The translations under genes were made by a program, and so were the position numbers. A DNA stretch of 64,000 nt from Chrysogorgia sp. JL179-B06 (lineage: Eukaryota > Cnidaria > Anthozoa > Scleralcyonacea > Chrysogorgiidae): positions 305,001-369,000 of the forward strand of contig JAYKKM010000310.1 of assembly GCA_035772405.1 (NCBI GenBank), read 5' to 3'. Shown one piece after another: positions 1 through 64,000 of this stretch (position 1 is the first letter of the stretch; the number at the start of each line of letters is the position of its first letter). The notes under the pieces are model-generated. The model ran no database searches. It saw nothing but the letters and a program-made list of their open reading frames with translations, and was not told where the DNA came from.

Positions 1-1072
1 CAAGTTTGAGAACTTACTGATGAGCAAATCAGTGAGAAAAGCGTTTATTTCCATTCTTTTCAATTCGTACTGACAGTAGATCTTATTGATGACCTATGCA
101 GATGCTTTTTTGATATACCCTTCAGATTGGCTTATCATGCCATCGCCAGACAGTCTTATTAATTCAGCTCTTTTAGCATCAATGTTTTCCATCACAGCTT
201 CATCACCAGCGGTTTGAGGGTCCTCGACTAACTCTTCAATCGTATGGTTTTATTCACTTTTGCGTTTCTCCTATCACTTATATATTCAGGGCCGTAGACA
301 CCGGGGGGCTTCAGCCCCCCCAATAATTTGTAAACTAGCGATAATCTGGTCCAAGACGGACCAGCTTGACTTGAAGAATGTCGCAAATGAATTTATTGAC
401 AAAAATGAAAATAGAAAGCGAATTTTTGGACGCTTTAAGGACTAGTGTTATTTAAAGTTATTTGGAAAATTAATAAGTTAAGTAATAGATTGAAACAGTT
501 AAAATTAATCATGAAAGTGTTGTTAGACTTTACTCTTTAGTTATTATGTATCGTAATAAAACGACCAAAACCCGTGTTACCGACTGCACTGCTTCACAAC
601 ATTTTATTTAAATCTCAAAATATCTTTATGTACCCTGCTCTGTTCTGCTTTAACAAATTTTCTTTGCTTTTTATGCTATAAATTTTGCTATAAATCTCGC
701 CCCAGAATGCGGGAAATGCTGTTTCAGAGACCCTAGAATTCAAAATTTTTCGGACCCCCCAGATATCTCGCGTCTTCGACGCCCGCTACATCAGCCCCCT
801 CAATACAAAATTGCTTCCTACGGCCCTGTATATTTTATTGCGGAACAACAACTTTATGATCATACGGATGTCTTAACATAATTTCTAGTCTCACGTACTT
901 ATGATTTTTTAATGTGTTCACGACCATTAGTGCTTGGTCTTTGCTAATATGGCCAATGTACTCATCCATAACGACTTTGATATTGCTCTTACTCGGGCAA
1001 TAAACACAGACAGGCTTACTAATATGTTCTCTGTATGGTTTAGCGACCAACGTCAGTTGTTCTTTATTTTGA
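1..1072 (-). pseudogene. Unknown coding remnant split by a hAT-like MITE
   Basis: Two minus-strand coding-like stretches lie on either side of the insertion at 287-828. The upstream piece (about 1072 to 829) reads through a cysteine-containing segment (KPVCVYC) to HPYDHKVVVPQ exactly where the MITE begins. The downstream piece (286 to 1) is acidic and helical (EELVEDPQTAGDEAVMENID, then KRAELIRLSGDGM) with one in-frame stop near 115. Both have ordinary protein composition, unlike the shadow frames. No family is recognised. The simplest reading is one gene or transposon ORF interrupted by the MITE and now decayed. Joining the two parts into one protein is inference. Confidence 0.35.
287..828. 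mobile_element. hAT-like MITE, 542 bp
   Basis: The ends are perfect 11-bp inverted repeats, CAGGGCCGTAG at 287 and its complement ending at 828. The CAGGG start is typical of hAT elements. The 8 bp on each side (TATATATT and TATATTTT) match at 7 of 8 positions, as expected for an old 8-bp hAT target duplication. There is no transposase ORF, so it is non-autonomous. Confidence 0.7.
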
Positions 1073-1199
1073 CACGGTAAAATTCATCAGGTTAAAACTA
1101 CATACAATCAATACATGAATAAAAATACATAAATAAAGTCTATTTGAAAATCTATAACTATTACATTTATTACTAAATTTATTATAAAATGTATCATAA

Positions 1200-2595
1200 T
1201 TAAACTAATAAAACCTGCTTTCTATGAATGCCATGTTTCTAACCAAATGAAATTTGATGCAATAATTAAGAAAGTTATTCAGAGTTTCTGCTTGCCTTAT
1301 ATTACAGGGCAGAATGTTCCAGAGAACCGCACCACTATAGCTAAAGCTATTTTTTAAATAGTTGGACACAGCTGGGTTGGAAAAACCTTAGTACCCAGCA
1401 TCAAATTCATAAAGTAGTGATGGTTTATAAATCACTAAATGGCCTTGTGCCTGACTATTTATGCTCTAAATTCGTTATACGTGACGAAATTATTGCTTAT
1501 TCGTTAAGGGACTCCGCAAATAAACTGGTTGTTCCCTTACCACGTACATTAAGACATGGGCTGCTCGGTTCTGGAGCTTCTGTAGTTTCTCTAATGTTTT
1601 ACCACAGTTGCCCCAAACAGTACAACAATCAAAATGAGGTTGAACTAAAGCCCCATAAATATAGTAAAGGATTGCCGGAGGAACAAATGGTCTAATTCGT
1701 TTAATGGCTCCAATACCCAAGGCAATTTTCATTGATAGTTTTTCTATGACTGTTCCACGTAAGATTTTCATCAATGGTAACCCCTAGCGATTTAGTGGTA
1801 GAGACTTGTTTTACCGAGGCACCACCGATGAAGAGTTTAGGCGTGTCAGTCAACATAGTTCATTTTTGCCTCAAACTGATTAACATATATTTGGTTTAAG
1901 TCATATTCAGTGTAAGTTTATTCACAATAAACCATTTGCTAATATTATTTAAATCTTGATTTAAAATAGATTGCAGAGAATTTAAATCACTGTGCATGTG
2001 TAATGTGGGTGTCATCCGCATACATTCTAGGTATGCAGGATGTGATAATAATGGGCCAAGTATTGTCCCCTGGGGCACCCCACACTTGAGCAATCGAGTA
2101 TCAGAGAAAGAACCATTTACAAGACATTTTTGCATGCGGTTATCTAAATATGAATCAAACCAATTATATGTAACACCTCGGATTCCATAAGCAATCAAGG
2201 AAAACGACAGCATTTATAAAACCACGGTAAATATTTAAAGGCCCAACTATCGTTAGATTCCAATAGTGCAGTAATTGTTGAGTGCATAGAGCGAAAATCA
2301 GATTGATATTTAGATATTATATCATTCTTTGTCAAATAGTCATAAAGTTTATCATATATTATTCGCTCAAACACCTTAGCTACAACAGAAATCACCAAAA
2401 TTGGGCGGTAGTTGTTTACATCCTGTCATTCACCTTGTTTCAATAGTGGAGTTACTCTAGCGCATTTCCAATCATTTGGAAGTACGCCGGTAATTAGAGA
2501 ATTATTTAAAATATAGAAATTGAAATGAGATCTGCACATTCCCTTATAAGTCTGGTTGATATTTTATCTAGACCTGTTGCTTTAGGGATGGACCA
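1200..2595 (-). pseudogene. LINE reverse transcriptase remnant (CR1/Jockey-like)
   Basis: Reading the minus strand from 2595, the frame gives a finger region (NDWKCARVTPLLK), then a broken palm including GVPQGTILGPLL near 2080, then the thumb and connection (KSLGVTIDENLTW, LVQPHFDCC, LQKLQNRAAHVL) and the terminal LWNILP block near 1310. Several stops and frame changes are present. There is no endonuclease domain, so the copy is 5' truncated. The catalytic YADD/FADD box is not readable; a deletion covers it. Non-LTR retrotransposons copy their RNA at a nicked target site. Clade placement is by recall of motif style. The part from about 1368 to 1553 is inverted relative to the rest. Confidence 0.8.
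1368..1553 (+). other. Inverted internal segment of the LINE remnant
   Basis: On the plus strand this stretch reads GWKNLSTQHQIHKVVMVYKS and on to PLPRT, the segment that in such proteins sits between NRAAHVL and NYLKNSFSYSG. Those two flanks occur on the minus strand immediately either side. About 186 bp has therefore been flipped in place within the LINE. Confidence 0.7.
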
Positions 2596-3040
2596 TTAGA
2601 TTTTTGAGGGGGGGGTTGGGCAATTGTTTTGTGCATGATTTTTTTTTTGTCGGGCGAAGATGTATAGGATTTTTTTTCGCCATGATTCGCTTGCAGGATA
2701 TTTTTTTCTTCGAATATATGACATAGTATCATTAATTTTATAGTTTTTCTAGGTTGACCTTCTATGTTACAAGGTGCTCACGAAATCAATGCCTAATACC
2801 AATCTTAATAACCACAATCCTATATATTCGTGGGCGTAACATGAGCGGTTTAAATATCCCTTTCCTAGCTTTGCTTTTCGCCGGTGTAAATAGCCGTGCT
2901 GGATTAGTACCCTCGCCTTGGGCTTATGATCGGAAAGGCACTCGGATGCATTGGCTCGGAAAATTATTTTAACATATACTTATCATTCTTTATAACAAGT
3001 CTGATCTGACGTAGAAGCAACTTGATAGCATGAAGCCTGG
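2596..3040. other. No gene seen
   Basis: G/T-rich, T-tract-rich sequence with no supportable coding frame. A poly-G/T run lies at 2607-2660. Confidence 0.5.
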
Positions 3041-3835
3041 TGGTGTTGTAACTGCTCCTAAAATTTTCTTTGCACCAGCTCCTCGTTGATATCGCTCCCA
3101 CAACCCATTATAAAACACCCAGCCATCTTTCCTTTCCACAGCTCCTCTGTAGTGATTCCCATCCATTAAAAAAGCTCACACCCTTGAGGATATATCTGTA
3201 AATCGGAAGACACTTTACTGCTCAAAAACAGAAAAATGCAAGGAAGAATGCCATGAACAGTATAAATTGAAGGTTTTTTAAATGTGAAGAATACGTGTAT
3301 GTGTATTCTTACCTAAGCCCTTCAATATTAAGATGCCCTGGAAGCTCACCAACATTAGAAATAATCCCCTTAGATGAAAAATGGTCCAAAACAAGAGGTA
3401 GAAACGGAGGAGGTCCATGCAGAAATTGCCTCCTCTGGTATTCCCTTTCCGCTCCACAATAGGCTCGAACTTGTTGCCTGTGTAACAGAAATATAAAAAT
3501 ATTTGTGGCATAATACGGTATTCCAACTTTGCTCTTTTGTACTTCCATGCCCTACTTACACAAATTGCCCCGTCTGAGTTTGAACAACAACATTGCCAAA
3601 GAAATGTGGACTGCCTGGTTGTAAAGGACCAATAATGGCTGACCCACACTGAGTTTATACGATCTGTAGAGATCCATTGCTCAATGCTTGCTTGGAGAAA
3701 TACAAGAGATATATTGACATCACTGCAACACATAAAATTCAACAATACTATAAAATTTATACCTACAGTACTGCTTAGAAATAACCTAACAAAAACCCTG
3801 AGGTTGAACCTCACCACCAAAGACTCCTTATCGAC
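3041..3835 (-). pseudogene. Unknown coding remnant
   Basis: Two minus-strand stretches look coding. The 3' one (about 3175 to 3041) reads MDGNHYRGAVERKDGWVFYN and continues LWERYQRGAGAKKI. Its pattern (NHY, about 10 residues, then WVFYNGL) resembles the His-box region of transposon-borne cysteine proteases. The 5' one (about 3700 to 3540) reads IIGPLQPGSPHFFGNVVVQT in one frame. Frames change between and within them. The protease suggestion is a weak pattern match, and no catalytic Cys segment is seen. Confidence 0.3.
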
Positions 3836-3880
3836 TCACCCCTTGTCCCAACTATACGTATAGGTTAGACTATGGTAACA

Positions 3881-3966
3881 AGTGCTCTATGGGATATAGA
3901 GTCCCGAGCTAGTGTTAGAGCTTGGTCTTCTATCTAATTCGAGGGACTCTATATCCCATAGGGCAC
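3881..3966. repeat. 86-bp hairpin repeat
   Basis: The left arm starts GTGCTCTATGGGATATAGAG and the right arm (3939-3966) is its near-perfect complement ending CTATATCCCATAGGGCAC. The AGAGTCCC block is shared by both arms, and about 30 bp separates them. It is likely a small foldback MITE. Outside it, 3836-4412 shows nothing codable. Confidence 0.6.
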
Positions 3967-4416
3967 GATTGTTAATAATCCGGTCGTACCACTGTTCGGT
4001 TGGCTTTTTACTGTCAGAACGAATTATAAAGGGACACACGACATGCAAGTAAAAAAATGAGCTGCCACTACGGCTAAAACAGACTAATTTTTGCTTTTCA
4101 ATTTTCTTTCCAAACTATTACTCCGTAACCGTTTGCCGTTATAATTTAACATATAAATCAGGATCATACAACAAATGTTATATCTGGGACTTTACAGATA
4201 TTTGACTGATTTTATTGTATGGCATACAGTTTATTTTATTTTGTCATTTCATTTAAGATGATGCATGCTTATTTTTACAGCTTCCATATTCAATATGGAC
4301 CAATACTGATGTGTTTTCAGATGCTATTTTCGAGAAATGCGCGACACCATCATGTGATTGTGAAGGAAAATTGTTTGACTGTCCATTATGCATCTCACAC
4401 AGAATCAAACCTTTAA

Positions 4417-4954
4417 GGTAGCAAGATCCCTCTGAATACATTTTTAATACCATACAATATAACAATTAACCCTTACAACCATTTGATAGAACATATGACA
4501 AATAATATTTCCACACAAAAAGTTTGCATAAATTATGCTAATTAGCTGACGAAATGCCGCCGATTGGTCAAAATCGCGATATACTTCAAACAAATTTGCC
4601 ATTTTCCAAACATTTTTGAATCTGATTCATACTTGTTGAATTATCTGACATAATTAATATAATTTAGGTGGTGGAAATTGAAAAAAAAAATAAAAGCATC
4701 TCAGAAAATAGCTGAAAGATTATATAAGCCATAAACTCAGAAACTTTCAGGACCTTATCTCTAAAACTGCCTGAGAAATCTTGTTTGAAGTATATCCCGA
4801 TTTTGACCAATCGGCGGCCATTTAGTCAGCTAATCAGCATAATTTATGCAATTTGTGTGGAAATATTATTTGTCATATGTTCTATCAAATGGTTGTAAGG
4901 GTTAATTGTTATATTGTATGGTATTAAAAATGTATTCAGAGGGATCTTGCTACC
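4417..4954. mobile_element. TTAA-flanked foldback element, 538 bp
   Basis: Inverted arms of about 176 bp (4417-4592 and 4779-4954) start GGTAGCAAGATC and are nearly identical. Each end abuts TTAA (4413-4416 and 4955-4958), the target used by piggyBac and Kolobok transposases. There is no internal ORF, so it is non-autonomous. Which superfamily mobilised it cannot be decided from the ends alone. Confidence 0.7.
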
Positions 4955-5113
4955 TTAAAACTGAGCAAGATCAAAATGCATTGGAATCCAATAATTCCAT
5001 GTCAAGGTACGTAATTACACTTAATATCGCATGTAATGCGAATCGATCGTTGTTTACCATATTCACAAGGAAGTAATAATACTAATTAGTTGTATCCTTT
5101 CTATACATCTCAG

Positions 5114-6417
5114 GTCATGTTATTCTAAGATGTTATATGAATTGCGAAGCAATTGTGGGAACCAAACTTGATGGTATTTCTCATAACCACTGTTTCATGT
5201 GCTCTGGTGTTTACAAGAGAAAAGATGTTTTCAAGATCCATGTAAAAACTCATACAAAAAGATTTAAAAATATATGAAGACTGAGAAGTATCTACATTGG
5301 GCCCAATGACCTGTGAGACAGAAACAATTACGCCAGAAGCTGATCAATTGACGACCAACACGTTAGATGAAGTCCAAATTTTGTTTGTTGTCACCTAAAA
5401 AGTGTGCAGTATGTAACAAAAAATGCTCAGTCTCGCTACGTTTCACAGCACACGTGAAATGAAATCTTAATTTTCTTCAGTCCCATGCGATTGCCTATAC
5501 TAATTTTTACATTTTAGCGAATGTAGTGGGACTGAAAGGATTCAATTGGTGTAGGAACTGCAGCAAACACAACGAATTTGGTGAAACAGTCTACACAATC
5601 ATAGACCTACCAAGTCAGGGTATCCAAACAGAACAGCAAAGATTGTTTGGATATTTTGAATGCGAAGAGAAAAAACAGTAGCCTTGGTAAGTAATTGGGT
5701 ATTGTCACTCGATGTTTATGTATAATATACTGCATGTGTATACTAGTGTAGATGTATTTAACAATTTTTTGTATATAGTGTAATAAATGTTTGAATCATT
5801 AATTGTACACATTCTATGTAATGTAATGATTTAATTATTCTGTACTTTTACATTGACCAATAAAATAAGCAGAATTATGTCCTTGATATTACAGTAGCTG
5901 TAAGGACAAGAAAGACGTCGTTCTTTTACGCATACCTATTAATTTACCGAAGTTGTTGATTTGTAACATGCTCCCTATGAATACGGATGGTTATAAAACA
6001 GTGGGGCGTACTATTCCGCAGAACAATATCAAAGTTCACAAGGTTGACAGAGAGAGCCAGGTATGGTAACTATTCGCAATACTTACTTATCAGGACGTAA
6101 ATTTTGATTCTATTTCAGAATTTTTCATCATTTTTCAGCACTAGTATCAGTAGGAATATCATGATGAAAATGTTATATTTATTGGGTGTAAATGTTACTA
6201 GGTATAGGTAAAATAAGCTTATCCGTTTTTTAAACGCATTCTCGATGTTTATTAAAATAGATTCACTATGGAAATGATGCTAAACAGGGCCACTTTAACT
6301 GCATCATCTTGCACAATGCAGAGTGGTTTTCTGTAGATGACTTGTCGGTGGAACCCAGACAAAACTGCAAAACAGATTGGTGTGGTGACATTTACCTAAT
6401 GTTTTATACCAAACGAG
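5114..6417 (+). pseudogene. Multi-exon gene with C2H2 finger and ubiquitin-protease-like C19 His box
   Basis: Four plus-strand exons are visible. 5114 to about 5260, after a CAG acceptor, has a classical C2H2 finger (CFMCSG, then H and H in KIHVKTH). 5518-5686 has NWCRNCSKHNEF and a GT donor. 5895-6060 reads KDVVLLRIPINLPKLLICNM. 6261-6417 reads IHYGNDAKQGHF, then EWFSVDDLSV and YLMFYTKR, the pattern of the catalytic-His half of peptidase C19 (USP) domains. The last three exons join in phase. An in-frame TAG lies two codons before the 5686 donor, and no Cys box is seen, so the locus is probably dead or partial. USPs cleave ubiquitin; here the protein may belong to a transposon. USP assignment is a pattern match; exon joins are inference. 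Confidence 0.5.
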
Positions 6418-6480
6418 GTACGTTTTAAAATCTGGAAAAATTCTATTTAAAGTGCCCCTAACCTCAACATTTTTTATTGT

Positions 6481-6876
6481 CTTATTTGGAAGAACTTTTA
6501 AAATGATAAAGTAACTTCTTTTAAAGATTTTCGTTTCTTTGCTTTCTTTTTGAGATATATCAGTTTGTTTGATATGCAAATATCTGGAATTTCGTCACAC
6601 ATGCATAATGAATTGTCAGAGAATGTTATATATCTTTGCGTTCATGAAATAAAAACACTAAAGTGTGAATAACACGTGTGTGCGCTTCTCCCACAACACC
6701 AAACTTCTTGATTTTAAAAATGAAAGATATATACACATTTCTCCAATAAGTCATTATGCATGTGTGACGAAATTCCAGACATTTGCATATCAAACAAACT
6801 GATATCTCAAAAAGATAGCGAAGAAACGAAAATCTTTAAAAGAAGTTACTTTATCATTTCAAAAGTTCTTCCAAAC
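6481..6876. mobile_element. Foldback element in the intron after 6417
   Basis: Inverted arms 6481-6612 and 6749-6876 are near-identical; the inner ends share the GCATAATGA / TCATTATGC core and the outer ends share TTTGGAAGAACTTTTAAAAT with its complement. There is no ORF in the loop. Confidence 0.6.
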
Positions 6877-6899
6877 ACATCAAAACAAAAGTTCTACCA

Positions 6900-7743
6900 A
6901 TTGTAACATGAATATGAATAAACGTTTTCTCAATATTTGAATTAGTAATACATGCATACCAGTTCAACAGTTGGTCTGATAATTGATATAAATAATAATA
7001 AATATAAAGCAAATATTCGCATGCAAATAGGAATTTTATGTCTTCTATCTTCTCCGTTCCTTAGTCAATGTACGTTGATAGTTAAGTGTAAATAGCCACC
7101 AAGGGCAGGGCCGACAAGACAGAAGTGCATTGTGAAAAACGATGTTGTAATCTTTCAAAAGCTTCCGAAATGGTCTGTTGGTAACTTGAGTTCCTTTATC
7201 GGTATGAAATTGCTCGGGACATCTGCCTTTTGTTGCATATCTTCTTAAAGGCTTTAATCAAATTTAACGAATCCATGATCAGAAAAATATGGCAAAACAC
7301 TGCAAACATGCAATGAACATGGCATAGCTATGAGAAAAGAACTCACGAAAGTGACCAACAGAATTAAGAATTAATTAGTGATGTGTTAATTTCTTTCAAA
7401 GTATAACAATCCAATTGTGCCATTACATTATATACTTCATGTAATACCATGATTACTTTGACAACCCTTGTTTTATTTTGTTTTGGGAGGGACTTTAAAA
7501 CCCTAAATTCACTCACCAGACTCCCATCCTGTTTTCCCCCATGCAGTGTTAATGAGGGAAATTTAGAGATTTTCCCTGTGGTATTTAGAAATTTTCCTTG
7601 TGATATCAAATTAATGATAAACATTGTTTTGTGAAAAAAGTGATTTAAGTCTGAAGTAGCAACTGTAACATGCAACCATCTCCCCTAAAATTTTTTCTAC
7701 TTGTAAATATGGTGCCATTTTTAAGTTCAACCCACCTCTTCAG
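6900..7743. other. No gene seen
   Basis: AT-rich intergenic or intronic sequence. Short ORFs on both strands lack protein-like composition. Confidence 0.4.
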
Positions 7744-8290
7744 CTCAACGCAGAGATTGGGAGAGTTATGAACGACAAAGGCATTGTGAAGAGAATGACA
7801 TTGGAAATCAAACATTTTGAAGTTGGCAAAGAAGAAGGCCATGTGTCAAGCAAATAATTAGTCAGATGGAAGAGGCCATTTCTGATAATCCAAATAAAAT
7901 ACCAGGTACAATGGCTTACATTGTTTCGAGTTGTTTTTAATGTACATGTCGTTGACGTGTAATATGCAATTTTAGATAAAGCTCTTCCCAGTAGTAAAAT
8001 GGAATTTTTTTCTCTGAAGTTGCAGAATACACAAATGTTAAATAGAATATTATAATTGTGCTTATGTGGGTTTCTGTTTTTGTATCGCCACCAAAGCAAG
8101 GCTTGATCTATAAACAAATTTATGCAGCTTAAACCTTAATAGGCCTCATATTTACCCAATTATTTTACGATAATTACCATTATTTTTGGCAAATATAGAT
8201 ATTGAAGAGGCTGCATCTATCCTTTTGCTGCCAATCATTATGAAAGAGAATGGAGGAAGGCGAAACAACGAAATTCTTACCATTTGCTCT
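7744..8290 (+). pseudogene. Two exon-like coding segments, function unknown
   Basis: 7744-7905 follows a TTCAG acceptor and ends at CCAG/GTACAA. It reads QLNAEIGRVMNDKGIVKRMT and onward, with a frame change near 7850 before ISQMEEAISDNPNKIP. 8199-8290 follows an AG acceptor and ends at GCTCT/GTAAGT; it reads EEAASILLLPIIMKENGGRR. Strand and order would let these be later exons of the 5.1-6.4 kb gene, but nothing shows that directly. No domain is recognised. Confidence 0.4.
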
Positions 8291-8819
8291 GTAAGTTCAG
8301 TGCATTTTATTATTTCATAAAATAAAATACATAAGTGGAGTGTCTTATGCGTGTTTTTATTGATTGATGTGTTTGCACAAGGCTATGTAAACACAAATAT
8401 GATGTTGCATAAAATTTCTACGCCAATTTTATAAAATAAATAAAAACGACTGCTCTGTGTTTTTAAATAATCTAATGCAAACACTCAAGGGTTTTTGGAA
8501 GATGTGATCTAACATTCGAGTCATGTTTTCTTAATTGCATAAGATATTTTATTATAGAATGTTCATACAATCTGGATTGTGATTGGCTAAAAACCTACAG
8601 ACAATTATTAATGTATGTCTTGCCACCTACAAAGCAGGGGCGGATTTAGGGTACTACAAACACGTAAAAAAACTAACTATTGACTAATAATTTATTATTT
8701 TCCAAATTTTTAAACTTTTATTTTAAAACCGGCAGCGAGCGCAATGAATGCATAAATAGTACGACTTGCTGAATTAACTATACACCAGACCACTAGAGCA
8801 ATCTTTTATGCTCGGCCTA

Positions 8820-9032
8820 GGTACAGAATGTTATACGCCGAAATACGTCGAAATAACGAGCTCTGATTGGTCGAAATAACGAGCTGATTGGTCGAAAACA
8901 ATGCAAGTACGTCGGAAGTTTCTTGACGCACGTGGGTTTTGATTGGCTGAAACAGCACGGTTTGACTAACTTTGCCAGGCCTTGCCGCATCAACAGGATT
9001 GCCAAGCTTATGTTTGAGACGGATTTCGTATC
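8820..9032 (+). promoter_or_regulatory. Possible promoter with inverted CCAAT boxes
   Basis: Three GATTGG motifs (inverted CCAAT boxes) occur within about 80 bp, in GATTGGTCG twice and GATTGGCTG once, and the stretch contains several CG dinucleotides. An ATG-started coding-like exon begins at 9033. The arrangement resembles an NF-Y-type promoter; function is inferred. Confidence 0.35.
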
Positions 9033-10345
9033 ATGGCTTCTACGAATGTCATGGAACGTGTAGAAAACGCTCTTAAAGCGAACAATGACGTATTGCTGCG
9101 ACAGATCTATCGAGATTTGTCATTGAAAATCAAGTCTTGTGCCATTCTTTCTAATCGAAAGATTCTGGCGCTGATTGGAAATACCTTGCACAGGGATTTC
9201 GATGCAGAGTTATACATTCCTCTGTATGCTACAGCTGACAAATAAGTCTTATATTGCTCTAAGGTGAGTGAATAATCTATTATTTTAGCGTTCTCGTTCA
9301 ATTATTACTAGTCCACTATTAGCCTCCTTCGCACTCGTGTCCGGTGTTTAGTCCACCTCCTACGCCTGCTCATCCGAGCAATACATTCCATGCCATAGAT
9401 ATGACCAATTATAGATCAAGCTTCCCAAATCTGGAAGCCCGACCTATGACCTTGACTCAAAAGATGGCAGAGTTCGATAATGCGTTTGAGAAAGTATGCA
9501 ATATATTCTGTATAAGCGATTTAAACCCAAGGATTTAAACCCGATTTAAGGATAAGGTCGATATCTTTGTAAATCTGCCAACAGGGTTCAGAAAGTAGAC
9601 ACATGCACGCATCGCGTGCCTATTTTTTAAGACATGTCTTCTGAATTTCACATTATTTTCACACAATTTCACATTGTGCTAATTTGTATTTCTATTGCCA
9701 TTTAGGTTATAGCAGCATCCAAGTTCCTGACTTTGCAGGAGTCAGTGCGAGATGCTGCAGATCTGTATCTCTCATTTAAGTACACTTTACTAGTTCTCCT
9801 GGGTTTGTATGCCACTTTGAGAGTAGTGCAAAAGAAGTGAGCCAGAAACTGTGGGGGGCATTTAGAGGGTGCTTTGAAGAGCGATCACTGGACAAACTGC
9901 CTTATACGGTATGTTCATTTATTGGATCATACAGTTTGCTATCTGGGTTCTTATTTAGAAATGCCAATGTTGTTATGAAAACTCTTGGCAATGCACCATT
10001 TCTTAGCTTTTATATATTGTAACACACTGCCTATATATATACACAGCACTCTACTTTTATATTACTCTATACTATAATTATGATGTTTGATACCTTTTTA
10101 AGGAATGAGTGTGCCACTGATCACTACAGCAGAATACAGAGAGACTGATAAAGAAATGGTCCATTCAGATGATGCTTTGGTTCACTCACCCGTTAACTGG
10201 CACATCCCAGAGATATGTTTTGGGGGATAGATTTCACACATCAAGCAATCACCATTATGCCTGTCTCATGCACTGACCTCTGCAATATAACTGGACTGCT
10301 GGGTATCTCGAAAAACCGGCTGAAAATTATGGCATCAGCAGAAGT
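9033..10345 (+). pseudogene. Degenerate multi-exon gene of unknown function
   Basis: The first segment starts MASTNVMERVENALKANNDV and stays open for 70 codons; a strong donor (AAG/GTGAGT at 9262) lies just past the stop in another frame. A second segment follows an acceptor near 9704 and reads QESVRDAADLYLSFKYTL, then changes frame to SQKLWGAFRGCFEERSLDKL. A third (about 10107-10340) reads MSVPLITTAEYRETDKEMVH and, after a frame change, DFTHQAITIMPVSCTDLCNI. Base composition and residues look coding, but each segment is broken. No family is recognised. It precedes the THAP/P-element locus on the same strand; whether it belongs to that element is unknown. Confidence 0.35.
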
Positions 10346-11030
10346 TATTTTTCTCATTGTAGTGACTGCTGATCTCTATATTATATAATTTGACTGTTTG
10401 CGACTCTTATTTTATGGCAATTGTTTTTTTCTTGCAAAAATGCCAAAAACCATGGCAAAAACTAAACATATCATGCTCTTCAATAGTTTTCAAACGAGGG
10501 AACCAGGATTCAGCCGCCTTTTGTGTATAATCTATAATATAAATATAAATAAAGAGTTTTAAAGTTATAATCCGTAATATAAATTGTGCCTTCAAAGCAT
10601 GCAATTATGAAGCTGATATAATTTGCAGTTTAGTTTTACTAAATAGTAGCAAACATTTATTTAATATTTTTTCTTGTCATGAGTAAGTGCACCTTTTATT
10701 GTTGTTTAATGCTAATTGCACTCTCTACTTTACAAACAAAATTGGTATTAAAGATAAAATTCATTCTATATTTGGCAAACGTTTATATAAAGACAAACAT
10801 ATAATTCACAATATCAATTAGTATTCATATTGTAAGTTCTAGAATCTGATGATTGACACTTGAAATTATTATTTGAAGACCAAGGACTGGCAAAAACAGT
10901 ACAAGCCAAGTAAATACGGTGATTACCTGTGATTTCAAGTCCCCTTATAGGGTTGTGTAATGTAGAACTTCTGATTGGACAATTAGTTGATGAATGAATA
11001 AGTTTGATATAATTGTTTCTACATCACATG
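10346..11030. other. No gene seen
   Basis: AT-rich spacer. Short open frames do not look like protein. Confidence 0.4.
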
Positions 11031-11089
11031 TAAATACATTATAGATTTCCCAGTCCAGAAAAACACAAGGAAGAAAGAGATGCATAGAA

Positions 11090-13790
11090 CACAGCCAGTA
11101 GTGTTCTATCCATTTTGAAGATGAAATGTTTGAAACTACATGCAGTGAAGGAAGAGCTAAACTAAAATCAAATGCTATTCCAACTTTATTTTTTCCACCA
11201 ACAGAGGGACAGGTAAGGTTTATCTTTAATTCTTCAAAATACAAAACAGGGTTTCTTTTAGGGGGTGAGGAGGCCATTTGCACCCTTTTGAAAATTTAAA
11301 ACTCCAATTTAAACAGTAAGAATCTTAAAAAGATCATTTATAAAGATTTTGCCCCCCTTAATTATCTTGATGATCTGTTTGCCACCTTGTTATATTTTCT
11401 GAAACAAATACTGAAATTCACTATAGTCTAATTTTCGTTTGTTGCAGTATTTCGCAACCCTGATGTGAACATTACTAACAAACGAAAACTTCCCATGGCT
11501 GACTCAGAAAGTACCTTAATTCATGTACCGCCATTGAAGTTATCACAACATCCAGAACAATCCCAACAGCCGGATTTGTCTACAATTCACCACGACCATA
11601 CATATGCCACCACAAGAAGCCCCAGGAAGCTAAAAAAGCAAATGGATAAGATCATCGATAGTCGGAGGAAACCCAGTAGACAAAAAGAAAATGAAATGGC
11701 TCCAAAGAAAAGTAACATCACTGCAATCTGTTGTAGGTGAATTGAGGAACAAAACCTTGTTTTTGATGATTGTGCGACCATACTGGAAAATACTTTCTCT
11801 GGTGTTTCCCATGAGCTCATGAGTAGAATAATGACACAGAAGAAGAAAAAGAATCCTGGGGCGTATGCACCTGAGCTACGAGCATTCGCTCTCACTCTCA
11901 AATTCTACTCGAAAGCTTTACGATTTTGTTATTGACGGTGACCCAGGTTTTACCGAAGTTGCTTTTTCAGCCATGTCAGCAAAAGTGGCAGCTTCCCAGA
12001 AGAATGGCCAGGATGTCATCTGCAGCTTGATGTTCAGTGAGATGTCCATCCCAAGCATGTGGAGTGCAATGGTGATAAATTTCGTGGTTTTTCAATGTTG
12101 GAAGGGGTGTCACTGATGATTCCATGCCAGTTGCTACTGAAGCACTAGTGATAATGGCCATCTCAGTGAATTCCAGTTGGAAAGTCCCATGTGGGTATTT
12201 CTTAATTGATGGCATGAGTGGGAAAGAAAAAGCTAACTTGTTCACAATATGCTTGCAAAAATTATATGATGTTGGTGTCAAGGAAGTTTCCCTCACTACT
12301 TGTGATAGTCCAGTAGCCAATTTGACCATGATGAAAGCTCTGGGTGTCACATTATCTGTAGATGCATTAAACCCATCCTTCAAACATCCAAATGATCCAT
12401 GTTTTCCTTGATGTTTGCCACATGTTGAAGTTGGTGTGGAATACACTTGGAAATCTTAAAATCCTGTATGATCCAGATCAGGAACACAGATAAATGGCAG
12501 TACTGTACCTTGAAGAGTTACACAAGCTACAAGAAATCAATGGACTACATCTAGCAAATAAATTGAGATCTGCCCACATTGACTGGTATCAACAGAAAAT
12601 GAAAGTCAACATCGCAGCACAGTCTCTCAGCTCAAGTGTAGCAGATGCCATGGACTACTGTGACAGCCATGGACTACTGTGACAGCCATCTCCACCTGCC
12701 AGAATTCAGTAGTTGCCATCCAACCTCACAATTCCTCCATGTCTTCGACTGTTTGTTCGATATTTTAAATTCAAGAAACCCACTGGCCAAAAACTACAAA
12801 GCCCCATTGCGAATGTCCAATTATCAACCCATCGATAAGTTCCTTGAAGAAGCATTTCAATATATCAAGAGCATTTAAAGGTCCAACTGGCACTTCCATC
12901 ATCACCTCCCATCACAAGACTGGTTTTCTCGGATTTCTAGTGGCCATAAAGAGCGTCCGAGCACTGTTCAAGGATCTTGTAGCATCTATGCCAGCAAAAT
13001 TGAAGTACCCGCTCATGTACAAATTAAGTCAATATCACAGAGTTATTCTTTGCTGCAGTGTCATCTGCAGGTGATTTGAATAACAACCCACCATATAAAC
13101 ACACGTATAAACAGCTGCTGATGAGCCACAAAATTGAGGAAGTGGAAATTGCAGTCCACAACATGACACCAGGATTTTCGATAGTGTTGAAGATCACTAT
13201 CCCATCAACTCCTGCCAAACAGGTACCTATGATATATTGATTGCCAGAAGATACGATGTGAAAGTCCCACAACTACTGCAACGTATCAAATGCTATAGAG
13301 CTGTCCGAATACAAAGAAGAAGCGATTTCTTATATTGTAGGTTTCGTTGCCAAGATGGTAAAGAAGCAATTGTTTGCCCAACATGGACTGGTGTACTCAC
13401 AGTTCCAAGAGGAGCCAAGATGTAATTTGTTTGGAAAAACAATGGAGGGTTAACCATTCCATCTTTGTCTCTGCCCAAGATATGCCATCAAACGGAAAAG
13501 TGTTTGATGAGAATGTTGAACACAACATCAGGAAAATTACCACTGTCCCAGAATTGTCAATGCAATTGCAACCACCATAGTATCCACTTGCATTGGATCA
13601 CAGATTTTTGAAACCTTGGATGAACACAGGTCTGGCTATACAGCAACAAACAATCACATTGCTTCATTGGTCAAGTGTTTTCCCAGTGTTACTCAAAGAT
13701 CTGCATGCATCACTTGGCCAAGTTCGTACAGCAAAGCTGCAAGGAAAAGGTCAGAAAACAATTATCAAAGCTAATTCTGTTTAGCCATCA
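11090..13790 (+). pseudogene. P-element / THAP9-like transposase pseudogene
   Basis: The second half of a THAP zinc finger is readable at 11110-11215: HFEDEMF supplies the final zinc His, and KSNAIPTLF matches the AVPTF-type box. After a spacer and a K/R-rich stretch, the transposase body runs from about 11860 to 13400: FTEVAFSAMS, LMFSEMSI, CGYFLIDGMSGKEKANL, TTCDSPVANLTM, VFLDVCHMLKLVWNTLGN, YLEELHKLQE, FDILNSRNPL, KTGFLGFLVAIKSV, KYPLMYKLSQ. These match my recall of P-element/THAP9 proteins, DDE-type enzymes with a GTP-binding insert. Several frame changes and stops break it, including a 19-bp tandem duplication at 12648. LMFSEMSI has Ser where the family has its first catalytic Asp. No TIRs were identified. 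Confidence 0.75.
12648..12686 (+). repeat. 19-bp tandem duplication that shifts the transposase frame
   Basis: CCATGGACTACTGTGACAG occurs twice head to tail. Nineteen is not a multiple of three, and the protein frame changes exactly here: the frame reading DAMDYCDSHGLL stops and HLHLPEFSSC continues in another. Confidence 0.85.
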
Positions 13791-13799
13791 ATGACTATA

Positions 13800-14235
13800 A
13801 CTACTGTAATAATGTAACGATAAATAATTAGATTGAACTAACCATATGCTTAAGAATTAGAAACCTGTTTCTCCATTTGACATCATGTGCTAAATGGCAG
13901 ATAATCAAACAAATTTCATTGGTTATTGACAAAACCTGTGCCAATAATATTGGTCAGTGGTCGCTTTGAAAAAATAACCTCTGCTTACGCCATCATTTTT
14001 CAGTCACCTGACGATTTTGAGTCATTTGCAACGAGACCCAGCAGCCCAGTTATATTAGGTCAGTGGTATTTGCAATCCAACACCATAAAAACAAGTAACC
14101 AGGAGCCTGAAAACGATCACAAAAATGTTCATCGGTTAAGAAACTCTTGCATGCAAAACTTTTCCACTCATTTCTTTTACGATAATTGAAGAAATTTACC
14201 AGAATGAAGAAATTGTCAAAAGCCAGCATGCCATA
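13800..14235. other. No gene seen
   Basis: Spacer downstream of the P-element-like pseudogene. The open frame at 13926-14189 has no recognisable features. Confidence 0.4.
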
Positions 14236-14237
14236 TA

Positions 14238-14385
14238 CCCTTACAGAAAAAGTCTATAGGCGTGTATAGGCTAATAGGTTTCATTATAGGTCGCCTATAG
14301 AAAATGTTCCAATTGCCTATAGGTTTTATACTATAGGACTCTATAGGTTGCATATAGGCAAGCCTATAGACTTTTTTTGTTAGGG
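14238..14385. mobile_element. CCTATAG-rich MITE, 148 bp
   Basis: The ends are CCCTTACAGAAAAAGTCTAT and the complement of CCCTAACAAAAAAAGTCTAT (18 of 20 match). The interior is filled with CCTATAG/CTATAGG in both orientations. It is related to the block ending at 55756. Confidence 0.6.
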
Positions 14386-14699
14386 ATGGCTTCAAAAAAT
14401 CTTGAACCAGGCCAGGAAATGTGTAGAAATGCTTACATGCAATTTATTGTTAAACAACACTAGACTGTAAACACATGTATGTAACAGTATTAATGTTAAG
14501 CCCCAAATGGGGAGGGTCATGTATACGAGGGTCATTTGTCAATCCTTTCTGACTACAACCTCAGAAATTTGATTCTTCTTCTTGCCTCAACAGTGGGCCA
14601 ATTTGACCTGTTTGTCCTCTGGGACTTACCATTGATTAAGGCCTGTCTTTACAATACGGTTGTTGTAAACGATTGTCGTTTTTGGTGTATGCAATTCTT

Positions 14700-14820
14700 T
14701 GCACAGACACAATTCTTGCTTATGATTCGATGGTGAATATTGCAAAATGCCTTTTACATGCTTGTCTGTGAATCACATACATCAACATGACAATTGTATA
14801 CAATAATCTTGTGCAGATGC
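14700..14820 (+). repeat. Dispersed repeat, diverged copy of 55207-55315
   Basis: Both places share TTATGATTCGATGG, then an ATCACATA block, ATGACAAT.GTATAC and TTGTG.AGAT in the same order and spacing. In both places a CCTATAG-rich block lies near, on opposite sides. Confidence 0.5.
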
Positions 14821-14879
14821 ACCTTTAGTAGTGGTTGATTCTGGTGTGATTGGGAGAAAGCAAATTCATCGAAAAACTA

Positions 14880-15038
14880 CCTGATGGATTTTACCAAACT
14901 ATCAAAACCATGCATATCTCTAAGAGCAAGGGCAAGAGTAACAAGAAAAAAAACAGGAATAGATCTTGAAAACATCTTTCTCCGGCATTTGAAGATTGGT
15001 CAGCGACGACAGTTGGAGCTAAGACCACTGTTTGTCTA
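14880..15038 (-). pseudogene. Downstream part of a coding remnant interrupted at 15038
   Basis: The minus strand from 15038 continues the frame that stops at the right edge of the 15039-16563 insertion (HTVY, then RQTVVLAPTVVADQSSNAGE across the TA). The join is in phase if the insertion and one TA are removed. Function unknown. Confidence 0.3.
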
Positions 15039-16563
15039 CAGGTGTATGTACCACAGAATACCACACAAATTTACATGTTCCATATCTTTTGTAAAATACA
15101 TATAATATGGCCTGTTAATATTTTTTAGTATAGTTTTTCACTGTATTTTTTCTTCCCGGGGTGTTTTGGGGCTAGATTTGGTAGACTTTATTATTTTTTT
15201 AATTGAACATTCTGTGGAAAAAACCCTAATGTACCACAGAATACCAGTGCAGAAAACACACAATAAGTAAGGAACGGTTTATCAAATTGTACCAGGGTTT
15301 GGTGTGTCATGTTGTGTGCTAATACTGTTGGATGTAAAAAAATATTGCTAACTTAAGTGAAAGGTAAATACTAAAATCACTACAGAATACCAGTGGTGTG
15401 TACCACAGAATACCAGTTTTTTTATCAGTAATTTTGAAAAATTTAGTTTTCCGACAGTAAAACTGATTACTCAGCGTGATTCCTGTATAGCAATACTATT
15501 GTGTTGCATTGAAAAACATTAACTTTACCTGTTTATTCTGTTAGCTAAGCTGCCTGATATCCAGGCCAAAATTCGGAAATAATCCTGGGTCTGGGTACGA
15601 GTTTAGGCTGAATATCCAAGATGGCGCCGAAAATAAAAAGATTAATACACAAAATCAAAACTTTTCCGTACTAAAAAAGACATAAAAAATGAATTTACCA
15701 AGTCAAACGTTTTCCATACGAAAAACGATTTTTATTTTCCATACGATTTTTAAAAAGACAAGGATGGGCCGGTAGACAGCATTCTGATGAAGTGTTTGAA
15801 ACCAAAGGTTGGTTCTGGCAACATTTTGGAAGACACACTTAAGCATCTGAGTGCCAGCAGATGAAGCAACATTTGACATTTCAAATGTCATTGCAGGCCC
15901 TTTAGAAGTAATACCCAAGGGGGCAACACAGTTTTTAGTTCCGTGTTATGAAAATGTCAAGTCTCACGTTCGAACTTGTAAAGAAGATTGACCGGACACA
16001 TGTTTAGTTGCAGAGATCGGATGAATTTTATTAAAAACTCTTTGTTCAGTTTTTGTACATAATTTTTAAATAGTTGTATAATTATTTTAATATTAATCAT
16101 TGTTATGTTTTTTGTATGTTCCTTAAGTAAAATATATTAACTACAGGATGTTGAAAAACAATATACATACATGTACCACAGAATACCAGTCAAATGGTTA
16201 TCCAATGTAATAAATAGAAACTCCCATTTTTCAAAGACATATACGGTAGTACTAATCAGTTGGTTAAGGGTTAATTAATGACATATTGATCAACATAAAT
16301 TATGCTGGTTTGCAAACTTATTTTCAAACTTTCGGATTTTACAGACCATTATGAGGAAAAAAGTATCAAAACATAGAATTTTATTTCTTGTTAATCCAGA
16401 TTATTTTAAAGAATTTTTATGAAAATATCCATTTTTTGTTTTTATATGTTCGTTAAGACTAAAACTAATATATATATATTCACAAAAATAAAGTATATAG
16501 CATGTTTCCTCCAAATTTGATAAGAGAAATAAAAAAACTGGTATTCTGTGGTACATACACCTG
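15039..16563. mobile_element. TA-flanked non-autonomous Tc1/mariner-like element, 1525 bp
   Basis: The ends are perfect 25-bp inverted repeats beginning CAGGTGTATGTACCACAG. Each end abuts TA (15037-15038 and 16564-16565), the Tc1/mariner target. The motif GTACCACAGAATACCAGT recurs internally at 15231, 15400 and 16173, with a variant at 15379, besides its presence in the TIRs. There is no transposase ORF, so it depends on a transposase elsewhere. The internal motif copies are candidate transposase-binding sites. Confidence 0.8.
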
Positions 16564-16565
16564 TA

Positions 16566-17262
16566 TAAACTGTGTGCAGTACAAGCATGGTTGTCTCCAT
16601 CAGGCCAACAAGTCTGGTGCGGTTAACGCCTTGGAGTCCTTGAAATCTTCCCTGTTGTTGCTGATACTGTGATCGTAGATGTTTCACATCCATCCGATGT
16701 CGTTTAAGTCGCTACCTAGACCATGCTTTTCATCTCGTTTGACAGTTTTGGCTCTTTTAAGAAGGCGTTTTTGAATTTTTCTCCTGAAATCAGTCGAAAC
16801 CTTCGCTAGCAAGAATTTTCGGCGATCAACAAGAGCACAATGAGAAGCATTGCCGACTAAAGACATTGTACGGCGAACAAACTAAATAGTCCTAAAGGAT
16901 CTAACATACGGCCGGCCAGATTTAACTGGCGACGGTCCATGGCAGGATTGAAAATTGTTTTCAGATATCTTTCAGATATCTTTTCCTTTTCAGATATTTT
17001 CTCGCGAATTAATCGACCTTTTTCGGTCGTAAATCGTTGTGAAAGGGCACTGGCGAGTCTTTCAACATAAGCTTTCTCGCCGATTTTGAGAGGCCCTGAA
17101 ATGCGGCTTCAACTGCAAAATCGACAATCGCTTCAGAAACCGAGATAGTCGTTTTATTGTTGGCGTTGCCGTCGGAGGCATTTTTTTCCTCGCAAAGGAG
17201 CTCGCGGAGCTAGGTTAGGGTCTAGCTTATCCCCGTTTTCAACATTCTCCGAAGTGGAGGCC
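16566..17262 (-). pseudogene. Upstream part of the interrupted coding remnant
   Basis: It starts at 17262 with MASTSENVENGDKLDPNLAP, breaks frame, then reads GEKAYVERLASALSQRFTTE and KGRLIREKISERKRYLKDI, then MSLVGNASHCALVDRRKFLL to KRDEKHGLGSDLND, and finally VKHLRSQYQQQQGRFQGLQG to the insertion. It is basic and helical, with three or more frame changes. No family is recognised; a DNA-transposon protein is possible. Confidence 0.35.
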
Positions 17263-19144
17263 ATAAAGTATCTGAAAAATAGCCGATATACCAAAAGGCT
17301 TGTAAAAAATTGAAGAAGTCCAAAAAACACAACTGTGTATGGCAAGCTGATGAAGAACTGAAGCTATGACGTTTTATTTCAGGACTACTTAGTCCTTTCA
17401 TCAGCTGTGTATTGTGATTGATGAGGAATAAAGCATTGTTATATCGAGTTTCTGTGTTTGAAATATAATTTTAATTGTAATTGGCAGAATTAATAACAAC
17501 GTATAAAGAAAATAACCTCCTGTAGTTGCAGATTCTTTTTGAAATACGTTCCACACTCTTTGACCAGTCTTTTCTAGGAATGTTGCTGACACCAACCAAT
17601 GGCAATGAATGAAACAGGATTTGATTAATTTTGCTGGTTGCGTGAATTCTGAACATTGCATGACCTGTACAATTTTTTGGTAATCCAATTCTAGTAAAAA
17701 TATCAAATCTTCTGTTGCTACCATCTATTTATAATTTTTAATGGCAATTAACCGACATCTATACACAGTATCGTAAAATATGTAAATTACGGAAGCTTAC
17801 CTTAACCTACCTTTATATAAGTGTTGTTTCGGCTGCCACAACATTTTTTGTGTGAAAAAATTACCATGCACTCCCACCATACCATTCGTGAAGTAAGTCA
17901 GAAGAGTCGAAATATGAGTCTCTGTGAACGACATGATAGAAATCAATAAATTTGGCAAGAACTACAAATATTATATGAGGAAAATTGCTTTTGAAGATGC
18001 TTTTGCTGCTAAACGTTATTAATAATTTTTGCACAAATTAGATATAAGCTGAGAGTAGTGCAAATAGTAAACACTGAGTTATGCAAACTTTGCACGGTAT
18101 CGGGTGGAAGAGTCAATGCAACGACTTCTGTTTATGTGCATAAGAATATGACCTGTAGACTGGTACTGGTGTGTGCAGGGGCAGATCTAGGAATTTTGTC
18201 ATGTTAGACATAAGTGACGAAAATTTTTGAATCTTGGGTCTCTGAAATGGCATTTCCTGCAATTTGAGAGCACTTTCAAGCAAATTCTAAAGATATTAAA
18301 TCACGTTTTTTTATAGCATGTCGCTGGCCTAATAAAATTATACCCCTTCAAGGGGGTTTGAAATCAGAGTTTTCCTTCTCCTAGGTGGGCTGCCTACCAT
18401 GGCTGTTGAGTCCCACCTACCCAGAGCTCTCTGCCTATCACTTGGTTGGAAGAGGCTGTAAAAGCCACAGACCATTTGGGATATTTCGTGAATGTGAAGT
18501 AGCTCAGTTCTTCACACCATCCCGGTTATTCTAACACTTTCTGGACCCCCCTCCCCATGGGACCGTCTCACCCTCACCTTATCCTACTTTATCTATCTGT
18601 ACTCTAAACTATCCAACTAAACTAACCTACATATCCAATAAACTAAATGTAGCAACAATCAAGTGTTTAGAAAGTTTACGAAATGTATGCTAGTGCTGAG
18701 CAAAATACATTATAGATTTATAGGTAATAATAATAGACGTATTATGAGTAGCATTGAGGTGATTCCTCAGTTTTGCATTGCGCACATTTACTGCGCACAT
18801 TCAATCAGTGTTTTTATGGCCGTTATGCAACACTTTCAAAAAATTCCGACCATTTTAGGACAATTTAGTGTCAAATCTAACAATGGCCGCTTATCTACTG
18901 ATAGGGGAGAGTGATTAAGGGACTGAATCAATTTTTTCTGAGAACAGTTACACAATTCTAGGCTAGGGAGCTAGGGCTCGCTTTACAAGTAGGTTTGTTA
19001 ACTACTTAATAATTCCGATTTTAGGCCATAATTCTTAAAGAAGGTCGGTGACCATAATTTTTCCTTAATAATTATTTTCTTCTACCACTTTTACGTGTTA
19101 TAACAGAAACTTCATTTCTACACCTTACAATATTTTACATTTTT
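17263..19144. other. No gene seen
   Basis: AT-rich. 18360-18600 has a pyrimidine-rich block (CCCACCTACCCAGAGCTCTC) that could be a SINE relic, but no box A or box B is visible. Confidence 0.35.
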
Positions 19145-19325
19145 TGCATTGCTCAGGTGATCGTGCATACCCTTCCTTTAACATCCTTTCAGTTATTCGG
19201 ATGTATATTAGCTTCTTCCTTGAGCAATTGTCAAGCTGTTGTTGAATGCGTTTATCTGTCCAAATGGAAATGAGCATGAGTACTTCATCATTGCTGCTGG
19301 TTGCATCTCTGTCTGGCTTAGACAT
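19145..19325 (-). CDS. Myb/SANT-like DNA-binding exon (partial)
   Basis: The minus-strand ORF starts MSKPDRDATSSNDEVLMLIS and has the pattern IW.D..IQ..L...K...Y..I...L...GY.RS..QC typical of the Myb/SANT-like domain carried by PIF/Harbinger transposons and some host factors. Trp, Leu and Cys spacing fits the trihelical fold. After EQCKKC a GTAAAA donor gives a plausible exon end near 19145; otherwise the frame stops four codons later. No nuclease gene is seen nearby. Confidence 0.5.
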
Positions 19326-20149
19326 GACTTTGGCTTCTAAATAAACACTATCACAATGGTATAATTTCGGTAGTCATTTACATCTCAACTTTGCGAATTT
19401 CCACCCGTAAAATTACAGTTTTACGCATGCGTGTGAAAAACTAGCCCTGGCAAAGAGCTATTTTGCGTTTACACTGTAAAATCCCAAACAACAAGAGCCC
19501 AAACAAGGGCTCGGCCCGGGCTAGTTTCGCCAGTGTAAACAAGTTATAAGTGACTCACTGTCCCAAGCATCTCGTCCCAGAAAGCATTCGCGTATATTAT
19601 ATATAAGGTAATAGGAAATAGTCCTTGTTTCTTGATCAGTAATACGATTTATCACTAGTAGTCCTGGTATTTATTTGAAGAACAGTGATCAACAGAATTA
19701 TTGTTTCTCAAGGAAGTCTTTGTAGGATATTTGTGTTTTGCCAAACATAAACTACATAGCATTTTCAATCGCGGAACACGTTGTATCTATTTTCTTCATC
19801 AAATATATACAGCAATACCTTATTAACCCAAGAATTTGGTCACAAGAAGTATAGTGGTAATCTCTCGTGTTTTCAAAATTAAGAAGAAATAAAGCTAAAA
19901 ACATTAGTATTTTTTATATTTTAGGCTAGAATGTATTTATAGAACATACCTTGAATGAGAGTTTGCAATTATCAGCAGCTTTAAAGCGTTTGAAGACAAA
20001 ACGACCAGAAAGATTATGAAAGCAGTTCACTGAGATAACTCAGTGACAAGAAAGAAGCTCCCTCGTTTTCATGTGTTTTAATTTATTCAATTAATTTATT
20101 CTTATGACGTTTTCATTGCGCTGTTAGTACAACCCATTGCGTTTATACT
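19326..20149. other. No gene; GC-rich palindromic patch
   Basis: 19430-19560 carries AACTAGCCCTGGC and later GGGCTAGTTTCGCCAG in opposite orientation, a probable MITE end pair. The remainder shows nothing. Confidence 0.4.
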
Positions 20150-20645
20150 TTAATAATAATAATGATAATAATAATAATGAGCTTTATTTAAACAGGAAAC
20201 ATTATCAGCATAAGCTGTTCTCCCTAATGACCCTGTATAGTAAGACTTAACAAATTACAATAAAAAGTTATAAATATTATAAATATATAGAGTTAATATA
20301 TACATGCGTAACAAGATGTAAAAATTACTAGTAAGAATTACTAGTAAAAATTGTTGTGTTAAGATGACTTTTAAACACATTAAGACTATTTGATTTTCTA
20401 ATATCAGATGGAATAGAGTTCCATAGTTCAATAGCTGAATATTTAAATGAGCGTTTTAAAAAGTTAGTTTTTGGTTTTCGAAGTACAAAATTTTCTTTAC
20501 GTCTCGTGTTATAATTATGCCTATCCATGTGTCTCAGGAAATTATTATCAATTCCCTCAACTTCATTGTTAACACATTTATACATCAGGATGGCTTTATG
20601 ACGAGTTCTTCTTTGTTGTAGACATAGCTTTGCACGTGCTACCAC
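20150..20645 (-). pseudogene. 5'-truncated LINE, C-terminal end of the ORF plus 3' tail
   Basis: The minus-strand frame reads LQQRRTRHKAILMYKCVNNE, then YNTRRKENFVLRKPKTNFLK, then FKYSAIELWNSIPSDIRKSN, the usual end of a CR1/Jockey-type reverse transcriptase. The ORF ends near 20328 and is followed by a 3' UTR closing in a (TAA)n tract at 20157-20185. Only about 500 bp of the element is present. Confidence 0.8.
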
Positions 20646-20876
20646 TGAAGGAGTCTCTCATAATCGGTGGTCTCATAATGTCAAGTCTCTCGCGCTTTCA
20701 CTACGCTTCCACTATGACGAAAACGTTCTTTGTGCGTCCAAGTCGCTGTGACTGCGTTCGTTGCTAGTACATTGGCAATACATTTGCAAACCGTTTTCTG
20801 CGTCTGCACGGATAGTATAAAGAGCCTCCTGCGCTGCTCAGTCACTCACTCTGGTTCAGGCGCTCGACGTGTAAAC

Positions 20877-21190
20877 ATGGTAAAAGGAAAAGGAAAGGCT
20901 CCGGCACCCAAGGGCAGGAAGGGGAAGAAGAAGGCAGTCTCCACCACAACCACCACCGCCTACGCCCAGTGCTGATGAAGAAGAAGTAATTTCTCAACAA
21001 AAAGCCCAAGAAGAGGCTGGCAGCAGTGGGGATTCGTCGAGAGGTCAGCCTGCTGCTAGCCTTCCCAAGAAGAAGAAGCCCAAGAAGATCACTGACCTCA
21101 CTGATGAGGAAGATAAAAAGTTAAACGGCAAGATTACTCAGGCATTTTCAGATATAGGGTCCTGGAAGTTGCAGAGTTTGACTTGTATAT
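20877..21190 (+). pseudogene. Lysine-rich transposon-type ORF start, frameshifted
   Basis: The start reads MVKGKGKAPAPKGRKGKKKA in one frame; after a one-base frame change it reads PSADEEEVISQQKAQEEAGS, then LPKKKKPKKITDLTDEEDKK. The last part resembles the entry to a MADF/Myb-like domain, but the sequence then loses coding character near 21190. It lies just downstream of a GC-richer leader. A transposon accessory protein is a guess. Confidence 0.35.
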
Positions 21191-21194
21191 TTAG

Positions 21195-22295
21195 GCATAT
21201 TCTGATGGTAACACCTTCAAGATTAAGTGCTCAGCTATTTTATGACATGCTTTTTTCATGTTTTTCAATTTTCGCAATATTAATGTCATAATTCAACAAG
21301 TTAATCAGATTCGAAATTCCTACCATCATTCCCTAGATATGCATTCAAAGAATATTCTGTGGTGAAGATTTCATTAAAATATATGAAGAAATAAGAGAAA
21401 AATAGTGTTTGGAAGATGGCGAGGTTGCTACAAAATGCATTCTGAGAAAACAATACTACAAGATGCTACAAAATCATTTTTACTTGTTTTTTCATTACCA
21501 TTTCTGTAAACATCGACATTTGGTTGAACATTTGGTTCAACCATGCTGATTAATATTAATATCAAAATATTATCGCATGAGGCATAACAAATATTCTTGT
21601 AACGAATAAATCACTTAAGCGCAGCGCGCAGGTCAATATATTCTTGTTAAAGCGGCTTTTTGTTTACATTCGTATTTGGTTCGTATATTTTACCGACAGC
21701 CGGCCATCTGAATTTATAAGCATATCAACAGGAGGATTTACATATATTCAACCAATAATTATTAAGACTTTAATACCTTCAGGCGATGCTTTAGACGTCC
21801 CTTTCGTTTTCCTTGGGTACCTTCTTTACGGAAACCTTAGCATTCTTTTATGATATTATACATGTGTGCTATGAATAAGAACGGTGTGACACCTCGCTGG
21901 TACAGAATAATAATCAAATTCCGGTGGATTTGACACTGCCACTATTAAACGTACAGTTTTCAGTATTTCGAATGAAAAAACGCAAATGGTGTGCATATAG
22001 TATAGTGCATTGACAGGGGAATTGTGATTATGGCTAAAATGTCGACCTTCAAGCGTTTGGTTGTTTGTGATAGTTTAATAGGTTGTGGCAAATCGGGCCA
22101 AACCGCTAAAGTCGATTTTAATAACAATAGTTTCAGATTTTTTGCTGTGCGAAGTTACTCCGGAACATCCGAAGCACGCGTTTAAAAGAAAACTGAACCG
22201 GCAGTAAAGTGAAAAGGTGGTGAACTGCCAAATGGCAACGAAATACTGACATATAATTACTGAGTATAATTACTGAAGGCTCCGCACACATATAA
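21195..22295. other. No gene seen
   Basis: The only structure noted is at 22203-22253, where AAAGTGAAAAGGTGGTGAAC recalls the arm of the inverted repeat at 38104-38155 (about 80 percent alike by eye). Confidence 0.4.
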
Positions 22296-22298
22296 ATT

Positions 22299-22708
22299 AG
22301 TCAGTTCGCTACACACAGTAAGTCAGTTCGCTACAACTCATCATTTATTAAAAAACAATCAACTTGATTTTGTTTAATATGTATTTACTAAACAGATCAC
22401 CTCAAATAATGACAGTGCAACAGCGTTATAAATCTTAGATGGAATCTAAGCGATGACTCAGATGCATGCCGTCCATCGCCAATGCGCGCTGCCATTAATG
22501 CTCTCAGTCTTTTGCCAAGCTAATTTTAACGCGGTTTTGTTGAAATAGCTGCTATACAACAATAAGTAATAATACATAATATATATTAATAATAAGTCTG
22601 ACTCACAGATGCCGTCCATCGGAATCGCCAACCCGCTTTCGGTGATATATATTCCGCTTTCCGTTTATGTGTGTGGCGAACTGACTTTATGTGTGTGGCG
22701 AACTGACT
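22299..22708. mobile_element. TIR element abutting the composite transposon
   Basis: AGTCAGTTCGCTACACACA, followed by a second copy of its first half, starts at 22299. Its inverted equivalent, two copies of TGTGTGGCGAACTGACT, ends at 22708. There are no ORFs. A clean target duplication was not found. It ends three bases before the composite unit. Confidence 0.55.
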
Positions 22709-22710
22709 CT

Positions 22711-22904
22711 ACAATCAAGTGCAAAAATAATGAGACAACCTACATTTTCTACCATTATTAACATTTTTGGCCCCCTCCCCCCATATACAATGTTGAAAAT
22801 ATTATTTTTCGCCAACTATTTCACTTTGCAGTGTGTTTCCAACATTGTAAATGGGGGAGGGGTGAAATAGCCCGAATGTCTCAATAATTTTTGCAACTGA
22901 TTGT
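22711..22904. repeat. Left 194-bp terminal repeat (foldback MITE)
   Basis: It starts ACAATCAAGTGCAAAAATAA and ends TTTTTGCAACTGATTGT, which are inverted versions of each other with small gaps. Deeper in, CCCCTCCCCCCATATACAAT pairs with ATTGTAAATGGGGGAGGGG, so most of the repeat can fold on itself. It is identical to 26808-27001. Confidence 0.9.
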
Positions 22905-22966
22905 CTGTATATGTATTTGAAAAAAAAATTGAATATTTGATTCATCTTATGATCGCTTTACAGGCG

Positions 22967-22997
<31 letters not shown>

Positions 22998-23246
22998 GTG
23001 ACTATCTATACTTTTATTTTCTAACCTATTTTGATGTCACTATGACATAATCATGTTATAAGTTGCATATTATATTCATTTAATTAGCCATGATCCATAC
23101 ATTTGAAACCAAAATCTAATAAAATGAAAATAATTTTTCATCACCTCACACTTGAGTTGAAACCTTCACAAATAATCATTGCGTGCGTAACTAAGGAAAT
23201 TTGATACAACAACAGAAAAGCCCATACGTTATATATACAAGAAAGA

Positions 23247-24347
23247 ATGATGAAGTCAAATGAATATGTGCCGATGAAAACCTCTATTTACATGAGGTAC
23301 TTGTATCAAGAAAAGGGTGTTAGAGGTGGAAAGCTTTTAGAAGCATTCCCAAAGTACAGTAAAGCCACCATTTACCGTCACGCCAAATTGCCAATTGACG
23401 AAATTGATTCATTCGACAAACGGAAGCAGAACAAAGGACGTCCCAGACAGTTAACTGTTCGCGATGAACGCAACCTTGTGAGACAGTTGCGGATATGTCG
23501 AGCAACGATCGGGTCGTTCTCCGCATCGAGACTTCGAACGGCAGCTGGAATCAGTCCCGACGTCTCTCTGTGGACCGTTCGAAGAGCACTTAAAAGGAAC
23601 GGTTATTCCTATTTACAGTCCCGTAAGAAAGGACTTTTGACACGGAAGGACTTAACGCGCCGATATCGTTTTGCCTGTAAGATAAGAAGGTTGCTACCGA
23701 AGAACTTCTGGGAGAGTGGTATCAGCTTCTATCTTGACGGAACTTCCTTTGTTCACAAAACGAACCCATTTGATCAGGCACGAGCTCCAAAATCCATGGC
23801 GTGGAGGAAGCGGGGTGAAGGCCTGGCCCTGAATTGCACAAGCAAAGGGAAAAAAGCTGGTGTGGAGGGTAAAACGGTACATTTTGTTGTCTCTATCGCT
23901 TATGGCAAAGGGGTGATATCTTGCGACCAATACTTCGAACGTTTAACAGGAGAACGTTTTGCCCAGTACGTGCGCCATAATTTTCCCAGAATATTTGCAA
24001 TCAGTGCAAATCCCAAAGCTAAGCGTTTTCTTCAAGATGGCGACCCGGCCCAAAACAGTGCACTCGCAAGACACGCTTTTCAAGAAGTTGGAGCTTTCAG
24101 GTTCAGCATACCACCTCGCAGTCCGGACTTAAACCCCATTGAAAATTTATTCAACTTGGTATCGACGCAACTGGAGAAGGATGCTCTTGATATGCAGATA
24201 ACCTCCGAAAATTTTTGCCAATATTCTGAGAGAGTTAAAATGACGATGATGGACTTTCCTAAAAATACTATTGACAATATCATTAAATCTATGGACAAGC
24301 GTCTTGCAATGATAGTCAAGAAACGGGGAGAAAGATTGAAGTATTAA
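23247..24347 (+). CDS. Tc1-like DD34E transposase
   Basis: This is an intact 366-residue ORF. Residues 1-150 form the DNA-binding part: helix-turn-helix-like segments (LLEAFPKYSKATIYRHA at about 31-47; SLWTVRRALKRNGY at 107-120) around an AT-hook-like GRPR at 64-67. The RNase-H-fold catalytic part carries Asp164 (FYLDGTSF), Asp264 (FLQDGDPAQNS) and Glu299 (PDLNPIENLF); exactly 34 residues separate the second Asp and the Glu. The spacing of about 100 residues between the first two and the SPDLNPIE box are those of Tc1/IS630 enzymes, which cut and paste at TA. At 366 residues it is slightly longer than a typical Tc1 (about 340). ATG 23247 is preceded by AT-rich sequence; a second ATG follows directly. 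It converges on the Rep gene across the palindrome. Confidence 0.92.
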   Translation: MMKSNEYVPMKTSIYMRYLYQEKGVRGGKLLEAFPKYSKATIYRHAKLPIDEIDSFDKRKQNKGRPRQLTVRDERNLVRQLRICRATIGSFSASRLRTAAGISPDVSLWTVRRALKRNGYSYLQSRKKGLLTRKDLTRRYRFACKIRRLLPKNFWESGISFYLDGTSFVHKTNPFDQARAPKSMAWRKRGEGLALNCTSKGKKAGVEGKTVHFVVSIAYGKGVISCDQYFERLTGERFAQYVRHNFPRIFAISANPKAKRFLQDGDPAQNSALARHAFQEVGAFRFSIPPRSPDLNPIENLFNLVSTQLEKDALDMQITSENFCQYSERVKMTMMDFPKNTIDNIIKSMDKRLAMIVKKRGERLKY

Positions 24348-24640
24348 ATAATTTCATTGATGAATCTTTCCTCACAAATATATAGCTTTGCAAACATTCA
24401 TCAATACGCATTTGTAGAACATTTATAAGCTAGCTCACTTTATAATAACAGTTGTTCCAAAAACACTTAATAACAGTTGTTTGTTTTTTCTTGTTTTTTT
24501 CTTTCAACATAATTGTTTTTCGATAATAAATATAAGTTATGTCACAAAACCTAACGTGTACGCTCCTCTGTCCTTCCCAATAAACTGACAAAACCCAATT
24601 AAATAAAGACATATATTATATAACTCAGTTTGCACACGTC
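24348..24640. other. 3' flank of the transposase
   Basis: AT-rich. AATAAA-like strings near 24530 and 24600 may serve as polyadenylation signals. No ORF. Confidence 0.3.
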
Positions 24641-24891
24641 ACACACACGTTACACACACGTTACACCACATGTTACACCACACGTTACATAATTTTATAT
24701 AGTAAAATGTATAGACAGATGACACGTTACACACGTTACACCCAATATCCTTAAAAGGAAGAGTATACTCTTCCTTTAAAGGATATTGGGTGTAACGTGT
24801 GTAACGTGTCATCTGTCTATACATTTTACTATATAAAATTATGTAACGTGTGGTGTAACGTGTGTGTAACGTGTGTGTAACGTGACATGTA
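24641..24891. promoter_or_regulatory. Loopless palindrome with GTAACGTG iterons; candidate Rep origin
   Basis: The sequence is centred at 24765/24766 in GAGTATACTC with no spacer. Arms match almost perfectly for roughly 95 bp each (about 24670-24861) and then lose register. Each arm bears about six copies of (T)GTAACGTG or its complement CACGTTACA: pairs next to the inner stem (24723-24739 and 24790-24807) and a cluster further out. Iterated motifs beside a hairpin are the usual layout of rolling-circle and parvovirus-type Rep origins. The canonical CRESS nonamer (TAGTATTAC type) is not present; AGTATACT at the centre is only loosely similar. Origin function is inference. Confidence 0.6.
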
Positions 24892-24936
24892 TGTGGCTGC
24901 TCAATAAAGTGCCTGTTCAATAACGATCGTGATAAG

Positions 24937-26279
24937 TTAGAAGTGTTCATCTAATAACACAAGCTCCGCAAAACAGCGTGGGCATGGAGAAACATCTTTT
25001 TGCTGCGCTTGAGGAATCTTTCGGTTTAGCTCGAATACCCTCCACCTAACAGACATCATCTCGGTTTCTCGTTCGTCGATCTGTCCGTTTCTGCCGTAAT
25101 AGACGATTGGCGCGCTTGATGTGGCAAAAATTGGGATGTCATTGTCGATACATATATCGCGGGAATGTAGGTTTTTGGGGGCAGGCAAGTGTACAACGTG
25201 CCCCTCGAGAAGCAAAAGAAGATCTTTCCACGAAATGAGAGCAGAACTCCAACGAAAGTCGTTTAAGTAGATCACCTCACTCTCCTCTGATCCGACCCAG
25301 GCATATTTGTCAACAGCCGGATTCACGAACGTTTTGTACAACGCACACAGAGGATCAAAAAGGAACGTTTTTTCCACTACAAGCGCAGCCAACTAGTAGC
25401 AGATTCCTAAACTTTCCCCTTCCTTTCGTTAACAGATCTTTCATTGCCGAGCCAAACACCACAGGATGTATATTATTATTTTGCAATACCTCGCGTGCAC
25501 ACTCTATCCATTTCCCGTTGCATCCCTTAACACATTCGCCACTTCGAGCTTCATGAAGCAACTCTACTCGTGACTTTGTCTTCCTATCGACCTTGTCTTG
25601 CGCATTTTTCATGCGCCAAGTGGTATCGATGAGCTCTTGGATGACTTTCGTAGATCGACACAAAATGAAATGTGCTAAATCTTTTTTCCCTTCTGTCTTC
25701 TGTGTTTCAGCGAGGGCCAGTAGCTCATTGTAATCGTTAATTTGGTTGGAAACAAGATATTCGGACACTTCCAAATTGCTCAGACGTCGGATCTTTACGG
25801 GTTTTTCCGTAAATGAATTCATCTCTATAAGCGCGGACACACCGTTTGGTCCTTGGGGAACCGATTTCCCTAAGGTTGGGGTGGGCGGGACTCAAATACA
25901 CCTCTGTATCCTGCTTTGTTACATATTTATAGGCGGAGTAATAATTGTCGTGTCCGTTGGAAAAATGAAGTACCACGCCATGACTTTTCATCATCTTCTT
26001 CTTGACACCGTTCCAGCGTTTTGGCCCATTTAATTTCAAGGAGAGATGATAGTGCTCACCGGATGTACGTTCGTGTGCGTCTCTACAACACGCCCAGTGC
26101 TCAACATAAACTTTGGCACGTCCCTCATTGAAGTAGGCCACAACTTGCTCCCCGAAACTCTGCCTTGTCGGAAATTTTGTAAGGTCTGCCTGGCTGTACG
26201 TTACAAGGTAGGTCCTTCGTACCTGGCTAGCTGATAGTGGACGTTGGACCTGAAAATCGTCGCCATTAGGCTGTTCCAT
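24937..26279 (-). pseudogene. CRESS-type Rep: HUH endonuclease plus SF3 helicase, frameshifted
   Basis: ATG is at 26279. Segment 1 (to about 25815) holds the HUH nuclease: motif I-like YLVTYSQ at about residues 24-30, motif II HYHLSL (HYH at 76-78), and motif III YVTK with Tyr at 119. Segment 2 (open 25840-25355) continues with RRLSNLEVSEYLVSNQ and a helical linker up to the P-loop. Segment 3 (25392-24937) has Walker B-type VIYLNDF and motif C-type IPIFATSS, then a Cys-bearing tail (CPRCF). A first frame change falls near 25800-25850; a second falls in an A-run at about 25378-25384 inside the P-loop. Rep proteins nick origins and unwind DNA for rolling-circle replication. Homologues occur as single-stranded DNA virus Reps and as genome-resident copies in animals; this copy as it stands cannot make one full protein. 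Confidence 0.85.
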
Positions 26280-26807
26280 TTTATGTGAATAGAATACAAA
26301 TAAAATTAACAGCAAATATAAGTGCGTAGCTAATTTGTGAAGTTAATTTGAATATGCACAAAAGTAATTAAGTTGCTTGACATTGTTATTGAAATTTGCT
26401 TGAATGATCCGACGAAAATACGGGGTGATATTCAAACAAATGTAAAGTTTTCGTCTTACCCCAAATTAAAGTTTAGCCTGCTCCTCATTAATTATAAATA
26501 GCTTTAAAGCATCTATAAAGTTCGAATTTATCGACTTTATTCCCACAATGTTTTCATATTTTGTCGACCAGAAGTAAAGTTTATAGTAAACACAAACGAA
26601 TTTAACGATATTCGAAAAAGCCAGCCGACTCGTCCCAGTCCTCAACGCGCCATTTGGGCGAGATATCAGCCGACTAAAATGTGCAGATTTGCAGCAATGC
26701 GCCAATGTAGGTACTTACATCTGTCAAACGACCGGTATTCAGCTAGGCGTAATATTTTGGCTTGCATTCAAATTTCGGACCCTGAACCCCTACAGGTCAG
26801 AACTCAG
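26280..26807. promoter_or_regulatory. 5' region of the Rep gene
   Basis: AT-rich leader between the Rep start and the right terminal repeat. No clear TATA or initiator can be assigned and no second ORF is supported. Confidence 0.3.
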
Positions 26808-27001
26808 ACAATCAAGTGCAAAAATAATGAGACAACCTACATTTTCTACCATTATTAACATTTTTGGCCCCCTCCCCCCATATACAATGTTGAAAATATT
26901 ATTTTTCGCCAACTATTTCACTTTGCAGTGTGTTTCCAACATTGTAAATGGGGGAGGGGTGAAATAGCCCGAATGTCTCAATAATTTTTGCAACTGATTG
27001 T
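26808..27001. repeat. Right 194-bp terminal repeat
   Basis: Identical at all 194 positions to 22711-22904 and in the same orientation. The bases before it are CAG and the base after it completes TA. The inner edges of both repeats extend the inverted symmetry by TCTG (left) and CAGA (right). Confidence 0.9.
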
Positions 27002-27002
27002 A

Positions 27003-28861
27003 GGTTTAGCGAAACCGACTGGTTACCCCGTTCCAAACGTCACGGGGTTTTAAACGCGCGTTCGGAAGTTCGTTGGCATTCGACATTTATATGCTTAGTT
27101 CCAAATCTAAAACTGATCACGGCCGAGAAAAGAATGACACAATGCGGAATTTCTAATCGTCTGAAAGTAAACTGAAACCGACAGATCGTGATTTTGGACA
27201 TTGGTGGTGCCATTTGCCACAAACTACAACTCCAAACCATATTCCAAACGCCGATCACTGTTTAATCACAAACTCACTGGTTGGTTTCACAAATCAAAAG
27301 TCCGCTGTTTACACAGCACTCTACTTTTTACACCGAGAGTAATATTTGATTTTGGATGGGACGGCATACTGTCATATGTACTGTTATTGACAACGCGCGT
27401 TACTGAATAGTCGGACAAGGTCGGAACCCGAAGTGTTTAGTCGACGGTTTTTCTCATGTGGTTGGTTTTGTCGACCGCAACCTCACCGCTAAATGACCGC
27501 AACCACAGTGTTAGGTTATTTCTAGGCAGTATTGTATGTCGGTAGTTGTTTTACAAAGCATTGTTGAAAGTGTAAAGTGCAAGAACATTGAGCAACCAAC
27601 GATATTATGGCAATTAAAACCATGGTTTTTTTGTTGTTTCATATTCTTGGCCCATATTTCACAAACCTATTAAGAAAATAGTATTGCACAGCTGTGTTTT
27701 GGCGCCATAAATAACTTAAAAGCTCATTCCATATTTTTCCAACAACCGCTATTATCAAGCTATAAATGGCCGTAAATTAAAAAGAACCTGGGTCCTGCAG
27801 GAAATACTCACATTGTGTAACTTTGTTGGTATCAAAGACCAATCAATATCCACATCATGTGTCCGGTACACGAAGGAGATGCCGGAAATATACACTCAAA
27901 CACACAGAAAAATTAAACAAAATCAATCTGGCGTATTTATGCATGTATGCACCTTAAACTCTCATGCAATGAAAGTGTCTTCAAGTAACTTAAACGACAA
28001 ATTCAATTCCGTTGCGTCCAACTTGATGATTTGCACGTCGTTTAATATTTTATAACCACAAATTACGTTTGTATTAGTTACAACAACGTCTGAAAACATT
28101 TTTTTCCAACAAAGTGATTCATGTATATATATAAAAAATAAGCTGGTCTTTTAAGTCTTTTTATGTAATAATTTTATTACTTAATAGTTTAAAGGCCTTT
28201 TCCTTCTTTCTTTTGGTCACGATATAAGGTCTCATATATACATACATTTTTGGTATGTCGAAGTATTAGATTTTTTGGTTTGATATTTGTTGCAGTCAGG
28301 GTCGCATATATACGCGTTTAATATAAGGAACCTATGTTAACGTCTTTGTTGAAGTTGTACTGTTGCCTCTTCTTTGCTAGAATATTCGTGTTTGGCAGAG
28401 GTTATATTATTTCCGGTATAGTATCATCATTCATCATGGTATGGTTATTACAGCTTCGTCGTTTATGTTCCATTCAGTGTCATTACATCGCTTCTGTGAG
28501 ACAGTTCAATACCTGGATTATGTGCTGGAACAGTCTATGCGTCTATGGTCAATGATAAGAAATGGAAAATAATAAATCAGTTACTATACCTATATGATCA
28601 CTCCATATCGCTTAATTTTAAATAAGTATTGTTAATTTTAAATGAGTATACTTATATACTTATTGTGCAAGGAACTATTGAAATATACTTATTGCACAAG
28701 GTTACTCCTAAAATGTGTGAGGCATTACACTGGAAGACGGATTGCGTGGCGTGATGCAATAACAGCAAGTGAAAAATATTATATTTGTAACAAAATTTTC
28801 GGTGTAGATTTAATTTTATTTTTATAACTTTGCCATACACATTACCAACATAAATATAGAC
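27003..28861. other. No gene seen; one dispersed repeat
   Basis: 28250-28307 (GTATGTCGAAGTATTAGATT and on) recurs at 30252-30306 with few differences. Nothing else codable was found. Confidence 0.4.
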
Positions 28862-29935
28862 ATTAAGACAATAGATACGATCGTGGCTGACCCGCAGAAC
28901 GCAACAGGTGGTGCTTGAGGGAGAAAGCAGTGAGAAATCAGTCGTAAAGTTTGGAGTCCCCCAGAGGACAGTATTGGCCCCACTGTGCTTCCTAGTGTAC
29001 ATTAATGATATGGAAAATGACATCTCGAGTAATCTGAAGCTGTTTGCGGATGACACATTAATGTATGGGCTAGTGCATAGTGTTTATGATGCCATCAGCC
29101 TTCAACAAGATCTGGATAGACTGGTTGATTGGGCAAGCTGCTGGCAAATGGATTTCCATCCCTCAAAGTGTTCTACGAATTTACCCAACAATATATCCAT
29201 ATTCTATGCAGGGCAGACTTTGAAAGCCGTAGATCACCAGCTATACCTCGGGATAACGTTGGAAGAGACCCTCAATTCGAAAACTCACATTCTGAACGTA
29301 AATAACAAAGCCAATAAGACACTAGGATTTGTTAAACGTAATCTCCAAGTGCCCGGAGGGGATTAAAGCACAGGCGTATAAGTCCCTGGTAAGACCCATC
29401 CTGGAATATTCCAGCACTGTATGGGTGGAGCAAGTCCAACGACGTGTTGTGCGGTTCGCCACTAATACGTATTCAAGAGAGGAAGGATGTGTTACACATG
29501 CCTTGGAACATCTGGGATGGCCGACCTTGGAGGAGACGAGTTGCTAGACTCACGCTGATGTATAAAACACTTCATAATCATGCAGCTATGGTTATCCCAC
29601 AGTACATTCAACACCAATCATACACCAAGACTAGATTCTCCCATCCAATGAAATTCATTCCCATCCAATGAAATTCATTCCCATCCAAACACCCTGTGAC
29701 ACGTACAAATTCAGCTATTGGCCGAGAACTATCACTGACTGGAACAACTTAACACCTGAACTGCTGGCAAGTAGTACCATAAACAGCTTTAATATAGCTG
29801 TCAGTGATTATATTTATAAATCACTGTTGCTCTTGGCAAGCCCATTCTATATTATTTATATAAATTGTTTATTTCATATTGATTTAAAGCTTGTTTATAT
29901 GTCAGCCACGATTATACAAGCTATACGAATGTAGA
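28862..29935 (+). pseudogene. LINE reverse transcriptase remnant (C-terminal half)
   Basis: The plus strand reads IRSWLTRRTQQVVLEGESSE, then GVPQRTVLAPLCFLVYINDM, then LKLFADDTLMYG with the catalytic FADD box, followed by LGITLEETLNSKTHI and VRPILEYSSTVW, and ends in a WNNLTPELL block near 29745. There are two or more frame changes, one of them at a 20-bp tandem duplication (29641-29686). It is 5' truncated in the palm and style is CR1/L2-like. Confidence 0.8.
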
Positions 29936-30239
29936 TGTAGAATAGGCCGGCTAACTGCAACAGCTAGTGCCAATTACTGCAGCCCCAAAGCAAGTATAGA
30001 TTTAACAGTCACTTTAAAGATACATAACGAAATACAACATTTACTACGATACATACTAAAAGCAACACGATCGTTGGTTCGTAAGACTTCGAGCTGTGTT
30101 GCATTTTAAGCATATGCTTTTCCACGTTCGTGAGTCGTCTATGTTATGTGTTGTTAAGTGCGTTAATGTAGTAGTTGAATAGTAACTTTCTGAAGTTTGA
30201 GTTTTTTGTTGTAGTATGTTCCATGTTCTTGTTGTCTGA

Positions 30240-31130
30240 ATTGTGTATGTTTTTTGGTATGTCGAAATATTAGATTTTTTGGTTTGATATTTGTTGCAGT
30301 CAGGGTTGGATGATCTTGTTTTTTTGTGACGATGCCATGGTTAGTTTTGTAGAAAAATACAATGTCTAGGTATTCATGCCAGTATGTTAAAGGAAGGAGT
30401 TTAATCGTAAGTGTCGTTCTTCATATTTAAGGTCACAAAGGAAGGGTAGATCCAGAATGAATTTCGTCGTTGAACATGTTCAATTCTAGATATTAGTTCT
30501 ACTGACTGCAGATGCATAACCCAGCTGTGAACGGACTAGAGAAAGGTATAGTTTTCGTCGTATTGGGGAGTACTTAATGTTCTTGGTAGATCTTCTGTTA
30601 TACCCCAGCATTTTGTTGGCTCTGTTTTTCTGAGTTACTTGCTTATAAACCAAGTCCGGTTTCCTGTTGTTCACGTCACTCCCAGGTCACGTTCACAATC
30701 TGTATTCTCCAAGATGGTTTGGATACTCAATTCTAGTAAATTTTCTAGCTATATGAAGGGTTTTGCACTTTGATATGTTTAGATGCAGGCCGGCTTTGGA
30801 AGAAGATATTTCGAAGTTGCAGGGATGCTGCATCGGCTTCTAAGTTGATTTCTTTGAAGATCTTAGTGTCATCGGCGAATGCTGCTAAGTGAGAGTTTAC
30901 AACAGAGTTAGATCGATGATTACAAAAGTCACAGGTAGCAGTGTAGATGTTGCACCAAACCACTTCAGAATAGTACCTTCGAAACCAAAGTCGTGAAGAC
31001 GAAGTAGGTGCATATGACTAACCTTGTCAAATGCCTTTGACATATCGAGGTAAATCACATCAATCTGTTTCCCAAGATTTACCTGTGATAAAGCAATGTT
31101 GAGAAGGGTTGATTTGGTTGAAAACATGAT
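30240..31130 (-). pseudogene. LINE reverse transcriptase remnant
   Basis: The minus strand reads GKQIDVIYLDMSKAFDKVSH near 31070-31010, then after a gap LAAFADDTKIFKEI (FADD) near 30880, then ANKMLGYNRRSTKNIKYSPI and LYLSLVRSQLGYAS near 30600-30510. The segment normally holding GVPQGS is missing and frames change several times. It lies opposite in strand to the LINE at 28.9-29.9 kb. Confidence 0.75.
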
Positions 31131-31764
31131 CTTTAATGCTGTCGAATACTAAACGTTCCAGATGTTCATTGTTTCCTATTAAGCTTCTGAGTAAGCTTAA
31201 TAGCTCGTAAACACAAAGTCTTCATAGCCGTTGATTGTTTGACAATGAGGGCAGCTCTACTATTTCGCGAAGAAGTACGCTAGTCACATTTAGATAGACT
31301 TTTCGCAATACTCAGCTCCACAAGATCAGTTAACATATTACAACGGTCTTTAACTCTCCAAGGTTTGTTTCGTTGGTCACATAAAACCAATAAAAAGACG
31401 ACATAGACAAATCTAGCAGATAGACAATTCAACGACGCCATTTTGCTTTGCTGAAATAGTGATATACGTTCTTAAAGGGATTTTTAAATTCTACTTTCCG
31501 GACGGGATTCTCCCATGCTCCTGCAATGACATATATTTTTTCTACCTGAGGACATAATCCTACATTCGTTGTACCAAGTGCCACTAAAACGTCGTACGTG
31601 TTCCATTTGAATTTTATAATTCTGAATTCAATAATATTCATGAATAAGAACACACTGCGTCAACTCGTCATTTCAGGAGCTTTCTTTTAATGTATACCAT
31701 AGTCACCCAACTTCAAAAATAGTATTTACAAAAATTGATTATTTCCCCCTTCGATCTGTTTTGC
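31131..31764. other. No gene seen
   Basis: No supportable frame. Confidence 0.35.
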
Positions 31765-31766
31765 TT

Positions 31767-32154
31767 AATTCTTATTTTTTACCGTGGATGTCGAGTGCGA
31801 CATTTGCCGCGCCAATTCTTCTTTCGAAATCCCACTGAACTTGCCAGAATCCAATAACTGTCTGTGGCGAGACACAGCAGACTTACGTATTCTCTTCCCA
31901 GTCACAGTTCCCTTTATTGAAGGATCCAAAAATTTGGCCACTTTAGTGATACAGTTTGAAATCTGAGATGAAGGAAGAGGGTTGCCATTCACTGTGAGAA
32001 AGAAAAGAGGCTCCTCTTCCCTCTGGTTTTGTCGTTTTAGATACAAATTGGCATTGGGGACAATTGGTCTCAACTTTTCCAAATAAATTTCAGCGCACTT
32101 GTATGTGCGCTTGTCCCACGATAATTTAATAAAACCAAAAACTTTGTTTACCAC
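31767..32154 (-). pseudogene. Tyrosine-recombinase-like C-terminal fragment (Crypton or similar)
   Basis: This 129-codon minus-strand ORF reads YLEKLRPIVPNANLYLKRQN, EEPLFFLTVNGNPLPSSQIS, then TGKRIRKSAVSRHRQ, and ARQMSHSTSTVKNKN before the stop. The order (large-protein block, then a K.IRKS Arg box, then a MSHS..T His box shortly before where the catalytic Tyr would be) resembles recombinase domains of Crypton-type elements. The Tyr itself is absent because the frame stops. The upstream half was not found in frame. It is a pattern match only. Confidence 0.45.
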
Positions 32155-32499
32155 CTACCCCTTACCAAAGAAATATTGATGTATTACAAACATGCCGTCT
32201 TGTGGCGTTTTGTTAGTGCAACGTACTGCTTCAAACTCGTTGATTGTAACGTTGCACACAGTGCAAGGATGCTGTCACAGGGGTGGGAAAACGCCTTTGG
32301 GCAGGTTTGTGCCTCGAATCCCTTCTCCAGCTTAGCTGGAGGGTGGCGTTGGAGAGGGTAATTCTCGGTAACATTGTAACAAGTTAGTTGGGAGTTTAGG
32401 CTCGCCTGGGGCTGCTCTACCTATGAGACCGCTCCCGTCTTTGTGGATCTCTGGGTCCTGTAAACTGTTCCGTACTGTAAGAAGAGCATCGTCATTAAA

Positions 32500-33096
32500 T
32501 AATCTCGTAATTTAACAAACTCCGATTGCAGGTCCTTCAAATCTTCGAACCTCTTCTGATATTCATCATGTAACGAGGAATTCATCAAGATCCAAATTTA
32601 GGAGTCCATAATCTTGTCGATGGACGTCTGACCTCCGATTCGCGCATATTTCAGTGAAGGATTTCATCCAATTCGAAATCTTTCCCTAAAATTCTTTGAC
32701 GAGACAGTAGTCTTCAGGGGTGATATCCAATTCTTCCAAAAGAGTAGAGGCTCTTGTTAATAAAAAATAATAAAAAGTTAGTATAGGGTTAGTGAGGTAG
32801 GCCATAAGATGGAGGAGGTGGGTTTTCTTCATTTTCGTCCGATGAGGAATAGTCGCCTGTTAGTTTTTGCGTTTTTTGAACCGTTTTTTGAACGCTTTTG
32901 CAAGGATTCGCTGCCGCTTTGCCTTTTTGAAGGGTTTTTTGCGTTTCTCTTCTCGTTTGCATCGTCTCTCATTCTTTTTGATCTTTCTTTTAATTTGGTT
33001 CGGGTTCTGGCCTTTAAACCAATTGAGTTGTAGCTTATGCAAGAGATAAAAAATATGCAATGTTGAGTGCATTGGTACACATTTATGGTCTGTCAT
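32500..33096 (-). pseudogene. Lysine-rich and acidic coding remnant, unknown
   Basis: 33096-32860 is very basic (QIKRKIKKNERRCKREEKRK). Further along the minus strand, LLEELDITPEDYCLVKEF (32750-32690) and NWMKSFTEICANRRSDV (32670-32610) look protein-like but are split by stops. It could be the upstream ORF of the element that left the recombinase fragment. No family is recognised. Confidence 0.25.
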
Positions 33097-33099
33097 GAT

Positions 33100-34820
33100 T
33101 TAAATGCGAAATTTTAAATGCGATTTATAAAGCTGTATTTCGTAGTCCAATCTCATCAGTTCTCTTGCTATCAAGGTAGATAGCAGAGGTATTTTAGTTT
33201 TTTACACCCACACTAATAGGCCAAAACCTATAGGTATCAGCTTAATATTACATTCTAATATTACATTTGGTGAGTATTTTGAACATGAATTGCAGTGAAT
33301 TTGCAAGCGACAACCGTGACATACCGCAGTATTCGAAGGTTATACCACTGATTGAAATCATGACAAAATACTTAATTTTGGTCTTCATCCAGTCTGTTTG
33401 AAAATCTTTATCCAACCGAACCATATTTCGAAGAACAAACGAGCGTCTTGAGGAAAAATGATAACTAATAACCCTCTTGTAAGTATTAACTTTTTTTACC
33501 TCTTTGCAGGAAACATATCCATCTATATTATTTAAACTAGACAATTGCTTGTTGTTGTAGTCATAGTAGTGGCTGTGTTATAACTAACCACTTACATGTA
33601 AATATAAATATGTCTGCAACCATCACACCATGTCCCTTGCATAGACACATGGTGTATTCATAAGATAATCCATCCAAGAATTATTAGGATTGCTTTCAGC
33701 AAATCCCTGAAGAGATTGAATGATGTGAAACAGCTGTGAAAAATCAACCAGCAGCCCAAGTTCTACGGTTTCTAATCTAACTTTTAATATTACAGTAAGT
33801 GTGAATGTGTTATTTTAATTCAATGTCATCAGACATGAAGGTTTTTTGAGGGTAACAAAATTGCTCATTGCCAAAATTACAATTGCCAGAAATAGTTACT
33901 CTTCAAAACATAGCTCAAGGAGTCCTGCACTATGGAGATGCTCTTCGCTCTGAACTTTACATAAATGTGTAGTCAAATCGAACAACTGGTACAACCTACA
34001 TATTACAACCTACTGCAATTCATATTAAAAATACTTACAACTTGTAATTCTGCTAGTTGTACACCTTAACACCCTGAGGCAATCATTTAGGCCTGCTTGC
34101 CTCAGTTAAATTATTTGACAATTTTGTTATGTGTAGAGGTGGCCCTCCTTGGCGGGATCTCGCTCCAAAGTCTACAATATTTTTTAACCATTTCTCACCT
34201 TGGGCTGTAATTTAATTGGCGAGTAAACGCATCTGGCATTGGACATAATAAAATAACAAAGAGGGAGAGGGCAGTTCTGCTGGTTTAGGAGGGAAAGGGT
34301 TAACGAAGAGAGATGCGCAGATACTAGATAGGCCTGGTTAACCCTCCCACCTAGAGGCTCTCCCTTGATGTGTAAGTCTGGCGTTTAACAGAGTAAAACA
34401 AGATGCCCGCTTGGCGTTAACTCGGGCTTATCTGAGTTTGCTCACTAACCATGACCTATTTTTAACCTATTCCAAGTATAAATTTGCATTTGACACAAAC
34501 TAGGTTTTTTTTAATAACACCAACATAAAATCATTTATTACTCACGCTACCTGTGGTTGCATAAGTCGTTTCGATTCTATTTCTGTATTATTACTTGGCT
34601 ACATGTGGTAGCTGAGTCTAGGTTTCTATATCTCTATGCATCTCTATGCATATGACCTGCATCTCTATGCATATTTCTTTTCGATCAAGTGGTTTGAACT
34701 GAAGTGTTTTTGCCGGCCAGCTACTTGCTTCAAAGTGTTTTAAGTCAGTTATGTGCACTGGCAAGTATCTTGTTGCATGATAGTTCCCTGCACAGGCACC
34801 GTGCCAGCTCACTTCCATGT
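33100..34820. other. No gene seen
   Basis: A short local repeat of ATCTCTATGCAT lies at 34628-34672. 34300-34400 is a GC-richer patch of unclear origin. Confidence 0.35.
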
Positions 34821-34822
34821 AA

Positions 34823-35035
34823 TCAAGGCAAAAAATCACTTTGAATGTGTGTATCTGACTGTGCAGACCAACTAACTCCTACCGCCTTGCTAGCCTTCTT
34901 TCTTGCTTTCTCAAGCTTTTCCTGGTTTCCCAGTTGTTTGCCGATGTCTATGGGGACTGTCACCGCAGGAAATGGCAAAAGAATCACAGTACTTGCTTCC
35001 CTATAAGGATTAAAAGTATTATAAACAAATTCCAT
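34823..35035 (-). CDS. Possible exon, unknown
   Basis: The minus-strand ORF ends with IDIGKQLGNQEKLEKARKKA, basic and helical. It lies on the same strand and downstream of the P-loop exon and could belong to the same gene. Weak support. Confidence 0.2.
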   Translation of the reverse strand: MEFVYNTFNPYREASTVILLPFPAVTVPIDIGKQLGNQEKLEKARKKASKAVGVSWSAQSDTHIQSDFLP

Positions 35036-35840
35036 GGTATATAATCATTTAAATTGAGCTGAGTGCAAACTCTCTGCATATAATTATATCAAGAACATTC
35101 TTCTAGCAATCTAGGACAAACTATAAAATCTTTTTAAATCTGGATTGATATATGTATATTATAAAACCTACTCCAAAAATAGGGGAAAATGTCTAAAAAA
35201 AGCGATTATACGTTATACAGCGGATTTGGACGGATGATTATTTTCTACACATAACAACTACATATGGCGAGCACGAATCGCAGCTAATCGATTTAAAGCC
35301 AATAGAGTATTCTTTAATATTGTGAACAAATTGCATCTAAGAAGACTTAGTGCATTGAGTAATTTTTTTCTAGTAGACTAGTGGTGAAGCAAAGCATGAT
35401 TTACGTTGGAGAAATAAACGGGACTCTGTTATGTCGTACACGAAAATGTGTAAGAGAACTGTACTTACTACAGAAATAATTAATAGCATAATTTCTTGTG
35501 AAATTTGGAAAAACAAGCACTTGTGATATTTTGAGTCTTTGAAAAACTCGCTCGTGCATGTATTTTCTGATTATGTTTTATACTATATTTCTTTAAATCG
35601 TCGGCTGGTTTTGGGATTGCAGAATAGCTAGAATAACTGACGGTGTTTTGAAAACCAATCTTACCTAAAATTGGCAAGAAGTCTTGGTACTTTCTCTTCA
35701 TTTAGTGTAAAAAGGCATGTACACGAGTTGCTTTGGTAGTTGCTCGAACTTGTCCATTGAAATTATTGTTAATTAAAGTGTTAACCTCTGTTAGGTTATC
35801 AGGGTCGTCGAATACGAAAGGTACTGTGGACGACGAGCAT

Positions 35841-36050
35841 TCAGGCAGCCTCGGCTTCTGTCAGTTGTCTGGCAAGGCCTTTCTCCTCCCTTCCAACAAG
35901 TGCCAAAAAAGCCTTGGTCGACGTAGTTTTACCTGTGTCATTGGGTCCGACTGCAATCGGTGTAGGGCACTGTCCAAACTTTTCTTGCACCGTTTCGTAG
36001 TGCATTGCCATTGCACCTGAAGCAATGTAACAAAAGGCTGCCACAAAATG
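35841..36050 (-). CDS. P-loop NTPase exon (partial)
   Basis: The minus strand reads FCYIASGAMAMHYETVQEKF, then PIAVGPNDTGKTTSTKAFLA. GPNDTGKTT is a good Walker A (GxxxxGKT) preceded by a beta-strand-like PIAVG. The frame stops soon after EAEAA, so only the nucleotide-binding loop is present. The next minus-strand ORF (35701-35480, SFSKTQNITSACFSKFHKKL) may be a later exon. This could be an ATPase or helicase gene, of host or transposon origin. Confidence 0.5.
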   Translation of the reverse strand, partial: HFVAAFCYIASGAMAMHYETVQEKFGQCPTPIAVGPNDTGKTTSTKAFLALVGREEKGLARQLTEAEAA

Positions 36051-36284
36051 TTTCCCTATAGAATTATCCAGTGTAGGTTAGTTACGAATAACCAATATAA
36101 TTCACATTTGAAAAGGATTCGTAACAAAACATATTTAGGTTCTCTTATGATAAAATATCAAAGCCCAGCATTATATTTTTACAAATATTTTTACATTTTA
36201 TTAATTTAAAGTTCCAACGTTTCGTTGTAATTATTCAGAGTAATTAACTAATCAGGAGAGAATACTAAAAATACATACATACAC

Positions 36285-36497
36285 GTGTGTCTGACCACAT
36301 GGGAATCTCGCCTCCATAATGTGAAGAAGTACAGTAACCATCCTGTCACAAGTATCCGTGACGCTGGTCAGCCTCTCTCTTTAAATTATTTTAAGATTAT
36401 TTCTAGCTATACATTTGAACCAGAATTTCTTTTGAGCGAAACTCTACTTATTCGCGATCTCAAACCTTCATTAAACGCAAATATTATGACGTTTTAA
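36285..36497 (+). pseudogene. GIY-YIG/Penelope-like C-terminal fragment
   Basis: The ORF reads TSIRDAGQPLSLNYFKIISS, then EFLLSETLLIRDLKPSLNAN. The E..LI..LKPSLN ending is the usual end of GIY-YIG nuclease domains in Penelope-like retroelements, with the conserved Glu in SETLLI. The GIY and YIG strands are missing, so this is a small 3' scrap. Confidence 0.45.
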
Positions 36498-36499
36498 AC

Positions 36500-37200
36500 A
36501 AACGGACGGGGAAGCTTGTTAACGTTGGTGACGGCCGGGGGAATCCAAATACCTCTCGTGTTATTAATAGTCCGGGGGGCATTGCACGCAGCCTAAGTAT
36601 TAGTGTTATGAATTACTAAGTTTAATGCCCTTAACTCTTTCCTTACGGCTGAAAAACATCAAAAATTGAACGACCACGTTGTTCTATTGATATCTCTTGA
36701 AATAACCATAACTGTTGCGAAAGCTATACATTTTCTGGAAGCCCAATAAACCGGCTTTTACTTGTTCTTTTAAATTTCCCGAACAAAACACATTATGTTA
36801 ATATAAATTAGCATTAATTATCATAAATCAGGTTGAAAAATTTACATTTTTCCAGAAAAGGCCATCTTGCACACCCACGTAGCATCTTGAAAACTCAAAA
36901 TGCCACCAATCGCAGAGTTGTTTATGAAATCAAATCAAACTTGGCGTGTGCGTGGATTTCATGTTCCTGGCGCTTGTCGAATTTCAATTTTTAATCTTGC
37001 GTTACCGTGTGCCGTGTTTTTCGATTGACGACTTTGCGGGTCATCAACGACCCATTTTAACTGCGCCCGTAGGGAAAGAGTTAATGTGTAAATCATGTAA
37101 ATTCGCTTAAGAAATTTAATTTGCCATAATATATACTTAATTTATAACACTATATAGTCTAGCGCACAATGAAGCCTCTGCGGAGTGGCGTAAGATAGTG
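36500..37200. other. No gene seen
   Basis: AT-rich; nothing supportable. Confidence 0.35.
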
Positions 37201-37210
37201 GGCGGCCGTT

Positions 37211-38458
37211 ACCACCAAAAATACTAAGATAAAATTATTCAACCTAAAGACAACTGATTTAACGTCCTTAGTTAAATGATTGATACCAAATAGAAATGAT
37301 TCAAACAAAGAGAAGTGATTTAACGATGCACAGCTAAATGATTTAATAAAATGTGAACACCCTAGCTAACTTCGCGTTGACCATGGTTTGAAATTTTTTG
37401 TCAGCATGAAGTAACCCAATTCCGCTTTTACGATTACTCGCACCTCACTTTCCGAATAACGATTAGCTTCTAGCTTATTTCTCAATTAAATTAAAAATAT
37501 AAACGAAAATAATTCAGTATTTCGTCACTAAATTCTTGGCAGTTTACCACCTTTTCACTTTGCTATATATTTAAAAAACTGTCTATGGAACATTCTACTT
37601 TTTAAAAATATAAACGCTTTCCACTAAAATTAAAAATATATAAAAGTGCTCCATTGCTGTCTTCGGGCTCCGGCACTGATGACAGATGTCTACAAGGTGC
37701 AATAAACTTGGATAAGTTATTAAATGCGGTAAAATAATAACTAATAAGTTTCCGTTAAGTTTTATAGACTTTACCATTTCAAACATCCATTTATATGACA
37801 GTAAGAGTTAATGCATGAAACAAGCTAATTACATAACATTGCATTACATATTTTTAGCATATTTTCCGACCCACGACACGTACTCAAACTATAAGAGTAC
37901 CCGATACAAATGTAGAGCAACGATAAAACATTAAAACATTCGATTAGTATGATCATCTCGAGCGTGAAACTTGACTTACCGATTGTATGAATCCGAATAC
38001 CGTAGAATTTATAATGGAGCACTTTTATATATTTTTAATTTTAGTGGAAAGCGTTTATATTTTTAAAAAGTAGAATGTTCCATAGACAGTTTTTTAAATA
38101 TATAGCAAAGTGAAAAGGTGGTAAACTGCCAAGAATTTAGTGACGAAATACTGAATTATTTTCGTTTATATTTTTAATTTAATTGAGAAATAAGCTAGAA
38201 GCTAATCGTTATTCGGAAAGTGAGGTGCGAGTAATCGTAAAAGCGGAATTGGGTTACTTCATGCTGACAAAAAATTTCAAACCATGGTCAACGCGAAGTT
38301 AGCTAGGGTGTTCACATTTTATTAAATCATTTAGCTGTGCATCGTTAAATCATTTCTCTTTGTATTGAATCATTTCTATTTGGTATCAATCATTTAACTA
38401 AGGACGTTAAATCAGTTGTCTTTAGGTTGAATAATTTTATCTTAGTATTTTTGGTGGT
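37211..38458. repeat. Large inverted duplication with 445-bp arms
   Basis: 37211-37655 and 38013-38458 are near-identical inverted arms around a 357-bp spacer. A 69-bp sequence beginning TATGATC and ending ATAATG occurs at 37948-38016 and again directly after the right arm at 38458-38526, with two mismatches, so the right arm is flanked by direct copies of spacer sequence. No ORF in the arms is convincing. It could be a foldback transposon or a replication template switch. Confidence 0.85.
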
Positions 38459-38529
38459 ATGATCGTCTCGAGCGTGAAACTTGACTTACCGATTGTATGA
38501 ATCCGAATACTGTAGAATTTATAATGTGA

Positions 38530-38964
38530 CCGAGGGTGGCCCCTGGGAAAGAGGGGCGGTTACTTTGGGGTTGCTAGTTTTTGTATCGGCAGTGGCATAG
38601 TGGTAATACCGTTCGCGGCCATATTGAACTGCGAATATAGTGGATCTACAAGTCTCTGGAATATTAGTATGGTTGCCTCAACGTCGAATATCTACGAATC
38701 CATCAAAAATAATGCAAGCGGCTACTTTCGAGGGAGCGGTTACTTTAAGAAGGGTGGCTCTTTGGATTTTTCATAGTAATTGTTAACAAAGGCGGCTACT
38801 ATCGGAGGGTGGTTACTTTCAAGATTCTACAGTACTTTTTAATCTGAATATTTTCGCTCGTGTAAACGTAGTCCACTAAATACTGTATAAAACAGTTTCG
38901 ACTGTCTATTTTGGTTAAACCATGTTTATTACCACATATATATATGCATTGATATAACTAGTAT
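38530..38964. other. No gene; GGCTACTTT/GGTTACTTT-rich patch
   Basis: 38558-38825 repeats GCGGTTACTTT and GGCTACTTTCGAGG-like strings at irregular spacing. Confidence 0.4.
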
Positions 38965-39720
38965 TTACCTGGAACAGCATTTCTCAATTTGTTTAAAAGA
39001 ATGGCAAACTGCTTCGTCTTTAAAGGGGTGCGGATATTTGAGCAGCACTTGTCCAATACTTTTGATGACATGTAATCTGCCATGGAGACGTATTTGCTGT
39101 AAATTTTCATCTATCTGATCGCCGTCATCGAAGATTTGACAAGCCTCGTTCAACACCCAAGTGGTATTACAGCAGCAACTTTTGGTTTCTGCCTTGCTTG
39201 TGGGGTTCGTTGAAAATATTCGTCTGCTATTTTCATTATGTATTTGTTCAATTCGCCATCATGCAGTTGACAAAAAAGTCCAATCGATTCTTTAGAACTG
39301 TTGAGAGCTTTCATGAACCTTTTCGTCATTGAGGCATCATCCAGAGTGAAAAAATAAATACTGCAAGTAAAAGTGTAAAGGAATAACGACACTACATTTT
39401 GCTATCATTTTGCTATCGCCTGTAAGAAGTAACAACTCAAAAAATTGATAAGTTTATATTTATAAAAAATGTAAATTTTGAATAAAAATTATTGTCACAT
39501 ATACCTCTCTTTGGTGTTCATCTTGCTTAATATTTTAACAAGAAAACCACTTTGCGTCGGTGTAGTGATGTAATGCAATATTTCAGATATTCTGAAATTG
39601 CTCTCCGAGGAGAACGTTTCTCCTTGCATAGTACCAATGACCCCATCATGTTCTACAACCTCTCGTCGTTTCAGTCTACCTGCCATCGCTAATGCTTCTG
39701 AACTGGTGAACAGCAATAGA
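38965..39720 (-). pseudogene. Exon-like coding segments upstream of the P-loop exon
   Basis: Three minus-strand pieces: 39690-39495 reads LKRREVVEHDGVIGTMQGET and ITTPTQSGFLVKILSKM; 39350-39150 reads TKRFMKALNSSKESIGLFCQ and ELNKYIMKIADEYFQRTP; 39147-38965 reads LNEACQIFDDGDQIDENLQQ and IRLHGRLHVIKSIGQVLLKY. The last two are adjacent but in different frames. Protein-like composition; no domain is recognised. They may be exons of the same broken gene as 35841-36050. Confidence 0.35.
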
Positions 39721-39794
39721 CAAAGTCGAACGCTTGTGCTATCCAGTTGTAGGACATAGACACAAGTCTCAACGCCTGCGGATGAAAAAAGGTA

Positions 39795-39842
39795 GCCTGC
39801 GTGCAGACTATTCTGGATTGTAGAGTCTACACGCAGGCTAGA
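39795..39842. repeat. Short hairpin
   Basis: TAGCCTGCGTGCAGAC and GTCTACACGCAGGCTA are inverted with a 16-bp loop, a probable minimal foldback repeat. Confidence 0.6.
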
Positions 39843-39849
39843 AAAAGGC

Positions 39850-41585
39850 TGAATTGTTAGAAAACGTGTGTAACCCACCCATTACAAATCTGTTAAAAAT
39901 AATCCAAAAAAATCTGGTAAAAATAATCTGTTTCTCTTCACATATGTGGAGAGAAAGCAGGGGCGTAACGAAGGGGGGTGAGGGTGGTGTCGCACCCCTC
40001 CCTCCCCCTCCCCCAATATTGCTCTTGTCGGCACAAATTGGCAAATTTGTGAGAAAAAATGTTTGGGCGAATTTATTGGAAACGGCAAAATATGCCTACA
40101 AAAGTCACCAAAAATCTACAAAACCCCGCTAAATTACCGACAAATCGTCGGTCAAAGCGGCGATAAGTGCCGAATTATTACCGACAAAGTCCTTGCTAAA
40201 ATCCGACAAAGATGCTTGGAAGATTTAACGTTTTAGTAGAGCCCCACCTTTTCGATATCTCCAGTGACGACGCTAAAATAGTTCAGGAACAAAAATCGGT
40301 CTTGTGAAAAGGACATCACGGCTGAAATTGATCCCATAACACTCTAGCTAGTTGTGGGCCAGTTTGAAATTAAGGCGTATTGCCATATTGCTCTAGACCA
40401 ATACTGTTGCTTACGCTTTTTCGATTACTGATTTTATAGCATATTACATGTAAATAATAGATCAATTTAATTCACGTTACAATAATTTCAAGTTTAAAAA
40501 ATTCATATTGAAATCAGCGTCATCACTTCCAAACCACACCCGATTTGTTGGCAAAATTGGGCCGTGAGAGAAAGTATAAAATTGCGGAATATTTCAATTA
40601 CCTGATTGGTGCGAAGATTGACGGCGCTGTTTGCAGTGTAACCATGCACATAGAAAATGGGGGCAAAAACTATAACTCGCACTGAACTGCTTACGGCTGA
40701 CGCTATTATGAACAACGGTTATGCATAATTATGTCCAATTCAAACATTTTGTGAATATATTCAGATAAACCATTACATATGGCATGTTAAGCAAAATTAA
40801 ATGGTGAAAGGCATCTGGGGAACGTTATGAAGTTTGACAACGGCGTAGATCATAGTCGCGTCGTCGCTGCGACCGACAGGAAAAATAAATATTGGGTGTG
40901 ACCGGCACGGCAGGAGTGTACAAATTTGAGTGTAACCGAAAGGCTAAGAGTCTAGGGTTGAGACAAAAAATAAGAGATAACGAAAATGTGGAAAAAACAT
41001 AATAGGGAAAATTTTTTTAAATATAATATACAGTGCGTGAATATCAAGATAAATACAATTATTGGTTATATAAATAACAAGTAACAGCAGCTGTGAAATA
41101 TTTTTCAACGATTCGGCATGTTTGATGAAAGCTGAAGCGTCAAGCCGGCGGCGCGCCGCAATTAAAAACCCAAAATTAAACATCAAAACAAAATATTGTT
41201 TACCCCATTTCCTTACACGGGAAATAGCTTAATCAAACAATCACACATCGCTTTCAGTTATTTCCATAGGCAAAATTTTAACAACTGGCCCTCTTCGTAA
41301 ATTCTTCCAAACTATTTAGTACTACAGTAAAAATTAGAAAACGAAACAGTTGAGTTTACCGAAGCTCAGGTTTATTACTTGGGCTACTGTGGTAGCGCGA
41401 GTATAGGTTTCGGCACCTTTTTTCCCAATGTTGAGACACTTTTTTCCAATGTTGAGACACGTGATCGAAATATTGCAAGTACAGCATCTCGATATTTTTC
41501 ATGCGCCATTTCTGGTTTGGCGACTCATGTTGTTCAAAGTGTTTTTACTTGGATATACTTATTTCACCTTCGTCCTTAAATTGGG
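39850..41585. other. No gene seen
   Basis: 39960-40015 is a G/C-run-rich patch (AAGGGGGGTGAGGG, then CCCCTCCCTCCCCC) that generates spurious proline-rich ORFs. The rest is AT-rich. Confidence 0.4.
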
Positions 41586-41589
41586 TTTT

Positions 41590-42655
41590 GAATTACCTAA
41601 CATCTCGAAAGCAATTTGTTCAAATAAACGATAAACAGTCGGATCTTGAGAGCGTTCATTTTGGTATTTAACCTTTATGTGAATGATTTACAAGAAATCG
41701 TCTCTGATTGCTGCTGTTTCCAATATGCTGATGATACGACTGTATACAATTATTGTTCGCCAAAAGATCTTCGCACAGGCTTTCAAAATATGACCAACAC
41801 CATATGCAAATTGCAATTATGGGCTAATGATTCAAATCTTTTGTTAAATGGAATAAAAACAAACAGATGCTGATAACGACTCCACAAATGTCTAGAATAC
41901 ACGATCTAGGTGAGATAGTACCCCCCTATTGTTGTTAAAGGAAAAAATCTCGAGAGTTAAAAATTTAAGCTGTTGGGGACATGGTTTAATGAACATCTTA
42001 AGTGGTCAGATCATGTAAAGAAATTAGTATCATCATGCTACAGCGTTCTTTCCATTCTGCGAAAGGTGAAGAATATGACCCCACAAAACAAAACAAAAAA
42101 TAGCAGAAAGCCTTGTGATATCTAAGTTGGGTTATAACGACACAGTGACCTACCCTTTACCTGTTTTCCTGCAGAAGAAGATTCAACGAGTACAAAATGC
42201 GGCTGCCAGCTTTGTGGATGGCTGCCCACTTTAGAAAGAACACAATTTAATTGACTTAAAAATGTTTATAAGTCAATATATAACCCTTTGTGGCCTAAAT
42301 ACCTACAACTAGAAATGCATGAACCATCAAGGTGTTTACGCTCCAGTGCTGCTCCTCAACTGGTAATACCTTTGATGAAGAATACATTTCAAGACAGTGC
42401 AGCAACTCTGTTTAATAATTTGCCTGCAAATATTCGATCATGTTCGTCAGAACATTGCTTTAATCGCCAAGTTAGATTTCTTTTAATGAACAATGCAAAG
42501 CAAAGATTGACTTCCTAGTATCTTTGACTTTTCTAAACATTATATAAACATAATAAGTAAATATATTTAATTGATATAGTTATATTAGTTAGAGTCGCAG
42601 ATGTAGAGCTACTATGTAGAAATGCTGTGATTAAATCGTTATTATTATTATTATT
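41590..42655 (+). pseudogene. LINE reverse transcriptase remnant with (TTA)n tail
   Basis: The plus strand reads KQFVQINDKQSDLESVHFGI, then directly FNLYVNDLQEIVSDCCCFQY with YADDTTVYN; the GVPQGSxLGP block between them is deleted. Later come KIQRVQNAAASFV-like and AATLFNNLPANIRS, the terminal domain. It ends in ATTATTATTATTATT at about 42637-42652. Multiple frame changes. Confidence 0.8.
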
Positions 42656-42659
42656 TGTT

Positions 42660-44784
42660 TTTCAATAATGTGACTGACAAGCTATCTTGATCATATATAC
42701 GCTCACGGCAAGGGGGTACTTTTAAATTACCGTAAATTACGCACAAAATCCTCTGTTAGTGGGATATCGAACATCGCGCGTATGCATCCTCATGTGTACG
42801 GTAAACGTACTATTTTGGATTTAAAAACGAGTGAATTTACCAGAACAATTGAATGTATGACAACATCTAGGGCGGACACCGTCGGTATGATTATCTATGT
42901 TTACATAGCCATAGGCTAAATGAACATTCGGTCAATCTCTTTACTCGTGTTAGCATTTTAAAATGTTTCATCGGAAGTTGTTCAAGGCCAACATGGTCTG
43001 TAATATTCAAGCACAACTTGCTTTTGAGCGAGTAATTTCGATGCGGTATTACAGTATAAATATTGTCGTTTTCACATGGTTTGTCCACAGTTCGTGTCGA
43101 AATTCCCTCAATACTGAAGATTAAATTCTGCTTTGCGCCAGACGAATAAAGTTGATCGCAGATGTTCCAGCATGTTAATATATGGTTAAAAATAATGGTA
43201 CATTTCTTTTTAATTGACAATTACATTGTCTTTATTGGAATACTTCATGCTAAATAGCCATTGCGGTATTCAGTCATGAAGTTGGACAATATTCGGTGTA
43301 TTTTGGCTAAATAAATATGATACTTTGCGTAAAACCAGTTCAGAAACCAAGACTAAATTTCTTGATATTTGCGCCATTCGCCATCTTTCCACACGCCATC
43401 AAGTGAGAGGTCATGCGCTAACCTGACTCCTGAGATCAGTTTCCACTTTATTTTGGTAATTGTGGAAGGCTTGGTCTTGGAAACGTGTTGTTTTCTAAGA
43501 TGAGGAACCAAATTTAACGCCAACACGTCATTAAGGGTACAAACAATACAAACTAATCGACTGTTGACGAATTTTAACGATATTTAGTTAGAAAATGGCA
43601 ATTTAATTGCACAACAGTCTCAAGTATTATTAACATAGGCTCCTCCCACTCTTGTCCACATTTTCCGATCAGCCGACAATTTCTCGACCTTCAAGCATGC
43701 ACGGGGATTGTGAATATAGCTATACGGTTAAGTTGACCATAGGCGTACGGGCAAAAAAAAATTTTGTTGGGGAGGGCTGAGCATAACTTGACGAATAAAC
43801 ACAGATTTTCCAAAGTTAGACTGCGTGGATATCTCTCCAGCAATACGCATGCGGAATGCGTTGCACGACGGCAGAAGAGAAGGAAGGAAGGAAAAGCAAT
43901 TAGCCACACAACCAAATGTATTAGGTATATTCAAGTTGAATATACGAGATAGTGGGTTTTACAAAGCTGCTTGATGGTTCAGTTAAACAGAAAGTATTTT
44001 AATTTGGTTTCACAAAAACATGGTCGGTCGGACCGTGACCCGAACAATTATATTGGTGTGGCCTTATTGCTGTAAATATAAATAGATAAATAGTACATAT
44101 TTGTGTGCCTTTTGAATGAATGTTTAATAATAAGAATTTGACTCTGAAACAGAAATTTTAAACCTTTGGGGCAACTCTATCACTTCTAAAAAGTCAGTGA
44201 CCCACTAAGTACACCAAGTAAGTTTCAGTCAAAAGTAGAACAAAGCCCATCAATGAATAATACAGTGTTTATCTAATATTGAAGCTATATAATCATCCAA
44301 ATTTTGTCACTTAACCATGTAAATACCCACTAACCCCAAAACAACAAAGATCCTAACCCCCAGCTGTGTTTTCAGGGTCCGTAACCACCACCCATGACTA
44401 GTATACTTGTGAGAGACTAAGCATGTGGGACTAGTAATTGACTGTTACACACATGCACTATCTATGGTTACAGGTATTTGCATGGTTAAGTGACAATTCT
44501 GACAATTATATACAGTACCTCAATATTATTCATAACATAGATTTGATACAATGTTTTTGATTGGCTGCTGTCATCTAATTTTATTAAAGTGCCCCTAAAA
44601 ACAGTTTTATGTTATAAAAGAAATCATGGATGGTTAAGCATGCTCCAAGTTGGATGGGAAGTAGTGAGAGCACTCAAGTTTTTTTGTGCTCTTCCAACTT
44701 CCCTCATGCATCCATAACTTGATGGAGCACACTAAACATTCCACAATTTCTGATGTAGCTTGCTAAATTAACAGGTATATAGGT
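42660..44784. other. No gene seen
   Basis: Short ORFs only. 44630-44740 contains an imperfect hairpin (AAGCATGCTCCAAGTTGGAT pairing with later AACTTGATGGAGCA). Confidence 0.35.
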
Positions 44785-45283
44785 TTATGATTGAAGTACC
44801 ATGGTAACTTTGGAAAGAGATGCACAACAATTCCACTTTTCCACCATGTAACATTCCTTTATGATTCGTTTGAGCTTTTCAGATGATGGCAGGATGTAGA
44901 TTTGAATCTTTTTCACCATATACCCAAATGAATAAATGTCACTGTAGATTGATTGTCTATTACTTCCACCAATAACCTCTGGTGCAATATTTTTATATTT
45001 AGTTCTGTAGTCATCTTGTTCCTTCTTTGATAATTTTTTAATTTTTCCAGCATTCCTCTTGCAGCTTTTTCCAAAGTCAATAAGGACAGGGTAGTAACTG
45101 TCATTGGTCTTGTATAGCACTACATTGTCTGTTTTTATGTCATTGTGTAAATAACCAGACATGTGTACATGGTGAATTCCTTCTACAACACTAGCGAGAA
45201 CTGATTGCCATTGTTCTTCACTCAATGTGACACAAATATTTATCAAAAGGGAATGTAACGTGACTGACTTATCTTCTATTCCA
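44785..45283 (-). CDS. Protein kinase C-lobe exon
   Basis: The minus strand reads from a CAG acceptor at about 45283: FYGIEDKSVTLHSLL, then SVVEGIHHVHMSGYLHNDIK. LHNDIKTDN is the catalytic loop (HND in place of HRD, Asp and Asn kept), LIDFGKSC the DFG magnesium site, and IAPEVIGG the APE box, followed by the SDIYSFGY helix-F motif with its conserved Asp. Only the C-lobe is present; the Gly-rich loop and Lys of the N-lobe were not found upstream in this window. It is likely the last exon of the split gene to 50.1 kb, or a truncated copy. An active kinase would phosphorylate Ser/Thr proteins; activity is unproven. Confidence 0.75.
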
Positions 45284-48200
45284 TAGAACTGCATGACAAG
45301 TATTTATCCAATATTTGTTGCTTTTCCTTGCGTTCTGCTTGCCAATCTCTGTAGTAGTTGTTGGCGACTCTCTCTGCTAATTTTCGTTTTCTTTTTTCTG
45401 TTGTATTTAACATACATGCTACCTGTATTTCTTGCTGCATCTCTGCAACTTGTTGTTGCAGCGGAATTACTGATTCCCTCACTCCACAGTAAACACTTTT
45501 CCTCGCTTTTCATTTCCGCTTTCTTGTTACCTTTACAAATGCCTGGTGTACTGATTTACCAAGTTCATTGTCAGTTATGTTCCCAAACTGAGTAATAAGT
45601 GCATCCCTGACATCACTGCTAAGCACACAGTCCCCATGGTGGACATCATGACAATGACATGTGTTAAATTACTTTTAAATTATTTTCTGTCAGGCGGTTC
45701 CATTGTTTTATAAACATTCTAGTTTTGTTGTAGTTTAATTGTTACATAAAGGACCTGGACGTAAATCAGAGCAGGGTTCTTTTTGATTATGTGGTCATAT
45801 TAGTTATAATTAAAGTGTTCATTCTACAAAAGCAAGGGGCCACACCCATTTTCAGTTTGTTGTTGGACCAACAGCAAGCACCCTTTCCCTCGAGAAAATA
45901 AGAACCTATTTAAGAACCTAAATAGCCTAAAATCCCAGTAAATATCACCTTTTTAGGCTAACTTGAAAAATGGTGGTTCTTATACGCAAGTTTTTACTGT
46001 ATGTGTATTTAGTAATCTGTAATAATTTACTATAATTATTATACATCAAACTCACCAATTACATAATCTACATCCTGTATCTACAAACTAAAGGGTTTGG
46101 CTATTTTTGAGTTTTTGAACGCATTACTGGTTTTCCCAGTCAGGGAACTTTCAGCAAGCTCATCTAGCTTGAAGACCATCCTTAGTAACGTGTTTGTGAA
46201 GTCTGTCACACTTCCCCTCTTTGAATTTAAAATTTTCTTTTGTCCCTCTCGAATTTATTTTCCTTCCCATAATGTTATCTATATGTACAGAGCAAAATAA
46301 ACAAATATGAAAATTTAAGTTTTCAGAATACAACTTCAAAATAGACTTCACATGAGGAACACCTCATAGACCAAACAGACCTCAGTCAGAACAAAAATTC
46401 TAAACACTTTTAGTAGAAAGGGTTAGAGCATCTGCAATTTTTGGGTACACGTAATATTATTTTAAGTTATATAATTGCTCAAAACTTGACAAACTTTTCA
46501 GCAAGGTAGAGTCACCTTAAAATAACAGGAATCTCATACAGTACACCTAGGCTTTAGCCAGAAGTGTTTCCCCTATTTATTCCGGAATAATATAAAACAA
46601 CAATTGTCATCATGTTCAAATTATCTTCTCAGCAAGTTATAATGCACTGTCCTTAGTTTTTTGGTGGGTTACAATAGTCGATGTTTTCAAGTTAAAGACA
46701 TCATGAAAAGTGACATTACAAAAAGCTAAACAAGACACATAATTCTTACCATTCTCAATTCTGGTGTTCTATTTTCCAAACTTGTCAATGGTGACCTTGT
46801 TGGTTGGAGGAGTCTTGTAGGTGTTGGAGCTGTATGGAGCAGGTACCTGGCTTGATGTTGGACTTTCTGCTCTTGTGTCAAGAAGTCTAAGGGGGGTGCT
46901 TGGTGGCATGTTATAATTTCCTGGACATGGAGATGAGCATCTTTCATCCACTTTCTTGTTGAACTTCTCCAGCTTCCCATCGAGTCCATTCACAACATTG
47001 AGTATATCAGATATACCTTCATTTACAGATGGTATGGACATTAGTATAAACATTTTAAAGTACAGTAAATCTTTGGTCATCAAGTTATACAATAGACTAT
47101 TTCAAGGCTATTGATGCAATATTGAAATAAGGGAAAAGAGTCTGGGGTGAACACAGTCAATATATTTTAATATGAAAATGCCAAAATTAATGAGAAGTGG
47201 GTAAACTGTTTTGCTTGTTTTAATTGAAAATGGGCTTGTGTCATTTCACAATTTCTGCAAGACTTCAAGAGAACATAGAAAAAGCTTTGCATGTTGTTTT
47301 TATAAGCCTTCTCTAATCATCTTGTTTAATAGTACAACCTATCAGTATCATTCATTATACTGGCTTGTAAATTGCTTCTTGTCACCCTTTGTCCAGTATA
47401 AATAAACAAAGACTTACATGCAAATTGGTACAACACATACAAAACTTTTTCCATGTTTTATTAAAACAAGCATACATTGTAAAACATCTACCGATTTCTC
47501 AGCAATCTTGACATTTCCACATGAAAATATATAGGTGTAGCATTCGCCCTCATTTGACCATGTTTGCCCTGGGCATTAATAACCGTGAAATTGTCTGTTA
47601 ATAATTATTAAGCTTACTCTTTTGGTCTTGAAGCATCTGCTGCAGCCTTTTATTTTTGGATTTTAAAAGGAATCGAATCTGCTTCTGCAGATTTTCCCTA
47701 TCCTGTTGCAAAAACAAAATTTAAAAGTTATAATATTAGGTTTTTACATCTTCTCGAAGATCAATGACTAAACAAAAGAAATACACTGTCTTTAATGGCA
47801 TATACTAGAAAGCTTTTGTCATTGTAACAAGTCCATTTTACAATAACTAGAAATCTTGATAATTTAAAACATAGTGGAAAAACATTAGTATCAACACAAA
47901 AACACTTAACGAAAAAAGCAATAAAAACAAGCTCTATCAATGCTGTAGATTTGCAAAAATAAAGCATGGATATCCTAAGAAGAATGGCAAATATCATAAA
48001 TAGGACAAATAAAATTAAAATATGGCAGATCAAATTTTACCTCATAATCATCACTATCTGTGTCCTCAGTTTCATCTCCCCTCTTACACCCTGTAATCAA
48101 AGGTAGGATATTTGTGAGCTTTCAAATCAATTTACAATAACTTTATCTTTACAAAATCTTTCACATGCAAAGCCATTGACATTACATGCATTTCTATGCA

Positions 48201-50097
48201 TTATACCCAGGTAAAGAAGCATAGGCACTCAACCAATCAGATGCCTTGGGACGACAAATCTATTTTAGAAAGAGTTATATAAACTAATTTACATTAGCTG
48301 CCTCCAACTTAGACTTGAGTTCTGCCTCAATTGCTTGAGACAATTTCAAGTCTTGATTTTTCGCTGGTGCAGCTTTCTTTCTCTTTTTTAAAACCTTGAA
48401 AATGTTAATCAGAATAGCATAAAAATAAGATGTAATTATTATTTTTCAAGTCTATTAGAAGTTAAATTGTAACAAAAACTATAGTATATCAACCTTTAAA
48501 ACTAAAAGTTTAAAACTAAAAGTTTATTCTTTAAATTATAATAGTATTACTTATTTATATACTTTTAATTCTAATGATTTGCTTATAATAGATAACAAAT
48601 AAAGTGCAACCACATATTATTGCTTTAATATTTTGGCAATTGAAACACCAGGCAGAAATTGTAATTTGATAAATGTTAAAGACCGGACATGACAGAAGTT
48701 TGTCAAAATATTTTATTAGGTAACATTTGGTTGCAACATGCAATAATAATAATAATTTATTAAGCATATTACAAAGTTTCAATGCTTTACAGATTATTTT
48801 AGGAATATAAAATGAATTACAAAATTAAAGAAAACTACAATATTGAATAATATTTAAACACATGCTACAGTAAAACTAGTTGAAACAAGAAATTACAAAT
48901 CAAAGAAATTATGGAATAAGTGGGTCTTAAGATAGGATTTAAATGAGTTTAAAGATTCCGCATTTTTTATTAGAAGGGGAAGCTCGTTCCATAGACGTGG
49001 TGCAGCAACTGCGAAAGATCGTTCACCGTAAAACTGTGTATTACACTTAGGGACGACAAGAAGATTCTTATTGGCTGAACAAAGAGAACGCGACGGTCTG
49101 TAGGGAGTGATAAGTTCAGTTATGTAGGAAGGAGCCTGGTTATGAAGAGCTTTATAAACAGTTACAAGTATCTTGAATGTTATCCTCAATCGAACTGGGA
49201 GCCAATGGAGCTGTCTGAGTATGGGCATAATGTGGTCAAACTTTTTTGTTCTTGTGACAAGTCTTGCCGCGGTGTTTTGCATGCGCTGAAGTTTGGCAAT
49301 TTCCGTGTCAGGGAGTCCAATCAACAAGCTGTTGCAGGAGTCTACCTTAGAAGTTATAAATGCATGGACCAGTCGTTCAGTATTCTCCCTATCAAGGTAT
49401 TTCCTAATTCTGCCTATGTTCCTGATGGAGAAGAACGCTGATTTGCATAGGTTGTTTACATGCTGTGTCATCTGTAAAACCTTCAGAGTGGTTAAAATTA
49501 CTTCATAAAAGTAGGTATTTAGGATGACCAGTAGAATACTTGTAAGAGAAATAGAACATTAGCTAATAAAATATTTTGTCATATCATAAAGTTAAGCCTG
49601 GTTTCCATTTGGTCGCCATGATCGCGATGGTGTCATAGTGGTTGATGTAATAGTGTCCATCTATATTTGAAATCAGTAAAGACTGCTTTGCATACAGCAG
49701 ACAAAAGACAAGATAGATCGACACACTATTACATCGACCACTATGACAATGATGGAAACCAGGCTTCACTGTATTTGCTGGCCTTTAATATTTATATTTG
49801 TTTTGGAAACACTTACAAGTTCTCCAACCAACTTGTTGATCAACATTGCACATGGATGTAGCATTAATGTTGCATTACAAGAGAACACCCAGTTTGATTA
49901 GAACACTTAAAAACAATGTAAATTTATCATAATAAAATATATGTAATATTATATAATTTATTATTTTACCAGGGGTTTATCCATTTCTTCCTCTGAATTT
50001 TCATTGTTCGAATATTTCATATTTCGTTTCCTCTGCCTGTTGATATCTGGGCTTTTTGAAAATCTATTGGCTATTTCACGTAAAACTTGCAGATCAT
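45284..50097 (-). CDS. Upstream exons of the kinase-like gene (coiled-coil)
   Basis: Minus-strand exons with AG/GT edges: 49970-50097 (LQVLREIANRFSKSPDINRQ, then SEEEMDKPL); 48293-48394, 34 codons (VLKKRKKAAPAKNQDLKLSQ, AIEAELKSKLEAAN); 48041-48090 (CKRGDETEDTDSDDYE); 47618-47702 (DRENLQKQIRFLLKSKNKRL); about 46750-47015 (ISDILNVVNGLDGKLEKFNK, with a donor at 46750 but a frame conflict near the end); and 45482-45300 (LQQQVAEMQQEIQVACML, RKEKQQILDKYL). Together they are charged and coiled-coil-like. The last of these meets the kinase exon in a different frame, so either an unseen intron or a frameshift lies near 45290. Joining them is inference from strand, order and splice signals. Confidence 0.5.
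48737..49500 (-). pseudogene. 5'-truncated LINE inserted in an intron, C-terminal ORF open
   Basis: A minus-strand frame of about 200 codons reads MTQHVNNLCKSAFFSIRNIG, RYLDRENTERLVHAF-like text, VDSCNSLLIGLPDTEIAKLQ, RMQNTAARLVTRTKKFDHIM, LHWLPVRLRITFKILVTVYK, then ERSFAVAAPRLWNELPLLIK. This is the connection and C-terminal domain of a non-LTR reverse transcriptase; palm and nuclease are absent. The 3' UTR ends in a (TTA)n tract at about 48740-48753. It has no stops, suggesting a young insertion, and sits in an intron of the coiled-coil gene on the same strand. Confidence 0.85.
49593..49768. mobile_element. 176-bp foldback MITE
   Basis: AAGCCTGGTTTCCAT at the left pairs with ATGGAAACCAGGCTT at the right, and GTCATAGTGGTTGATGTAAT pairs with ATTACATCGACCACTATGAC. 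Loop of about 60 bp. Confidence 0.75.
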
Positions 50098-50099
50098 CT

Positions 50100-51290
50100 A
50101 ATAGAAAAAATATGAAAAAAATAGTTTTAAAACCAAGTAGCTTCCCCCTAAATTTGTTACATAAAACATGTGATAAAGTATGTTTAAGGGGGTGTTTATA
50201 TGGATGAGCGCCAGCCCTCTTGGCAGGGCTAGCCCTCTTGTCGATATGAATTTCATCCCTTGTTTACATGAGAATTTCTAGCACTCCTAACCGAGCTGGC
50301 TCGCTGCCCAAGCTAGTTCGCTCGAATGGCTATGGCTGCATTTATTTTCGCAGCAAACCTAGAATCCCACTTTTGTGGACAAGTGTTCAATTTATAACTT
50401 AAACACAAGTATGCCTGCCCGTTTGTAGCAATATTCAATCCGATAAAATATGCATTCAATCTAATCCACAAATGTTATTTAATTCAATCACATGTCAATT
50501 TTACTATGCAATGCAAACAATAATCCCCTCGCCGAAGGCGCTGGGGCGAGGGTGATAATCTTGACGGGGTGGTACAATGTCCGGTCATTTGAGTCAGGGC
50601 AAAGTAGTTCTGTAAAAAGTTTGTGCCGTGTATATATAAATATAGGTATCCATCAACGGACCGACATTGGTTGTCTTGGTTATGATGACGTAACCTCACG
50701 GGGAAAAAAGTAGGTCAACAAGGATATTTATGGTCTACAAGGATATTTATCTAAGGTCGTGAGCGGGAACATTGTGTTATTTTGCTCGAAAAAACGTGAA
50801 AATATGTACGTGAAATGAGTAATTTAAATAACAAATGGCAGGCTGAAGCTGCACGAGCAGAAGAGAACGAGAGGGGACAGTCGTTATTAAAAACAAATCC
50901 TCAATACTTATTCTGTGACAAAACAAACACAGCAAGAAGGATTGCGACAGAAACAAGTCAAAGCGACTCGAAGACGATATCCAGTGTTATTCTCGTAATT
51001 TGTGCTTTATAATACTACAAAATAGTAAGTGTTAGTTCATATTTTGAAATTGCATGTACAGTATGTTTATTCTGTGCTTGATAATGAGCCTATATAGTAG
51101 ACTACAGCTGTGTTTCAGCTGTTTATACGACCTGAGCCTGCCACCTGGCCTACAATTTTTTAGTATATAAACAAGCATTACTCATGTATACAGTGAACCA
51201 CTGGTCAGTGTTAATATATATACACTGCTGTAGTGAATTATAAGGGAGAGATTGGAGTAGACAGATGATACTCTGGATATGAGCATGACA
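50100..51290. other. No clear gene; GAGCCAGC-type MITE
   Basis: 50190-50350 starts GGTGTTTATATGGATGAGCG and contains GCTAGCCC/GGGCTAGC-like inverted strings and a second GTTTACATGAGA, the look of a GC-rich MITE. The ORF at 50815-51012 (MSNLNNKWQAEAARAEENER) looks protein-like at its start but has no recognised domain. Confidence 0.35.
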
Positions 51291-51298
51291 ATCATCCA

Positions 51299-51362
51299 TT
51301 CCCGGAGAGGAATCGAACCTGTAACTTTTGATTGCTTCTTACCATTGAGCTACCGAGACTCA
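51299..51362 (-). repeat. tRNA-derived SINE head
   Basis: The minus strand carries a box A-like TAGCTCAATGG and, 27 nt later, a perfect box B-like GGTTCGATTCC, inside a stretch of tRNA length (about 64 nt). The acceptor arms do not pair well and no CCA is seen, so it is a SINE or tRNA relic and not a working tRNA gene. Confidence 0.6.
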
Positions 51363-51600
51363 GATGGAGAGTGAAGGTATAGGTATACAGTACTGCCTAT
51401 GCAGCTTGCATTCACTACAGCAGTGTATATATTAACACATCCAAGCATTACTGATATAATATAGTGACTGCTGTATAGGCAGTACATATACCAATTGAAC
51501 CAGTACATCATTGTATTCATTCTCTCTCCATCGGAGTCTTGATGGCTCAATGGTTAGAGTCACCGGCAATCAGGTTATAATTTTTTTCAACTGGGAATAA
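51352..51600 (+). repeat. Second SINE head in inverted orientation
   Basis: The plus strand at 51532-51585 reads GGAGTCTTGATGGCTCAATG and continues with GGTTAGAG, a box A; box B is degraded. The segment from there back to about 51450 is an inverted diverged copy of 51352-51420 (TATACAGTACTGCCTATGCA against TGTATAGGCAGTACATATAC), so the two SINEs face away from a shared centre. Confidence 0.5.
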
Positions 51601-52972
51601 TTTTTCTGAGGAGGCTGACGATCGTCCATGTATTGTATACTGGTCTACAGTGTATATTCCATAAACAATCTGTGTTTAATCCATGCATCATTATGGAACA
51701 TGTTAGGCTTTGTACAGTAGCTGGCCTAGTGGCCATATACATAACTTATAATTGTGTCTGTGAATAGGCTTGGACAATGCTGGTCCTAGGCTTGTTTTGT
51801 AAAATACAGCTTATATAGGATTATATTGACATTGGGTATGTTGACATTCATTGTCAGCAGAAATTAGATCAATTGTCAACAAGCGAGCTAGGAATGTCAT
51901 CTTGAACATTGATTATATATGCACATGGTGATGTAATTTAGATACTATAGTACACAATGCCATGTCTTCTTGCAGATACATGGCTTTTGTATTAATAACC
52001 ATCAAAATATGGTATCTGCACTAGGCATTTATTATTATATATTATTATTATTATTAATAATAATACAATAATATTTATGGTAGCCCCTTCAATGCTAAGA
52101 TTGGTATCAATGGGCATCTTGTTTCCTAACAAATTACAGTCAAATATAAATACATATTTATATGTACTGTACAATGTTACAAAAACTAATTTTAACTCTT
52201 GTATAAATCTTGTACATTAACTGATCGGTCGCAAGTCCGCAAGATTAGTTTTTCCTGCCAGCATTGAGACCTACAAAGAACATCAATATTATATAAGTTA
52301 TCCACATTCCACATCCCTGCCAGCTCCACATCGCAGCAGTCTAATGTGGGTAGAATTATCAACTTACTTTATATAATCATGCACACCAACAATCAGGGTA
52401 GAATCCCTAATACAATTGTTAAACCCAATTTGAATTGACCCGTAGACATGTGAACAAATTTAATTTTTTTTAAAAGCACACCCATTGTATGATAAAGATG
52501 CACTTTCTTCCTTCAACAGCCTTTGGTGTCTGTTTATACTAACTACTGAGTTGATTATTTCATGTGGAATTATCAATAGTGTGAAACAAGCAATTTTTTT
52601 CTTAGTGATTGAGGGTAACAGCAGTAGACTTCCCCACTATTCTGTTACTGCACCCAAAAATTAAAAAGTTTGCGCTATATAGTTATTTAGTTTGATGTTG
52701 TATGAAACAATTAAATTCAGAAAAAACAAAGCTCTCAGAGATATTGACAAATTGTCCAAGTTTGGCAAATGAATGGGCTATTTCACCGAATGGCGTAGCG
52801 TCTGGCTGCTATTAATAGCGCAAAATTCAGACAAACAAACCAAATTTAACTCACAAATGATTGCAAATGAGCGGCTGGACAAAATGCAGGTTGCAGGTTG
52901 GGAATTTGCAGGTTGGGAATTTGCAGGTTGGAATACAAGTTCTTTTCTAGACAATCTTGTTTAGTTCAGCAC
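51601..52972. other. No gene; simple repeats
   Basis: An (ATT/TAA)n tract lies at 52028-52075. A 15-bp unit TTGCAGGTTGGGAAT is repeated about three times at 52889-52933. Confidence 0.5.
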
Positions 52973-53355
52973 GGTCTCTTCCTTAAATTAACCATTATCC
53001 TTAAGTTACAAATCGCTCTGAATTAAGGATAATGGTTAATATAATGGTATTGTAGGGTTAGAACCCAACCCCACCACAACATCAATCCCTAACCCTAATC
53101 CCCCACCACGAGTTTTCTAATCCTAGCCTAGCGAGTTTTCTAAGCCTAACCCCTGTCTAGCAAGTTTTACGACACAACCATACCTACCCTGCACCCTTGT
53201 CTCCCATACTTGGTGTCTGTATAGACTAATAAGAGAAACTTAGTAATTGACTGCTAAACGCATGCGTGATTCTTATGATCCATTAGATTAACCATTATCC
53301 TTAATTCACAGCAATTTGTAACTTAAGGATAATAGGTTAATTTAAGGGAGAGACC
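52973..53355. mobile_element. TIR element built of hairpins, copy 1
   Basis: It begins GGTCTCTTCCTTAAATTAAC and ends with the near-complement finishing GGGAGAGACC. Each terminus itself holds a hairpin of TTAACCATTATCCTTAA with its complement (52988-53039 and 53289-53341). The interior contains degenerate CCCTAACC strings. No ORF. Confidence 0.65.
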
Positions 53356-53697
53356 ATGTTGCATTTAGTTAGGGTTGGGGTTAGGATTTGGGTTAGGATT
53401 GTGGTTATTTAACCCTAATACTAACCCTCATACTAACCCCAATCTTTACCCTAACTAAAAAGATAGTCCAGAAAACGACTATATATTCTTAACCTGCAAC
53501 CTGCGTTTTATACCAGCCCTGCAAACGAGCTATTTTCTTTTGTTATGGCCGCACGAATTAGGGGTAAAAGCGGACAAACATGGATATTGACGTCATTTCG
53601 ACGGCTGCTATTCAAGTAAAAGAACGAAAATAAAACTTAAACGTTTCAAACAGTAAGCGGGCGAGGGGTTGTTGCGTATACGTATTTCTAGTTTATA
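53356..53697. other. Degenerate telomere-like repeats
   Basis: GGTTAGGGTTGGGGTTAGGAT (shortened here to its pattern GGTTAGG) and, after a turn, TAACCCTAATACTAACCC at 53375-53455 form an inverted pair of irregular TTAGGG-like runs. The rest shows nothing. Confidence 0.5.
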
Positions 53698-54817
53698 TCC
53701 TTCCTTAAATTAACCATTATCCTTAATTCTCAAATCGCTCTAAATTAAGGATAATGGTTAATTTAGAGGCGATCGTGAGATTCGCGCATGCGTATATTAG
53801 TCAATTACTATCCCACATGCTTGCCCAACCTCGTACCCAGGGTCTTCTCAGTGCTTGGGGAGGAGCGCCCGGGATGGGAGGGGAGTGGAGCGAGGGAAGA
53901 GAAGACCCGGGTAAAGGCTGGTCACGTGACTCCAAGGATATTGGATTATTTTGTAACCTGGGTTATTCTCGCTTATATCATCCGGGGGGCCGGATCCCTG
54001 TGAAAACATATCACAAACTTCTATAATTGAAAGTATAAACAGTATATGGATAATTTAAAAAGATTACAATTTATTGGAAAGACAGTACGGACTGCAGACA
54101 ATTTGAAAGCCTTGAAAGATGGTGGATTACTTCGAAAAATACGTTGATTTACTGGACATTTGTGCATGCTGTCATAAGATATTAACATGATTAGTATTTA
54201 AAATAATAGTCATAGTCTGACTGTATTAAAATTGTAAATTCGAACTGTTCTGGCGTTGATCATAGGACTTTAAGATATACGACGGCAACCTAGGACGGCG
54301 ACGGCAGTAAAAGCAATACAAATTTTAGCATTTGAATGAAACCACGGTCGATTGACTAGCGTATTTGACACTCCAAGCTTGTTTTATGATCTCCAAAACG
54401 CTTCAATATTTCTAAAACGATTATAGTGTCTGTGTTTAAGTCAGTCTTAAGTCACATCTCTCCGCGAATTATCGTCGTCCTAAAGACGTGAAAAAGCTCT
54501 CAGTGGCGTTGTAAACAGAACGAGAACGGCGTTGAAATTACTCCTGGGAATAAAAATTATTCATTCTTATTGTTTCGCATGAAGATTCTTTTGTTTGCGA
54601 CGTCCCCTTCCCGGGCACTGAGAAGACCCTGGGTACGAGGTTGATGCTTGCCAAGTAGGAGTGGATCAGTGGACGGCTGGGGGTTTGGGATGGGGAAAAT
54701 TTTGCCGGGTGTTTAGGGTTAGAAAACCCCTGGTTGGGTTCTAACATTAGATTAACATTATCCTTAATTCAGAGCGATTTGTAAATTAAGGATAATAGTT
54801 AATTTAAGAAAGAGACC
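53698..54817. mobile_element. TIR element built of hairpins, copy 2, with nested element
   Basis: The same terminal hairpins recur at 53710-53762 and 54751-54802; the right end closes with AAGAAAGAGACC. Inside, a perfect 29-bp inverted repeat (beginning CAACCTCGTACCCAGGGTCT at 53826, complement ending 54643) bounds an 818-bp nested element without a transposase. Confidence 0.65.
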
Positions 54818-55206
54818 GAGTAATCCCGCATCCAGTGGGCTGGTACGAGGGCAATGTATTTGCTCGTCAATGCAATGTATTTGCATTGACGAGCAATGTA
54901 TTTTTCGTCAATACCTTGTATTTGTTCCTAGGCCACTTCCTTATATGGAATACGTATTAGAGGTACATATGGACCATTTTCACTGGAAAGTTCAGCGGAA
55001 GTAAAACGAGCATGGAATATCCAATCCTTGCTCTCCTATTAGGAACGCTAGTTTCTCGGTTTGTAACTAGATTTTTATGATGAAATGTATTCTAACAACC
55101 CCAATATCTTCATGGAAAACGTAGAAAACATAAAACCAACAAAATTGAAGGAAAAACAGGTGGGCCATAGATAGGGCCATGGGCCATGTTTTACCTACAC
55201 CCTAAT
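54818..55206. other. No gene seen
   Basis: A short local repeat of CAATGTATTTG lies at 54851-54905. Confidence 0.4.
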
Positions 55207-55315
55207 TCTTGTTTATGATTCGATGGCTAATGTTGATACGTGTGTACATTTTGATCACATATGCCAAGATGACAATCGTATACGACAAATCATATTGTGT
55301 AGATCGGCCATTATA
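55207..55315 (+). repeat. Diverged copy of 14700-14820
   Basis: Shares the TTATGATTCGATGG start and the later ATGACAAT.GTATAC block in the same order. Confidence 0.5.
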
Positions 55316-55756
55316 GGAATAGCCTATAAAAACTATTGCAATTTATTATGCAGAAACCTATAGGAATAGCCTAAAGAATCTATAGAAATTTTCCATAGAA
55401 ACCTATAGAAATAGTGTTCCCACTATCCACAGATCACAATTTTGTAACACCAAACATTAAGTTTATTACAAATTTTTACCATAGAAAACGTTTTTCTTTT
55501 GTGTTTCTCCTTCCAAGCAAGCACACTAACAACATAGTGTCCCGAAATAGTTCTAACAAATAGCCTGTAGAAACCTATAGGAATAGCCTATAGAAACCTA
55601 TAGGAATAGCCTATAGGAACCTATAGAGAGATTCGCCTATATACACTTGATTCTATAGAATCCTATAGGTTTCTATAGGTATTTGAACCTATAGACTTTC
55701 TGCCTATAGGTTTCTACAGGCGGCCTATAGGCTTCTATAGGATTTTTTCATAAGGG
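55309..55756. mobile_element. CCTATAGG-rich element
   Basis: Dozens of CCTATAGG/CTATAGAAACCTATAGG units occur in both orientations. The right end TTTTTTCATAAGGG resembles the ends of the 14238-14385 MITE. The left boundary is unclear. Confidence 0.55.
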
Positions 55757-55766
55757 TCAGTGACGC

Positions 55767-56010
55767 CTAAAGGCCCCTGGTGGGTAAATCTGCAGGAATG
55801 TGTAGCCACTGGTCTGGATATGTGCTCATTTGGATCTCTCCAATTCGATTAGCAACAAACGGTTTGAAATTTCGACTTTGGTTATGCAAGAATGTGACCT
55901 TCTCGACTGTAAGTACTCTTGCGAGGCTCTTTGCCAACCGAGTAGCAAGCACAGGCGCCCATCGACTCAAGTCGTGGTATTGTGAGTGCCTTAACTGGTG
56001 ATACACGGCT
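55767..56010 (-). pseudogene. BEL/Pao LTR-retrotransposon RNase H-region fragment
   Basis: The minus strand reads SRNFKPFVANRIGEIQMSTY, then PDQWLHIPADLPTRGL. FVANR..EI, the P.QW..IP block and the TRGL end are the signature between RNase H and integrase in BEL/Pao polyproteins. Nothing else of the element is present. It begins where the CCTATAGG block ends. Confidence 0.65.
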
Positions 56011-56167
56011 TTTCGAGACAATTAGACGTTAAGTCGGTGTGTGGTCGGGTATCGACATAACAAGTAGGCAGCTACGGCGTAGGCAACGTTGGAGGAATCT
56101 GAAAAAATATGTTGTTGAAGGTTTGTCGGATTTGCGATGCGTAGACAACTTGGGATGCAGACCGTTG

Positions 56168-56230
56168 ACAATTCTAATAATAATAATAAGACTTTATTTA
56201 TTTAAAGGTTTCCAAAAACCAGTTTAGCAT
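56168..56230 (-). repeat. LINE 3' tail scrap
   Basis: On the minus strand, AAATAAATAAAGTCTTATTA followed by (TTA)n, the same tail style as the other LINEs here. Confidence 0.5.
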
Positions 56231-56429
56231 GGCTAATCTTACACAGATTGTCAGCGGTTTTCAAATTTTGACTTCACTCTGTTTTTTCCTTCGACGGCAT
56301 TGTTGTTTTGTAGGCGATTACAATGAGTTTCGTTGTTTAGCGTTCATTTGACGACGATTATTCTAAATTATTCCCCAGGTGGGAACCTAGACGAATTTAT
56401 TGAACATAATTTACAAGCAGAAGAAGTTT

Positions 56430-56543
56430 AGGGTTATCGATTTCAACCGAGACGAGATTCATACAGCAGACTCTGGTCGGCTGAAGGCTCGAATGAAAGA
56501 ACCAGATGAAGATATATGTAGCTTTTGCTCGACAAATTGTTAT
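56430..56543 (+). CDS. Possible exon, unknown
   Basis: Reads RVIDFNRDEIHTADSGRLKA, then DICSFCSTNCYG, ending at a good donor (ATG/GTGAGT). It lies outside the TIRs of the following transposon. No family is recognised. Confidence 0.35.
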
Positions 56544-56796
56544 GGTGAGTTCTATTTATAGTTGTATTCATGTCTGTAAATACTTAATAATTTATTCGTA
56601 TTTATCTCTGTACCAGAGATACGAGAGAAACGTTCTAGACTCTCTGACGAAGGGCTTTCGCACAAAATATTAGACCTCGTAATCATATTTACACCAACTT
56701 TCTATATTTCGATTTGTATTTCTACGCACTACTTTCATTATCACTATTTTTATTCCTTTGCCATACTTGGTTGGTGTTGCTGGCCTTGGTGTTATA

Positions 56797-56950
56797 CATT
56801 TGCCATTTGGATTATTTACAGGCTGATATTGATAATCAAAGTTTTGTCCTTGCTTGGTCTTTCTCTATTTTATCTTAGCATGACTTGCTCCTTGATTTGT
56901 TTTGCCACCCAATTTTTGTAAGCTTTCAGTCAGCCTTGGTATATTCCTGC
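56797..56950 (+). repeat. Left flank of the transposon: dispersed repeat shared with 63.5 kb
   Basis: CATTTGCCATTTGGATTATT and the following 150 bp recur as the reverse complement at 63540-63664 with one internal deletion of about 37 bp. The repeat resumes at 60364 after the transposon. Confidence 0.75.
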
Positions 56951-57216
56951 TGGGCAATTCCATGTTTAAATGCACTTGATGTGAATTTTTCAAGTTGCAC
57001 CATAGTCCCCAGGGACTAATAAATTTACATCCTTGATGTTTGAATTTTTAAGAAATATATATTTTGCATGGAGTTTTATTCAATAATATGATTTTTATGA
57101 CATATTCTACCAAGCACTTGTAAAAGTAAATTCAGGGGTGAAACTAATCAAACTTTAGTCTTTAAAATAATAGTTTTCAAAGTCATTTTGACAGATCGTT
57201 ATTGTCAAATTTCAGA

Positions 57217-57364
57217 TGTAATGTCCGTTACAAAAATCACAATTTTTCAACGTTGTATCAAAAGAGTAGCTAGCACCCTAATTTTATATTGATTTTATTG
57301 TTCTCCCTTGATTTTCATATATTTTTTATGTAACGGACATTACGTAACGGACGTCAGACATTAC
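57217..57364. promoter_or_regulatory. Left subterminal repeats of TGTCCGTTACA
   Basis: GTAATGTCCGTTACA at 57218 and its complement in TGTAACGGACATTACGTAAC at 57330, followed by two partial copies (AACGGACGT, AGACATTAC). Candidate transposase-binding sites. Confidence 0.55.
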
Positions 57365-57503
57365 TTCATTTTGTGAACCATGTGATCTTTAGGACTCAAA
57401 TTTGAAAATTAATTACACTGTGTACACAGCCAAAAAGCCCAACAACATGTGTTCTTAGTTTGTTCTTAGTAAAATAATATAGTTATACAGTCAGGAAACA
57501 GAA

Positions 57504-59645
57504 ATGGGGAAACCAAAATCTCCCAGAACTCGTATGAGAGAATACAGATTGAGAGTTAAGCAGAATAAAGATAAAGATGAAGCAAATCTTGAGAAAGACA
57601 AGTACAGAAAACAAGCTGCAAGATCAAAAGAACAGCAAAGTAGGATTAAGGCTGAGGTGAAGACACACAGAGATAAGCTGAACAGGGAAAGAGTGTCAAA
57701 GTTTCGTGCAAAAAAGAAACTAAACTTTGAAGAGAAACAACCATCAGTTTATGCCTCAAAAAGGTCTCTGGGAAAAGCAGTTAGTCGAGCCTCAAGATCC
57801 CTGCCTTTAAGTCCTAGAAAGAAGAAAGTGGTTGTCAGTAAGCTGGCAGAAAGAGTAGGACTTATCAGGTCAACAATAAAATCCAAAAATGTGATAAGTA
57901 ATGAAGTGAGAGCAAAAGTTGAAGCATTTTATTCCCGTGACGACATATCAAGGCAAGCCCCTGGAAAGAAAGATTATATAACCATATGGAAGGAAGCTGG
58001 TAAAATCAAGCTTCAGAAAAGGCATCTGTTAGTCACCATCAAAGAAACCCACTCATTATTTATGGTCGATTACCCAGATGTTAATATAGGGAAGTCAAAA
58101 TTTGCACAGCTGAAGCCAGCAAATGTTCTTCACCGGTCCGAAACTCCAAAAGATGCATGTCTGTGCATGTACCATGAGAACATTATTCTCTTCTGTGATG
58201 CGCTGTACAAGGCTATTCCCAGTTTCCCTGCATACTCCAGCAGTTTTGTATCCAACATGGTTTGTTCACAAGATTCAGAGAGATGCATGATGGGCAATTG
58301 TGATGAATGTTCCAGTCACAAAGCTGAATCCTGGCTTTATAGCTTGGTGGAGCCAGATATAAATGGCAAATAAATTTGTTGGTGTGAGTGGGTAAGAGAA
58401 GAGCAAAATGGGATGGTCCATGGTAGAATAAATGCAAACTAGGTGGCTGATGATGGCAAGATTTCATCCAAGAAAATGATGAAGAAAAGTTGTAGAGCTG
58501 GATCTGTTGTTGAAGCAATTGAAAGTTTGATTGAGAAGATGCCTACATTCCTTGGTCATGTTTTTATCAAGAGAGAACAAAGTAACTACTTTCAAACCAA
58601 ACTTTTAAGCATTCCCAGGGACAGTGCAGTCATTCAGATAGATTTTAGTGAAAACTATTCTCTACAGCAGCAAGGAGAGATCCAATCAGCATATTGGAGC
58701 CAGAAGCAGTTGACACTTTTCACGGTTTGTGTATGGATGCACCAAAGCAAAAAAAGCATTGTATTTGTCAGTGATGACCTGGATCACGATAAGACCTCAG
58801 TTTTAGTGTTCATCCATAAATTGGTCGAATTGACTGCCAAGGAAGTCATTAAGAAAGTTAATATATTTTCAGGTGGGCCATCCTCACAATTCAAGAATCA
58901 GTATGTGTTCAATTTCCTTCCAGTGTTGCTTGAACTGCACCACCTTGACTCATTTAACTGGAACTTTTTTGCTACATCTCATGGCAAAGGAGCAGTTGAT
59001 GGGATAGGTGGTACAGTGAAAAGAAATGTCTGGATGGAAACCTTGAGCAGGAATGTGGTTGTCGACACATTGGATGATTTTTGCACAGTGGCACATCTGC
59101 ACATCCAAGTCATCCCAGTACAAGCTGAAGACATCAAAGCATGTGGAAGAAAGATGGATCTTGAAAAATGTTTTGCTTCCTCAACACCAATCCATGGCAT
59201 TAAGAAAATGCACTTTGTTACAGTTCTGGAGGATGGCACAATTCGTTGCAAGGAATACACCGTCAAACAAGACCAAGAAAATGATGGTGTCCCTCAGGAA
59301 CTGTCTGAAATCGAGGATGGTGATAATTCTGATTGACGATCGCTGTAAGAAACTTGTTTCCCCAACTGCAACAGTTCCAGTTATGTTTATGCAGAATATT
59401 TTGTTATATGCAGGTATAAAGAAGAGTTATTCCCAGGGCAGGTGACAGTTGTCCATCCTGAAGGAAAAGGTGCCAGAATCAAGGTTTTTGAGAAGTGTGC
59501 TGGTGGATGGAGATGGCCGGAGCAAGCAGATGAAATTGATTATGTGCAAGAAGACATATTAGAAAAGATCAAGTTTCCACAGCCTATTAACAACCGTGGC
59601 ACATACAGGATTGTGGAGTTGGAGAAAATATGGGGAATTAATTGA
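57504..59645 (+). pseudogene. Transposase-like gene of the 3.4-kb element, broken
   Basis: Residues 1-100 (from ATG 57504) are basic with YR.R.K.NKDK-type repeats (MREYRLRVKQNKDKDEANLE), probably DNA binding. A middle part has CLCMYHENI and C..C pairs (CSQDSERCMMGNCDEC). After two in-frame stops (TAA 58371, TAG 58440) the same frame resumes: AVIQIDFSENYSLQQQGEIQ (candidate first Asp), NIFSGGPSSQFKNQY, then FFATSHGKGAVDGIGGTVKR (candidate third acid). I recall relatives with Asp in the SGGPSSQFKN box, so a catalytic residue may be lost. The main frame ends at 59336; a chromo/SH3-like tail (FPGQVTVVHPEGKGARIKVF and GGWRWPEQADEIDY) lies at 59415-59645 in another frame after an AG acceptor. No named family is claimed. 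Confidence 0.6.
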
Positions 59646-59963
59646 TTGCAGTATACTCTACAGTCTACATATTATGAAACACTTGCAAATGCAATCATAC
59701 ACAATCATGTATTGTAAGTTTAGCATCTACATGTAAATAATTTATTTTTTTTAAATTCTTGTTTAACATTTTAAAACATTTTTACAACATTTACTCAACT
59801 GGGCATGTGCAACAATATATTATTAATGTTTTTACATCATTTACAGTATTGTACTTACATCCTTTTTTGAAAAAGCTTTAATTAAGCTGTTTATTTGTGT
59901 AATAAATGCACTTGTGTAACTTTCTGATCAAGTACCAATAAGTAAGAAACATCAGACAAACGT

Positions 59964-60351
59964 GTAATGTCCGTTACACATAAATTTATAATTTATTCTA
60001 CAAATAATTAAACATTTATCCTATAGGTACAGATATATTTAAAGTATGTATGTATAGATTTACACTTCATGTGTTTTGTTGTGATAATCATTGTAATTGA
60101 GAAGATAATTTTGTTTGAAAAAGAGTCAAAATAGGCATGTCTTTTCTGGAGTAATGTCCGTTACACAATTGCATTTGTTGATATTCGACATTGGGCGAAA
60201 TATTTTTTTAAATTATTCAGTTGTACATCACCTTTTGTTATTCAATTATTGAAATCTGCAATTCCCAATGTTATAACAAAATGACAGTGAAAGTGGAAAA
60301 CATATATTAACTTATTTCCCAACATTTGCCAAACCGTGCAATGTCCGTTAC
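59964..60351. promoter_or_regulatory. Right subterminal repeats of TGTCCGTTACA
   Basis: TAATGTCCGTTACA occurs at about 59967 and 60154, and CAATGTCCGTTACA at 60339 directly against the right TIR. All are in the same orientation. Confidence 0.6.
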
Positions 60352-60363
60352 ATGGAATTGCCC

Positions 60364-60680
60364 TGCTAGATTTTCTTATTTGTTATTTTAATAATTAGGA
60401 TTATATATATAATTTTTATTGTTTTATTTAACATGCAAGAGCATCAAGTCATTTGTATTTTGTTAGATTTTTTTATTTGTACATAGACAGTTGCTCAGAA
60501 GAATCATTTATCATAGTTTTAATGGAAGTGATGGTATGACTTTTGCTCCTTGGTTTATTTTGCCACCCAATTTTTGTACTGTTTTGGACAAACCACTTTG
60601 TATCTCTTCTCCCCTCGACAATAGCCATTTTGCACCATTGCTTGCCTTTCTATTCACACAGAATTTAGTTTAGTTTAATT
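60364..60680 (+). repeat. Right flank of the transposon, rest of the dispersed repeat
   Basis: TAATTAGGATTATATATA, ATTGTTTTATTTAACAT and TTGTACATAGACAGTTG match the reverse complement of 63468-63545. 60544-60578 repeats GCTCCTTGGTTTATTTTGCC, also found at 56888. Confidence 0.65.
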
Positions 60681-62795
60681 AAATTCGTCGCAAAACATTA
60701 CAACACTATAAATAAATCTACAAACATACTAACACATACATGGTTATGGTTGCGACAGGGGAAAAAACAGGATAATTCCCAATTGACATTTACCCCTTTA
60801 ACATTAGTAAATATAAAAATCTCGATATAAAGGACGCTACAAGACACGTACACTCATACATATAATACATCAATATTAAGGAGGTTCATAGGATGTTAAA
60901 TTTTCCTTGTAGTTTTTTGTCATTTGATTTCTAAATTGACTTAGTAAATGTATACGTTTTAAGCTAGATGGTAATTTATTCCATAGTTCAATGGATCTTG
61001 GAAAACATGATTTCCGATAGTAGTTTTGATTGTGAATTGATAGTGAACGGTAGTTGGTAATGTCAAACGCACGCGTAGTTATTCTTCGGATCTCGACAGG
61101 TGTAAGAAATTTACTGAAGTCAACATCAAGTTGGCCAATTCTATACTTGAACAAGAGAATCAGATCACTGATCTCTCTTCTAAATTCCAGGGGAAGCATA
61201 TCAAGTGTTTCCAATCTACTCTTGTAAGTGATATCATGGCTCGGGTAATTCAAGATAAATTTAGTTGCACGCCTCTGAACATTTTCAATGAGGTGGCGAT
61301 GTTTGACTGTATAAGGAGACCAGATATTTGAGGCGTATTCAAGTATGGGTCTTACTAATGAAATGTACAGCAACTTACGTATCCTTGTGTCAATGATGTC
61401 ACGTCCACAGACGCGCTTAACCAAGCCGAGGATTTTATTTGCTTTCGCACACATTTTCTCAATGTGCAACTCCCAAGACAAATTATTTGATACCGTTATT
61501 CCAAGATCTGTGATGTCTGTAACACACACCAACTGATGATCTTCCAGCTGATAATTGTAAGCGGAATTAGATGGTGACCGCTTCCTTGACATTCGAAGAA
61601 TTTTACATTTTGAAGAATTAAATGGCATGTTATGATCTTTGCTCCATTTATTTAAGCAGTGAAGATCAGCTTGTAGTTCGTGTCGAGAATTGATAGACGT
61701 AATAGGCCGGTAAAGCTTTGAGTCATCTGCGAATAATGCAAGGTTTGACTTACTAGTTAAGTAGTTTGGCATATCATTAACATAGATCACAAATAACAGA
61801 GGCCCCAGGATGGATCCTTGAGGTACCCCTGATGTCACTGGTAGCCAATCGCTGAAAGCACCATCCAGCACTACACGTTGCGACCTGTCGCTAAGATAAC
61901 TGTGGAACCATTCTAAAAGTTGACCATCAATTCCATAGCATTTTAGTTTATCGAGCAACAAGCGATGGGGAACCCGATCAAACGCTTTAGATAAATCCAA
62001 GTGGATGACATCGACTTCTTGACCACCAGCTAGAGTGTCCAAAATACTATGGTAAACCAACAAAAGTTGTGTTACCGTTGATCTGCCTTTTATGAATCCA
62101 TGTTGAAAGTTATAGATGTTAGGAGAAAGCACGGGAAGACAATGATTGAACACACATCGTTCCAAGATTTTTGATACAATACATAATAGAGATATAGGGC
62201 GATAGTTCTTGGCCAAATATTGTTCATCCCCCTTAAATACAGGAGAAATGTTGGCTCTTTTCCATATCATGGGTACATGGCCCAGAGATAGCGACATATT
62301 AAATACTCGACAAAGTGATGGAGCAATTGCTTCGGCGGTGTTTTTTAAAAGTATTCCTGGAATATTGTCAGGGCCACTCGACTTTGTTGGATTTATATTG
62401 TTTAGTTCACTAATAACTTCAGAAACCGTGATCTCAACATTAGAAAGTATATTATACGAATCTAAGGCAGAGTTGTCATTGGAAAAGTTGTCCCATACAT
62501 CCGTCTCAGCAGAACTAAACACTGAGTGAAAAAACTTATTCAATAAATCTGCTTTCGCTGTGTAATCAGTAACAAAATCGTTCCCGTCACGAAGAAAATT
62601 AGGCATTACATTGACTCTTGTTTTAGATTTTACAAAAGACCAAAAGCGTTTCGGGTTTTCTGCCAAAGATTCATCAATTTTAAGTGCATAATCAGTTCTC
62701 TTTTGCATAATAAGCTGTTTGACAGAACATCTCAGATCTTTAAATTTCTGCCAACAAGAATTACTGTGATCCGAATGGTTAGCTGTGTGCAAGCT
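60680..62795 (-). mobile_element. CR1/Jockey-like LINE, 5' truncated, 638-codon open ORF
   Basis: The ORF runs 62792-60876. In order: a linker (ENPKRFWSFVKSKTR), fingers (SSGPDNIPGILLKN; NYRPISLLCIVSKILE), palm (VDVIHLDLSKAFDRVPH; SGVPQGSILGPLLFVIYVND; LALFADDSKLYR with the catalytic Asp pair), thumb (DLGITVSNNLSW; LVRPILEYASNIWSP; NVQRRATKFI) and the terminal SIELWNKLPSSLKR block. No stops or frameshifts are seen. The AP-endonuclease domain and ORF1 are missing because the 5' end is cut near 62795, as usual for incomplete reverse transcription. 60680-60875 is the 3' UTR. It could make an RT protein but could not retrotranspose by itself. Confidence 0.9.
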
Positions 62796-62923
62796 ACCAT
62801 TTCAGTATAACAGAAATGCTCCTGCTTTCCCTTTGGATTATACTTTATCACAGCAGAATGATACTGCTGTAACTCATGAAGAATGGTATAGTTGGTCACA
62901 CAGCTAGCCATTCTGGATCACAA
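62763..62923. repeat. Foldback repeat overlapping the LINE 5' end
   Basis: GTGATCCGAATGGTTAGCTG at 62766 pairs with CAGCTAGCCATTCTGGATCA at 62901. The left arm encodes the first codons of the LINE ORF, so the LINE is truncated at, or was inserted into, this foldback. Confidence 0.55.
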
Positions 62924-63330
62924 TAATTATAATGTGAAAAGAAAGCAGGCAGTCGTGTAAAATGGCTCTCGTCGTGGAGAATAAGATGGAGAGTAGTTTA
63001 TCCAAAACAGTACAAAAATTATAATACCACTTATTTGCCCTAAATATGCAATAACTGTTCAAGGCACCTCACAATCATAATACTTATTATTTATTTAAAA
63101 TAATTCGTGATCGCTGATGGCTAACAGCCAACGGTGAAATCGTCATATCAACTCATTGCCCACCAAATATGGAGTTGTGACATCATGGTGCAATATGACA
63201 AAAGATTATTGCACAATTGACGTCACCTGGTGCAATATGTTATTATTGTTTATATTCGACAGTTGTTATTCACTTTAATCAAGTTGATAAAGTTAATCTT
63301 TTAAATAAATAAAACAATTATTGGATTCGG
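62924..63330. other. No gene seen
   Basis: TGGTGCAATATG is repeated at 63186 and 63229; nothing else stands out. Confidence 0.4.
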
Positions 63331-63336
63331 TTTTCA

Positions 63337-63421
63337 CATGATATGAAGAATTATCAAGGCCTCAGTTTGTCTTATCGGCAGATAACACAAACTTCGGCCT
63401 TGATAATTCTTCGTATCATGC
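63337..63421. repeat. 85-bp near-perfect hairpin
   Basis: CATGATATGAAGAATTATCA is complementary to TGATAATTCTTCGTATCATG, and the pairing continues inward to a loop of a few bases around 63378. Confidence 0.8.
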
Positions 63422-63467
63422 TCAACCTCATTCAATAATTGAGAAATATTAAATAATAGCCATTAAC

Positions 63468-63664
63468 AACTGTCTATGTACAAATGTATGTTAAATAAAA
63501 CAATGTTAAATAAAACAATAAAAAATATATAACCCTAATTACTAAAACAACAGGAATATACCAAGGTTGACTGAAAGCTTACAAAAATTGGAAAATAGAG
63601 AAAGACCAAGCAAGGACAAAACTTTGATTATCAATCAGCCTGTAAATAATCCAAATGGCAAATG
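63468..63664 (-). repeat. Dispersed repeat copy lacking the 3.4-kb transposon
   Basis: The reverse complement matches 56797-56950 and then 60378-60492 almost without interruption; about 15 bp at the junction is not shared. Confidence 0.75.
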
Positions 63665-64000
63665 GTAAGTAAGTAAGTAAAACTTTATTTAAGCACGCTA
63701 ACCTCATTCAGCTGAACGCTGGTTTCCAAGAGGGGCGTGGAACTTTACAAAATTACAAGAATACCACAATTAATTACAATAAATATCTAAACTAACAAAA
63801 TACAATAAAATGTACAATAACAAATATGTACAATCTAAGGTAAAAATCAAAATATAATCAAAATATAAGCAGGTGAGATCAGTTAAGCCACAGACATCAT
63901 GACCGACCAGTTGAAGAAATGATACTATTAAAAGAATGCAATGAATCTTTATTTCTCGGTTGAGAGGCTGTTCCACAAATGCGCCCCTCTGTAACTCAGA
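63664..64000 (-). mobile_element. LINE 3' end running off the window
   Basis: On the minus strand, a short frame (GAFVEQPLNREIKIHCILL) leads to a 3' UTR that ends in AAATAAAGTTTTACTTAC with a (TTAC)n tract at 63665-63681. The rest of the element lies beyond 64000. Confidence 0.6.

Follow-up and report, generated by a model that had tools for sequence, protein, structure and literature searches.

Can a Tc1-type transposase and a Rep be standing partners in one mobile element? This question is raised by a unit of 4,289 bp at positions 22712–27000 of the window (the whole 64,000-nucleotide stretch of Chrysogorgia DNA that was analyzed). The unit has the order long terminal direct repeat (LTDR), transposase, palindrome, Rep, and LTDR. 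A sequence-only reading had previously remarked on this two-gene unit, and the observation is real, with corrections; the interpretation given with it is partly supported overall. As the best explanation, to which we assign a probability of roughly 0.55, we regard the unit as a composite-like DNA transposon whose lineage maintains a Tc1/IS630-type transposase and an HUH/SF3 Rep as constant partners.

The left LTDR (22712–22903, + strand) and the right LTDR (26809–27000, + strand) are identical over 192 bp, or 194 bp counting the flanking A and T. That identical terminal repeats frame the unit had been reported from the sequence, and this is borne out. The orientation of the repeats is direct, and the label ‘terminal inverted repeats’ was therefore rejected for them. 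Each LTDR is itself bounded by imperfect inverted ends of ~27 bp (86% identity) and folds much better than shuffled sequence (z −6.4). A TA dinucleotide, which is a candidate target-site duplication, is located at the left outer edge (22710–22711) and at the right outer edge (27001–27002) of the unit, with no strand assigned to either. The inner LTDR edges lack TA (TCTG and CAGA), in agreement with the earlier claim that TA occurs solely at the outer edges. The occurrence of TA at both outer edges has p = 0.007, as calculated from the TA frequency in the window (0.082). Two separate MITE insertions were rejected as the source of the repeats because of the inner edges without TA. The GC content is near 44–45% in both genes versus 36% in the flanks.

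The transposase gene (23247–24347, + strand) is an intact open frame encoding 366 amino acids. The enzyme is of the Tc1/IS630 type, and its earlier, sequence-based assignment as a Tc1-like DD34E transposase held up, with D164, D264, and E299 forming the catalytic triad and 34 residues separating D264 from E299. In 37 aligned sequences, D264 and E299 are invariant and D164 is nearly invariant. The DDE_3 and Tc3-type HTH domains match all 37 family members at E 0.001. For the window’s own transposase, the DDE_3 score is 28.8 bits (cut-off 28.6), and the HTH score is 28.9 bits, which is below the cut-off of 31.5. Among PDB sequences, the transposase matched Sleeping Beauty (E 0.011). A scan of bacterial and archaeal contigs with the transposase alignment gave 60 loci, the longest match being 26% identical over residues 64–366, and the same alignment had a single match (45 residues, 42%) in viral contigs. 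Scanning the viral contigs with the transposase sequence itself yielded nothing useful, and plasmid records had one short IS630 match.

The Rep gene is located on the opposite strand, such that the two genes converge, as had been noted. Rep consists of an HUH domain and a superfamily-3 helicase and is nearly full length, and it is split over three frames: an N-terminal HUH piece (25737–26315, − strand) containing HYH and YVTK, a middle piece (25355–25840, − strand), and a C-terminal piece (24937–25392, − strand) containing Walker B and motif C. Walker A falls at a frame change. The pieces jointly match residues 16–478 of the relative P0172, except residues 176–185, at 70, 71, and 83% identity. 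An intact Rep was rejected due to the three frames in the assembled sequence.

Thirty full-length relatives of Rep were aligned, and these have the HUH motif, YxxK, and an SF3 helicase with Walker A, Walker B, and motif C. Pfam matches among them were to REP_ORF2-G2P (17 relatives), Parvo_NS1 (13), and PPV_E1_C (6). The description of this protein as a CRESS-type Rep fits the HYH, YxxK, Walker B, and motif C elements, but none of the 30 relatives matches a CRESS Rep Pfam model at E 0.01, and the best models are G2P-like and Parvo_NS1; PF00910 gave one weak match (E 0.052). For the helicase part, the matching models are Parvo_NS1 and PPV_E1_C, with no match to the Pif1 helicase model in the relatives. 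Rep had no match in phage or plasmid records. The N-terminal piece had no match by sequence in the PDB, and a Rep profile reached Rep 40 and others there at E 0.55–0.87. Rfam gave no match at gathering scores, and PHROGs gave no usable match.

A near-perfect palindrome of 250 nt lies between the genes (24635–24884, no strand assigned) and is a candidate Rep origin. The palindrome contains 11 copies of the 9-mer TGTAACGTG, six on the + strand and five on the − strand. These features were absent from the sequence-only reading. Origins of the CRESS type consist of a stem-loop with a conserved nonanucleotide motif. On the minus strand, NANTATTAC has two matches, at 26757 and at 25946, the latter within Rep.

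The proposal that the two enzymes form a distinct element had been made conditional on their pairing being conserved. We compared 120 transposase relatives with 120 Rep relatives, from among the matches listed, for contigs of exactly equal size; linkage was read from these sizes rather than from gene positions. Fifteen exact contig sizes were common to the two sets of listed matches, and the source label also agreed for 14 of these. Among the matches listed, equal-size contigs numbered six above 5.5 kb (0.02 expected), eight between 3 and 5.5 kb (0.92 expected), and one below 3 kb, which is chance level. The six longer shared sizes are 28473, 31680, 18058, 16238, 15997, and 6928 bp, and other shared sizes fall at 4.3–4.9 kb. 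One or two of the eight intermediate pairs are probably due to chance. A contig of 2193 bp was rejected as a linked pair, as its sources differ and 0.9 were expected by chance. Judged from the 15 equal sizes in the two lists, recurrence of the transposase–Rep pairing beyond this locus appears to be supported. Since relatives of both genes appear to share contigs, a real two-enzyme element is likelier than an accident.

Linked Reps make up 12 of 48 in the window’s Rep clade versus 2 of 46 elsewhere, with the division having been set after the tree was seen. Two results count against a standing pairing. None of the 23 nearest transposase relatives, which constitute the window’s own subclade, belongs to a linked pair. 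Distances between the transposases and between the Reps were not correlated across the 15 linked pairs (r 0.004, p 0.47), across 14 linked pairs (r −0.01, p 0.49; r 0.03, p 0.42 with another distance), or across the six contigs above 5.5 kb (r −0.16, p 0.73). The pair at size 4414 illustrates a probable chance match: its transposase shares 86% identity with the one at size 31680, and the Reps of the two are 42% identical. Dropping the pairs at sizes 4414 and 4593 post hoc gave r 0.36 (p 0.007) and a Spearman coefficient of 0.19 (p 0.11), to which we give no weight.

A possible cycle for such a transposon can be outlined. The transposase would recognize the outward ends of both LTDRs and insert the complete unit at TA sites. 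The repeated 9-mers in the palindrome between the genes would be the site of Rep action, and Rep would copy circles composed of one LTDR and the interior. Head-to-tail copies of the circle could restore an LTDR–interior–LTDR unit that the transposase is able to insert. Because the assembled sequence of this copy has a disrupted Rep, the circle step would require a Rep from elsewhere. We would give slightly less than even odds to the further proposal that the unit represents an undescribed class of animal element with two chemistries in one cycle, namely DDE chemistry at TA and amplification by an HUH/SF3 Rep of circles started at the palindrome, yielding LTDRs. Cut-and-paste transposons are not known to carry a replication step themselves. 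If the proposal is true, a cut-and-paste transposon has gained its own replicative phase, and it is this phase that yields long terminal direct repeats. With a lineage pairing a rolling-circle-type Rep with a Tc1-type transposase, it would also become possible to test directly whether transposons and single-stranded DNA replicons exchange parts.

The unit could instead derive from an ssDNA virus or capsidless episome that gained a Tc1 transposase as its means of integration, in which case the window would contain the integrated form and contigs of 3.5–5 kb would be free circles. We consider this unlikely. Contigs of 3.5–5 kb, which is one element long, do carry roughly one in four of the relatives of each gene among the matches listed (31 transposases and 37 Reps, out of 120 each), and the Parvo_NS1 and PPV_E1_C matches of the helicase part also speak for such an origin. 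However, relatives of both genes also occur on contigs of hundreds of kb, and the collapse of repeats during assembly likewise yields element-sized contigs. No relative of Rep was found in viral contigs with the N- and C-terminal pieces, and two Rep alignments had no match there. The unit has no further ORF above 103 amino acids, and a capsid-sized gene was not found. A virus family named after transposases brought no support from the literature. The version of the sequence-only reading in which an ssDNA replicon came first thus has less support, given the viral searches and the ORF content.

More doubtful still is that the LTDRs are unrelated MITE copies, and that an older two-gene element lost its own ends and came to be framed by them through recombination or because a circle inserted into a solo repeat. 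The LTDRs alone look like a small MITE and may have no tie to this transposase, and the authors of the KolobokP study propose recombination of a circle into a solo LTDR for similar ends (PMC9587614). Identical copies with TA solely outside fit a single unit instead, and no other convincing inverted pair surrounds the genes. No exact inverted repeats of at least 11 bp were found around the transposase alone or Rep alone, which is a weak test because the unit’s own imperfect ends reach just 10 exact bases. One inverted pair of 78% identity (22345–22367 and 24504–24526), among 25 of 30 inverted pairs examined, encloses the transposase alone, and its identity level resembles that of other chance pairs. 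A chance event confined to this locus, in which a single Tc1 element captured a viral Rep fragment, is very improbable: the Rep is broken here and the trees of the two proteins show no clear agreement, but Rep is near full length and equal contig sizes are in excess elsewhere (six above 5.5 kb versus 0.02 expected).

The favored reading, a transposon with a transposase and a Rep as partners, invites comparison with known systems. As in Tc1/mariner elements, the unit has a DD34E triad, Tc3-type HTH and DDE_3 domains, and TA at its edges. The usual members of that group are shorter and have one gene between simple TIRs, unlike the unit with its two genes, length of 4.29 kb, and 192-bp direct repeats that each contain inverted ends. 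Like Helitrons and other HUH transposons, the unit is a eukaryotic mobile element with an HUH nuclease; those transposons, to our knowledge, have no DDE transposase partner, no TA duplication, and a helicase of another type than that of the window’s Rep. In Helitrons, Rep is fused to a Pif1-type helicase and there is no target duplication, and the unit differs from them in lacking a Pif1 match and in having TA at its edges. Among the literature matches listed, titles and abstract starts showed no pairing of a Rep with a Tc1-type transposase.

Parvovirus-like repeats of lower animals, namely PIVE, DENSOV_HM, and an acorn worm element (Liu et al. 2011, PMC3198968), share Parvo_NS1 or PPV_E1_C helicase matches with the window’s Rep family when compared by description; unlike for the unit, no transposase is described for them in the available text. 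The same source describes a repetitive geminivirus-like transposon of Tuber melanosporum that has TIRs, a Rep-like ORF, and transposase ORFs. By description, this element resembles the unit in containing Rep and transposase genes. It differs in being fungal and in having a geminivirus-like Rep, 37-bp TIRs, and no obvious target duplication, and neither direct terminal repeats nor the type of its transposase is among the features described in the available text (PMC3198968).

KolobokP elements occur in marine animals, with autonomous oyster families of 4.0–4.7 kb, and have LTDRs with their own short TIRs flanking an interior that codes for a DDE transposase and a nuclease; a circle or unequal-crossover stage has been proposed for them (Kojima and Bao 2022, PMC9587614). 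The unit has the same LTDR–interior–LTDR arrangement with TIRs inside each LTDR. The enzymes differ, being a Kolobok transposase and a His-Me homing endonuclease in KolobokP versus an IS630/Tc1-type transposase and an HUH/SF3 Rep in the unit, as do the LTDRs, which are about 450 or 660 bp versus 192 bp. The unit would be the second case after KolobokP in which LTDRs themselves have inverted ends, and the enzymes differ between the two cases. The occurrence of the same end architecture with different enzymes hints that a circle or concatemer stage creates LTDR ends. The LTDR ends of the unit resemble those of KolobokP, and its gene content recalls the Rep and transposase element of the truffle.

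The 4,289-bp unit at 22712–27000 very probably belongs to a real lineage of two-enzyme, Tc1-type transposons. It is bounded by two long terminal direct repeats (LTDRs), the left at 22712–22903 and the right at 26809–27000, which lie in the same orientation and are identical over 192 bp. The 194-bp length given to these repeats in the sequence-only reading counts a flanking A and T; their identity stands (0 differences in 194 bp, divergence upper bound 1.5%) and fits recent formation or gene conversion. With its imperfect inverted ends (~27 bp, 86%) and a further inverted pair inside, each LTDR on its own resembles a small MITE; its DNA fold has a z of -6.4. No third LTDR copy was found within the 64-kb window. 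As had been noted from the sequence, TA is found only at the outer edges (p = 0.007 for both, at a window TA frequency of 0.082), the inner edges reading TCTG and CAGA. Separate MITE insertions would place TA on either side of each LTDR, so a single insertion of the entire unit is the more economical interpretation. Exact inverted repeats of ≥11 bp around the transposase alone or the Rep alone were looked for and not found, but the test is weak: even the imperfect ends of the unit itself contain no more than 10 exactly matching bases. A 23-nt inverted pair (78%, 22345–22367 and 24504–24526) flanks the transposase and is comparable to chance pairs in the same list.

An inverted-repeat pair at 22299–22708 (37 nt, 89%; on its right side the arms are each a repeated 22-nt unit) stops 2 bases before the left TA, so the unit adjoins another MITE-like element. 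Further MITE-like features of the window are an inverted repeat at 4412–4959 (108-nt arms, 100% complementary, 332 nt between) and a 66-nt repeat present four times with inverted pairs at 52978–54806. The region 37210–38459 appears to be a young fold-back-like element: its 357-nt centre is framed by perfect inverted repeats (351 and 95 nt), and there is also a direct repeat of 70 nt (97%), at 37947 and 38457. The window also holds retroelement pieces with reverse transcriptase ORFs (RVT_1; 60876–62801, E = 1e-33, and 28875–29366, E = 6e-10), a fragment of a protein kinase domain (44785–45303, E = 2e-16), and adjacent ORFs of 296 and 297 amino acids, stop to stop, at 57483–59336 with no Pfam match at E 0.001.

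The transposase is encoded on the plus strand (23247–24347) by an intact ORF of 366 amino acids, and the DD34E assignment made earlier is confirmed: D264 and E299, with 34 residues between them, are invariant among 37 aligned transposases, and D164 is nearly so. DDE_3 and HTH_Tnp_Tc3_2 match all 37, and the NCBIfam IS630 model matches the transposase at E = 7e-13, with a score under the model's cut-off. Relatives number 1,423 at E 0.001 or better, and the best among the 120 listed are 81% identical over the full length. The GC content is 44% in the transposase and 45% in the Rep, as compared with 36% in the flanks.

The convergent Rep gene, on the minus strand, consists of three open pieces in three frames. 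Searched apart, these align in order to residues 16–175, 186–335, and 335–478 of the Rep relative P0172 (70, 71, and 83% identity). Although nearly complete, the gene is broken in the assembly, either by mutation or by an assembly error. Rep relatives occur as single ORFs of ~450–480 amino acids carrying HYH, YxxK, Walker A, Walker B, and motif C, and by these motifs the Rep appears to be of the rolling-circle type. The four with an organism name come from the anthozoans Paramuricea clavata (two), Montipora foliosa, and Desmophyllum pertusum; together with the window's reverse transcriptase ORFs, they make it likely that the host is an anthozoan or some other animal. The earlier CRESS-type label agrees with the motifs but not with the Pfam results: at E 0.01, none of 30 Rep relatives matched a CRESS model, the Pfam matches being REP_ORF2-G2P (17/30), Parvo_NS1 (13/30), and PPV_E1_C (6/30).

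Between the two genes lies a near-perfect hairpin (24635–24884, z -26.8); within the limits of the scan, the window has no other palindrome with arms of 40 bp. It contains TGTAACGTG six times on the plus strand, spaced 9, 42, 12, 11, and 11 bp, and five times on the minus strand, compared with two occurrences elsewhere in the 64 kb; because one arm mirrors the other, these amount to about six independent copies. Rep origins often have direct repeats together with a hairpin, and the palindrome is a candidate origin for the unit's Rep. Alternatively, it could represent a minisatellite or the insertion of a fold-back element.

Protein matches give no genomic context, only the size of each relative's longest contig, and linkage was defined as exact equality of size between 120 listed transposases (of 1,423) and 120 listed Reps (of 541). 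At least 15 sizes matched: at least six above 5.5 kb (28473, 31680, 18058, 16238, 15997, and 6928 bp), at least eight at 3–5.5 kb, and at least one below 3 kb. Shifts of 1–100 bp gave expectations per offset of 0.02, 0.92, and 0.89, respectively, and a jitter control 0.02, 0.84, and 0.87; about one of the eight intermediate matches is expected by chance. Both genes shared a source label in 14 of the 15 matches. The 4414-bp match is suspect as true linkage, because its transposase is 86% identical to that of the 31680-bp contig and its Rep only 42%. The 4357- and 18058-bp contigs are close in both genes (79 and 65% identity), as are the 4513- and 28473-bp contigs (66 and 62%). Contigs of 3.5–5 kb carried 31 of the 120 listed transposases and 37 of the 120 listed Reps. 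A further 47 Reps outside the 120 listed gave no size matches.

A Rep tree was built from 94 sequences of more than 420 amino acids and the unit's N-terminal Rep piece; in it, linked members made up 12 of 48 in the clade holding the unit (support 0.94) and 2 of 46 outside it (Fisher p = 0.007, with the cut picked after tree inspection). A second Rep clade outside the unit's (e.g., the relatives P0252, P0213, P0231, P0276, and P0193), with many members on 3.5–4.1-kb contigs, is barely linked to this transposase family (2/46, both possibly chance) and may be paired with a different gene or unpaired. When 113 transposases of more than 330 amino acids were placed in a tree with the unit's own, the unit's 24-tip clade (support 0.47) contained 23 relatives, all of them unlinked, a comparison of low power because few full-length Reps near the unit's are among the matches listed; the first linked transposases enter at a 35-tip clade (support 0.95). 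The supposition that the pairing is conserved gains from the excess of equal sizes, but transposase and Rep distances were uncorrelated over 14 linked pairs (r = 0.03, p = 0.42), the six long contigs (r = -0.16, p = 0.73), the eight short ones (r = -0.04, p = 0.50), and the 14 pairs plus the unit (r = -0.11, p = 0.69). These distances do not demonstrate long-term co-divergence; partner exchange and star-like radiation are both possible accounts. No close relative was found in the viral, bacterial, phage, and plasmid collections.

Most likely, the transposase would act on the outward ends of both LTDRs and insert the unit at TA. From a circle with one LTDR, it could mobilise the LTDR alone; a head-to-tail copy would be required to offer it LTDR–interior–LTDR, and a circle-copying Rep, the putative role of the unit's Rep, would provide this. 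The same arrangement could arise without Rep, if LTDRs recombined with each other or a circle recombined into a solo LTDR, and such recombination figures among the models for KolobokP, a transposon type with similar ends (PMC9587614).

Neither a Tc1-type transposase with an HUH/SF3 Rep nor LTDRs in a Tc1 element were found reported in the literature searched, most subscription papers and Repbase lying outside it. KolobokP has ends of the same kind as the unit's, but its enzymes differ (PMC9587614). A truffle element described by Liu et al. (2011) combines a geminivirus-like Rep with transposase ORFs, is bounded by TIRs of 37 bp, and shows no obvious target duplication (PMC3198968), and therefore a Rep and a transposase within one element are not unprecedented.
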